From: Kineococcus rhizosphaerae
Lineage (GTDB): Bacteria > Actinomycetota > Actinomycetes > Actinomycetales > Kineococcaceae
Direction of reading: 5' to 3'
Length of the DNA stretch: 40,310 nucleotides
NCBI RefSeq assembly: GCF_003002055.1
Contig: NZ_PVZF01000020.1
Location: 1 to 40,310, forward strand
The notes beneath the pieces were generated by a model, which was given only the letters and a program-made list of their open reading frames with translations, made no database searches and had not been told where the DNA came from. Below, one piece after another: positions 1 to 40,310 of the stretch; positions within the stretch are counted from its first letter, which is position 1, and each line of letters begins with the position of its first letter. The translations under genes and the position numbers were made by a program.

Positions 1-171
1 GCCGACCTGCGCGTCCTGCCGCTGGCCCTGTGGAACTTCCAGGGGCAGTACTCGGTGAACATCCCGGCCGTGCTCGCCTCGGTCGTCCTGACCACCCTGC
101 CGATCCTCGTGCTCTACGTCGTCGGCCGCCGCCAGCTGCTGTCCGGCCTCACCGCCGGCTTCTCCAAGTGA
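1..171 (+). CDS. 3' end of carbohydrate ABC transporter permease
   Basis: The window opens inside a gene; the last 56 codons are present and end in TGA at 169-171. The tail has a hydrophobic segment (residues like VLASVVLTTLPILVLYVV) followed by RRQLLSGLTAGFSK. This ending is typical of the MalG/UgpE-type inner-membrane subunit of binding-protein-dependent sugar importers, where the last helix is followed by a basic residue and a GLTxGxxK tail. The rest of the transporter must lie upstream of the window. The amidase remnant begins directly after the stop, so the local downstream order looks rearranged. Family call is good; substrate is unknown. Confidence 0.8.
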   Translation, partial: ADLRVLPLALWNFQGQYSVNIPAVLASVVLTTLPILVLYVVGRRQLLSGLTAGFSK

Positions 172-172
172 C

Positions 173-439
173 TCGGCGGACCCCACCCCCGCCCACGAGC
201 ACGGCGCCACCGAGCTCACGATCGACGGGCAGACGGTGGACGTCACCCACGTCCAGACCTTCACCGTCCAGTTCAACATCACCGGCATGCCCGCCCTGTC
301 CATGCGGTTCGGCACCAGCACCGACGGGTTGCCGATCGGCGTCCAGATCGCCGGCCCCTGGCACGCCGAGTCCACCGTCCTGCACGTGGCCTCGGTGCTG
401 GAGTCGGTCAGCCCCGTCCGCGGATTCCACCCCGCTCTG
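173..439 (+). pseudogene. C-terminal remnant of an amidase-signature enzyme
   Basis: About 88 codons in this frame read like the C-terminus of an amidase-signature family protein: a segment with TFTVQFNITGMPALSMRFG, then GLPIGVQIAGPWHAE, then a helix ending near GFHPAL. The catalytic Lys-Ser-Ser region, which lies in the N-terminal two thirds of the family, is absent. The similarity starts right at the stop of the preceding permease, with no ribosome binding site and only an internal GTG at 236. The frame runs on past the normal end of the family to 568, inside the next gene, so the original stop is also lost. I read this as a deletion remnant. A short expressed protein is unlikely. Confidence 0.65.
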
Positions 440-489
440 CGAACGGCCGTGCCCGGCGGGCGGGAGAGCACCGGACCCGGGTCGGACCC

Positions 490-501
490 TAGACTCGCCC
501 G
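490..501 (+). promoter_or_regulatory. putative -10 element for a leaderless transcript
   Basis: TAGACT at 490-495 matches the actinobacterial TANNNT -10 element. It is followed by 6 nt and then the GTG start at 502, so transcription would begin at or next to the start codon. No Shine-Dalgarno sequence is visible. This would let the nitrilase-like gene be expressed independently of the permease upstream. Inferred from sequence only. Confidence 0.45.
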
Positions 502-1344
502 GTGCCCGACCCCGTCCGCATCGCCGCTGCCGCAGGGCACTTCGGCCGTGACCTCGACCGCGGGCTGAGCAAGGTCCTGTCCATCGTCGCCGAGTGCCGC
601 GTGACGGGGACGGACCTCCTGGTGCTGCCGCACGGTGCGCTCGGCGGGTACCTGGCCGACCTCCGGGACCCGGAGGAGTCCGGCCTGCCCCCGGCCCTGG
701 ACGCCGAGGACGCGGTGTTCAAGGAGGTGCGCCGCGCGTGCGGCCCGATGACGGTGTGCCTGGGTTTCACCGAGGTGGTCCAGACGCACGGGGCGACCGT
801 CCACCACCCCGCCGCGGTGTGCCTGCACGGCGACGGCGTCCTGGGCCGGCACCGCAAGATCCACCTGCCGCCGGGTGAGGCGCGCCACTACGCGGCGGGC
901 GACCGCCTGGCCGCGTTCGACACCCCCGTCGGCAGGGTGGGCATGCTCATCGACTTCGACAAGACCTTCCCGGAGGCTGCGCGCACCCTCGCCGTCCAGG
1001 GTGCGCACACGATCGCGTGCCTGTCGGCCTGGCCGGCCAACGTCACCGACCGCACCTCGCGACTGCCCCAGGACCGGCAGTCGCGGCTGTTCGACCTCTA
1101 CGACTGCGCCCGGGCCGCGGAGAACCAGGTGGTCTGGGTGTCCTCCAACCAGACGGGGATGCACGGCTCCCTGCGCTTCCTCGGGCAGGCCAAGGTCGTG
1201 AACCCCGGCGGCGACGTGCTGGCCCGGACGGGTTCGAAGGGCGGCCTGGCGGTCGCCGAGATCGACGTGGAGGCCGAGGTGGCGCGCGCACGCCGCACGC
1301 TGCACCACCTGGCCGAGCGCCGCGGTGAGGTCTACGAAACGTGA
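502..1344 (+). CDS. nitrilase-fold pseudoenzyme (catalytic Glu and Cys replaced)
   Basis: A 280-aa carbon-nitrogen hydrolase family protein, full length for the fold. It is clearly a paralogue of the nitrilase at 5339-6208; both share an N-terminal (A/G)xFGRDLD segment, HRKxHxPxGE, YAAG, FDTPVGR, the RFDLYD/LFDLYD stretch, and the AExQVVW and GSLRF blocks. Two of the three nitrilase catalytic residues are missing: the Glu position in LPE is His44 (LPHGALGGYL), and the nucleophile position in ICYD is Asp151 (LIDFDK). Lys119 and the second structural Glu126 remain. The frame is intact and conserved throughout, so it looks maintained rather than decayed. It could be a structural partner of the active nitrilase, since nitrilases assemble into spirals and filaments, or a ligand sensor; both are inference. 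GTG start chosen for the -10 element 6 nt upstream. Confidence 0.85.
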   Translation: MPDPVRIAAAAGHFGRDLDRGLSKVLSIVAECRVTGTDLLVLPHGALGGYLADLRDPEESGLPPALDAEDAVFKEVRRACGPMTVCLGFTEVVQTHGATVHHPAAVCLHGDGVLGRHRKIHLPPGEARHYAAGDRLAAFDTPVGRVGMLIDFDKTFPEAARTLAVQGAHTIACLSAWPANVTDRTSRLPQDRQSRLFDLYDCARAAENQVVWVSSNQTGMHGSLRFLGQAKVVNPGGDVLARTGSKGGLAVAEIDVEAEVARARRTLHHLAERRGEVYET

Positions 1345-1357
1345 AAGTCTTCCCGAG

Positions 1358-1373
1358 GTAACCAGACCGAAAC
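1358..1373 (+). promoter_or_regulatory. putative GlnR box
   Basis: GTAAC at 1358-1362, six bases, then GAAAC at 1369-1373 matches the a/b half of the actinobacterial GlnR consensus (GTnAC-n6-GAAAC). A second, weak half may follow (GGCAT at 1380, GAAC at 1385). It lies in the 52-bp gap before the amidohydrolase, the only gap in the cluster with promoter-like sequence besides 490-501. GlnR is the global nitrogen regulator of actinomycetes, which fits the nitrogen-starvation family names of the downstream genes. Binding is inferred. Confidence 0.5.
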
Positions 1374-1396
1374 AGTTAGGGCATGAACTATCCCTC

Positions 1397-2233
1397 GTGC
1401 CCCTCACACCCGACGCACGCACCTTCGACGCTCACCGCCACATCGGCCGGTTGCCGGCGTACCCCTTCTACGGGGGCCCGCCGGTCAACCCCGACACGAG
1501 CGCCCGCGACCAGATCGCCGACCTGCTCGACGACCTCGACCGCGAGGGCACCGAACGCGCCCTGCTGCTGCCCAACTACGGCGTTCCGGTCGCCGGCGCC
1601 AGCTTCGCCCTCAACGAGCTCGTGCTCGAGACCACGGCGAAGGACGACCGGTTCGTCTGCGGCCTGTGGACCTCCCCGCGGGCCCAGGACGCCGAGCTCA
1701 CCGACGCCGCGCTGGCCCTGGCCGGTGAGCGAGGGGTCGTCGCGCTCAAGACGAGCTTCCTGCTCGGCGGCGGGGTCGACGACCCGACGTCGCAGCCCCA
1801 GATCGAGAAGGTCTTCGGCGTCGCCCGGGAACGGGACCTCGTCGTCCACGTCCACACCTCCCCCGGGGCGGCCTCGGACATCGACGAGGTGGGCAAACTC
1901 GTGGACCGCTACGGCGACGACGTGCGGATCCACCTCGTCCACCTCGGCGGGGGCATGAGCGCCCACATCAAACTCATCGGCGGCCGGTTCTTCGACTGGG
2001 TCGAAGCCGGCAAGAAGGTCTACACCGACACCAGCTGGGCGATCGGCTTCGCCCCCCGCTGGCTGGCCGCCGAGATCGAGCGGCGCGGGATCGGCGCCGA
2101 CCGTGTCCTGTTCGCCTCCGACGAGCCGTGGGGCGACCACGCGGGAGAGCTCGCCCGCCTGCGGGCCGCCTCGCAGAACCCCGAACTCGTCCGGATGTTC
2201 CTGCAGGACAACTACACCACCCTGTACGGCTGA
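1397..2233 (+). CDS. amidohydrolase-2 family metal-dependent hydrolase
   Basis: A 278-aa TIM-barrel amidohydrolase (PF04909-like). Visible metal-site elements are an N-terminal HxH within FDAHRHIG, a Lys/Ser strand (LKTSFLL), His residues in VHVHTSPG and HLVHLGGG, and a C-terminal catalytic Asp in FASDEPWG. The family hydrolyses or decarboxylates small carbon-nitrogen or carboxylic substrates; the substrate here is unknown. The open frame extends upstream to 1325, overlapping the pseudoenzyme gene, but family similarity starts at about FDAHRHIG, so I chose the in-frame GTG at 1397. No ribosome binding site is seen for it, so the start is uncertain. It sits between the GlnR-like box and nitB, which suggests it opens the nitrogen-starvation operon and handles a substrate or product of the pathway. 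Confidence 0.75.
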   Translation: MPLTPDARTFDAHRHIGRLPAYPFYGGPPVNPDTSARDQIADLLDDLDREGTERALLLPNYGVPVAGASFALNELVLETTAKDDRFVCGLWTSPRAQDAELTDAALALAGERGVVALKTSFLLGGGVDDPTSQPQIEKVFGVARERDLVVHVHTSPGAASDIDEVGKLVDRYGDDVRIHLVHLGGGMSAHIKLIGGRFFDWVEAGKKVYTDTSWAIGFAPRWLAAEIERRGIGADRVLFASDEPWGDHAGELARLRAASQNPELVRMFLQDNYTTLYG

Positions 2234-2281
2234 ACCGCCACCACCGTCCCCGAGCCACGTCCACACCACGAGGAGCCCACC

Positions 2282-2836
2282 GTGACCACGACCACCGCCG
2301 CCCCCGCCACCACGACCGAGATCGACGAGCTCATCAAGGCGAACATCGCCAAGTCCCTCGCCGAGGTCCCGCACCCGGTCAAGGAGAAGGGCGAGGACCT
2401 GTACGGCAAGACCAAGGTCTTCCCCGACTACCAGGCCGAGAACGGGGAGAGTTACTTCACCCTCGTGCACGGCATCGCCCACGAGTCGTCGGTGAGCTTC
2501 GTCGCGATCCTGCAGGCCACCCGCGCCCTGCGGAAGGGGTACGACTCCGCGATCTACTTCTACGGTCCCGGGGCCATGAACTGCATCGCGACCCGCGGGT
2601 TCCCCACCGTGGGCGACTCCGGGTTCCCCGGTGAGCAGAACGTCAACGGCGCCCTGGAGACGTTCATCGCCGAGGGCGGGACCGTCTACTGCTGCCGGTT
2701 CGGGCTCGCCCTGCACGGCAACCGCGAGGAGGACCTCATCGCCGGGGTCGTCCCCTGCCACCCGCTCGACGTGCAGGACGCGCTCATCCACTACGCCCGC
2801 AGGGGCGCCATCATCAACTCGACCTACAACCTCTGA
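2282..2836 (+). CDS. nitB: NitB, MSMEG_0572/Sll0783 family nitrogen-starvation protein
   Basis: A 184-aa soluble protein recognised as the MSMEG_0572/Sll0783 family, the first conserved gene of Nit1C clusters. Characteristic blocks are the FTLVHGIAHESSVSF-like region, IYFYGPGAMNC, GFPxxGDSGFPGEQN, and a cysteine-rich YCCRFGLALHG. No transmembrane segment or signal peptide is seen. The biochemical role is not established; in Synechocystis the sll0783 gene is reported to matter for the nitrogen-starvation response. The GTG start at 2282 has a GAGGAG ribosome binding site about 8 nt upstream. The stop overlaps the next ATG (TGATG), so it is translationally coupled to nitD. Confidence 0.88.
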   Translation: MTTTTAAPATTTEIDELIKANIAKSLAEVPHPVKEKGEDLYGKTKVFPDYQAENGESYFTLVHGIAHESSVSFVAILQATRALRKGYDSAIYFYGPGAMNCIATRGFPTVGDSGFPGEQNVNGALETFIAEGGTVYCCRFGLALHGNREEDLIAGVVPCHPLDVQDALIHYARRGAIINSTYNL

Positions 2837-3915
2837 TGACCTGCGAGAACGCCGTCGGGACCCGGGTGGACGTCGCGATCCGCGGCGTCCGCCTGGCGGC
2901 CCCCGTCCGCCGCACGGGTGGTGCGGGGCCGAGCGACGACGGCCACGTCGTCCTGGACGGTCTCGCCTCGGCGATCCCGTTGCGCCCCGACAGCCCGTAC
3001 CTCGTGCGCGACGGCCGGCTCCTGCTCGAGAGGACCGGCGCGGTCACGGACCTCGGGGTCACGGTCGAACCCGTCGCGCGGCCGCGGTTCTACGACCTGC
3101 GGACCGCCGACGGCACCCCCTACGAGCAGATCGCGAAGCTGCACGGGCGCGACGTGCTGGCCACCACCGTGGTGCAGACCTGCTCGCGCTACGCCCCCGA
3201 GAACCGCTGCCGGTTCTGCGCCGTCGAGGAGTCCCTCACCGCGGGCGCGACCATCGCGGTCAAGACCCCCGCGATGCTCGCCGAGGTCGCCCGCGCCGCC
3301 GTCGACCTCGACGGGATCCGGCACGTCGTCATGACGACGGGCACCTCCACGGCTCCCGACCGCGGCGCCCGGCACCTCGCCCGCTGCGTCCGGGCGGTCC
3401 AGGAGGCCGTCCCCGGCCTGCCCGTGCAGGTGCAGTGCGAACCGCCCGCGGACCCGGCCACGATCACCGAGCTGAAGGAGGCCGGGGCCGCCTCCATCGG
3501 CCTCCACGTCGAGTCCCTCGACGACGCGGTCCGGCGCCGCTGGATGCCGGGCAAGTCGACGGTGCCGCTGGCGGAGTACTGGGCCGCGTGGACCGAGGCC
3601 GTGCGGGTGTTCGGCCGCAACCAGGTCTCCACGTACCTGCTGGTGGGGCTGGGCGAGGACCCCGACGAACTCGTCGAGGGCGCCGAACGCCTGATCGAGC
3701 TCGGCGTCTACCCGTTCGTCGTCCCGTTCCGGCCGCTGGCGGGAACCCTCGCGGTGGACGTCGACGGCGCCCACGCCCCCGACCCGGCCGTCCTGGAGGA
3801 CGTCACCCGCAGGGTCGCGGCAGCCCTGCGGGCCGGCGGGATGCGCGGTGCGGACCAGATGGCCGGTTGCGCGGCCTGCGGGGCGTGCTCGGTCCTGCAG
3901 AACCTCAGCGCCTGA
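2836..3915 (+). CDS. nitD: NitD, MSMEG_0568 family radical SAM protein
   Basis: A 359-aa radical SAM protein. The SAM-cluster motif is C116-x8-C125-x2-C128 (CSRYAPENRCRFC), which is longer than the common CxxxCxxC spacing and is, from memory, typical of this Nit1C family. The core barrel follows, with MTTGTS, the QVQCEPP strand, HVESLD and the QVSTYLLVGLGE region. The C-terminus carries C345-x2-C348-x2-C351 in a GCAACGAC stretch, possibly ligands of an auxiliary cluster or metal. The reaction is unknown; within the cluster it presumably builds or modifies a nitrile- or cyanide-related metabolite with the GNAT and AIR-synthase-like partners. ATG overlaps the nitB stop. Confidence 0.9.
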   Translation: MTCENAVGTRVDVAIRGVRLAAPVRRTGGAGPSDDGHVVLDGLASAIPLRPDSPYLVRDGRLLLERTGAVTDLGVTVEPVARPRFYDLRTADGTPYEQIAKLHGRDVLATTVVQTCSRYAPENRCRFCAVEESLTAGATIAVKTPAMLAEVARAAVDLDGIRHVVMTTGTSTAPDRGARHLARCVRAVQEAVPGLPVQVQCEPPADPATITELKEAGAASIGLHVESLDDAVRRRWMPGKSTVPLAEYWAAWTEAVRVFGRNQVSTYLLVGLGEDPDELVEGAERLIELGVYPFVVPFRPLAGTLAVDVDGAHAPDPAVLEDVTRRVAAALRAGGMRGADQMAGCAACGACSVLQNLSA

Positions 3916-3947
3916 ACCCCGGACCCGGACCTCGAAGGGGACCCACG

Positions 3948-5342
3948 ATGCCGTTCGACCTGCCGGTCCTGGCCGGCCTGCCGCGCCAGCGCACGGCCTT
4001 CCACGTCGAGGTCGCCGACGACGCCGCCGAACGCGCCCACCGCCGGCTGCGCCGCGAAGCCTTCGTGGCCGAGCAGCGGTTGTTCTCGACCGACGACCAC
4101 GACGACGCGGACGACGACCCGCGCCGTCGGGTCCTGGTGGCCCGCGCCGCCGACGGCACGGTCGTCGGCGGTGTCCGGCTGGCGCCCTGCACGGCCGACG
4201 ACGTCGGCTGGTGGCGCGGCAGCCGGCTCGTGGTGGCCCCCGGGGCCCGCACGCTGGGCGGGGTCGGCAGCGCCCTCGTCCGGGCCGCCTGCGCGCACGC
4301 GGAGGAGCTCGGCGCCCTGCGCTTCGAGGCCACCGTGCAGGCACGCAACACCGTGCTGTTCCGCCGCCTCGGCTGGCAGCACGTGCGCGACGTCGTCGTG
4401 CAGGGCACCCCGCACGTCCTCGTCCGGTACCCGGTGGACCGCCCCCGCCGGCTGGCCGAGGCGACCAAGGCCGCGCTGGCGGGTGTCCTGGACGGTCTCG
4501 TGCAGACCCCGGAGGGTTTCCGCGGCGACGACGGTACCCCGGTGCCGGGCACGGACGTCGTCGCCGCCTGCGACGCGATCCTGCCCTCCCTCGTCGAGCG
4601 GGACCCCGAGTGGGCGGGCTGGTGCGCGGTCCTGGTGAACGTCAACGACCTCGCGGCGATGGGGGCGAACCCGGTCGGGCTGCTGGACGCGCTGGGCGCC
4701 CCCACCGCCGGGCACGCCCGCCGGGTCGTGGCGGGGCTGCGCGCCGCGAGCCGCGCCTGGGGCATTCCCGTGCTCGGCGGCCACACCCAGTTCGGGGTGC
4801 CCGCCGCGCTGTCGGTGACCGCCCTGGGCCGCACGCCCGACCCGGTCCCCGCGGGCGGGGGCCGTCCCGGGCACGCCCTGTCCCTGACCGTCGACCTCGA
4901 CGGTTCCTGGCGGCCGGGCTACTCCGGTTCGCAGTGGGACTCCACCTCGCACCGGTCCCCCGGGGACCTGCGGCGGATGGGGTCCTTCGTCGCCCGCACC
5001 CGCCCCGCCGCTGCGAAGGACGTCAGCATGGCGGGTCTGCTCGGCACCGTCGGGATGCTCGCCGAGGCCAGCGGCGTCGGCGCCGAGATCGACGTCACCT
5101 CCGTCCCGCGCCCGCCCGGGACCACCGTCGGCGACTGGTTCACCTGCTTCCCGGGTTTCGGGATGGTGACCGCCGACCTCCCCCGCCGCACCCCGGCTCC
5201 CGCCGGACCGGCCACCACCGCGACCGTCGGCCGCCTGCACGCCGCCTCCTCCCCGGACGACCGGGGGGTGTCGCTGCGCTGGCCCGACGGTGAGGTGACC
5301 CGGGTGATCCCGGGTCCCGTCACAGGAATGGGAACCGCATGA
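3948..5342 (+). CDS. nitEF: NitE-NitF fusion: GNAT acetyltransferase + AIR synthase-like domain (MSMEG_0567 type)
   Basis: A 464-aa two-domain protein. Residues about 15-165 are a GNAT N-acetyltransferase domain (FVAEQRLF, VGGVRLAP, RLVVAP then GVGSALV as the acetyl-CoA loop, QARNTVLFRRLGW). Residues about 170-464 are AIR-synthase/SelD/ThiL-like (VLVNVNDLAAMGANPVGLLDAL as the ATP and metal-binding part, VLGGHTQFG, RPAAAKDVSMAGLLGT). In cyanobacteria and proteobacteria these are two genes (NitE/Sll0786 and NitF/Sll0787); fusion is known in actinobacteria (MSMEG_0567). Start ATG at 3948 has GAAGGGG upstream. The much longer open frame upstream, to 2631, is only high-GC read-through. The stop overlaps the nitrilase start (ATGA). 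Confidence 0.9.
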   Translation: MPFDLPVLAGLPRQRTAFHVEVADDAAERAHRRLRREAFVAEQRLFSTDDHDDADDDPRRRVLVARAADGTVVGGVRLAPCTADDVGWWRGSRLVVAPGARTLGGVGSALVRAACAHAEELGALRFEATVQARNTVLFRRLGWQHVRDVVVQGTPHVLVRYPVDRPRRLAEATKAALAGVLDGLVQTPEGFRGDDGTPVPGTDVVAACDAILPSLVERDPEWAGWCAVLVNVNDLAAMGANPVGLLDALGAPTAGHARRVVAGLRAASRAWGIPVLGGHTQFGVPAALSVTALGRTPDPVPAGGGRPGHALSLTVDLDGSWRPGYSGSQWDSTSHRSPGDLRRMGSFVARTRPAAAKDVSMAGLLGTVGMLAEASGVGAEIDVTSVPRPPGTTVGDWFTCFPGFGMVTADLPRRTPAPAGPATTATVGRLHAASSPDDRGVSLRWPDGEVTRVIPGPVTGMGTA

Positions 5343-6208
5343 CCAGACTGGCCGCCGCCGCCGAGAACTTCGGCCGCGACCTCGACGCCGCCTACGCCAC
5401 CGTCGAACGACTCCTCGCCGCGTCGCGGGGGGCGCACCTGCTGGCCCTGCCCGAGGCCTGCCTCGGCGGGTACCTGTCCTCCCTGGGTTCCAGCGAGGAC
5501 CGCGGGACGACCGGCTCGCGCCGCGCCCGCTCCGGGCCGCCGCCGCTGCGCCTGGACGGCCCCGAACTGCGCCGGGTCGCCGAACTGGCCGGGGACACCG
5601 TCGTCGTCCTCGGCCTGTGCGAGGACGGGCAGGACGGTGACCTCTACAACACCGCCGTGGCCCTCACGGGGGACGGGATCCTCGGCGTCCACCGCAAGGT
5701 CCACCAGCCGCTGGGCGAGAACCTCTCCTACGCGGCGGGGTCGGTCTTCGAGGCGTTCGACACCCCGGTCGGCCGCATCGGCCTGCAGATCTGCTACGAC
5801 AAGGCGTTCCCCGAGGCGGCCCGGGCGGCCGCCCTCGACGGCGCCGAGATCGTCGTGAGCATCTCCGCCTGGCCCGGGTCGCGCACCGCCTCCTCCGCCG
5901 ACCTCGCGCAGGACCGCTGGACGAAGCGGTTCGACCTGTACGACCGGGCCCGCGCGCTGGAGAACCAGGTCGTCTGGGTGGCGGCGAACCAGGCGGGGAC
6001 GTTCGGGTCGCTGCGGTTCGTCGGCAGCGCGAAGGTCGTCGGCCCCGGTGGGGAGGTCCTGGCCGCCACCGGTGTCGAAGCGGGCCTGGCCGTCGCCGAC
6101 GTCGACGTGGCGGCCGAGCTCGCTGCGGCCCGCCGGTCGATGTTCAACCTGCGCGACCGTCGTCCCGACACCTACGGAACCCTCGTCCGGGAGCACGCGC
6201 GTGCCTGA
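5339..6208 (+). CDS. nitC: NitC, nitrilase of the Nit1C/Sll0784 (Nit6803) family
   Basis: A 289-aa nitrilase that converts nitriles to carboxylates and ammonia. The full catalytic triad is visible: Glu39 in LPEACLGGYL, Lys120 in VHRKVHQPLGE, and nucleophile Cys152 in QICYDK; the auxiliary Glu127 is also present. The length is slightly shorter than typical cyanobacterial members. It is the only member of the pair in this window that can be catalytic; the gene at 502-1344 has lost Glu and Cys. In Nit1C organisms this enzyme is required for growth on cyanide, reported for Pseudomonas, although the true substrate remains debated. The start overlaps the nitEF stop by 4 nt, and its stop overlaps nitG. 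Confidence 0.92.
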   Translation: MTRLAAAAENFGRDLDAAYATVERLLAASRGAHLLALPEACLGGYLSSLGSSEDRGTTGSRRARSGPPPLRLDGPELRRVAELAGDTVVVLGLCEDGQDGDLYNTAVALTGDGILGVHRKVHQPLGENLSYAAGSVFEAFDTPVGRIGLQICYDKAFPEAARAAALDGAEIVVSISAWPGSRTASSADLAQDRWTKRFDLYDRARALENQVVWVAANQAGTFGSLRFVGSAKVVGPGGEVLAATGVEAGLAVADVDVAAELAAARRSMFNLRDRRPDTYGTLVREHARA

Positions 6209-6497
6209 GACGACGTTCACCGTCCGCTGGCCCGACGACACCGTCCAGCACTGCTACTCCCCCTCCCTGGTGGTGCACGACCACCTCAGCGCGGGCCACG
6301 ACTACCCGGTCGAGGAGTTCACGGCCCGCTGCCGCACGGCCCTGACCGAGGCCAGCGACCGGGTCCGCGCCCGGTACGGGATGGCCTGCACCGCCGCCCT
6401 GGCCCAGTTGTCCGACATCGAGCGGCGCGCGGCCGGGCAGGCCGGCCGGGTCCACGTCCTCGCCCTCGAACCCCCTCTGCCGCAGGAGACACCGTGA
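6201..6497 (+). CDS. nitG: NitG, MSMEG_0570 family nitrogen-starvation protein
   Basis: A 98-aa soluble protein matching the small MSMEG_0570 family found only in this gene neighbourhood. Visible family features are FTVRWPDDTVQHCYSPSLVV, a YPVEEF block and RTALTEASDRVRARYG. No known fold or catalytic residue can be assigned. The GTG start at 6201 lies 8 nt inside the nitC gene, and the TGA overlaps the GTG start of nitH. This arrangement implies coupled translation and possibly fixed stoichiometry. It may be an accessory or binding subunit; that is inference. Confidence 0.88.
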   Translation: MPETTFTVRWPDDTVQHCYSPSLVVHDHLSAGHDYPVEEFTARCRTALTEASDRVRARYGMACTAALAQLSDIERRAAGQAGRVHVLALEPPLPQETP

Positions 6498-7738
6498 CCG
6501 AGCACCACGACGTGCTGATCGTCGGAGCCGGCCAGGCCGGCCTCGCCCTCAGCCACCACCTGACCCGCCGCGGCGTGGACCACGTCCTGCTCGAACGCGA
6601 CACGGTCGCCCACGAGTGGCGCGACGGTCGCTGGGACGCGTTCACCCTCGTGACCCCGAACTTCCAGTGCCGGCTGCCCGGGTTCTCCTACTCGGGGGAG
6701 TTCGGCGGCACCGACCCCGACGGTTTCATGCCGCGCGACGAGGTCCACCGGTTCCTGCGCGCCTACGCGGCCAGCTTCGACCCGCCCGTGCGCGAAGGCG
6801 TCGAGGTGCACCGCCTGTGGCGCGACGCCGACGTCTTCCGGCTGGAGACGACGGCCGGCGGTTTCAGCGCCGACCAGGTCGTCATCGCCACCGGCGGCTA
6901 CCACCAGCCAGTCGTCCCCGCCTTCGCGGCGCGCATCCCCGAGACGGTGACGCAACTACACAGCTCCGCGTACCGCAGCCCGTCCGCGCTGCCCGACGGG
7001 GACGTCCTCGTCGTCGGGTCCGGGCAGTCCGGCGCGCAGATCGCCGAGGACCTGCACCTGGCCGGCCGCCGCGTGCACCTCGCCGTGGGTCACGCCCCCC
7101 GCTGCGCCCGCCGGTACCGCGGCCGCGACTGCATCGCCTGGCTGGAGGAGATGGGCGTCTACGACGTCACCGCCGCCGAGGTGCCCGGCGGGGCCGCCGC
7201 GCAGGAGAAGACGAACCACTACATGACCGGGCGCGACGGTGGGCGGGACATCGACCTGCGCCGGTTCGCCCTCGAGGGCATGGGCCTGTTCGGCCGGCTC
7301 GACGACGTCCGCGACGGTGTCGCGCACTTCAGCCCCACCCTGCGCGAGGCCCTCGACCACGCCGACTCCGTCGCCGAGAGCATCAAGGACTCCATCGACC
7401 GGTACGTCGCGGCGCTGGGCCTCGACGCCCCCACCGAGCCCCGGTACAGCCCCGTGTGGGCCCCGCCGCAGGAGGAGGCCACGACGCTGGACCTGGCCGG
7501 GGTGGGCTCGGTCGTGTGGAGCGTCGGCTACCGCGCCGACCACCGCTGGGTCGAGCTCGGGGTGTTCGACGGCCGGGGCCGTCCTCGCCAGACCCGCGGC
7601 GTCACCGGGACGGACGGGTTGTTCTTCCTCGGCCTGCCCTGGATGCACACCTGGGGGTCGGGACGGTTCGCCGGCCTGGCCCGGGACGCGGAGTTCCTGG
7701 CCGACCGCATCTGCCTGCGGTCCCCGGTCCGCGCGTGA
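6494..7738 (+). CDS. nitH: NitH, MSMEG_0569 family flavin-dependent oxidoreductase
   Basis: A 414-aa flavoprotein monooxygenase-type oxidoreductase. The FAD-binding GxGxxG lies at residues 11-16 (GAGQAG) and a second dinucleotide site for NAD(P)H at about 176-181 (GSGQSG). An ATGG-type motif (VIATGGYHQP) and the C-terminal FFLGLPWMHTWGSGRF block fit this family. It is expected to oxidise the pathway metabolite using FAD and NAD(P)H; the substrate is not known. GTG start overlaps the nitG stop (GTGA), with a GCAGGAG ribosome binding site inside nitG. Confidence 0.9.
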   Translation: MTEHHDVLIVGAGQAGLALSHHLTRRGVDHVLLERDTVAHEWRDGRWDAFTLVTPNFQCRLPGFSYSGEFGGTDPDGFMPRDEVHRFLRAYAASFDPPVREGVEVHRLWRDADVFRLETTAGGFSADQVVIATGGYHQPVVPAFAARIPETVTQLHSSAYRSPSALPDGDVLVVGSGQSGAQIAEDLHLAGRRVHLAVGHAPRCARRYRGRDCIAWLEEMGVYDVTAAEVPGGAAAQEKTNHYMTGRDGGRDIDLRRFALEGMGLFGRLDDVRDGVAHFSPTLREALDHADSVAESIKDSIDRYVAALGLDAPTEPRYSPVWAPPQEEATTLDLAGVGSVVWSVGYRADHRWVELGVFDGRGRPRQTRGVTGTDGLFFLGLPWMHTWGSGRFAGLARDAEFLADRICLRSPVRA

Positions 7739-8835
7739 GGGTCGCCCTCACGACGTACTCGACGAAACCCCGCGGCGGGGTCGTCCACACCCTCGCCCTC
7801 GCCGAGGCCCTCGTCGACCTCGGCGTGGACGTGTCGGTGTGGACGCTGGGCCGCGGTGGCGACCAGGCGTTCTTCCGGCCCGTCGACCCCCGCGTCGACG
7901 TGCGGGTCGTGGAGTTCGCTGCCCGCGAGGGCGAGGGCGAGGACGTGGGCGCGCGCATCCTGCGCTCCATCGACGTGCTGCGCGAGGGGTTCGACCCGGC
8001 CCGCCGGTCCGGGGAGTACGACGTGGTGCACGCCCAGGACTGCATCAGCGCGAACGCCGTCGGCCGCTGCGTGCGCACCGTCCACCACCTCGACACCTTC
8101 ACGACCCCTGAACTGGCGGCCTGCCACGAGAAGGCGATCGTCGAACCGTTCGCCCACGTGTGCGTCTCGGCCTCGGTGGCCCGTGAACTGACCGACGGGT
8201 GGGGGCTGCAGCCCACGGTCATCCCGAACGGGGTCGACGCCGGGCGGTTCGTCGGAGCGGACCCGGCGCCCTGGCGCGACCGTCTCGGTCGCTACGTCCT
8301 GGCGGTCGGGGGCATCGAACCCCGCAAGGGCAGCCAGGACCTGCTGCGCGCCGTCGCGCGGTTGCGGGCCGGGCTGCCCGACGTCGAACTGGTGTTCGCC
8401 GGCGGCGAGACGTTGTTCGACTACTGCGACTACCGTGAGGAGTTCGACCGGCTCGCCGTCGAGCTCGGCGTCCACCCGCAGGTGCTGGGACCCGTCGCTG
8501 AGGACGACCTGCCCGGGCTGGTCGCCGGCGCCGCCGCGATGGGCTTCGTGTCCACGAAGGAGGGTTTCGGCCTGGCGGCCATGGAGGCGCTGGCCGCGGG
8601 GGTCCCCCTGGTGACGCGGGACCTGCCCGTGCTGCGCGAGGTGTTCGACGGTGCTGCGCTGTTCGCCGACGACCCGGCGTCCATCGCCGCCGCTCTGCGG
8701 ACGGCGGTCGAACAGCCCGACCTCGACCGGACGGAGCGTGGACGACGACTCGCGGCCCGCCACACGTGGTCGGCCGCAGCTCGGGCGCACCGCGACCTCT
8801 ACGAGCGTCTGGTCACCGGAGCGGGCCGGAACTGA
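7735..8835 (+). CDS. MSMEG_0565 family glycosyltransferase (GT4-like)
   Basis: A 366-aa GT-B fold glycosyltransferase. The N-terminal domain has the PRGGVVHTLALAEAL sugar-acceptor loop. The C-terminal nucleotide-sugar domain has the VIPNGVD and GGIEPRKGSQDLL blocks and the KEGFGLAAMEALAAG motif, whose Glu residues bind the donor. No signal or membrane segment is seen. The start GTG overlaps the nitH stop (GTGA), so it belongs to the same transcript. This family is a known extra member of the cluster in actinobacteria and suggests that the final product is glycosylated. It is the last gene; a hairpin follows. Confidence 0.88.
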   Translation: MRVALTTYSTKPRGGVVHTLALAEALVDLGVDVSVWTLGRGGDQAFFRPVDPRVDVRVVEFAAREGEGEDVGARILRSIDVLREGFDPARRSGEYDVVHAQDCISANAVGRCVRTVHHLDTFTTPELAACHEKAIVEPFAHVCVSASVARELTDGWGLQPTVIPNGVDAGRFVGADPAPWRDRLGRYVLAVGGIEPRKGSQDLLRAVARLRAGLPDVELVFAGGETLFDYCDYREEFDRLAVELGVHPQVLGPVAEDDLPGLVAGAAAMGFVSTKEGFGLAAMEALAAGVPLVTRDLPVLREVFDGAALFADDPASIAAALRTAVEQPDLDRTERGRRLAARHTWSAAARAHRDLYERLVTGAGRN

Positions 8836-8852
8836 CCGTGCGCGTGCCGCGC

Positions 8853-8906
8853 GGGGCGCACCACTGCCGCCTGTCCCCCCGAGGCGGGCGGAGAGGGGTG
8901 CGTCCC
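8853..8906. terminator. hairpin between convergent genes
   Basis: GGGGCGCACC (8853-8862) pairs with GGTGCGTCCC (8897-8906) with one G-U pair. Inside it, CCGCCT (8867-8872) pairs with AGGCGG (8882-8887). It lies between the end of the glycosyltransferase operon and the convergent 48-aa gene, so it can act on both strands. No U-tract is present, as is common in high-GC actinobacteria. Confidence 0.5.
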
Positions 8907-8920
8907 GTCCGGGCGGAACG

Positions 8921-9067
8921 TCAGAAGACGCGCCGCCGGCTGCCGCCGATGGGCACCAGGTTCAGCACCAGGCCGACGACGAGCAGCACGATCCCCACCC
9001 ACAGCAGGACGTGCAGCGCCGGGACCAGCAACGCCAGGATCAGCAGGATGACACCGAGGACGACCAT
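8921..9067 (-). CDS. small two-helix membrane protein (DUF6131-like)
   Basis: A 48-aa protein beginning MVVLGVILLILALLVPAL. It has two closely spaced hydrophobic segments (residues about 1-16 and 20-40) and ends in a basic GGSRRRVF tail. This resembles the small actinobacterial DUF6131 proteins of unknown function. I chose the ATG at 9065-9067 because AGGAG lies 5-9 nt upstream on the minus strand. The longer open frame starting at 9199 has no such support. It is probably expressed alone, since the neighbour upstream on the same strand is a pseudogene. Confidence 0.7.
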   Translation of the reverse strand: MVVLGVILLILALLVPALHVLLWVGIVLLVVGLVLNLVPIGGSRRRVF

Positions 9068-9370
9068 GTGAACTCCTCCCTGAGCTCCGGAACTTCGTGA
9101 GAAAAACGCTAGCACCGGGCGGGGAAAGCGCTCGTCGAGAACGCCGACCTTCCCGCGATGGGCTCCATTCCCGTCACGGCGAGACCTCCTACGGCCCAAA
9201 CGCTTGACGATCGGTGGAAAGCCGCGACTCTCCGTCGATCGATCCGCGGGAATGGCGGGGCGTGAATCCGTGGATCACCTGTGGAGAAGATTCCTGCGGT
9301 GAGCTCCGCCAGCGGCGTCCGGGCTCGGTCCCGGTGGGCGCCGGCACCCGACGGAGCGTGGTCCCCGGGC

Positions 9371-9730
9371 GCGGTTCAGGCCGGGGGTGGAGAGGGCCTC
9401 GACCAGGAAGGCGGCGACGTCGTCGCGCGGGACGCTGCCGTGGGCGACGGCGGTCCCGGCGGTGACGCGACCGGTTCCCTCCTCGTCGGTCAGGGTGCCG
9501 GGCCGCACCGTGCCGGGCGTCCATGACGACGGGGACGAGGGGCAGGCGGGTGACGCCCGCCTGCTGCGCGGCGAAGCGTTCGACGGAGCCGGTCGCGACG
9601 TCCGCCCCGTCGGGCGAGTGGTGGGTCCCGGTCACCTCGTGGCCGGCGGCGATCGACCTGCTCACGACGCGTCGGCCGCCACCGCCGGTGGCTCCGACCA
9701 GGAAGGTCCTCCGTGCTGCGGTGGAACCCG
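9371..9730 (-). pseudogene. decayed atypical SDR / NAD(P)-binding protein
   Basis: On the minus strand one frame (about 9730 to 9530) reads as the N-terminus of an NmrA/atypical SDR protein: TFLVGATGGGGRRVVSRSIAAGHEVTGT. It goes on to SVERFAAQQAGVTRLPLVPVVMD. A different frame (about 9510 to 9371) then reads as the C-terminus of the same family: RPGTLTDEEGTGRVTAG and SVPRDDVAAFLVEALSTPGLNR. Most of the middle of a normal 210-220 aa protein is gone, and the two halves are out of frame. The gene is therefore inactivated by a deletion and frameshift. 9068-9370 otherwise holds the promoter of the 48-aa gene and nothing else I can identify. Confidence 0.6.
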
Positions 9731-9776
9731 TGGTGGTGGTCGTGTCGGGTGGACTCCAGGTGGTCGACGGACGGGA

Positions 9777-11276
<1,500 letters not shown>

Positions 11277-11281
11277 CCTGC

Positions 11282-12943
11282 TCACTCCTCGGTCGCGTAG
11301 TCGGGCTGCCACATGGCGTCCTGCACGCTCTGGACGAGGTTCTCGTGCCGGCGGGTGGCGACACCGTCGTGGACCGCCGCCTCGGCGACGGCCCGGGCCA
11401 CGATCGCCGAGGACGCCCGCAGGTCCCGGACCGGCGGCAGCAGCGACGCACCCGGCGGGGTGGGGTCGACCTGCCCGGCGATCGCGGCCGCCGCGGCCAG
11501 CAGCATCCCGTCGGTGATGCGGGTGGCCCCGGCGACGACGGCACCCAGACCGAGCCCGGGGTACAGCAGGGCGTTGTTGGCCTGCCCGATCACGTACGTG
11601 GTGCCGTCGTGCTCCACCGTGTGGGAGGGGATGCCGACCGCGACGAGCGCTCTGCCCCCCGACCACGCGATCGCGTCCTGGGGCATCACCTCGATCCGCT
11701 CGGTCGGGTTGGACAACGGCAGCAGGATCGGGCGCTCGACACCGGCGCACAGGGCGCGCACCACGTCCTCGGTGAACGCGCCGTGGGCGGTGGACGTCCC
11801 GATCAGGATGGTCGGCCTGACCTGCTGGACCACCTCGAGCAGCCGGACCGGTCCGCTGCCGTGCCGCCAGCTCGCGACCTCGTCGGCCGGGCGGGCGTAG
11901 GGCCGCTGGTAGTCGGGCAGGTCGGGCAGGTCGTCGGTGACCAGCCCCTGCTTGTCGATCAGCCACACCCGCTGCCGGGCCTCGGCCTCCGAGAGCCCGT
12001 CCCGGACCATGCCGGCGACGATCTGGTCGGCCATGCCGGACCCGGCGGTGCCGGCGCCGAAGACGACCAGCCGCTGGTCCGAGAAACCCTGCCCGGTCAC
12101 CTTCAGGGCGGACACCACGCTGGCCACCACGATCGCGCCGGTGCCCTGCATGTCGTCGTTGAAGATCCGGTGGGTGTCGCGGTGCTCGTCGAGGATGCGG
12201 CGGGCGTTCTCGGGTCCGAAGTCCTCGAAGTGCAGGACCGCGTTCGGGAACAGCGCCGCGGCGGTCTGCAGGTACCGGTCGACGAAGCGGTCGTACTCGG
12301 GACCGCGGGTGCGGGCGTGCCGGACCCCGAGGTAGGCCGGGTCGTTGAGGAGTTCGGCGTTGTCGGTGCCGCAGTCGAGGCTCACGGCGATGACGCGCCC
12401 CGGGTGGATGCCGGCGGCCGCCGTGTAGACGGCCAGCTTGCCGACGGCGATGTCGACGCCGTTGACGCCCCAGTCCCCGATCCCGAGGATCTGCTCGGCG
12501 TCGGTGCACACGAGGAGGTCGACGTCGTCCGGGCCCAGGCCGAACGACCGCAGGGTCGGCTCCACGTCCTCCGGGCGGTCGATCGAGAGGTACGCGGCCT
12601 GCGACACCCGGTAGTCGCGCGACCAGCGTTCGACGGCCTGGCCGATGGTCGGGTCGTAGACGACGGGCAGCAGTTCCTCGAGGTGGTCGGCCAGGACCCG
12701 GAAGTACAGGACCTGGTTGCGCTGGTGCAGCAGGTCCAGGTAGGTGAACTTGTCCATGTCGGAGCCGAGTTCCTGGAGCTGCGACCAGCAGCGAGCCGCC
12801 TGCTGCTCGAGCGTCTCGACGGCCGCCGGCAACCGGCCGGTCAGCCCGAGCTGACTGCGCTGGGAGTGGTCGAAGGCGGTACCCCTGTTGCGCAGGGGAT
12901 CGCGCAGGATCTGGGAACCGGGGTCAGCGGGCGAAGAGGACAT
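11282..12943 (-). CDS. NAD-type malic enzyme
   Basis: A 553-aa malic enzyme of the large (MaeA/SfcA-like) class, which oxidatively decarboxylates malate to pyruvate. Key parts are the N-terminal FTYLDLLHQRNQVLYF segment and LLPVVYDPTIGQA, which holds the catalytic Tyr. Next come GDWGVNGVDIAVGKLAVY with the catalytic Lys, and metal ligands around FEDFGPENA and FNDDMQGTGA. The dinucleotide site is GAGTAGSGMA and a late block is PLSNPTERIE. Cofactor preference, NAD or NADP, cannot be settled by eye. Start ATG at 12943 has GTGGAG upstream. The gap to the SDR gene upstream is 69 nt and to fumC 5 nt. Confidence 0.93.
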   Translation of the reverse strand: MSSSPADPGSQILRDPLRNRGTAFDHSQRSQLGLTGRLPAAVETLEQQAARCWSQLQELGSDMDKFTYLDLLHQRNQVLYFRVLADHLEELLPVVYDPTIGQAVERWSRDYRVSQAAYLSIDRPEDVEPTLRSFGLGPDDVDLLVCTDAEQILGIGDWGVNGVDIAVGKLAVYTAAAGIHPGRVIAVSLDCGTDNAELLNDPAYLGVRHARTRGPEYDRFVDRYLQTAAALFPNAVLHFEDFGPENARRILDEHRDTHRIFNDDMQGTGAIVVASVVSALKVTGQGFSDQRLVVFGAGTAGSGMADQIVAGMVRDGLSEAEARQRVWLIDKQGLVTDDLPDLPDYQRPYARPADEVASWRHGSGPVRLLEVVQQVRPTILIGTSTAHGAFTEDVVRALCAGVERPILLPLSNPTERIEVMPQDAIAWSGGRALVAVGIPSHTVEHDGTTYVIGQANNALLYPGLGLGAVVAGATRITDGMLLAAAAAIAGQVDPTPPGASLLPPVRDLRASSAIVARAVAEAAVHDGVATRRHENLVQSVQDAMWQPDYATEE

Positions 12944-13012
12944 GACGCTCCACGGGGTTGCGCGGGTTTCGGGGGTCGAGGTCGGGGGACGGACTGCGCA
13001 GCCGCGGCGGTC

Positions 13013-13900
13013 TCAGACCGCGGCAACGGGGTCCTGGTCGTCGCGGAGCTGTTCCGGCGTCATGTCGTAGGCCTGCTGCACGTTGTCGTTGCGCGTCCCC
13101 AGCCCGTCGGTGGTCTTCTTGCTCCAGGGAGCGTCGATGAGCTGTCTGGTCTCCTCGATCATCGAGGTGGGCTCGAGGTTGCGGTAGGTGTCCAGGTCGC
13201 CCGCCGCCAGCGCGGTGAGGGTGGCGTACACCGGCTCGGGGTTGAACTGCGCCCGGGGGAAGGCCAGCTGCGAGTAGTCGTAGAGGCGGTCCGAAGGGTC
13301 GTCCTCCCAGCTCTGCCACGTCTGGAAGATGCGGTCGTTGAAACCGGTGAGGAACGGGCCGGGGTTCATGGTGGCGACCTCGACGCCGAACTCCTGCAGC
13401 TCGTCCTTCATGCTCTCCGCGATGGCCTCGACCGCGTGCTTGGACGCGGAGTACAGACCCGTGAAGGGGTTGACGTTCAGGCCCTCGCGCGAGGAGACCC
13501 AGACGATGCGTCCCTGCCCGCGCCTGGCCATCTGCTTGGCGATGCCCTGCGTCAGCAGCAGGGGACCCGTCACGTTCACCTCGAACTGACGCCGGATGTT
13601 CGCCGCCGGGATGTCGACGGTCGACCCGCCCTCGCCGATGCCGGCGTTGTTCACGACGACCTCGATCCCCCAGTCCAGGGCCTTGCGCCGGTCACCGGCG
13701 TCGGTGACGTCGAGCTTCTCGACCTGCAGGTCCACGCCTCGTGCCTCGGCCTGGCGCTTGAGCGTCTGCACCTGGCCGTAGATCTCGACCGCCGCGACGG
13801 CGTCGAAACCGCGGGCCGCCAGGCGCAGGGCGACCTCGCGGCCGAAACCGGTTCCCGCTCCGGTGATCAGGACCTTGCGGAGGGCAGCGGGAGTTGCCAT
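13013..13900 (-). CDS. SDR family oxidoreductase
   Basis: A 295-aa classical short-chain dehydrogenase/reductase. Visible are the cofactor motif TGAGTGFG (13-20), NNAG (84-87), the catalytic Ser at about 136, and Y150-x3-K154 in YSASK. The LNPG-equivalent is MNPGPF. The ATG at 13900 has GAGAGGA upstream; the longer frame to 14023 lacks support. The C-terminal extension of about 60 residues beyond the core may form a lid. It is divergent from the LysR gene at 14210 and 69 nt upstream of the malic enzyme gene on the same strand, so it may head a three-gene transcript. Substrate unknown. Confidence 0.88.
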   Translation of the reverse strand: MATPAALRKVLITGAGTGFGREVALRLAARGFDAVAAVEIYGQVQTLKRQAEARGVDLQVEKLDVTDAGDRRKALDWGIEVVVNNAGIGEGGSTVDIPAANIRRQFEVNVTGPLLLTQGIAKQMARRGQGRIVWVSSREGLNVNPFTGLYSASKHAVEAIAESMKDELQEFGVEVATMNPGPFLTGFNDRIFQTWQSWEDDPSDRLYDYSQLAFPRAQFNPEPVYATLTALAAGDLDTYRNLEPTSMIEETRQLIDAPWSKKTTDGLGTRNDNVQQAYDMTPEQLRDDQDPVAAV

Positions 13901-14209
13901 CAGAACGTTCCTCTCGTGGTGGGGGCAAGACAGTCGCAGCCCGTCCCGGGCGGGCCCCGCGTCGCCGCGGCGGTCGCGACCGGTCTTGGGAAGCGACCGG
14001 CCTGCTGGTACAACGTTGGCCATGACGGCCGCAGGTCATGGACCTGAGCACCCAGGGCAGTGCTGCACCCCGCCTGCTGCGGGTCGTGCGGGTGGACGGG
14101 GGAAGACCGGGCTCCGACTGGTGGGTACGACGCTAGGAACGGGTGCGCCCCGGTGTCGAGGCCCAGAACTGCACAGGGGTGCTGCGCTCCTGCACGGTCG
14201 GGGCCGTCG
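13901..14209. promoter_or_regulatory. divergent SDR/LysR intergenic region
   Basis: A 309-bp gap between the SDR gene (minus) and LysR gene (plus). It should hold both promoters and the LysR binding sites. I could not fix a convincing -35/-10 pair or T-n11-A box by eye. Open frames here are extensions of the flanking genes, not separate genes. Confidence 0.4.
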
Positions 14210-15154
14210 GTGACGGGTCAGGACCCGTTCGACTTCCGAGCTGACGACCTGCGCTACCTGGTGGCCGTGGCCGACTCCGGCCGCGTCGTCTCCGCCGCCA
14301 AGGCCCTCGGGGTCGACCACTCGACCGTGTCCCGGCGACTGCAGGCTCTCGAACGGTCGCTGGGCGTCAGACTGCTCGATCGGGGACCCGACGGCTGGAA
14401 CCTGACCGACAAGGGCCAGGAAGTGCTCGAGCACGCCCGGACCGTCGTCAAGGCCATGAGCACGGTCGCGCAGGTCGCGTCCGGGAGCGGGTCCACCTCG
14501 CTGTCCGGCACGGTGCGCGTGACCGCCGCCGACGGCTTCGGCGCCGTGTTCGTCGTGCCGGCCCTCGCCCGCGTCCGCGAGCAGCACCCCTCGCTGAACG
14601 TCGAACTGGTGACCGGCGCCCGTGAACTCACGCTGCGCGAGAGCAGTTTCGACCTCGCGGTGACCGTGGGCGTACCGACGACCCGGTTGTTCAACGAACG
14701 GCTGTGCGAGTACGACAACGCCTTCTTCGCCAGCGACGAGTACCTCGCCCGGCACGGCGATCCGACGTCGCTGGCCGAACTCAGCCACCACCCGCTCGTC
14801 TTCTTCGTGGACGCGATGGAGCGCATCCACGAGCTCGACGTGGCGGAGCACGTCCCCGAACCGAACGTCCGTTTCAGCTCGAACAACATCTTCGCGATGC
14901 TCGAGGCGGTGCGCCTGGGGGTGGGGGTCGGGCTCCTGTCGAAGTTCATGGCCGAGCGGGTCCCCGGCCTCCGGCCCGTCGCGGCCTACGTGCCACCTGC
15001 ACGGGTCCCGGTGACGCTCGTCGCCCGACGCGAGTCCGTGCGCCGCCGGGAGGTTCTCGTCGTCCGCGAGGCGCTGCAGCAGGAGGTCCGCGACCGGCGG
15101 CACGAGCTCATCTGGACCCGCGGCACGAAGGACGACGCGTCCCGCACCACGTGA
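14210..15154 (+). CDS. LysR family transcriptional regulator
   Basis: A 314-aa LysR-type regulator. The N-terminal winged helix-turn-helix spans about residues 9-70 (DLRYLVAVADSGRVVSAAKALGVDHSTVSRRLQALERSLGVRLLDR). It is followed by the linker helix and a periplasmic-binding-fold effector domain (VRVTAADGFG, VVPALARVREQHPSLNVELV). The frame is open further upstream to 14060, but family similarity begins near FDFRADDLRYL, so GTG at 14210 is chosen; no strong ribosome binding site is visible. Divergent orientation suggests that it controls the SDR > malic enzyme > fumarase set. Confidence 0.9.
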   Translation: MTGQDPFDFRADDLRYLVAVADSGRVVSAAKALGVDHSTVSRRLQALERSLGVRLLDRGPDGWNLTDKGQEVLEHARTVVKAMSTVAQVASGSGSTSLSGTVRVTAADGFGAVFVVPALARVREQHPSLNVELVTGARELTLRESSFDLAVTVGVPTTRLFNERLCEYDNAFFASDEYLARHGDPTSLAELSHHPLVFFVDAMERIHELDVAEHVPEPNVRFSSNNIFAMLEAVRLGVGVGLLSKFMAERVPGLRPVAAYVPPARVPVTLVARRESVRRREVLVVREALQQEVRDRRHELIWTRGTKDDASRTT

Positions 15155-15223
15155 CGGTCCCCTCACCTCCCCGCGGGACCCGGGGCCGTTCGACCCGGGA
15201 GCTCTCCGGCTCCCGGCTGTCGG

Positions 15224-16180
15224 TCAGGGGACCAGGACCAGCTTGCCGAGGACCTGCCGGTCTTCGAGCCGACGGTGGGCGTCGGCCGCCCGGGCGAGCG
15301 GCAGCGTCTCGACGCGGGGCGCGAGCCGTCCTGCCGCCAGGAGTTCGACGAGCGCGGTCAGGTCCTGCCGGAGCGCGGCGGGGTCCTTCTTCGCGGCGCC
15401 TCCGACGGTGTACAGGACGACGCGCGCTCCGGGCCGGACCCTCGAGGCGGCGAGGGTGCGGACGAGGCCGCCGACGCGACCGTGTCCCCCGCCGACGGTG
15501 AAGCTGAACCCGAAGGACACCACCACCCCGCCCTTCACGACGGCGGCACGGCTGCGAGCCAGCGAGGGGCCTCCGACCGGGTCGAACACCACGTCGACCG
15601 GTTCCGGCAACGCGCTCGCGTCGGCGACCACCCGGACGCCCTGCTCCAGCAGCGCCGGCCGCCGCCGCTCGGAGGCGGTCCCGTACACGGTGGCACCGGC
15701 GAGCTGCGCGAGCTCGACTAGGGCGGACCCCACGCCACCGGCGGCACCGAGCACCAGCACCGACTGACCGGCGTGCACGCGGGCGACCCGGTGCAGCATC
15801 TGCCAGGCGGTGAGGTGGTTCAGCACCAGGGCGCTGACGCGGGGCGCGTCGAGCGCGGGCGGCACCGGCACGGCCCACGCGCTGTCGGCCAGCACGTGGC
15901 TGGCGTACCCGCCGGTCATGGTCAGGGCGGCGACCCGGTCGCCCGCAGCCCAGTCACCGGTGCCCGGACCGACCGCCTCCACCGTTCCGACGACGTCGTA
16001 GCCGAGGACGCGCGGGGGTTTGCCGGGGTTGCGACCCTGGCGCTGGGTGACGTCGCCGAACGCGACCCCGGCGGCCTGCATCCGCACCAGCAGCTGACCC
16101 GGACCGGGCGTGGGCACGGGCGCCGTCCGCAGCTGGAGCACCTCCGGGCCACCGGTTCCGGTCAGCCTCACCTCGGTCAT
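15224..16180 (-). CDS. zinc-type MDR quinone oxidoreductase-like protein
   Basis: A 318-aa medium-chain dehydrogenase/reductase of the quinone oxidoreductase type. The GroES-like N-domain has GPGQLLVRMQAAGVAFGDVTQRQG and LGYDVVGTVEAVG. The Rossmann domain has VLVLGAAGGVGSALVELAQLAGATVYGTAS. Structural zinc cysteines are absent, as in zeta-crystallin-like enzymes, so it probably reduces quinones or enones with NADPH. ATG at 16180 with GGAGAACGGG upstream is chosen over the frame extension to 16255, which would run across the operators. It is divergent from a MarR gene and likely its target. Confidence 0.87.
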   Translation of the reverse strand: MTEVRLTGTGGPEVLQLRTAPVPTPGPGQLLVRMQAAGVAFGDVTQRQGRNPGKPPRVLGYDVVGTVEAVGPGTGDWAAGDRVAALTMTGGYASHVLADSAWAVPVPPALDAPRVSALVLNHLTAWQMLHRVARVHAGQSVLVLGAAGGVGSALVELAQLAGATVYGTASERRRPALLEQGVRVVADASALPEPVDVVFDPVGGPSLARSRAAVVKGGVVVSFGFSFTVGGGHGRVGGLVRTLAASRVRPGARVVLYTVGGAAKKDPAALRQDLTALVELLAAGRLAPRVETLPLARAADAHRRLEDRQVLGKLVLVP

Positions 16181-16220
16181 CCCGTTCTCCGTCACGTGGT
16201 CCTCCGATGTCGCGCAGATC

Positions 16221-16256
16221 CTTGAGTTCCTCAACGGTAAGCTTGAGCTTCTCAAG
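16221..16256. promoter_or_regulatory. two tandem MarR operator-like palindromes
   Basis: CTTGAG-TTC-CTCAAC (16221-16235) and CTTGAG-CTT-CTCAAG (16242-16256). The second is a perfect 6+6 palindrome and the first has one mismatch. Their starts are 21 bp apart, two helical turns, so two dimers would sit on one face. They lie between the divergent reductase and the MarR start. Autoregulation and control of the reductase are inferred. Confidence 0.7.
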
Positions 16257-16266
16257 GGTCAAGGAC

Positions 16267-16272
16267 TACGGT
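16267..16272 (+). promoter_or_regulatory. putative -10 of the MarR gene (leaderless)
   Basis: TACGGT fits TANNNT and ends 7 nt before the ATG at 16280. A leaderless mRNA starting at the ATG would result. The upstream palindrome would overlap the -35 region, consistent with repression. Confidence 0.45.
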
Positions 16273-16279
16273 GAGACGC

Positions 16280-16720
16280 ATGGGGAACGGGTCGACCACC
16301 GCGGGGCCCGACCGGGTCCTGCCCCTGCTGCAGCAGTTGTTCGAGGTCTCGGCCGCGTTGAACGTCGAAGTGGGCAAGGCCCTGGCGGAGTTCGACGTGT
16401 CCGGCTCCGCCGGTGGCCTGCTGTGGTTGCTGGACCCCGACCGCCCGCCCCTGCGGATGCGGGAGATCGCCCGCTCACTGGGGTGCGACCCGTCCAACGT
16501 GACGCTCATGGGCGACAAGCTCGAAGAGGCCGGTCTCCTCGTCCGACGGCCCCACCCGGACGACAAGCGCTCCAGGGTCCTGGAACTCACCGAGTCCGGG
16601 AGGCACCTGCGCCAGCGGCTCCTCGACCGCGTGGTCGCGGCCACTCCCCTGCCCACGCTCACCGTCCGCGAGCAGGACCAGCTGCGGCACCTCCTCGCCA
16701 AGTTGAGCAACGCCTCCTGA
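16280..16720 (+). CDS. MarR family transcriptional regulator
   Basis: A 146-aa MarR-type winged-helix repressor. The core has LRMREIARSLGCDPSNVTLMGDKLEEAGLLVRR, then the wing PHPDDKRSRVLELTESG, then a C-terminal dimer helix. The ATG at 16280 is preferred to the GTG at 16271 because of the -10 element spacing. It is divergent from the quinone oxidoreductase and next to two matching palindromes, so it most likely senses an electrophile or phenolic compound and controls itself and that reductase. The ligand is unknown. Confidence 0.88.
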   Translation: MGNGSTTAGPDRVLPLLQQLFEVSAALNVEVGKALAEFDVSGSAGGLLWLLDPDRPPLRMREIARSLGCDPSNVTLMGDKLEEAGLLVRRPHPDDKRSRVLELTESGRHLRQRLLDRVVAATPLPTLTVREQDQLRHLLAKLSNAS

Positions 16721-16776
16721 CGCCGCGGACCGACGCGACCGGGAGAACGGCCGACGAGCGCGATCGGGCCTGCGGC

Positions 16777-17169
16777 TCAGCGGGAGCCGACGCCGGGATC
16801 GACGCCGGGCGCGTCGGCCTCGAGGGCGTCGAGGACCGCCTCCCCGTTGACCCGGGCCCACAGGGCCAGTTCGCGGACGGGGCCGGTCAGGCTGGATCCC
16901 AGCGGCGTGAGTTCGTACTGCGCGCGGTGCGCCTCACCCGGGTGGGGTTCGCGACGCACGAGGCCGTGGGCCTGCAGCCGGCGCAGGGTCTGGGTGAGCA
17001 CCTTGCGGGAGATGCCGCCGATCGACTCGACCAGTTCGCCGTGCCGTCTCGGTCCTCGACTGAGCGCGGCCAGCACGACCACCGACCACTTGTCGGCGAT
17101 GACCTCCACCGTCAGGCGCGCGGGGCAATCGGCGAGGAAGAGCTGTTCCTCAGCGGGGTCGTACACCAC
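16777..17169 (-). CDS. HxlR family transcriptional regulator
   Basis: A 130-aa HxlR-type winged-helix protein. Features are an N-terminal Cys (LADCPARL), which is typical of the redox or thiol-sensing HxlR group. The VEVIADKWSVVVLAALSRGPRRHGEL helix-turn-helix follows, then ISRKVLTQTLRRLQAHGLVRR and the wing AQYELTPLG. The start is GTG at 17169 or, if leaderless behind TACCGT, GTG at 17166; no clear ribosome binding site. The much longer open frame to 18234 on this strand is antisense to the reductase gene and is rejected. Divergent from the reductase at 17239, its probable target. Confidence 0.82.
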   Translation of the reverse strand: MVYDPAEEQLFLADCPARLTVEVIADKWSVVVLAALSRGPRRHGELVESIGGISRKVLTQTLRRLQAHGLVRREPHPGEAHRAQYELTPLGSSLTGPVRELALWARVNGEAVLDALEADAPGVDPGVGSR

Positions 17170-17201
17170 CTCACGGTACCCGCTGGTTCCCGGCACCGGC
17201 C

Positions 17202-17207
17202 TAGCGT
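17202..17207 (+). promoter_or_regulatory. putative -10 of the MDR gene at 17239
   Basis: TAGCGT fits TANNNT and lies 31 nt before the ATG, leaving a normal leader with a GAGGAG ribosome binding site. The 69-bp divergent gap is too short to separate the two promoters, so HxlR binding would affect both. Confidence 0.35.
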
Positions 17208-17238
17208 CGGCACTCCCCCTGAGCGTGAGGAGCAGCAG

Positions 17239-18165
17239 ATGAAGATCATCACCCAGCACGAGCTCGGCGGTCCCGAGGTGCTCACCGTTCGCGATGCCCC
17301 GACACCCCGGCCGATGCCGACCGAGGTTCTCGTGCGGGTCGCCGCCGTCGGACTCAACCCCCTGGAGGCACGGCTGCGCGCCGAAGGCAGTCCCCTGCTC
17401 GGACCTCCACCGTTCACCCTCGGCTGGGACGTCAGCGGCGTGGTCGAGGAAGCGCTCACCTGGCGGTTGAGGCCGGGCGACGAGGTGTTCGGCATGTCGC
17501 TCTTCCCCCGGCCGGCCAGCACCTACGCCGAGTTCGCAGCGGTACCGGCGCTGCACCTGGTGCGCAAGCCGGCCTCGCTCTCGCACGTCGAAGCGGCCGC
17601 CCTGCCCAGCGTGGGACTGACCGCCTGGCAGGGGCTGGTCGACCTGGCCGCGGTGGGCGAGGGTGACCGCGTCCTGGTCCTGGGCGGTGGCGGCGGGGTC
17701 GGGCACGTCGCGATCCAGATCGCCGCTGCGCTGGGCGCTCACGTCATCACCACCGTCAGCCCGGACAAGCGGAGTTTCGTCGAAACCCTCGGCGTGGCGG
17801 AGGTCGTGGACCACACCCGGGTCGCGGTCGCCGACGCGGTCGCCGGCGTGGACGTGGTGCTGGACACCCTGGGAGGGCAGGCCGTGCACGCCTGCCTGCC
17901 CGCGGTGCGCCCAGGCGGTCACGTGGTGACAGCGGCCGCCGAGGACGACGAGCAGCTCGTCGCCGCGGTCGAGGCGGCGGGCCTGCGGCTCAGCGGCATC
18001 GCCGTGGACCCCGACCCGATCGCCTTGCGCGGTCTGGTCGACCTGGTCGAACGGGGACGGCTGCGGGTCCACGTGCAGGAGACGTTCCCCTTCCAGGACG
18101 TCGTCCGGGCCCACCGCCGCCTGGACGGCGGACACCTGCGCGGCAAGCTCGTCCTGACCCTCTGA
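17239..18165 (+). CDS. zinc-binding-dehydrogenase-like MDR oxidoreductase
   Basis: A 308-aa MDR enzyme. N-terminal MKIITQHELGGPEVLTV and EVLVRVAAVGLNPLEARLR form the GroES-like part. LGWDVSGVVEE and VLVLGGGGGVGHVAIQIAAALGAHVITTVS form the NADP-binding part, and the C-terminus is GGHLRGKLVLTL. There are no zinc-binding cysteine clusters, so quinone or enone reduction is likely. Start ATG has GAGGAG 8 nt upstream. HxlR regulators commonly sit next to such enzymes and respond to electrophiles, which supports a detoxification role; inference. Confidence 0.87.
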   Translation: MKIITQHELGGPEVLTVRDAPTPRPMPTEVLVRVAAVGLNPLEARLRAEGSPLLGPPPFTLGWDVSGVVEEALTWRLRPGDEVFGMSLFPRPASTYAEFAAVPALHLVRKPASLSHVEAAALPSVGLTAWQGLVDLAAVGEGDRVLVLGGGGGVGHVAIQIAAALGAHVITTVSPDKRSFVETLGVAEVVDHTRVAVADAVAGVDVVLDTLGGQAVHACLPAVRPGGHVVTAAAEDDEQLVAAVEAAGLRLSGIAVDPDPIALRGLVDLVERGRLRVHVQETFPFQDVVRAHRRLDGGHLRGKLVLTL

Positions 18166-18194
18166 CCCCCCGCCGGTTCCCCGGACCCGGGGGG
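18166..18194 (+). terminator. GC-rich hairpin after the MDR gene
   Basis: CCCCCCG (18166-18172) can pair with the G-rich run ending at 18194. It directly follows the stop codon. There is no U-tract; confidence is limited by the general GC richness. Confidence 0.35.
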
Positions 18195-18242
18195 CGTCGG
18201 CCGGAGGGCGGGTCCCCGCGTCGTGCGGGATCACCCCCCGAC

Positions 18243-18286
18243 GTCAACAAGGGTTGACGAATCCCCGATCGTCAACGAAAGTTGAC
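18243..18286. promoter_or_regulatory. paired GTCAAC-n4-GTTGAC palindromes
   Basis: Two perfect inverted repeats, GTCAACAAGGGTTGAC (18243-18258) and GTCAACGAAAGTTGAC (18271-18286). Starts are 28 bp apart, and the second ends 2 nt before the ATG of the HTH gene. The half-site TTGAC also resembles a -35 hexamer. They are likely operators for the small HTH protein or a stress regulator. I do not recognise them as HspR or ClgR sites. Confidence 0.7.
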
Positions 18287-18288
18287 TC

Positions 18289-18510
18289 ATGACCGGCCCC
18301 ACCGACCAGGACGTCCTGGTCACCCGCAGCACCGACGCCGACCCCGCCGTGGGCCTGCGCGCCGTCGCGGCCCTGCGCCGCCTCCTCGAGAAGCTCGAGG
18401 ACCTCCAGGTCGCGCAGGCCCGCCGCCTGGGCTGGTCGTGGGCGGACATCGCCGAGGCCCTCGGGGTCAGCAAGCAGGCCGTCCACAAGAAGCACTCCCG
18501 CCGGATCTGA
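18289..18510 (+). CDS. small HTH DNA-binding protein
   Basis: A 73-aa protein. Residues about 20-45 form a helix (LRAVAALRRLLEKLEDLQVAQARRLG) and 48-70 a helix-turn-helix (SWADIAEALGVSKQAVHKKHSRRI). Nothing else is present, so it is a bare DNA-binding unit that probably acts as a dimer. ATG at 18289 immediately follows the second palindrome, with no room for a ribosome binding site. It precedes the Clp_N gene by 25 nt, an arrangement I recall from many actinobacteria. It probably represses its own operon through the palindromes; inference. Confidence 0.8.
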   Translation: MTGPTDQDVLVTRSTDADPAVGLRAVAALRRLLEKLEDLQVAQARRLGWSWADIAEALGVSKQAVHKKHSRRI

Positions 18511-18535
18511 CCCACCGTCGCACCAGGAGGAACCC

Positions 18536-19093
18536 GTGTTCGAACGCTTCACGAAACCCGCCCGCGCGGCCGTCGTGCGGGCGCAGGAGGAGGCCCGGGC
18601 CCTGCAGCACCACCGCATCGGCGCCGAGCACGTCCTGCTCGGGGTCCTGGCGACCCCGAGCGTGGCCCAGCGCGTCGTCGGCCCCGTCGACCTGGACACC
18701 CTGCGGGACCTCGTGCGCCGGCACGCGGCCGGGGAACGCGACGCCGAGGCCCTGCGCAGCCTCGGCATCGACCTCGACGAGGTCCGCCGCCGGGCCGAGG
18801 AGTCCTTCGGGCCCGGTGCGCTGGACACGGGACGTCCACGTCGGCGGCTGTTCGGCCGGGGCGCGCCGTCCACGCACGTCCCGTTCGACCGGAGCGGGAA
18901 GAAGGTGCTGGAGGACGCGCTGCGCGCCGCGCTCTCCCTGCGGCACAACTACGTCGGGACGGAGCACATCCTGCTGGCCGTCCTCGGGCGGCCGGAGGGG
19001 ACCGCCGCGACGGTGCTGCGCGAAGCCGGCGTCACCCTCGACCGCGAGAGCGCGACGGAGCAGGTGCTGGCGGAGATCCGGCGCTCGGCCTGA
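18536..19093 (+). CDS. Clp N-terminal repeat protein (stand-alone)
   Basis: A 185-aa protein containing two Clp_N repeats: residues 2-60 (FERFTKPARAAVVRAQEEA, HRIGAEHVLLGVLA) and about 118-180 (FDRSGKKVLEDALRAALSL, NYVGTEHILLAVLG). No AAA+ ATPase module follows, unlike ClpA/ClpC. In ClpC this domain binds adaptors and substrates, so the free domain may act as an adaptor, decoy or regulator of ClpC; inference. GTG start with AGGAGG 6 nt upstream. The operon partner is the HTH gene upstream. It is convergent with the ABC permease gene, 23 nt away. Confidence 0.87.
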   Translation: MFERFTKPARAAVVRAQEEARALQHHRIGAEHVLLGVLATPSVAQRVVGPVDLDTLRDLVRRHAAGERDAEALRSLGIDLDEVRRRAEESFGPGALDTGRPRRRLFGRGAPSTHVPFDRSGKKVLEDALRAALSLRHNYVGTEHILLAVLGRPEGTAATVLREAGVTLDRESATEQVLAEIRRSA

Positions 19094-19116
19094 TCTGTCG
19101 GGGCGCGGTCACGTCC

Positions 19117-20991
19117 TCACCGGAACGACGAACCCCTCGTCCGGGAACTCACCCGGAACCCCGCGGGCAGCACGCCGGCCGCCACGACGAGCACCGCGGC
19201 GGCGACCACCCCGGTGCTCACCGGGACGTCCACGGCGGGCAGCGGAACTCCCGTCAGCGCGTACCCCACCCCGGTCAGCGCGGGAAGGACCGCGACGATC
19301 CCCACCACGACGGCGACGGCCGCGGTGACGGCGGCCTCGACCGCCAGCACCCGCCGCAGCTGCCCGGCGCTCGCCCCGGTGCGCGACAGCAGCGCGAACT
19401 CCCCGCGCCGCTGGACCGTCTGCCGCCGCAGCGTGGTCGCCGCCGCGGCGGCGATGAACGCCAGCAGCGCCACGAGCAGCCCCAGGGAGAACCGCGCCGA
19501 GTCGCGGGCGTCGTCGACGGCGGCCGCCACGAAACCCTCCCGGTCGCTGACCTGCAACCCCATCGCCGTCAGGGCACGTTCGCCGGCCCGCCGGTCCGCG
19601 CCCGGGGCGAGCCGGACCAGGAACTGCACCGGCCCCGCGGTGGGGGGAGAACCGATCGCGTAGTCGCCGAAACCCAGCCCCCGCTCGTAGACGGCGACGA
19701 CCGTGCGCCGCTCGACCCGCCCGGAGTCGATCCGGACCTCCACGGGGTCCCCGACCCCGACGCCGGTGAACTCGACCGCGTCCCGCCCGACGGCGATCGT
19801 GGCGGGCCGGTCCAGGTCCCGCAGCGACCCCGAACTCACGGCGAGGTCGAGCCCGGACCGGTCGGCCCCGAGGGTCCGGACCGTCGCGGCCTCCCACGAC
19901 AACCTGCCGCCGAGGTCGTCGTCGTCGAGGTCGACGCGCACCGACGCGGGCAGGCTGCCGCTGACCGTCACCCCGCTGACCCCCGCGACGGCGGCCACGG
20001 ACCGGATGTCGGGGGTCGTGAGCCCGTCCGCCGTGGCGACGAGGTCCGCGCGCAGCCCGGCGCGCACCTGGTCCCCGGCCGCACGCACGACCGCCTGGTT
20101 CGTCCCGCTCTGCACGACCCCCAGGCTGACGAGGAGCGCCAGCGGCACCACGGCCGCCGAGACCCGGCGCGCCGAACCCCGCAGGTTCAGCAGGGCGAGG
20201 GTCGTCGCGGCGCCCCGCCCGCCGATGCGGCCGACGGCCCGCCCGGCGGCCCAGCGCACCAGCAGCGGCCCGGCCAGCGCCGCGGCCACCACGAGCAGCA
20301 GGGCCGAACTCGCCGCCGTCGCGGTCGCGGTCGTACCCGACGACGCGGCGGGGGTGCCGGCGGCGGCCAGTCCCGTGGCGGCCAGCGCGGCCGCGGTCCA
20401 CGTCCGGGCCCGGGCCACGGGGGCGAGGTCGGCGGTGCTGTCACGCACGGCCGCGGTCGGGCTCGGGCGGGTCACCTCCCGCCCGGCGAGCGCGGCGACG
20501 ACCCAGCCGGTCGGCACGAGGAGGAGGACGGTCACCAGCAGCGGTACGAGCGAGGGGTCCAGCCGCCACCCCGCCGGCACGGCCCCGACCGCGACGAGCA
20601 GCGAGGTCGCCCGCGGCGCCAGCGCCGTCCCGGCCAGGGCCCCCGGCGGGACGACGGCCAGCACGAGCACGAGGACCTCGGCGCGGATCGCGGCCCGCAC
20701 CTGACGCCCGGTGGCCCCGACGGCGCGCAGCAGCGCGAACTCGCGGCGGCGCTCGCGCAGCGCGCCCGAGAGCACGCCGGACACGACGAGGACGACCACG
20801 AGCAGGAGGGTGCCCCCGAAGGACCCGGTCGCCGCCAGCAGCAGCGGGAGGTCGTCGGACCGGACGGCGGCCTGGCCCCAGGCGGCCGTCGCCCCGAGCA
20901 GCGTCGCGGCGAGCGCGACGATCCCGGCGGCGCCCAGGAACCCGGAACGGTTCACCCGCAGGGAACGGACCGCGGTGCGCACGCCCCTCAC
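19117..20991 (-). CDS. ABC transporter permease, FtsX/MacB-like
   Basis: A 624-aa membrane protein with two FtsX-like modules. The first region has helices near residues 18-40 and 52-75, followed by the ERRREFALLRAVGATGRQVR motif. More helices lie near 105-130, 148-170 and 215-245. A large extracytoplasmic domain covers about 285-500. The second module has helices at about 505-530, then RRGEFALLSRTGASAGQLRRVLAVE, then two to three further helices. GTG start overlaps the ATPase stop (GTGA), so the two are one transporter. Function in this class ranges from lipoprotein and peptide export to antibiotic resistance; no regulator is adjacent, so the substrate is open. Confidence 0.88.
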   Translation of the reverse strand: MRGVRTAVRSLRVNRSGFLGAAGIVALAATLLGATAAWGQAAVRSDDLPLLLAATGSFGGTLLLVVVLVVSGVLSGALRERRREFALLRAVGATGRQVRAAIRAEVLVLVLAVVPPGALAGTALAPRATSLLVAVGAVPAGWRLDPSLVPLLVTVLLLVPTGWVVAALAGREVTRPSPTAAVRDSTADLAPVARARTWTAAALAATGLAAAGTPAASSGTTATATAASSALLLVVAAALAGPLLVRWAAGRAVGRIGGRGAATTLALLNLRGSARRVSAAVVPLALLVSLGVVQSGTNQAVVRAAGDQVRAGLRADLVATADGLTTPDIRSVAAVAGVSGVTVSGSLPASVRVDLDDDDLGGRLSWEAATVRTLGADRSGLDLAVSSGSLRDLDRPATIAVGRDAVEFTGVGVGDPVEVRIDSGRVERRTVVAVYERGLGFGDYAIGSPPTAGPVQFLVRLAPGADRRAGERALTAMGLQVSDREGFVAAAVDDARDSARFSLGLLVALLAFIAAAAATTLRRQTVQRRGEFALLSRTGASAGQLRRVLAVEAAVTAAVAVVVGIVAVLPALTGVGYALTGVPLPAVDVPVSTGVVAAAVLVVAAGVLPAGFRVSSRTRGSSFR

Positions 20992-21788
20992 CGCCCGAGG
21001 TCCAGGAGGCGGGACGCGATCTCGTGGGCACCGCTGCGGGGCAACCGGTCCTGCACCCGGCCGTCGGCGAGGAACACCACCTCGTCGGCCCGCTCGGCGG
21101 CCCGCGGGTCGTGCGTCACGAGGACGAGCGTGCGGCCCAGGTCGTCCACGGCCGAGCGCAGCAGGGTCAGGACCTGCTCGGCGGCCCGCACGTCGAGGGC
21201 GCCGGTGGGTTCGTCGGCGAACACGACGTCGGGCTCGGTGACCAGGGCGCGGGCGATGGCGACGCGTTGCGCCTGACCACCGGACAGTTCCGCGGGCAGC
21301 CGCCGTTGCAGGCCGTCCAGCCCCACGGAACCCAGCAGCGAGCGGACCCGCCCGGCCGCGACGTGCCGTCCCGCGAGGGTCACCGGCAGCGCGACGTTCT
21401 CGGCGACGGTGAGGTGGGGGACGAGGTCGTAGCCCTGGAAGACGAACCCCACGTGGTCGCGGCGGACCCGGGTGACGTCGTCGGGACGCAGCGCACCGAG
21501 GTCGCGCCCGGCGATCCGGACGGTCCCGGAGGTGGGGCGTTCGAGCCCGGCCGCGCAGTTCAGGAACGTGGACTTGCCCGACCCCGAGGGCCCCATGACG
21601 GCGGTGAACGTCCCCGGCGCGATCGTCAGGGTCACCGCGTCGAGCGCGACGGTCACGTCGGGGCCGTTCGGGAAGTGCTTGGTGACGGCGTCGAGCTGGA
21701 CGGCCGCAGCGGTCTGCGGCGGCCGGGTCGGGGTGGGCTGGGGCTGGGGCACGGGAACTCCCGGGGTCGCGGTCCTCACGCGATCCAT
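20988..21788 (-). CDS. ABC transporter ATP-binding protein, MacB/LolD-like
   Basis: A 266-aa ATPase with all catalytic motifs: Walker A GPSGSGKS (66-73), Q-loop near 118 (VFQGYDLVPHLT), signature LSGGQ (168-172), Walker B VVFADEPTGALD (188-199) and the switch His in VTHD. The first 30 residues are Pro/Thr-rich and precede the domain. ATG at 21788 is chosen; the frame extends much further upstream but is antisense to the TetR gene. It forms an exporter with the overlapping FtsX-like permease. 21789-21878 is intergenic, with TTGACA at 21865 belonging to the divergent TetR promoter. Confidence 0.92.
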   Translation of the reverse strand: MDRVRTATPGVPVPQPQPTPTRPPQTAAAVQLDAVTKHFPNGPDVTVALDAVTLTIAPGTFTAVMGPSGSGKSTFLNCAAGLERPTSGTVRIAGRDLGALRPDDVTRVRRDHVGFVFQGYDLVPHLTVAENVALPVTLAGRHVAAGRVRSLLGSVGLDGLQRRLPAELSGGQAQRVAIARALVTEPDVVFADEPTGALDVRAAEQVLTLLRSAVDDLGRTLVLVTHDPRAAERADEVVFLADGRVQDRLPRSGAHEIASRLLDLGR

Positions 21789-21864
21789 GCTCGGGAACCG
21801 CGGCGGGCCGTCGCGAGCGGCGCAGGGAGGCACTCGGCGGGCTCCACCCTTCGACGCAAGAGGG

Positions 21865-21893
21865 TTGACATCGAGGCTTTGTGACTGTTCACT
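21865..21893 (+). promoter_or_regulatory. putative -35/-10 of the TetR gene
   Basis: TTGACA (21865-21870), a 17-nt spacer, and TTCACT (21888-21893) lie 7 nt before the ATG at 21901, suggesting a leaderless transcript. The -10 is weak. The operator-like motif starting at 21879 overlaps it. Confidence 0.45.
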
Positions 21894-21901
21894 CACACAC
21901 A
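21879..21901. promoter_or_regulatory. operator-like motif, copy 1
   Basis: TTGTGACTG followed by a CACACACA tract ending at the start codon. The same TTGTGACTG-n-CA-n-CACACACA arrangement recurs at 22486-22509 before the MDR gene. Two matching sites next to a TetR gene and its neighbour suggest autoregulation plus target control. Confidence 0.6.
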
Positions 21902-22452
21902 TGGCAGCGACGAGGTCGACCGCGGAGGCGCAGCGGGCGCTCGCCGTCGCGAGCGCGACGCGGGTCTTCGCCCGCGCCGGGTACCACGCGACCCCGGTGG
22001 CCGCCGTGGCCGCGGACGCGGGGATCTCCCCCGCGTACGTGTTCCGCCTCTTCGACGGCAAGCTCGGTCTGTTCACGGCCGCCGTCGACCACTGCTTCGC
22101 CGACGTCGTCGCCGCCCTGCGCGCCGGCGCGGAGCGGGCGGCGGACCGCTCCCCCGAGGCGGTCCTCGACGCCATGGGCCTGGCGTACGCCGAGCTCATC
22201 GCCGACGAGGACCTGCTGAGGTTCCAGGTCCACACCCAGAGCGCCACGGACGTCCCGGAGATCCGGGAGGCCCTGCGCCGCGGGCTCGCCTCGGTCGTCG
22301 ACGTCGTCACCGAACTGTCCGGCGCGACTCCCGAGGCCGTCCAGCGGTTCGTGGCGTGGGGGCAGTTGTGCCACCTCGTCGTCACCGCGGGCCTGGACGA
22401 CGTGCCGAACTCGTGGGCCCGGACCCTCAGCGCGGGCCTGCGCCACTTCTGA
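21901..22452 (+). CDS. TetR family transcriptional regulator
   Basis: A 183-aa TetR-type repressor. The DNA-binding part covers residues about 10-55 (ATRVFARAGYHATPVAAVAADAGISPAYVFRLFDGKLGLF). The ligand domain is all-helical. The recognition helix (GISPAYVFRLF) is typical of the AcrR-like group. ATG start, probably leaderless. The 66-nt gap to the downstream MDR gene holds a second copy of the operator-like motif, so that gene is the likely target. Ligand unknown. Confidence 0.87.
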   Translation: MAATRSTAEAQRALAVASATRVFARAGYHATPVAAVAADAGISPAYVFRLFDGKLGLFTAAVDHCFADVVAALRAGAERAADRSPEAVLDAMGLAYAELIADEDLLRFQVHTQSATDVPEIREALRRGLASVVDVVTELSGATPEAVQRFVAWGQLCHLVVTAGLDDVPNSWARTLSAGLRHF

Positions 22453-22485
22453 CCCCCCACCCGGGGGAGTTCCTCGTGCCCGAAG

Positions 22486-22509
22486 TTGTGACTGACCAAA
22501 CACACACAA
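22486..22509. promoter_or_regulatory. operator-like motif, copy 2
   Basis: TTGTGACTGACCAAACACAC and four further bases up to CACAA form an imperfect palindrome (TTGTG...CACAA). It matches the motif at 21879-21901 in the TTGTGACTG and CACACACA blocks. It lies directly before the AAGGAGAG ribosome binding site of the MDR gene. Confidence 0.6.
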
Positions 22510-22518
22510 GGAGAGACC

Positions 22519-23535
22519 GTGCTCACCACCCGGATCGTCCTGCCCGGCCTCGTCGAACCCGACGGGCTGCGCGTCGAACACACCGACCTCCCCGCCCCCG
22601 CGACCGGGCAGGCCCTCGTCGCGGTCGAGGCCACGGGGGTCTCCTACGCCGAGCAGCAGATGCGCCGCGGGAAGTACTACGACCAGCCGGCGTTCCCGTT
22701 CGTCCCCGGGTACGACCTCGTGGGAACCGTCGTCGAGGTGGGACCGGGAACCCCCGCCGACCTCGTCGGCCGGCGGATCGCCGCCATGACCAAGACCGGC
22801 GGGTGGTCGACCCACGCGCTCGTCGACGTCGGCGACCTCGTCCCGGTGCCCGACGGGGTCGAGGCGGCCGAGGCTTCCACGTTCATCGTCAACGGGGTCA
22901 CGGCCTGGCAGATGCTGCACCGCGGTGCGAGGGTCCGCGCCGGTCAGACGGTCCTCGTCCACGGTGTGAACGGCGGCGTCGGAACCGTCCTCGCGCAACT
23001 GGCCCTGCGCGCCGGGGCCCGCGTCCTCGGCACCGCGTCGGCGCGCCACCACGACGCCCTGCGCGCCCTCGGGGTCGAACCCGTCGACTACCGCGGCGAC
23101 GTCGAGGCCCGGGTGCGCGACCTCGCCCCCAGCGGGGTCGACGCGGTGTTCGACCACGTCGGTGGCGAAGTGCTCGCGGCCTCGCACCGCCTCCTGCGCC
23201 GCGGCGGGACCCTCGTCTCCTACGGCACCGCCGCCACCCGCGACACCACCGGCAACGCGACGCTCCCCATCCTGAAGCTCTTCGTCCGCCTGCAGTGGTG
23301 GAACCTGCGTCCCGGCGGCCACCGGGCCACGTTCTTCAACGTGTGGGCCGGCCGCCGGAACCGGGCCCGGTTCCAGGCCCGGTTCCGCGAGGACCTGACG
23401 CAGGTGTTCGCCCTGCTGGCCCGCGGGGAACTGCGCGCCCACGTCGCGGCCACGTTCCCCCTGGAACGGGCCGCGGACGCGCTGCGGCTGGCGGAGTCGC
23501 GGACCGTCGTCGGCCGCGTCGTGCTGCTGCCCTGA
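22519..23535 (+). CDS. MDR family quinone/enone oxidoreductase
   Basis: A 338-aa medium-chain reductase: GroES-like domain (TGVSYAEQQMRRGKYYDQPAFPFVPGYDLVGTVVEVG) and Rossmann domain (VLVHGVNGGVGTVLAQLALRAGARVLGTAS), with a VFDHVGGE segment. The insertion with LKLFVRLQWWNLRPGG near residues 250-270 is aromatic and basic and differs from the other two MDR proteins of this window. No zinc motif. GTG start with AAGGAGAG 4 nt upstream. Probably controlled by the adjacent TetR protein. Confidence 0.87.
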   Translation: MLTTRIVLPGLVEPDGLRVEHTDLPAPATGQALVAVEATGVSYAEQQMRRGKYYDQPAFPFVPGYDLVGTVVEVGPGTPADLVGRRIAAMTKTGGWSTHALVDVGDLVPVPDGVEAAEASTFIVNGVTAWQMLHRGARVRAGQTVLVHGVNGGVGTVLAQLALRAGARVLGTASARHHDALRALGVEPVDYRGDVEARVRDLAPSGVDAVFDHVGGEVLAASHRLLRRGGTLVSYGTAATRDTTGNATLPILKLFVRLQWWNLRPGGHRATFFNVWAGRRNRARFQARFREDLTQVFALLARGELRAHVAATFPLERAADALRLAESRTVVGRVVLLP

Positions 23536-23553
23536 ACCCGCCCGACCAGAACC

Positions 23554-24396
23554 TCAGCCGACCAGGGCCGGGGAGTTCAACAGCCAGTGCGCGACGCGCC
23601 GCAGGCTCGCGTCGAACGCCGGGCCCGGGCGGTTGAGGTGGCCGTGCTCGGTCCCGGCCTCGCAGCACGAGAACACCGGGGTCCCCGCGAACACCAGGCG
23701 ACGGGTGAACTCGTCGGCCGAACCGCGCAACCCGTCGGCCTCGCTCGTGAGGACGAACGTCGGCGGGAAACCCTCCAGGTCGGCCGTGCCGGGAACGGCG
23801 GGCACCGGGACGTCGCGCTGCTCGGGCCCGAGGAAACCCCGGTACATCGCGGCGACGTCGGCCGCCGACCACCGCTGGTCCTGCGGCAACCCCGCGACCG
23901 CGAGCGCCGCGACGGGGGACTCGGCGGGCGGGACGTCGTGCAGCGTCGGGTAGGCCAGGAACACCGCGGCGGGGACGTCGCCGCCGTCGGCCAGCAGGCG
24001 CAGCACGGCGCCGGCGACGAGGTTCCCACCGGCGCTGGCCCCACCGAGCTGGACGAGCCCGGGCGCCACGCCGGAGCTCAACGCGAGGTCGCGGCCCCAG
24101 CGCCAGGCGGCGAGGACGTCGTCGGAGGGCACCGGGTAGTACGTGCCGGGCCCGGCGAGGCGGTAGCCGACGGCGACGACCAGGATCCCGGACTCCTGGA
24201 GGCGCCGGGCGACGGCGTCGGACTCGGGCATGTCGAGGTCGCCGGCGGCGAAACCTCCGCCGTGGGCCCAGACGAGGGCGGCGGCCGGGGGGCCGGTGGG
24301 GGTGTAGACGCGGACGTCGACGTCGCCGTGGGGTCCGGGGACGGTCCGGTCGGTGATGTCGGGGGTTCTGTCGTCGGTGACGGTCACGGTCGGCAC
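23554..24396 (-). CDS. alpha/beta hydrolase, hormone-sensitive-lipase type esterase
   Basis: A 280-aa carboxylesterase of the HSL family. The oxyanion loop HGGG lies at 45-48, and the nucleophile Ser121 sits in GGASAGG, a variant of the usual GDSAGG. A catalytic Asp is likely in TSEADGLR and a His in EHGHLN near the C-terminus. It hydrolyses short-chain esters or lactones; the natural substrate is unknown. No signal peptide, so cytoplasmic. GTG start 15 nt after the MerR gene stop on the same strand, so the two are probably co-transcribed. Confidence 0.87.
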   Translation of the reverse strand: MPTVTVTDDRTPDITDRTVPGPHGDVDVRVYTPTGPPAAALVWAHGGGFAAGDLDMPESDAVARRLQESGILVVAVGYRLAGPGTYYPVPSDDVLAAWRWGRDLALSSGVAPGLVQLGGASAGGNLVAGAVLRLLADGGDVPAAVFLAYPTLHDVPPAESPVAALAVAGLPQDQRWSAADVAAMYRGFLGPEQRDVPVPAVPGTADLEGFPPTFVLTSEADGLRGSADEFTRRLVFAGTPVFSCCEAGTEHGHLNRPGPAFDASLRRVAHWLLNSPALVG

Positions 24397-24411
24397 GCTA
24401 CCGGGGGCGGT

Positions 24412-25203
24412 TCAGGACCAGGTGGCGGTGTCCGGGTCGACGCCGTGGGCGCGGGCGTTGGCCTCGACGACGGCGCGCAGCCACGCGGCGAGCCCGGGTT
24501 CGACCGCGTCGTAGTGCGCGCGGAAACCCTCCTCGGTGGTGTAGCGCCGGGCCAGGCAGACGTGCCGGGCGTGGGAGCAGTCGAGGTGGACGGCGATCGA
24601 GGCGCGGTGCCGTTCGGCGAGGGCGTCGGCGGCCGGTGAGCCGGGTTCGACGTCCGCCCGCTTCGCCGCGCCCAGGTCCGCTTCGAGGGCGGCGACGTCG
24701 CGGGCGAGGAGTTCCCAGTCGCGCGGGGTCCGGTCCGCGGCGTGCTCGGCGTACTGCCGCCAGGCGTCGGTCCCGCCCCAGCGCTCACGGGCGACGGCGG
24801 TCCAGGCGGGGTCCCAGCCGTCGCCGAAGAGCGCGACCTGCTCCGCGGGGGTGAGCTGGGGGCCGTGCTCGGTGGCGTCGATGAGCCGGTCCACGGCGGC
24901 CAGGGCCCGTCGCGTCCGGTCGAGGCGGTCGAGGAGTTCCGCCCGCTGCCGGTGCAGCAGTTCCAGGGCGTCGCCGCCGGTGCCGAGGAGGTCGACGATG
25001 TCGGCCAGCGGGACGCCGAGTTCGCGGTAGCGCAGGACGCGGTGCAGACGGGCGAGGTCGTCGCAGGTGTAGGTGCGGTAGCCCCCGGCGGTGCGGGCGG
25101 TGGTGACGAGACCGAGGGTCTCCCAGTGGTGCAGGGTGCGCACGCTCACGCCGAGCTGCTCGGCGGCCCGGCCGACGGCGATCGGTTCGTCCACGCGGGT
25201 CAT
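24412..25203 (-). CDS. MerR family regulator with TipAS antibiotic-recognition domain
   Basis: A 263-aa regulator. The N-terminal MerR winged helix is at residues 6-75 (VGRAAEQLGVSVRTLHHWETLGLVTTARTAGGYRTYTCDDLARLHRVLRYRELGVPL). A coiled-coil dimer helix lies at about 75-110, and a TipAS-like all-helical domain at about 120-260 (SHARHVCLARRYTTEEGFRAHYDAVEPGLAAWL). TipAL proteins sense thiopeptides and other multidrug ligands; a Cys in the SHARHVCLA region is not at the usual TipAS adduct site, so covalent sensing is uncertain. It lies between glyoxalase and esterase genes, which may be its targets. Confidence 0.87.
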   Translation of the reverse strand: MTRVDEPIAVGRAAEQLGVSVRTLHHWETLGLVTTARTAGGYRTYTCDDLARLHRVLRYRELGVPLADIVDLLGTGGDALELLHRQRAELLDRLDRTRRALAAVDRLIDATEHGPQLTPAEQVALFGDGWDPAWTAVARERWGGTDAWRQYAEHAADRTPRDWELLARDVAALEADLGAAKRADVEPGSPAADALAERHRASIAVHLDCSHARHVCLARRYTTEEGFRAHYDAVEPGLAAWLRAVVEANARAHGVDPDTATWS

Positions 25204-25207
25204 CGTG

Positions 25208-25708
25208 TCAGCCCGGGACGTCGAGACCCAGGTCGCGCAGGTCCTGCGCGGCCGGGCTGCGGGGGTCCAGGGGCAGCGCGGCGGTCAGGACGACGCGGGT
25301 GCCCTCGGGGGTGCGGACCTCCAGCTCGAGGCTGTTCCAGGGTCGGCGCTCGGGGCCGGTGGTGCAGCCGGGGACGAGGTGCTCGCACGCAGCGGCGACC
25401 TCGTCGAGCTGGCGCAGCACGCACGCGACGTTCGGGCCGAGGGCGGTGCAGGTGGACGGGTCGCCGGGGACGAGCAGGACGTCCTGGAAGCGCCAGCGTC
25501 GCAGGTGGGTGAGCCGGCCGGGGACGGTGAACAGGTCGACGAACCCCAGGCCACGGGTCCAGAACTCGACGGACGCGGCGAGGTCGGCGGTGGGGACGGT
25601 GGGGAACATCGGCATCCCGTAGACGCGGTCCTCGACGGGCGGGGGTTCGGCGTCGAGGTCGGGGACGGGGACGGTGCTGTGGGTGGTGTCCATCACGTAG
25701 CGGCTCAC
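25208..25708 (-). CDS. VOC/glyoxalase family protein
   Basis: A 166-aa protein with a single glyoxalase-type beta-alpha-beta fold unit: FPTVPTADLAASVEFWTRGLGFVDLF, then a central strand region, then SLELEVRTPEGTRVVLTA. Such proteins act in antibiotic binding (bleomycin-resistance type) or lactone/extradiol chemistry; no clear metal ligands can be fixed. GTG at 25708 has GGGGA upstream; ATG at 25693 is an alternative. It ends 5 nt before the MerR start, giving a glyoxalase > MerR-TipAS > esterase operon that may respond to one toxic compound. Confidence 0.78.
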   Translation of the reverse strand: MSRYVMDTTHSTVPVPDLDAEPPPVEDRVYGMPMFPTVPTADLAASVEFWTRGLGFVDLFTVPGRLTHLRRWRFQDVLLVPGDPSTCTALGPNVACVLRQLDEVAAACEHLVPGCTTGPERRPWNSLELEVRTPEGTRVVLTAALPLDPRSPAAQDLRDLGLDVPG

Positions 25709-25773
25709 GTCCCCGACGGTCCGGCCTGACGTCGCGTCAGGGTCAAGCCACCTCGACGATCCAGTTCTCGATG

Positions 25774-25779
25774 TACTGT
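25774..25779 (+). promoter_or_regulatory. putative -10 of the CmtR-like gene (leaderless)
   Basis: TACTGT fits TANNNT and is followed by 6 nt and the GTG at 25786. This supports GTG 25786 rather than the ATG at 25771, which would lie upstream of the transcription start. Confidence 0.5.
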
Positions 25780-25785
25780 CGTGGG

Positions 25786-26097
25786 GTGATCGCGACGCAC
25801 GCCCAGGTCCTGGCCCGCTTCGGCCACGCCCTGTCCGACCCCACCCGGTCCCGGCTGCTGCTGGCGCTGCGCGAGTCCCCGGGGTACCCGGCCGAACTCG
25901 CCGACCTGCTCGGGGTGTCCCGGCAGTCGCTGTCGAACCACCTGTCGTGCCTGCGCGGCTGCGGCCTCGTCGCGGCCGTCCCCGAGGGCCGCCGCGTCCG
26001 CTACGAGATCGCCGACGCCCGCATGAGCCACGCCCTGGGCGACCTGCTCGGCGTCGTCCTCGCCGTCAACGAGGAACTGTGCGAGGTGGTCTCGTGA
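25786..26097 (+). CDS. cmtR: ArsR/SmtB family metal sensor, CmtR-like
   Basis: A 103-aa ArsR-type repressor closely resembling mycobacterial CmtR, a Cd(II)/Pb(II) sensor. The shared block is SNHLSCLRGCGLV with Cys55 and Cys59 in the recognition-helix region, and a third Cys99 is in the C-terminal tail (NEELCEVV). These correspond to the three-cysteine CmtR site. HTH is DPTRSRLLLALRES through GVSRQSLSNHLSCLR. GTG start after TACTGT. The stop overlaps the CDF gene start (GTGA), so repressor and exporter are co-transcribed. Confidence 0.85.
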   Translation: MIATHAQVLARFGHALSDPTRSRLLLALRESPGYPAELADLLGVSRQSLSNHLSCLRGCGLVAAVPEGRRVRYEIADARMSHALGDLLGVVLAVNEELCEVVS

Positions 26098-27020
26098 GCC
26101 ACGGGCACGGCCACGGTCACGGCCACGAGCTGGCCCAGAACCGGAAGCGGCTCACCGCGGCGCTTGCGGTCACCGCCACCGTCCTGGTCGCCGAGGCCGT
26201 CGGTGCGTTCGTCTCCGGGTCGCTGGCCCTGCTGGCCGACGCCGGCCACATGCTCACCGACGTCGCCGGTCTCGTGATCGCGCTCATCGCCGCGTCGCTG
26301 GCCGCGCGCCCGGCGTCGGCACAGCGCACCTGGGGGTACCGCCGGGCCGAGGTCCTCGCCGCGACCCTGCAGGCCGCGGCCCTGCTGGCCATCGGCGTCT
26401 TCGTCCTCGTCGAAGGGGTGAAGCGACTCGTCGAACCGCCGCAGGTCCACTCCGGGGCGATGGTCGTCTTCGGGGTCGTCGGCCTGCTCGGCAACGTCCT
26501 CGCGCTGTGGCTCCTGCTGCGGGGGAACGCGAAGGCCAACGTCAACGTGCGCGCCGCGGTCCTGGAGGTCGTCAACGACGGGCTGGGGTCGGTGGCCGTG
26601 CTGCTGGCCGCCGCCGTCATCGCCCTCACCGGGTGGACCCGCGCCGACGCCGTCGTCTCCCTCGTGATCGGGGTGCTCATCGTCCCCCGCACGCTGAAGC
26701 TGCTGCGGGAGACGACGTCGGTGCTGCTGGAGTCCACCCCGCCGGGGCTGGACCTGGAGGACGTGCGCCGCCACCTGCTGGAACTGCCGCACGTCCACGC
26801 CGTCCACGACCTGCACGCCAGCCTCATCACGACGGGCCTGCCCGTGCTGTCCGCGCACGTCGTGCTCGACGACTCCTGCTTCCGGGACGGGCACGCGCCG
26901 GAGATCCTCGACCGGTTGCAGTCCTGCGTCGCCGAGCACTTCCCCGTCGCCGTCGAGCACGCGACGTTCCAGCTCGAACCCGTCGGGCACTCCGGTCACG
27001 AGACCGCGACGCACGACTAG
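26094..27020 (+). CDS. cation diffusion facilitator (CzcD/ZitB-like) metal exporter
   Basis: A 308-aa CDF transporter with six predicted helices. It starts with a His-rich N-terminus (HGHGHGHGHE). The helix-2 metal motif is DAGHMLTD. In helix 5 the usual HxxxD is ExxxD (EVVNDGLGS); I recall Glu here in other actinobacterial members. A C-terminal cytoplasmic ferredoxin-like domain (VHAVHDLHASLITTGLPVLSAHV) ends the protein with HSGHETATHD. It exports Zn, Cd or similar cations using the proton gradient. Co-transcription with a CmtR-like sensor suggests cadmium or lead efflux. Confidence 0.92.
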   Translation: MSHGHGHGHGHELAQNRKRLTAALAVTATVLVAEAVGAFVSGSLALLADAGHMLTDVAGLVIALIAASLAARPASAQRTWGYRRAEVLAATLQAAALLAIGVFVLVEGVKRLVEPPQVHSGAMVVFGVVGLLGNVLALWLLLRGNAKANVNVRAAVLEVVNDGLGSVAVLLAAAVIALTGWTRADAVVSLVIGVLIVPRTLKLLRETTSVLLESTPPGLDLEDVRRHLLELPHVHAVHDLHASLITTGLPVLSAHVVLDDSCFRDGHAPEILDRLQSCVAEHFPVAVEHATFQLEPVGHSGHETATHD

Positions 27021-27100
27021 GGCGGATCCTGGAGGAGCGACGTCACGGACACCTCGAGGAGCGCGGGGTGTCGACGGCGTGCACGAGGGAAGGTGTCCTG

Positions 27101-27328
27101 GTGAGCGAGAAGCCGTGGTGGCACACCACGAAGACCCGCAAGCAGTCGCTCCTCCTGGGGCTCACGTGGAGCCTGCTCGCCGTCGCCCATTGGGCACTCC
27201 TCGACTACCGCGGCACCGCGACCTGGCGACTGCTGCCGCCCATCGGCTTCTCAGTCCTGGGGCTCGTCTACATCACGTCCTGGGTCATGCGTGGGCGCCA
27301 CGAGCGCAGCAGCAACACCTCGCCGTGA
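27101..27328 (+). CDS. small membrane protein, unknown function
   Basis: A 75-aa protein with two hydrophobic segments, residues about 15-35 (SLLLGLTWSLLAVAHWALL) and 45-63 (LPPIGFSVLGLVYITSWVM). They are flanked by basic residues (TTKTRKQ; MRGRHER). GTG at 27101 has GAGGGAAGG about 8 nt upstream, which decides the start; the longer frame overlaps the CDF gene out of frame. I do not recognise the family. It may be expressed with the CDF gene 80 nt upstream. Confidence 0.6.
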   Translation: MSEKPWWHTTKTRKQSLLLGLTWSLLAVAHWALLDYRGTATWRLLPPIGFSVLGLVYITSWVMRGRHERSSNTSP

Positions 27329-27356
27329 GCTGGATCGTCCCGGGGTGCGGGGGCGT

Positions 27357-27386
27357 GGTCGTCCCGCGCCCAGCGCACGATCAGGG
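27357..27386 (+). repeat. dispersed 30-bp repeat, copy 1
   Basis: GGTCGTCCCGCGCCCAGCGC and ten further bases match copy 2 (28667-28696) at 25 of 30 positions. Other copies are at 28667 and 28842. It lies in the gap before the antitoxin gene. Confidence 0.5.
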
Positions 27387-27459
27387 ACGGCGGCAACTCT
27401 ACAGTCTTGCCCAAGACCGGGTGATTGCGGAACAGATGGTGGAGCGCCAGAATGGCGCC

Positions 27460-27693
27460 ATGCCCAGCGTTCAGATCAAGGACGTTCCCGACGAGACGCA
27501 CGCCGTCCTACGGCGTCGCGCCGCTCTTGCTCACCAGTCCCTGCAGGAGTACCTCCTCGCCAAGCTCGTCCAGGAAGCCAGCACCCCGTCCCTCGAGGAA
27601 GTCCTCGAACGAGCCGGTGGGCGAGCCGGCGGCAGCTTGTCCTTCCGCGATGCCGTGACGGCGGTGCACGAGGACCGTGACCACCGTTCGTGA
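27460..27693 (+). CDS. VapB/FitA-type antitoxin
   Basis: A 77-aa protein. The N-terminal MPSVQIKDVPDETHAVLRRRAALAHQSLQEYLLAKL is a ribbon-helix-helix/FitA-like DNA-binding domain, and the Gly-rich C-terminus (GGRAGGSL) ends in an acidic and basic tail that would wrap the toxin. Its stop overlaps the PIN-domain gene start (GTGA), which is the standard toxin-antitoxin layout. ATG at 27460 follows a TGGCGCCA palindrome that may be the autoregulatory operator. Upstream, 27400-27450 may hold the promoter (TACAGT near 27399). Confidence 0.85.
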   Translation: MPSVQIKDVPDETHAVLRRRAALAHQSLQEYLLAKLVQEASTPSLEEVLERAGGRAGGSLSFRDAVTAVHEDRDHRS

Positions 27694-28082
27694 TCGTCGT
27701 CGACGCCAGCGTCCTGGCCCCAGCACTCGTCGACGACGGGCCCGACGGGGATCGGGCCCGGGACCGTCTGCGCGGCGAGATCCTCACCGCTCCTGAGGTG
27801 ATCGACCTCGAGGTGGCCTCCGTCCTGCGCCGCGCGGCCGCGGGCGGACGCTTGCCCGAGCGTCGTGCCGATCTCGCCCTGCGCGACTTGATCGACCTTC
27901 CCCTGCGACGTGCCGCGCACCGAGCCCTCCTGCCTCGCTGCTGGGAGCTGCGGCACACCGTCACCAGCTACGACGCCGCCTACGTCGCCTTGGCCGAGGC
28001 CCTGGACGTCGTGTTGGTCACCGCCGACGCGCGTTTGTCGCGTGCGCCGGGGATCACGTGCGAGGTGGAAGTCCTGAGCTGA
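27690..28082 (+). CDS. VapC-type PIN-domain ribonuclease toxin
   Basis: A 130-aa PIN domain protein. Acidic active-site residues are all visible: Asp5 (VIVVDASV), Glu41 (VIDLEVASVL), Asp95 (TSYDAAYVALAEAL) and Asp113 (LVTADARL). They coordinate Mg2+/Mn2+ for RNA cleavage. GTG start overlaps the antitoxin stop. VapC toxins usually cut tRNA or rRNA; the target here is unknown. The pair appears intact and is followed by repeat-rich DNA, which fits an accessory region. Confidence 0.9.
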   Translation: MIVVDASVLAPALVDDGPDGDRARDRLRGEILTAPEVIDLEVASVLRRAAAGGRLPERRADLALRDLIDLPLRRAAHRALLPRCWELRHTVTSYDAAYVALAEALDVVLVTADARLSRAPGITCEVEVLS

Positions 28083-28122
28083 TCCACCCGCACGTGCCGC
28101 TGTCGAGGACGTCGCGGACGTC

Positions 28123-28175
28123 GCGGTCATGGCGACGAGCGCAACACTCGCTCATGGCGAAGAGCGGATGACCGC
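28123..28175. repeat. inverted repeat enclosing two tandem copies of an 18-bp repeat
   Basis: GCGGTCAT (28123-28130) and ATGACCGC (28168-28175) are perfect inverted repeats. Between them CGGTCATGGCGACGAGCG (28124-28141) and CGCTCATGGCGAAGAGCG (28149-28166) are direct copies, 16 of 18 identical and 25 bp apart. A third copy lies at 28710-28727. The element sits between vapC and the deaminase gene and could also form an RNA hairpin that ends vapBC transcription. Confidence 0.55.
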
Positions 28176-28205
28176 ACACCCGCCGGTCGACCCGACAATG
28201 GTGCG

Positions 28206-28649
28206 GTGCCCGTCGATGAACCACTGATCCGAGCTGCCGTCGATCAAGCCGACCGCCGTTGGCCGCGGCGCGACGCCGTAGCTGCTGCGATTCGCCTCGA
28301 GGACGGTGCAATCCTGACGGGTGTCTCACTGGCCAACTACAAGGCCGCGATGACCCTGTGCGCCGAGACCGGTCCGATCTGCACCGCGTACTCCAACGAC
28401 CAGACGATCGTGGCGTCGGTGTGCGTGAGCATCGACCGGGCCATCGGCACGCGATCGGTGCTCGCTCCGTGCGGGACGTGCCAGGAACGACTCGCCCTCT
28501 GGGGACCCGACGTCGATGTCGGTGTCGCCGACCCCGCGGATCCGGCCGCGTGGTCCAGCCGGAAGCTGCGCGAGCTGATCCCCTTCTACTGGGCTGCCGC
28601 GTCACAGGTGGACAGTGCATGGCCGGCGGTGTCTGACCACGAGTGGTGA
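28206..28649 (+). CDS. cytidine deaminase-like zinc enzyme
   Basis: A 147-aa protein of the cytidine/blasticidin-S deaminase fold. Zinc ligands and catalytic acid are visible: Cys52 and Glu54 in LCAETGP, and Cys89 and Cys92 in APCGTCQERL. Length fits a tetrameric CDA, but the first residues are less conserved and the substrate may be cytidine or another nucleobase compound. GTG at 28206 is chosen since it opens the similarity (VDEPLIRAA); no clear ribosome binding site. It stands alone in a repeat-rich stretch next to vapBC. Confidence 0.8.
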   Translation: MPVDEPLIRAAVDQADRRWPRRDAVAAAIRLEDGAILTGVSLANYKAAMTLCAETGPICTAYSNDQTIVASVCVSIDRAIGTRSVLAPCGTCQERLALWGPDVDVGVADPADPAAWSSRKLRELIPFYWAAASQVDSAWPAVSDHEW

Positions 28650-28666
28650 GCCCAGGACGACCGCGC

Positions 28667-28696
28667 GGTCATCTCGCGCTCAGCGCACGATCACGC
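28667..28696 (+). repeat. dispersed 30-bp repeat, copy 2
   Basis: GGTCATCTCGCGCTCAGCGC and ten further bases; the best copy of the family. Matches at 27357 and 28842 with 25 of 30 identities each. Lies in the 312-nt gap 28650-28961, which contains only repeats and no gene I can support. Confidence 0.55.
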
Positions 28697-28709
28697 TCAG
28701 CCGGCCTAC

Positions 28710-28727
28710 CGCTCATGACGAACAGCG
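28710..28727 (+). repeat. 18-bp repeat, third copy
   Basis: CGCTCATGACGAACAGCG differs from the copy at 28149-28166 at two positions. It lies just after dispersed repeat copy 2. Confidence 0.5.
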
Positions 28728-28841
28728 CGATGCCCGTCCGCTGGAGTGGTACGTTCCGACCCACTCACGAGACGTGAATAGGTTGCAACGCAACACTTCG
28801 GCGGAGCGTCGACATCGCGTGCACCGAGTCGAAAACCTCAC

Positions 28842-28871
28842 GGTCATCCCGCGCTCGGTGCACGTTCACGG
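28842..28871 (+). repeat. dispersed 30-bp repeat, copy 3
   Basis: GGTCATCCCGCGCTCGGTGC and ten further bases; 25 of 30 positions match copy 2. A weaker fourth resemblance starts at 29111 (GGTCATCTGGGTCTG) but degenerates quickly. Confidence 0.45.
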
Positions 28872-28961
28872 CGCTCCGGAGACGTCCACTGGTGTCGACG
28901 AGTGGGCGGTGAGGAAGCTGGCCTGCGAAGATCCGAATCCGTCGTCGATCGAGGAGCGACC

Positions 28962-29063
28962 GTGCTGGCCGACTCACCCATGACCATCGTGATGATCGTG
29001 ATCGTGGTGATCGCGGTCGTCATCGTCGGTCTCCTGGTCGCACTGGCCGAGCGCCGCCGCTGA
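28962..29063 (+). CDS. 33-aa single-helix membrane protein
   Basis: A short frame starting GTG at 28962, encoding MLADSPMTIVMIV, then a continuous hydrophobic stretch of about 22 residues rich in Val and Ile, then ALAERRR and a stop. A strong GAGGAG ribosome binding site (28951-28956) at ideal spacing supports translation. ATG at 28980 is an alternative start giving 27 aa. The positive C-terminal tail would stay in the cytoplasm. I do not recognise a family; it may be a small regulatory membrane protein or type-I-toxin-like peptide, which is speculation. Confidence 0.5.
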   Translation: MLADSPMTIVMIVIVVIAVVIVGLLVALAERRR

Positions 29064-29221
29064 CGACCATCCCCGTGGGGGCACCGTGAGGCCGCCTCGG
29101 TCGACCTCGCGGTCATCTGGGTCTGCCCCCGCGCGATGTGCGTGAACCGGGACTGGCAGCGCATCCACGTCGGTCGGATCGGCCCGGTGCAGCTCGGCGC
29201 AGGAGCCGAGCGCCCGCCAGG
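29064..29221. other. gene-free stretch
   Basis: I see no supportable gene, only a degenerate repeat resemblance at 29111. It continues upstream and downstream with low-confidence minus-strand frames. Confidence 0.4.
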
Positions 29222-29407
29222 TCACGGCAGTTCACCGGGACGGACGGAGGCGACGAGGTCGCCGAGCGGGACGGCCGGTCCCCGGGAACGAGCCGGTCCC
29301 GGCGGAACACCGTCCGGTGAGCGCCTCGCGACCTCGAACCAGGACGGCACCCCTGCCGTGAACTGTTCCCAGTTCCGTTCCCGTCGCACGGTGCCGTAGG
29401 CGCTCAC
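29222..29407 (-). CDS. hypothetical 61-aa protein, possibly a remnant
   Basis: A GTG-started frame encoding MSAYGTVRRERNWEQFTAGVPSWFEVARR and a Pro/Arg-rich segment, ending PLGDLVASVRPGELP. The N-terminal half has natural-looking composition, with Trp and Phe residues not expected from random GC-rich frames. The start overlaps the stop (GTGA) of another minus-strand frame at 29405-29594 that also looks protein-like. That pattern suggests a former two-gene operon. No family recognised. Confidence 0.3.
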   Translation of the reverse strand: MSAYGTVRRERNWEQFTAGVPSWFEVARRSPDGVPPGPARSRGPAVPLGDLVASVRPGELP

Positions 29408-29594
29408 CGCGCTGTGGTCGGGACTCGGGCACCGTCGAGGAGGACGTCTTCGAGCACCTGGCGCATCCGCACCTCGGCGGCCCGGTCGTCGCCGCCGCGC
29501 CTGGTGACGAACTGCTCACGAGCCTCCCGGGTGACCCGGACCGGCGAACTCGGACCGCTCGCCCGGCCCGGAGCGGCCGGTGGTCCACCGTCCG
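29405..29594 (-). pseudogene. possible 5'-degraded small gene
   Basis: This frame reads WTDGGPPAAPGRASGPSSP then VRVTREAREQFVTRRGG and RAAEVRMRQVLEDVLLDGARV, ending TTAR and TGA. The helical Arg/Glu-rich second half looks like a real small protein. No ATG, GTG or TTG start lies in frame before residue MRQ, although a GGAGGAGG sequence and GTG occur upstream in another frame, so a frameshift is likely. Coupled by GTGA to the 61-aa frame. The pair size recalls toxin-antitoxin modules, but nothing proves it. Confidence 0.25.
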
Positions 29595-29683
29595 TCCACG
29601 AAACCTCCTCCGCGGGAACCCGGCCCCTGCCGTCCGGCTCCTTGCGCCGTCGCCGCGGGGCGGCTACGGTTCACAAACCAGAG

Positions 29684-29693
29684 TGACTAGTCA
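29684..29693. promoter_or_regulatory. TetR operator-like palindrome, site 1
   Basis: Perfect palindrome TGACTAGTCA within AGTGACTAGTCATT (29682-29695). A matching site AATGACCGGACATT lies at 32275-32288 before the TetR gene. Shared pattern is A-R-TGAC-Y-R-G-W-CATT. It lies 88 nt before the start of the redox set at 29781. Confidence 0.6.
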
Positions 29694-29780
29694 TTCTACT
29701 TTCGGGACCGATCGTGTCCCGCTCCCCGACCGGGCCGCAGAACCCCCGGTCCCCCGCCCGTGACCGTCGAGAGGACCACC

Positions 29781-30374
29781 GTGCGCACCACCGACTCCCC
29801 CGCCCCCACCGCGACCGGCACGCCCGCCGCGACCACCCCCACCGCGACCCTGCGCAAGCTGTACCTCGCCCGCTTCGCCTTCGCCCTCGTCTGGGCCGGT
29901 GTCGTCCTGTCCATGGCCGACACCCTCGGCGGCCTCACCGCCGCCCTGCTCGTGCTCTACCCGCTCGTCGACGTCGCCGCCGCCGTGGTCGACGCCCGCG
30001 CCTCCCGCGCCGCCGGCGCCACCCGGCGCTCCCTGACCGGCCTCCACGTCAACGTGGCCGTCAGCCTCCTGACAGCCGTCGCCGTGGGTGTGGCCGCCAC
30101 CTCCGGGATCCCCGCCGTCCTGCGCGTGTGGGGGGCCTGGGCCGTCGTCGCCGGCCTCGTCCAGCTCGTCGTCGCCGTGCGCCGCCGCCGCGCCGGGGGC
30201 CAGTGGCCGCTCATCGTCAGCGGCGCCGTCTCCACCCTGGCCGGCGCCTCCTTCATCGCCAGTGCCGGCACCGGTGACCCCACGCTGTCCGGCGCCGCCG
30301 GCTACGCCGTCCCGGGCGGGATCTTCTTCCTCGTCTCCGCCCTCCGCCTGGGCCGCAGCGCCCGGAACCGCTGA
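29781..30374 (+). CDS. integral membrane protein, DUF308/HdeD-like
   Basis: A 197-aa membrane protein with a Thr/Pro-rich N-terminus of about 25 residues. About six hydrophobic segments follow (from FAFALVWAGVVLSMAD, through LLVLYPLVDVAAAVVDA and SLLTAVAVGVAATSG, to GGIFFLVSALRL). This fits the DUF308/HdeD class. GTG at 29781 with GAGAGGA upstream is preferred over GTG at 29760. It heads a set ending in TetR at 32921 and lies behind the TGACTAGTCA palindrome, so repression by that TetR is likely. Function unknown. Confidence 0.75.
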   Translation: MRTTDSPAPTATGTPAATTPTATLRKLYLARFAFALVWAGVVLSMADTLGGLTAALLVLYPLVDVAAAVVDARASRAAGATRRSLTGLHVNVAVSLLTAVAVGVAATSGIPAVLRVWGAWAVVAGLVQLVVAVRRRRAGGQWPLIVSGAVSTLAGASFIASAGTGDPTLSGAAGYAVPGGIFFLVSALRLGRSARNR

Positions 30375-30402
30375 CCGCACCCACTCCGACGAAGGACACG
30401 CC

Positions 30403-31893
30403 ATGACCCCCGACACGAGCACCACCACGAACCGGACCAGTGCGACCTTCGACGTCGTCGTCATCGGCGCGGGACCGGTGGGCGAGAACGTCGCCGACCG
30501 CGTCGCGCAGGCAGGTCTGAGCGCCGCCGTCGTCGAACGCGAACTGGTCGGCGGTGAGTGCTCCTACTGGGCCTGCATGCCGACGAAAGCCCTGCTGCGC
30601 AGCGCCTCCGCCCTGCGCGCCGCCCGCCGGGTCCCCGGCGCCGCCGAGGCGGTCACCGGCGACCTCGACGTCGCCGCCGTCCTGCGCCGTCGCGACGCGT
30701 TCGCCTCGGACTGGCGCGACGACGGGCAGGTCGCCTGGCTGGACGGCGCCGGGATCACCCTCGTCCGCGGCCACGGACGCCTGACCGCCCCCCGCACGGT
30801 CGAGGTCACCGTCGCCGACGGCAGCACCACCACCCTCACCGCCCGGCACGCCGTCGTCGTGGCCACCGGCAGCAGCGCCCGGGTCCCCGACATCACCGGT
30901 CTGCGCGAGGCCGCGCCCTGGACCAGCCGAGAATCCGTGGCCGCCGGGGCCGTGCCCGCCCGCCTCGCCGTCATCGGCGGCGGCGTGGTGGCCGCCGAGA
31001 TGGCCACCGCGTACTCCGGCCTGGGCTCGCAGGTGACGGTGCTGGTGCGCGACGGGATGCTGCCCCGTGCGGAACCGTTCACCGGCGAGCACGTCACCGC
31101 CGCCCTGCGCGAGAACGGGGTGACGGTGCACCTGGGCACCGTAGTGGCTGCGGTGCAACGGGATCCGACAGGAACCGTGCACCTCGTCCTGGCCGGCGGC
31201 GAGGCCGACGGGCAGCGGGTCGAGGCCGACGAACTCCTCGTCGCCGTCGGGCGCACCCCCAACAGCGACGACCTCGGCCTGCAGACCGTCGGGCTCGAAC
31301 CCGGGTCCTGGCTCGCCGTCGACGACACCCTGCGCGTCCTGGGCGCCGACGGGAAACCCCTGGACGGGGACTGGCTCTACGCCGCCGGCGACGTGAACCA
31401 CCGCGTGCTGCTGACCCACCAGGGCAAGTACCAGGCCCGCGCGCTCGGCGACGCCATCGTCGCCCGCGCCCGCGGCGAGGCGCTCGACGACGCCCCCTGG
31501 GGCCGGCACGCGACCACCGCCGACGAACGCGCCGTGCCGCAGGTCGTGTTCACCGACCCCGAGGTCGCCTCCGTCGGTCTCACGGCCGCGGACGCCCTGG
31601 CGGCGGGCCTGGACGTGCGGGTCGTGGACCACGACCTGGCCGCGGTGGCCGGCTCGGCCCTGCACGCCGAGGGCTACCGGGGCCGGGCGCGCATGGTCGT
31701 CGACGAGGACCGGAAGGTGGTCGTCGGGTTCACCCTCGTCGGCCCCGACGTCGCGGAACTCCTGCACGCCGCGACGATCGCCGTCGTCGCCGAGGTTCCC
31801 GTCGACCGGTTGTGGCACGCGGTCCCCGCCTTCCCCACCGTCAGCGAGGTCTGGCTGCGACTGCTGGAGGCCTACGCCCGGCCCGCCGCCTGA
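30403..31893 (+). CDS. class I pyridine nucleotide-disulfide oxidoreductase
   Basis: A 496-aa flavoprotein. FAD site GAGPVG near residue 22; redox-active Cys53-x4-Cys58 in GGECSYWACMPTKAL; NAD(P) site VIGGGVVAAEMA; second FAD motif YAAGDVN. The C-terminal dimer interface is DLAAVAGSALHAEGYRG and beyond. The catalytic His of the usual HPTxSE motif is replaced by Phe (PAFPTVSE), so it is not a lipoamide dehydrogenase or standard mercuric reductase. The shift from GGTCVNxGCxPSK to GGECSYWACMPTK also marks a distinct subfamily. ATG with GAAGGA upstream. Confidence 0.88.
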   Translation: MTPDTSTTTNRTSATFDVVVIGAGPVGENVADRVAQAGLSAAVVERELVGGECSYWACMPTKALLRSASALRAARRVPGAAEAVTGDLDVAAVLRRRDAFASDWRDDGQVAWLDGAGITLVRGHGRLTAPRTVEVTVADGSTTTLTARHAVVVATGSSARVPDITGLREAAPWTSRESVAAGAVPARLAVIGGGVVAAEMATAYSGLGSQVTVLVRDGMLPRAEPFTGEHVTAALRENGVTVHLGTVVAAVQRDPTGTVHLVLAGGEADGQRVEADELLVAVGRTPNSDDLGLQTVGLEPGSWLAVDDTLRVLGADGKPLDGDWLYAAGDVNHRVLLTHQGKYQARALGDAIVARARGEALDDAPWGRHATTADERAVPQVVFTDPEVASVGLTAADALAAGLDVRVVDHDLAAVAGSALHAEGYRGRARMVVDEDRKVVVGFTLVGPDVAELLHAATIAVVAEVPVDRLWHAVPAFPTVSEVWLRLLEAYARPAA

Positions 31894-31949
31894 CCCTCCC
31901 CGCCCACGACGCACGACACCGAACCCGAGTACAGGACCCAGGACCCGCC

Positions 31950-32279
31950 ATGACCACCAAGATCACCTTCGTCGTCGACAACCCCTCCGACCCCGCCGCG
32001 TTCGAGAGCGCCTACGCGCGGGTGAGGGAGCTCGCCGGCACCCTGCCCCTGCTCCAGCGCCTGGAGTCCGCCACGGTGTGGCCCAGGGAGGACGGCTCAC
32101 CCACCCCGGCCCACCGGACCCTGGACCTGCACTTCAGCGACTACGCCGACGCCTCCGCCGCGGTGGGCACTCCCGTCGCCGGCGAACTGTTCCAGCGCCT
32201 GCTGGCCACCGGCACCCCGTTCACCGCGCTCTTCTGCGACGTCGAACCCTCGGAGCACGGGCACACCGTCGTAGAATGA
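31950..32279 (+). CDS. EthD/dimeric alpha-beta barrel family protein
   Basis: A 109-aa protein with ferredoxin-like composition: ITFVVDNPSDPAAFESAYARVRELAGTLPLLQRLESATVW, LDLHFSDYADASAAV and GTPFTALFCDVE. This pattern resembles the EthD family of small dimeric proteins found with oxidoreductases. Start ATG at 31950 has AGGACCC upstream. The stop codon lies inside the TetR operator-like site (32275-32288). It follows the disulfide reductase by 56 nt. Catalytic role unknown. Confidence 0.65.
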   Translation: MTTKITFVVDNPSDPAAFESAYARVRELAGTLPLLQRLESATVWPREDGSPTPAHRTLDLHFSDYADASAAVGTPVAGELFQRLLATGTPFTALFCDVEPSEHGHTVVE

Positions 32280-32288
32280 CCGGACATT
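32275..32288. promoter_or_regulatory. TetR operator-like palindrome, site 2
   Basis: AATGACCGGACATT shares AnTGACnnGnCATT with site 1 at 29682-29695 and overlaps the stop of the EthD-like gene. It is 57 nt upstream of the TetR gene, consistent with autoregulation. Sites at both ends suggest a single regulon. Confidence 0.6.
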
Positions 32289-32345
32289 CCACACGGTGGT
32301 CGAACTCCCCGCGGGTGACGACGCGGAGAGGCAGGAGGGTCGGGC

Positions 32346-32921
32346 ATGACGACGGCGAACGCGAAGACGTCGATGCGCGACCGCCTGGTCGAAGCGGCGA
32401 GCGCGCTGTTCTACACGACGGGCCTGCGGGCGGTGAGCGTGGACAAGGTCATCGAGCGGGCCGGGACGACCAAGGTGACCTTCTACCGGCACTTCAAGGC
32501 CAAGGACGACCTCGTCGCGGCCTACCTGCAGGCCAGCGCCCAGCGAGAACGCGAAGGGGTCGAGGCGGCGTTCGCCGCGGCCGGCGGGGACGTCCGCGTC
32601 GCCCTGGCACGGCTGGGGGAACTCATCGGCGCCTCGGCGTGCCGGCCCGGGTTCCGCGGGTGCGCGTTCATCAACGCCGCGGCGGAGTACCCCGACGCGG
32701 ACAGCGCCCCCCGCCGGGTCGTCGACGCCCACCGGGCCTGGTACCGCAGCGCCTTCCAGGACCTGGTGGCGCCCCTGGGGGTGCCGGACCCCACGGCGGT
32801 GGCCGAGGACCTGCTGCTGCTGCGCGACGGGGCGATGGTCGCCGGCTACCTCGACGACCCCGCCGGGCTGGCGGCGTCCTTCGCGCGCAGCAGCAGCGCC
32901 GTGGTCAGCGCCGCCCGCTGA
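32346..32921 (+). CDS. TetR family transcriptional regulator
   Basis: A 191-aa TetR-type protein. DNA-binding part at residues about 12-60 (LVEAASALFYTTGLRAVSVDKVIERAGTTKVTFYRHFKAKDDLVAAYL). The ligand domain contains a GCAFINAAAEYPD segment with two nearby Cys residues (SACRPGFRGCAF) that could serve as a thiol sensor; inference. Located between its presumed operator at 32275 and the convergent LLM gene. It probably controls the genes from 29781 to itself. Confidence 0.88.
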   Translation: MTTANAKTSMRDRLVEAASALFYTTGLRAVSVDKVIERAGTTKVTFYRHFKAKDDLVAAYLQASAQREREGVEAAFAAAGGDVRVALARLGELIGASACRPGFRGCAFINAAAEYPDADSAPRRVVDAHRAWYRSAFQDLVAPLGVPDPTAVAEDLLLLRDGAMVAGYLDDPAGLAASFARSSSAVVSAAR

Positions 32922-32940
32922 CCCCTGCCGGCCGCAGGGC

Positions 32941-33807
32941 TCAGCGCCCCCGGACCAGCGCCGCCGCCAGTTCCCGGAACCCCTCGCGGGGGAACTCCCC
33001 GCGCCCGCCGAGGAGCTGGAGCGCGACCTCGTCCGCCCCCGCGTCGACGTGCCGCTGCACGCCCGCCGCGACCCGCTCCACCGGACCCCACGCGACCAGC
33101 GCGTCGACGAGCCGGTCGCTGCCGCCCCCGAGCAGGTCCTCGTCCCCCCAGCCGAAGCGGCGCAGGTTGTTCGTGTAGTTCGGCAGCGCCAGGTACGTCG
33201 CCAGGTGCTCGCGGGCCGTGGCGCGGGCCGAGTCCGGGTCGGCGTCCAGGACGACGGCGACCTCCGGCGCCAGCCACGACCCGGTGCCGAGGGCCTCGCG
33301 CGCGGCCACCGTGTGCTCGACCGTCACGAAGTACGGGTGCGCCCCCGTCGTCCGCTCCCGGGCCAGGTCCAGCATCTTCGGGCCCAGCGCGGCCAGCACC
33401 AGGCGCTCGCGCGGCACGCGGTCGCCGAGGGCGTCCAGGTACTCGACGGTGCGGGAGAACGGCTTCTCGTAGCGGCCGCCCTGCCCCTCCACGGCCGGGG
33501 CGTGCGAGTTGCCCAGGCCCAGCAGGAACCGGCCGGGGTGCTTCGCCTCGAGATCGGCGAAGGCGGCCGCGGACTGGTCCGGGGTGGCCGTCCAGATGCT
33601 GACGATGCCGCTGGCGACGCCGATCGTGCGGGTCGCGGCCAGCAGGTCACCGAAGGCGGGCAGGATCCCGTCGCCGAACCCGCCGGAGAACCAGATGCGG
33701 TGGAACCCCAGCTCCTCGACCTCGGCGGCCACCTCCCCGGCCTCCGCGACCCGCGCCGGGTCCTGCCACGGTCCGCCGCCCCACAAGCTGATCTCCGCTG
33801 CGCTCAC
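32941..33807 (-). CDS. LLM class F420-dependent oxidoreductase (MSMEG_4141-like)
   Basis: A 288-aa bacterial luciferase-like TIM-barrel protein. Blocks are ISLWGGGPWQDPARVAEAG, LEELGFHRIWFSGG-like, ATRTIGVASGIVSIW, and GRFLLGLGNSHAP as the flavin or F420 phosphate loop. The end is VALQLLGGRGEFPREGFRELAAAL. This resembles the MSMEG_4141 (TIGR03620) group of F420-dependent oxidoreductases. Substrate unknown. GTG at 33807 is the first start near the family N-terminus; no ribosome binding site is obvious. The 1303-codon frame on this strand extending to 36852 is a high-GC artefact. Confidence 0.85.
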   Translation of the reverse strand: MSAAEISLWGGGPWQDPARVAEAGEVAAEVEELGFHRIWFSGGFGDGILPAFGDLLAATRTIGVASGIVSIWTATPDQSAAAFADLEAKHPGRFLLGLGNSHAPAVEGQGGRYEKPFSRTVEYLDALGDRVPRERLVLAALGPKMLDLARERTTGAHPYFVTVEHTVAAREALGTGSWLAPEVAVVLDADPDSARATAREHLATYLALPNYTNNLRRFGWGDEDLLGGGSDRLVDALVAWGPVERVAAGVQRHVDAGADEVALQLLGGRGEFPREGFRELAAALVRGR

Positions 33808-33948
33808 GCGGGCGGCAACCCCGCTGCGTGGTCGGGTGTTCCTTACCGGACGCGCCCGCACCCCCTGATCGGGCGAATGAGTCCCCGGCCGGTCACGTCG
33901 ATGACACGGAGGCCGGCACGGGGCCGGGACCGGGGACGAGGGGGGACG

Positions 33949-36183
33949 ATGCCCAAGCGGGACGTCGTGGTGCTGGGGGCGCTCGCCGCCCTGTGCGTCG
34001 TCGTCGGCGTCCTCCCGGCCGCCGACCCGCGCCGGTGCGCCGACGTCGTCGCCCTGCTCGTGCACGCCGGCGCCCTGCTCACCGCGGCCCTGGGTGTCCG
34101 CCGGCACCGCCCCGTCGTCGTGCGGGCCTGGGTCGCGGTGCTGGCGCTCGTCGCCACGGGCCTGGGCGCGAGCGCCCTCACCGTCTCCGGGACCCACCCG
34201 TCCGCCGCCCGGTGGGGTGTCGTGGCCGTCCAGGTCGTCGCCCTCGTCCTCGTCCCCTTCGTCGTCCGGACGCTGCGTCGCCCCCTCGGCGAGGTCCGCG
34301 CCACCTGGCCCGACGTGCTGCTCACCGTCGGCGCCGGGGCCCTGCTCGTCGTGCAGGTCCTCGCGATGCTGCGCGCCGCCGGCCCCACCGACCCGGCGGT
34401 GCTGCTGGGCACCGCGGCCGACGTCGTCCTGGCCATCGTGCTGCTGCGGATCCTCACCACCCGCCAGGGGATGGCCCCCGCGACCGCGCTCGTGCTGCTG
34501 GCTGCCGGGTCCCTGCTGGCCGTCGCGGCCCTGGTCACCGCCCGGGCCGACCTCCTGACCGGTGAGCGCCACCTGCTGCAGGCCGTCCAGTGCGTGGCCG
34601 TCGTGCTGCTGGCCGCGGCCGCCACCCACCCGAGCATGCGCCTGGTCGGCACCCCCTGCGCCGGCGGGGACCTGCGGGGGGAGGGGCAGCGCCTGCTCAG
34701 CGTGCTGCCGGTCTTCTGCGCGGTCCCCGTGCTGTGGGTGCTGGGCGTCCTCGGCGTCCTGCCCGACGTGGTCGTCGCGGTCGTCGCCCCCAGCGGGTAC
34801 GTCCTGGCCTGCGCCGGGGTGGGCCTGGCCGCGCTGTCGGTCCGGCGCGCCGAACGCAGCGCCGTCCGCGACCCCCTGACCGACCTCGTGAACCGCCGCG
34901 GCCTGCCGGGCGCCGCCGAGCGCCTGCGTCAGCGCCTGCGCGGTGAGGACCTGCACCTGTGCCTCGTCGACCTCGACGACTTCAAGCAGATCAACGACAC
35001 CCGCGGGCACGCCGTGGGGGACGCGCTGCTCGTCGAGGTCGCCGGGCGGTTGCGCGGGGCGGTGGGTCCGCGCGGCGTCGTCTCCCGCACCGGGGGTGAC
35101 GAGTTCATCGTCGTCGCCTGGACGTCCCCGGACGACGAGGAGGGCCCGGCCGACCTCCTGCTGACGGCCCTCGACGCGCCGTTCGAGTTCAGCGGGCTGC
35201 CGTACCAGGTCAGCGCCAGCATCGGCATCGCCCCGCTGCGCGCGGGTGTCGCGTTCGACGACGCCCTCGTCGACGCCGACGTGGCGATGTACGCCGCGAA
35301 GCAGGCCGGCAAGGGCCGGGCGCAGGTCTACCGCCCGCAGCTGCGCGAGAAGGTCCTCGGCGGCCTGGTGATGCAGCAGGAACTGCGCAGCCTGCTGCTG
35401 CAGAACGGCCGGCCCGAGGAGGTCGGCGAACTCGTCGTCGTCCACCAGCCGATCGTCGACCTCGGCGACGACCTCGTCCCGAGGATCGTCGGCGTCGAGG
35501 CGCTCGTGCGCTGGAACCACCCCCGCTCCGGTCTGGTCATGCCGGACGAGTTCCTGCCGCACGCCGAGGCGGCCGGGCTCGGCGCCCGTCTCGACGAGCA
35601 CGTCGCCTCCCGCGCCCTCGCCGACCTCGCCCGCTGGGACGCCCAGGGGCTCGGTGAGCTGCACGTCGCCGTGAACCTCGGCGTCGGGAGCCTGCACCGG
35701 CACGGCATGAGCCGCTGGATCACCGAACTGGCCGCCCGGCACGGGATCCGCCCCGACCGGGTCCACCTGGAGATCACCGAGCACGAGGAACTGCCCGACG
35801 ACCCGCGGATCGCGGCGTCGCTGCGCGAGGTCGTCGCCGCCGGTTTCCGCCTCGACCTCGACGACTTCGGCATCGGGTACACGTCGCTGTCGTACGTGCG
35901 CCGGTTCCCGATCTCGACCGTGAAGCTGGACCGTTCCCTCACGACCCTCGTCACGGGCGAGGACACGTCCCTGCTCCAGGGCATCTCCGCGCTGTGCCGG
36001 GCCCTGGACATGCGGATCCTCGCCGAGGGCGTCGAGCACGCCGAGCAGATCGCCCCCCTGCGGGCGCTCGGGGTGCACCGCGCGCAGGGCCACTGGTTCG
36101 GGACGGCCATGGCCGCCGAGGACGTCCCGGGGTACGTGCGGCGCCTCGGGCGCACGGAGGACGACGAACTCCTGACGCACTGA
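33949..36183 (+). CDS. membrane-bound GGDEF-EAL cyclic-di-GMP protein
   Basis: A 744-aa protein. Residues 1-290 hold about eight hydrophobic segments, forming a membrane sensor. The diguanylate cyclase domain is at about 300-450, with an intact GGDEF motif near 382-386 (RTGGDEF) and LDDFKQINDTRGHAVGD. The phosphodiesterase domain is at about 470-735, with EAL near 517 (GVEALVRWNHP), LDDFGIGYTSLSY, VKLDRS, ILAEGVE and QGHWFG. Both active-site signatures look functional, so it may make and degrade c-di-GMP. ATG with GAGGGGGGA upstream. It is a lone gene; the LLM gene is divergent. Confidence 0.93.
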   Translation: MPKRDVVVLGALAALCVVVGVLPAADPRRCADVVALLVHAGALLTAALGVRRHRPVVVRAWVAVLALVATGLGASALTVSGTHPSAARWGVVAVQVVALVLVPFVVRTLRRPLGEVRATWPDVLLTVGAGALLVVQVLAMLRAAGPTDPAVLLGTAADVVLAIVLLRILTTRQGMAPATALVLLAAGSLLAVAALVTARADLLTGERHLLQAVQCVAVVLLAAAATHPSMRLVGTPCAGGDLRGEGQRLLSVLPVFCAVPVLWVLGVLGVLPDVVVAVVAPSGYVLACAGVGLAALSVRRAERSAVRDPLTDLVNRRGLPGAAERLRQRLRGEDLHLCLVDLDDFKQINDTRGHAVGDALLVEVAGRLRGAVGPRGVVSRTGGDEFIVVAWTSPDDEEGPADLLLTALDAPFEFSGLPYQVSASIGIAPLRAGVAFDDALVDADVAMYAAKQAGKGRAQVYRPQLREKVLGGLVMQQELRSLLLQNGRPEEVGELVVVHQPIVDLGDDLVPRIVGVEALVRWNHPRSGLVMPDEFLPHAEAAGLGARLDEHVASRALADLARWDAQGLGELHVAVNLGVGSLHRHGMSRWITELAARHGIRPDRVHLEITEHEELPDDPRIAASLREVVAAGFRLDLDDFGIGYTSLSYVRRFPISTVKLDRSLTTLVTGEDTSLLQGISALCRALDMRILAEGVEHAEQIAPLRALGVHRAQGHWFGTAMAAEDVPGYVRRLGRTEDDELLTH

Positions 36184-36285
36184 CCGGTCCGCGCGGGGGT
36201 GAGCGATCCCACACCGCTCCCGGCGCCCGCGTCTCCTACGGAGCGTCAGACTTGGGGGACGCCCCCACCCAGGAGGAGGACCCCC

Positions 36286-36642
36286 ATGACGTCCGGGCCG
36301 CTCCCCGCCCGCTGGTTCAAGGTCATCGCCACGTTCGAGGCGATCTCGTGGACCGCGCTGCTCGTCGCCATGTTCCTGAAGTGGATCGTCCACGCCCCGC
36401 ACGAAGGCGGGGTCCCCGTCGTCGGGATGGTCCACGGCGTCGGTTTCGTCGTCTACCTCCTGTCCACGGCCTGGGCGGCGCGGACGCTGCGCTGGGACCT
36501 GCGGCTCACCGCGGTGGGGCTCGCCGCCGGTGTCCCCCCGTTCGGCACAGTCGTCTTCGAGCGCTGGCTGGTCCGGCACGGCCGGCTCACCCCGCGATCG
36601 GCTCGCAGCTCCTCCGCGGACGCGCTCCCTTCGCGGGGCTGA
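36286..36642 (+). CDS. DUF3817 family membrane protein
   Basis: A 118-aa integral membrane protein with three hydrophobic segments (VIATFEAISWTALLVAMFLK, MVHGVGFVVYLLSTAWAA, LTAVGLAAGVPPFGTVVFE). The N-terminal WFKVIATFEAISW and central PVVGMVHGVGF are typical of DUF3817 (YdzA-like) proteins of unknown function. ATG at 36286 has a strong AGGAGGAGGA ribosome binding site. A GGGGG-AC-GCCCCC inverted repeat lies at about 36254-36267 just before it. The following 163 nt to the ligase gene show no gene. Confidence 0.85.
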   Translation: MTSGPLPARWFKVIATFEAISWTALLVAMFLKWIVHAPHEGGVPVVGMVHGVGFVVYLLSTAWAARTLRWDLRLTAVGLAAGVPPFGTVVFERWLVRHGRLTPRSARSSSADALPSRG

Positions 36643-36805
36643 CGGACCCCACCCCGGCCGCGGGCGCGCCCGGGAGCCGGATCGGACGACCGGGCGTCCA
36701 GTCCGCAGGTGGGGAGGTCCGCGAGCGCCGGTGACGAACCCGTGGGCGCCACGATCGCGTCCCCTTCCAGGGGCCGTCAGGTCGGGTGGGCGGCAGGATG
36801 GCCGG

Positions 36806-38350
36806 GTGCTGCTCGCCGACGTCGTCACCACCTCGGCCGCTGTGGCCTCCACCCGGGCCCGGACCCGGAAGGTCGCCGAGATCGCGCAACTGCTCGGGCG
36901 CCTGGGCGCGGCGGACGGGACGTCGGACCGGGAGCTCGCGGCCGTCGTCGCGGCCTACCTGGGCGGCAGCCTGCCCCAGCGGCGGACGGGCCTGGGCTGG
37001 CGGTCGCTGGCCTCGCTGCCGGCCCCGGCGGACGCCCCGTCGCTGACGGTGCGCGGGGTCCACGAGCGGTTCGAGGCGATCGCCGCGCTGGGGGGCGCCG
37101 GGTCCAGGGGACGTCGCGAGGAGGCGGTGCGGGACCTGTTCGCGGCGGCGACGGCCGACGAGCAACGGTGGTTGCGCGGCGTCGTGACGGGCGAGCTGCG
37201 GCAGGGGGCGCTGGACGCGCTCGTGCAGGACGCGGCGGCGCAGGTGGCCGGGGTGCCGGCGCAGGACGTGCGGCGCGCGGCGATGCTGGCGGGCTCGACG
37301 GTCGAGGCCGTGGTCGCCGCGCTGCACGGGGGCGCGGGCGCGCTGGCGGGCTTCGGGCTGCAGGTGGGCCGGCCGCTGCTGCCGATGCTGGCCTCGAGCG
37401 CGACCACCGTCGCCGAGGCGCTCGAGGGTCTGGCGGGACCGGTGGCGGTCGACACCAAGCTCGACGGGATCCGTGTCCAGGTGCACCGCCGCGACGGTGG
37501 GGTCCTCATCGCGACGCGGACCCTGGAGGACCTCACGGCCCGCCTGCCGGAGGTGGTCGACGTCGTGGCGGCGCTGCCGGGCGGGGACCTGGTGCTGGAC
37601 GGGGAAGCCCTCACCCTGGACGAGGCGGGACGTCCGAAGGCGTTCCAGGACACCGCGTCGCGCACGGCGCAGGCGACCGGGACGGCCGTCGTGCCGTTCT
37701 TCTTCGACGTCCTGCACGCTGACGGTGCCGATCTGCTGGACACGCCGCTGGCGGAACGTCTGGAGGTCCTCGACGCCCTGGTCCCGCAGCGGTACCGGGT
37801 GCCCCGGCTGGTGACCGCGGACCCCGTGCGGGCCAACGAGTTCGCTGAGCACGCCGTCGCGGGCGGGCACGAGGGGGTGGTCGTGAAGGACCTGGCCTCG
37901 ACCTACGCGGCGGGTCGGCGCGGTGGGGCGTGGGTGAAGGTCAAACCCGTCCACACCCTCGACCTCGTGGTGCTGGCCGTGGAGCGCGGGTCGGGCCGGC
38001 GCAGCCAGTGGCTCTCGAACATCCACCTGGGCGCCCGGGACCCCGCGACCGGGGGTTTCGTCATGCTCGGCAAGACGTTCAAGGGCATGACGGACGAGGT
38101 GCTGCGCTGGCAGACGCAGCGGTTCCGCGAACTGGCCGTCGACGACTCCGGGTACGTCGTCACGGTCCGGCCCGAGCAGGTGGTGGAGATCGCCTTCGAC
38201 GGGCTGCAGCGCTCGACCCGCTACCCCGGCGGGCTCGCCCTGCGGTTCGCGCGCGTCGTGCGCTACCGGGAGGACAAGACCGCCGAGGAGGCGGACACGA
38301 TCGAGACGGTCAGAGGTATCGCGTCGGGTCGAAGTCGGCCAGCGGGATGA
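36806..38350 (+). CDS. ligB: ATP-dependent DNA ligase LigB
   Basis: A 514-aa ATP-dependent ligase closely resembling mycobacterial LigB. The N-terminal DNA-binding domain spans about 1-200 (VTTSAAVASTRARTRKV, GSLPQRRTGLGW, VTGELRQGAL, RRAAMLAG). The adenylation domain has nucleophile Lys218 in DTKLDGIRVQVHR, and there are the motifs LDGEAL, FFFDVLHADG, HEGVVVKDL and WVKVKP. The OB-fold domain ends with RYPGGLALRFARVVRYREDKTAEEADTIETV. A C-terminal tail of about 11 residues beyond the usual end overlaps the convergent NYN gene by 41 nt. GTG start at 36806 matches the family N-terminus. Confidence 0.93.
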   Translation: MLLADVVTTSAAVASTRARTRKVAEIAQLLGRLGAADGTSDRELAAVVAAYLGGSLPQRRTGLGWRSLASLPAPADAPSLTVRGVHERFEAIAALGGAGSRGRREEAVRDLFAAATADEQRWLRGVVTGELRQGALDALVQDAAAQVAGVPAQDVRRAAMLAGSTVEAVVAALHGGAGALAGFGLQVGRPLLPMLASSATTVAEALEGLAGPVAVDTKLDGIRVQVHRRDGGVLIATRTLEDLTARLPEVVDVVAALPGGDLVLDGEALTLDEAGRPKAFQDTASRTAQATGTAVVPFFFDVLHADGADLLDTPLAERLEVLDALVPQRYRVPRLVTADPVRANEFAEHAVAGGHEGVVVKDLASTYAAGRRGGAWVKVKPVHTLDLVVLAVERGSGRRSQWLSNIHLGARDPATGGFVMLGKTFKGMTDEVLRWQTQRFRELAVDDSGYVVTVRPEQVVEIAFDGLQRSTRYPGGLALRFARVVRYREDKTAEEADTIETVRGIASGRSRPAG

Positions 38351-38879
38351 TCCGGACGCGGGGCAGCACGACATTGAACGCGCGCACGTCGTCCTCGAGG
38401 TCGAAGACCTTCAGCCCGCGTTCGGCCAGCGGCGCGTACTGCGAGTTCATGAACTCGCGGAACCCGACCATGCCGACGAGCCGGTCCCCGGTCAGGAGCC
38501 GGTCGACCTGCGGCAGGAAGTCGACGTCGTGGGAGCCGAGCAGGACGTCGCCCTCGCGGTTCACCAGGGCGTCCAGCGTGCGCTGGATGCCGATGTCGAC
38601 GACCTTCTCCCCCGGGCCGCCGGCCAGCGGGATGGGCTGGTAGCCGATCGCGAGCAGCGCGGAGACGAACGACATCGGCAGGTGCCCGTTGGAGGCGTTG
38701 AGGAAGAACAGGCCCTTGGCGGGCTGCTGGAACGTGTCGCGGGCGAACTTCAGCAGCCGTTCCCAGCGCGGGCGCTGCTCGGGCCCGGGACGCCCGTCGA
38801 GGATCGACGCCCCGAGGGTCGCATCGATGTTCTCGCCGTCCACGACGACGTACGTCGTCCGTTCACCGTCCGCAGCCAC
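38310..38879 (-). CDS. NYN-domain (LabA-like) ribonuclease-type protein
   Basis: A 189-aa NYN-domain protein with PIN-like fold. Acidic residues expected at the active site are in YVVVDGENID (Asp/Glu), KVVDIGIQRTLDALV and LLGSHDVDFLPQVDRL. Such proteins are predicted RNases. GTG at 38879 follows a TAGCCT element and 6 nt, so it is probably leaderless. Its 3' end overlaps the 3' end of ligB by 41 nt on the opposite strand. Convergent transcripts would be complementary over this segment. Confidence 0.88.
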   Translation of the reverse strand: MAADGERTTYVVVDGENIDATLGASILDGRPGPEQRPRWERLLKFARDTFQQPAKGLFFLNASNGHLPMSFVSALLAIGYQPIPLAGGPGEKVVDIGIQRTLDALVNREGDVLLGSHDVDFLPQVDRLLTGDRLVGMVGFREFMNSQYAPLAERGLKVFDLEDDVRAFNVVLPRVRIIPLADFDPTRYL

Positions 38880-38892
38880 CCCTGGAGGCTAT
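38880..38892 (-). promoter_or_regulatory. putative -10 of the NYN gene (leaderless)
   Basis: On the minus strand TAGCCT is followed by CCAGGG and the GTG start. TANNNT with a 6-nt spacer matches the arrangement at 490, 16267 and 25774. Confidence 0.45.
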
Positions 38893-39079
38893 GCCATGCG
38901 GGCGGGCGCTCGACCCTGGTGCGAGCCCCGCCGACGGGCTGAGCGACGGGCGGGACGGCGGGCCGGTCGTACTCGCGCGGTCGGGCGCTCCCCGGCGCTG
39001 CGACGTTCGAGACCTCCCCCGGCACGCGGCGGGGAAGTGTAACGATCAGCACAGGACACCCGCACCCGGACAGCCGAAC

Positions 39080-39097
39080 GACCCCCGCCGGGGGGTC
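39080..39097. promoter_or_regulatory. perfect inverted repeat before TetR gene
   Basis: GACCCCC-GCCG-GGGGGTC, a 7+7 palindrome, 23 nt before the TetR start. It could be a TetR operator or a hairpin. The rest of 38893-39120 shows no gene. Confidence 0.35.
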
Positions 39098-39120
39098 ACC
39101 TCTGTGGCACGCTGTCCATC

Positions 39121-39759
39121 GTGACTGAGCACCAGGTGGAGAGACCCGCCCCTCGTCGCGGCAGACCGCCCGCGTCCTCCCGCGAGGAGATCGAGACCGT
39201 CGCGATCGACCTGTTCCTGCGCAAGGGCTTCGAGGAGACGACGCTCGCCGAGATCACCGCGGCGGCCGGCGTCAGCAAGACGAGCTTCTTCCGCTACTTC
39301 CCGTCCAAGGGCTCCATCATCTGGTGGCGGTTCGACGAGTTCACCTCCGGCTTCGCCGGGCTCCTGGAGGAGGCGGTCCCCGCCGAGGGCGCGACGCTGG
39401 ACCTCGTGCGCGGCTGCATCATCGGCGCGCTGGAGAAGGTGATCGACGCCGAAGGCTTGTGGATGCAACGTTTCAGGGTGCTGGACGAGTCCACCGAACT
39501 GCGTTCGGGCGAGTCCGAGCAGTGGGCCGCGTGGACCGAGCACGTCGCCTCGTTCGTCGCCCGCCGGCACGGTTTCGCCACGGGCGACGTCGCCCCGCAG
39601 GGCATCGCCGGCGGCATCCACGGCGCCTACGTCGCGATGCTGCGGCGCTGGCTTCTCGTGGAGAACCCGAGCAGCGATCTGCTGCCCGACTTGGACCGCG
39701 AGCTCCAGCCGCTGTGCCGGGTCCTGCAGAGCTGGCTCGACGAGAAACCCTCCACCTGA
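39121..39759 (+). CDS. TetR family transcriptional regulator
   Basis: A 212-aa TetR-type protein. The N-terminus is basic (PRRGRPPASSREEIE), followed by the HTH (VAIDLFLRKGFEETTLAEITAAAGVSKTSFFRYFPSKGSIIWWRF). The FFRYFPSK segment resembles actinobacterial regulators such as those of the mycofactocin-type group, but no mycofactocin genes are near. GTG start; no Shine-Dalgarno seen. The DUF1905 gene begins 5 nt after its stop and is probably co-transcribed. Targets unknown. Confidence 0.88.
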   Translation: MTEHQVERPAPRRGRPPASSREEIETVAIDLFLRKGFEETTLAEITAAAGVSKTSFFRYFPSKGSIIWWRFDEFTSGFAGLLEEAVPAEGATLDLVRGCIIGALEKVIDAEGLWMQRFRVLDESTELRSGESEQWAAWTEHVASFVARRHGFATGDVAPQGIAGGIHGAYVAMLRRWLLVENPSSDLLPDLDRELQPLCRVLQSWLDEKPST

Positions 39760-39763
39760 ACCC

Positions 39764-40054
39764 GTGCAGTACGAGTTCTCCGCCGCGCTGTGGCGGTGGG
39801 AGGCGCGCCCGGACCTGTGGGTCTTCGTGAGCCTGCCGCTGCCGCAGTCGCAGGAGATCGCCGACGTGCCCCGGCCGCGGGCGGGGTTCGGCGCCGTCCC
39901 CGTCCGGGTGCGCTGCGGCACCTCGACGTGGACGACGTCGATTTTCCCCGGCGAGGACGGCGCGTACGTGCTGCCGCTGAAGAAGGCCGTGCGGACGGCC
40001 CAGGGCCTGGAACTGGGTGACGTCGCCCGGTTCGAGCTGGAACTCCTCGGCTGA
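39764..40054 (+). CDS. DUF1905 family protein
   Basis: A 96-aa protein matching DUF1905: YEFSAALWRWEARPDLWVFVSLPL, then a basic and Gly-rich strand region (VRVRCGTSTWTTSIFPGEDGAYVLPLKKAVRTAQGLELGD), then VARFELELLG. The fold is a small beta-barrel of unknown function. GTG at 39764 is 5 nt after the TetR stop and no ribosome binding site is seen, so translation is probably coupled. No catalytic residue can be assigned. Confidence 0.85.
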   Translation: MQYEFSAALWRWEARPDLWVFVSLPLPQSQEIADVPRPRAGFGAVPVRVRCGTSTWTTSIFPGEDGAYVLPLKKAVRTAQGLELGDVARFELELLG

Positions 40055-40135
40055 CGGCCCACCGAGCCTTCCGCGGGACCTCGCGCTGAGCACGCACGGC
40101 GGCCGACGAGGGCGACGACCGGCGGGTGGGGCGTC

Positions 40136-40173
40136 CCCGGCCGAGCCGACCCGGGAGCCGGCTCGGGCCCGGG
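40136..40173. terminator. bidirectional hairpin
   Basis: CCGAGCCG (40141-40148) pairs perfectly with CGGCTCGG (40159-40166), and flanking CCCCGG/CCGGGG extends the stem. It lies between the convergent DUF1905 and DJ-1/PfpI genes, where a shared terminator is expected. Confidence 0.55.
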
Positions 40174-40185
40174 GACCGCATCGGT

Positions 40186-40310
40186 TCAGACGGAGGCGAG
40201 TTCGCCCAGGACGCTGACGAGGACGTCGGCGGCCTCGGAGGAGGAGGCGGGGTTCTGGCCGGTGATGAGCAGCCCGTCGCGCACGACGTAGGAGGACCAG
40301 TCGGCGCCCT
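40186..40310 (-). CDS. 3' end of DJ-1/PfpI type 1 glutamine amidotransferase-like protein
   Basis: The last 41 codons of a minus-strand gene that runs off the window end. The sequence WSSYVVRDGLLITGQNPASSSEAADVLVSVL is the conserved C-terminal part of DJ-1/PfpI-fold proteins (LxTGQNPxS). The nucleophile Cys lies in the missing N-terminal part, so activity (chaperone/glyoxalase, protease or amidotransferase-like) cannot be judged. Confidence 0.85.
   Translation of the reverse strand, partial: GADWSSYVVRDGLLITGQNPASSSEAADVLVSVLGELASV

Follow-up and report, generated by a model that had tools for sequence, protein, structure and literature searches.

The locus considered here raises the question of whether a nitrilase-like gene that has lost its catalytic residues, and that shares a cluster with a catalytic paralogue, encodes a pseudoenzyme maintained by selection and, if so, what such a protein does. 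The window, i.e., the whole stretch of DNA that was analysed, is one entire contig of 40,310 bases from a 5.6-Mb genome of Kineococcus rhizosphaerae. A sequence-only reading of it had proposed a maintained pseudoenzyme encoded with its catalytic paralogue, and this central proposal stood, with an intact catalytic triad in none of 117 family members, an omega (dN/dS) of about 0.05, and the active paralogue in 48 of 49 genomes that carry the gene. A tightly conserved protein without the cutting residues probably does another job, though databases label it as an ordinary enzyme.

Nitrilase fold and catalytic residues

The pseudo-nitrilase gene occupies positions 502..1344 of the forward strand as an open frame of 280 amino acids with a GTG start, stop codon included, so that the frame is intact as first read, and orthologues of it were found. 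It belongs to the nitrilase superfamily by its match to PF00795 (CN_hydrolase; residues 16-257, 89.4 bits, cut-off 23.2) and by the fold of its AF2 model (pLDDT 88.6, with 85.2 for the paralogue, both being monomer models), for which the best fold matches listed are a D-carbamoylase (TM 0.83) and an archaeal amidase. The catalytic tetrad of nitrilases is given as Glu-Lys-Glu-Cys, or E-K-E-C (PMC6214922). Residues read by script place His44 (codon 631..633, forward strand) at the site of the catalytic Glu and Asp151 (952..954, forward strand) at that of the Cys nucleophile, and the catalytic Lys119 (856..858, forward strand) is kept, compared with Glu39-Lys120-Glu127-Cys152 in the catalytic paralogue (5339..6208, forward strand). 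The whole fold, the retained Lys, and both replacements were therefore confirmed, and the second Glu of the tetrad, Glu126 (877..879, forward strand), which the earlier reading had not mentioned, is also present. An alignment slip or chance as the source of His44 and Asp151 was ruled out, as two alignments to solved archaeal amidase chains put His44 opposite the Glu and Asp151 opposite the nucleophile site, in line with the alignment to the paralogue (49% identity over 285 aligned columns, E 2e-83) and with the PF00795 match.

With the fold kept, the catalytic residues gone, and the gene under selection, the protein would, judged by its sequence, be a pseudoenzyme; it lacks the Glu-Lys-Cys set of a catalytically active nitrilase or amidase, and Cys occurs in 0 of 117 family members. 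The aliphatic amidase model NF009802, which corresponds to the printed label of the homologue MSMEG_0566, scores only 20 bits against a cut-off of 427, and TIGR04048, the Nit6803/Nit1C nitrilase, is absent from the NCBIfam matches of the pseudo-nitrilase. The paralogue had been taken for a Nit1C enzyme encoded beside the pseudo-nitrilase. Its Glu39-Lys120-Cys152 triad was correctly read, but it reaches 37.3 bits of the 502.6 required by TIGR04048 and belongs to another family; similarly, it lies in the same cluster, but 4 kb downstream and not adjacent. The name 'NitC' as used here therefore denotes a position and not a family.

Residue pattern of the family

Relatives were collected by a locus scan, in which 528 stretches matched and 490 encoded a relative, with the best 80 of the 490 being kept, and by genome samples; the two sets overlap and their counts are not summed. 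The scan patterns covered residues 191-208, away from the catalytic sites and uninformative about them, so the residue findings are not circular. The best 80 loci come from Nocardioides, Aeromicrobium, Rhodococcus, Mycobacterium, Mycolicibacterium, Williamsia, Nocardia, Herbidospora, Frankia, one Kineococcus, and others. Residues were counted in 235 distinct proteins, 118 with E-K-E-C and 117 of the dead kind, after the exclusion of two generic hydrolases encoded in the same K. rhizosphaerae genome (L005 and L006), which reduced the E-K-E-C rows from 120 to 118; three paralogue-type rows were also dropped, two being too short (L031 and L164) and one having a stop or unread letters (L150).

Lys and the Asp at the Cys site are invariant in the dead kind (117/117 each), Glu126 is replaced once, by Asp (116/117), and the first Glu site takes five states, giving the tetrads D-K-E-D (96 proteins), H-K-E-D (11), G-K-E-D (7), and Y-K-E-D, Q-K-E-D, and D-K-D-D (one each). 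Three further members from the class sample have D-K-E-D (twice) and Q-K-E-D (once). No intermediate between E-K-E-C and x-K-[ED]-D was found among the 235 proteins, and no stop codon interrupts any of the 117 pseudo-nitrilase frames. The suggested check on conservation of His44 and Asp151 consequently had a divided outcome: Asp151 is fixed, but His44 is a minority state at a site where Asp is the rule, and the conserved feature is Lys, Glu126, and Asp151. An intact triad among orthologues of close relatives had been named, along with relaxed selection, as an observation that would indicate simple decay, and 0 of 117 clade members have one.

Besides Asp151, the family differs from the paralogue by T155 for Ala, Q193 for Trp (W194 of the paralogue), L196 for an invariant Arg (R197), and A206 for Leu (L207). 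Three of these diagnostic residues, Q193, L196, and A206, lie inside a predicted helix of residues 190-208 (1069..1125, forward strand), which has the top conservation among 14 stretches compared, with a mean of 0.93 in the pseudo-nitrilase vs 0.79 in the paralogue. This helix is presumably the dimer face, as is general in the nitrilase superfamily.

Origin, selection, and distribution

In a FastTree analysis of 237 proteins, all 117 dead proteins stand alone on one side of a branch with a support of 94, and the next larger group (support 89) adds four intact E-K-E-C nitrilases (L166, L167, L169, and L174). A quick IQ-TREE run with an outgroup (75 rows) likewise recovered the dead clade (31 rows, SH-aLRT 96) and joined it to the four intact proteins (86); the active cluster paralogues do not form one resolved clade there, with two from outside the class (L168 and L171) branching apart at an unresolved fork. 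Both trees still held rows that were later dropped (L006 being labelled NitC in the IQ-TREE run), and the dead clade holds none of them. The four sister nitrilases share Q193 and other majority states with the pseudo-nitrilase but differ in keeping the E-K-E-C tetrad, and all of them belong to organisms outside the class. The 18-19 kb around three of the four contained no detected cluster gene; the fourth (L169) has its start 241 bases away from the end of a contig, and the 9 kb after it contained none either. An asparagine synthetase gene directly follows two of them, L167 and L169 (L192, 10617-12143, and L196, 1111-2673, respectively), with Asn_synthase scores of 257 and 248 bits in two different families, which hints at an amide substrate for the intact sister branch. 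On the evidence of these trees, the actinomycete pseudo-nitrilase family is of single origin, and its simplest history would be a duplication, one loss of catalysis with the change of Cys to Asp, and long retention thereafter.

The claim that selection maintains the gene was borne out by dN/dS estimates from our own pairwise GY94 fit to 15 within-genus pairs. The median omega is 0.048 for the pseudo-nitrilase (range 0.020-0.122) and 0.049 for the active paralogue, and omega = 1 was rejected in 15 of 15 pairs, all far below 1; single omegas are rough, since many pairs approach saturation at silent sites, with a fitted t of up to 4.5. The NG86 method gave 0.13-0.47 for the pseudo-nitrilase and 0.15-0.29 for the paralogue, values whose excess over GY94 is taken as saturation of silent sites. 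Across 68 loci with both genes, the mean pairwise identity is 0.705 for the pseudo-nitrilase vs 0.635 for the paralogue, and 1944 of 2278 pairs, which are not independent, show the higher identity for the former. Within Kineococcus, the pseudo-nitrilase diverges faster, with 68-87% identity vs 79-96% for the paralogue. In K. rubinsiae, the gene is located at the other end of the cluster, after the glycosyltransferase gene, and has thus moved within the genus yet been kept; another Kineococcus genome (G007), assembled in 500 contigs, has a cluster that lacks it.

In the genome samples, where absence means no match at the search E-value and some assemblies consist of hundreds of contigs, the pseudo-nitrilase was found in 6 of 11 Kineococcus genomes (active paralogue in 7 of 11), in 16 of 396 genomes of the order (the six Kineococcus included), all 16 with the paralogue, and in 33 of 394 genomes of the class, 32 of them with the paralogue, with 16 more having the active paralogue only. 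The phylum sample (396 genomes) added one carrier outside the class (G1089), again with the paralogue. Pooled over the samples, an active E-K-E-C paralogue accompanies the pseudo-nitrilase in 48 of 49 genomes, with the first Glu of one of these paralogues (G601) falling beyond a contig end.

Gene cluster and regulation

Downstream of the pseudo-nitrilase, the main operon starts with an amidohydrolase gene (Amidohydro_2 by Pfam match; 1394..2233, provisional start codon) and continues on the same forward strand with genes recognized by NCBIfam for an MSMEG_0572/Sll0783 family protein (NitB; 2282..2836), an MSMEG_0568 family radical SAM protein (2836..3915), and a fused GNAT/AIR-synthase-like protein (MSMEG_0567; 3948..5342). 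The catalytic paralogue is next, followed by an MSMEG_0570 family protein (NitG; 6207..6497, provisional start codon), an MSMEG_0569 family flavin-dependent oxidoreductase (6494..7738), and an MSMEG_0565 family glycosyltransferase (7735..8835). With TIGR04042, 04043, 04044, 04045/04050, 04046, and 04047 all over their cut-offs, the locus is an MSMEG_0565-0572 (gpr, Nit1C-like) cluster.

A GlnR-like box, GTAACCAGACCGAAAC, lies at 1358..1373 of the forward strand, between the pseudo-nitrilase and the main operon; it is assigned by its likeness to the GlnR consensus. Strict matches to this pattern number two in the window vs 0.10 expected from shuffles, the second being inside a gene. Similar boxes occur 23-36 bases before the amidohydrolase gene in 13 of 34 scan loci that start with it, a count made without a shuffle control. 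The pseudo-nitrilase lies upstream of this box, unlike in most loci, and would thus need a promoter of its own. The promoter-like element claimed for it was seen weakly and by eye, as TAGACT at 490..495 (forward strand), six bases before the start codon, which resembles the -10 motif of leaderless genes; a TAGACT-like element was seen by eye in three of six Kineococcus orthologues, that of the window included. No sigma-70 consensus or terminator was found in a scan of positions 1-2400, and TAGACT is the sole promoter candidate of the pseudo-nitrilase in the window. No match came from Rfam and tRNA scans of the whole window. Further upstream (1-451), the contig begins in what appears by eye to be the end of an ABC permease gene (56 residues without a Pfam match); then comes an amidase gene reduced to a 3' fragment (C-terminus of PF01425, 31.5 bits), perhaps a remnant next to the cluster.

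Cluster context and candidate partners

The detected cluster genes are on one strand in 80 of 80 scan loci, and 77 of these contain the active paralogue; the genomes with the remaining three loci (L106, L124, and L131) encode it elsewhere than at the pseudo-nitrilase locus. At a second site in two of these genomes (those of L106 and L131), it adjoins the flavoprotein gene, apart from the pseudo-nitrilase, which counts against the explanation preferred below. The next detected cluster gene upstream of the pseudo-nitrilase is that of the flavoprotein in 60 of the 80 loci, the AIR gene in 11, the active nitrilase in five, NitG in three, and the glycosyltransferase in one; downstream, it is the glycosyltransferase in 78.

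The active paralogue occurs without the pseudo-nitrilase in 16 of 48 class-sample genomes, which counts against the explanation preferred below, and 15 of these 16 belong to one Frankia-like family (f36). NitG was not found in the fetched stretch in 14 of these 15 genomes, and no MSMEG_0569 flavoprotein exceeded its cut-off there. As the pseudo-nitrilase is missing together with NitG and the flavoprotein in this family, another step could be the true partner. One Frankia-like cluster without the pseudo-nitrilase and MSMEG_0569 (L148, 8769-10322; G528) has the gene of another FAD-binding protein (FAD_binding_3, 28.8 bits) placed between those of NitC and the glycosyltransferase, and in a further cluster (L164, ~7405-8267; G145), where the pseudo-nitrilase was not found, the active-paralogue gene is broken and gave a match in two pieces. 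Conversely, one genome (G422) has the pseudo-nitrilase without the paralogue, radical SAM protein, flavoprotein, glycosyltransferase, or any other cluster match.

A mirror-tree test over 70 loci showed no signal specific to NitC, with a partial correlation of -0.10 with the paralogue; the suggested heteromer with NitC accordingly gained nothing from co-divergence. The highest partial correlation, 0.34, is with the flavoprotein, in a setting where neighbour genes share history. Dependence of the pseudo-nitrilase on the pathway has good support, with the flavoprotein as a serious candidate for a partner other than NitC. A plasmid of Rhodococcus qingshengii (pLP1, NZ_CP088909.1 219336-238163; L199) also carries the cluster, with both hydrolases (E-K-E-C and D-K-E-D), each annotated only as a carbon-nitrogen hydrolase family protein. 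The plasmid is typed as mobilizable and IS3-family transposase genes flank the cluster on both sides, which may explain its spread.

Proposed role and alternative explanations

The reading preferred here, held with little more than even confidence, is that the protein is a non-catalytic, ligand-binding accessory of the MSMEG_0565-0572 (gpr, Nit1C-like) pathway, perhaps co-assembling with the active nitrilase. Judged from the chemistry of the family, the loss of the Cys thiol, joined in some members by that of any acidic base, would rule out the nitrilase or amidase reaction. A salt bridge of Asp151 with Lys119 probably keeps the pocket charged and intermediate-like, and the vestigial pocket may bind the class of molecules that the cluster's nitrilase uses or releases. 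Contact by way of helix 190-208, the presumed and conserved dimer face, could let this accessory subunit tune or feed the active enzyme; in genomes with its gene inside the operon, nitrogen starvation would induce it along with the rest. In plant nitrilases, an inactive Cys-to-Ala subunit is reported to impose its own specificity on active subunits (PMC6214922), and these mixed subunits, as a precedent, were counted for the accessory role. A more specific version, offered tentatively, is that of a dedicated dead subunit whose pocket, with invariant Lys and Asp and nearly invariant Glu, mimics a charged catalytic intermediate; with a pathway metabolite bound there, the subunit would control the active nitrilase, or else the flavoprotein step, under nitrogen starvation. 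If true, this would be a natural mixed system of active and dead nitrilases, printed until now as an amidase.

The alternative that the gene is a decaying duplicate of a nitrilase gene has a negligible probability: the catalytic Glu and Cys are both lost and the gene diverges faster than the paralogue within Kineococcus, but an omega of about 0.05, uninterrupted frames in all 117 members, fixed Asp and Lys, and one clade spread over many families refute simple decay. A new enzyme, in which Asp151 with Lys119 and Glu126 would carry out a different, possibly non-hydrolytic reaction of the pathway, is rather unlikely. Asp151 and Lys119 show the invariance of catalytic residues, the protein is better conserved than the active paralogue over the 68 loci, and one lineage lacks it along with both NitG and the MSMEG_0569 flavoprotein, as could be expected of a pathway enzyme. 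Yet the general-base site takes Asp, His, Gly, Gln, and Tyr, which is hard to square with catalysis there, and no other chemistry appears among the 50 fold matches listed of 199 (E <= 0.001). We also know of no nitrilase-superfamily enzyme with Asp as the nucleophile, which counts against this explanation.

Also unlikely is a homomeric ligand-binding or sensing protein without contact to the active nitrilase, e.g., one that holds an intermediate for the flavoprotein or glycosyltransferase step. The genes of these two are its usual next neighbours (60 and 78 of the 80 loci), but the glycosyltransferase also occurs in clusters without the pseudo-nitrilase. The flavoprotein is over its cut-off in 31 of 33 genomes with vs 2 of 22 without the pseudo-nitrilase (Fisher p 9e-11, ignoring kinship), an association that comes mostly from one lineage and has exceptions, with one of the two present without the other in some genomes (G416; G022, G431, and G007) and with the flavoprotein beside the active paralogue, apart from the pseudo-nitrilase, in two. 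Partial co-divergence peaks with the flavoprotein, but such co-divergence is common to neighbour genes anyway; the genome with the pseudo-nitrilase alone (G422) also favours a homomeric protein. Very improbable is a role in capping nitrilase spirals or setting their length. A conserved helix is kept at the place of the dimer face, and the region-1 loop, part of the C-surface in spiral nitrilases (PMC4700190), is short and nearly fixed (18 residues in 109 of 117 proteins; paralogue median 25, range 16-51). However, the intact sister nitrilases have an equally short loop (15-20), as do some coexisting active paralogues (e.g., that of G176), the paralogue is outside the Nit6803 family, the pseudo-nitrilase is close to amidases and carbamoylases, and spiral formation by the paralogue is purely hypothetical; the control of filament length suggested earlier thus found no clear support.

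Under the preferred reading of a ligand-binding accessory, the invariant pocket offers a direct handle on the role of the cluster in actinomycetes, since the pathway should consume or produce the bound ligand.

Comparison with known systems

The gpr cluster of Mycobacterium smegmatis (MSMEG_0565-0572) has the same eight genes as the cluster described here (PMC6039565). Its operon is described as GlnR-dependent and more than 500-fold induced in nitrogen-free medium, and its deletion as making cells sensitive to peroxide (PMC6039565). MSMEG_0566 is listed as an aliphatic amidase (PMC4222082; PMC4617892), appears in a table of the GlnR study PMC4222082, and is presented as a putative aliphatic amidase with a possible direct contribution to nitrogen assimilation (PMC6039565); MSMEG_0571 is listed as a carbon-nitrogen hydrolase in papers. 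In the part of PMC6039565 that was available, no mention of catalytic-residue loss in MSMEG_0566 was found. Seven scan loci are from Mycobacterium or Mycolicibacterium, and in five of them (L098, L109, L110, L141, and L143) the active nitrilase gene comes after NitB, and the dead one has the GNAT/AIR gene on one side and the glycosyltransferase on the other; a sixth, cut locus (L124) agrees for the dead gene, and the seventh (L145) has another order. By synteny, with an order in the five loci that agrees with these printed labels and with the NCBIfam names of six of the eight genes, MSMEG_0571 is the active and MSMEG_0566 the dead protein, and the residues of the pseudo-nitrilase family argue against a direct role of MSMEG_0566 in nitrogen assimilation. 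A gene of a strongly nitrogen-induced operon, printed among the enzymes of C-N bonds, would thus very probably be unable to perform that reaction. For MSMEG_0571, reading through TGA as a selenoprotein has been put forward (PMC6039565). Among distinct genes of the present set, NitC ends with TGA in 112 of 118 and with TAG in 6 of 118, to which the read-through idea would not apply, and TGA also ends 110 of 117 dead genes.

Literature on dead nitrilases, the clusters, and the homologues, searched through titles and the starts of abstracts, yielded no description of this dead nitrilase among the papers listed, and the words pseudoenzyme and inactive are absent from PMC11049912, on NitC. Nit1C clusters (Podar et al., 2005; PMC1199592), as far as the consulted part of that source goes, share genes for a NitB-like protein, radical SAM, GNAT, AIR synthase, NitG, and a flavoprotein with the cluster described here, but encode a single subfamily 1 nitrilase, whereas the present cluster encodes an active enzyme of another family and a second, dead one. 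The second Lnt homologue BCG_2279c (PMC3850990) similarly has a substituted nucleophile and an active copy in the same genome; however, it belongs to the apolipoprotein N-acyltransferase branch and has Cys replaced by Ser, and not by Asp as here. The NIT4A/NIT4B2 heteromers of grasses (PMC5154151; PMC6214922) are, though plant enzymes, a precedent for two nitrilase paralogues in one complex, and the actinomycete pair would allow the laboratory finding that active nitrilase subunits can take their specificity from dead ones to be examined in a natural setting.
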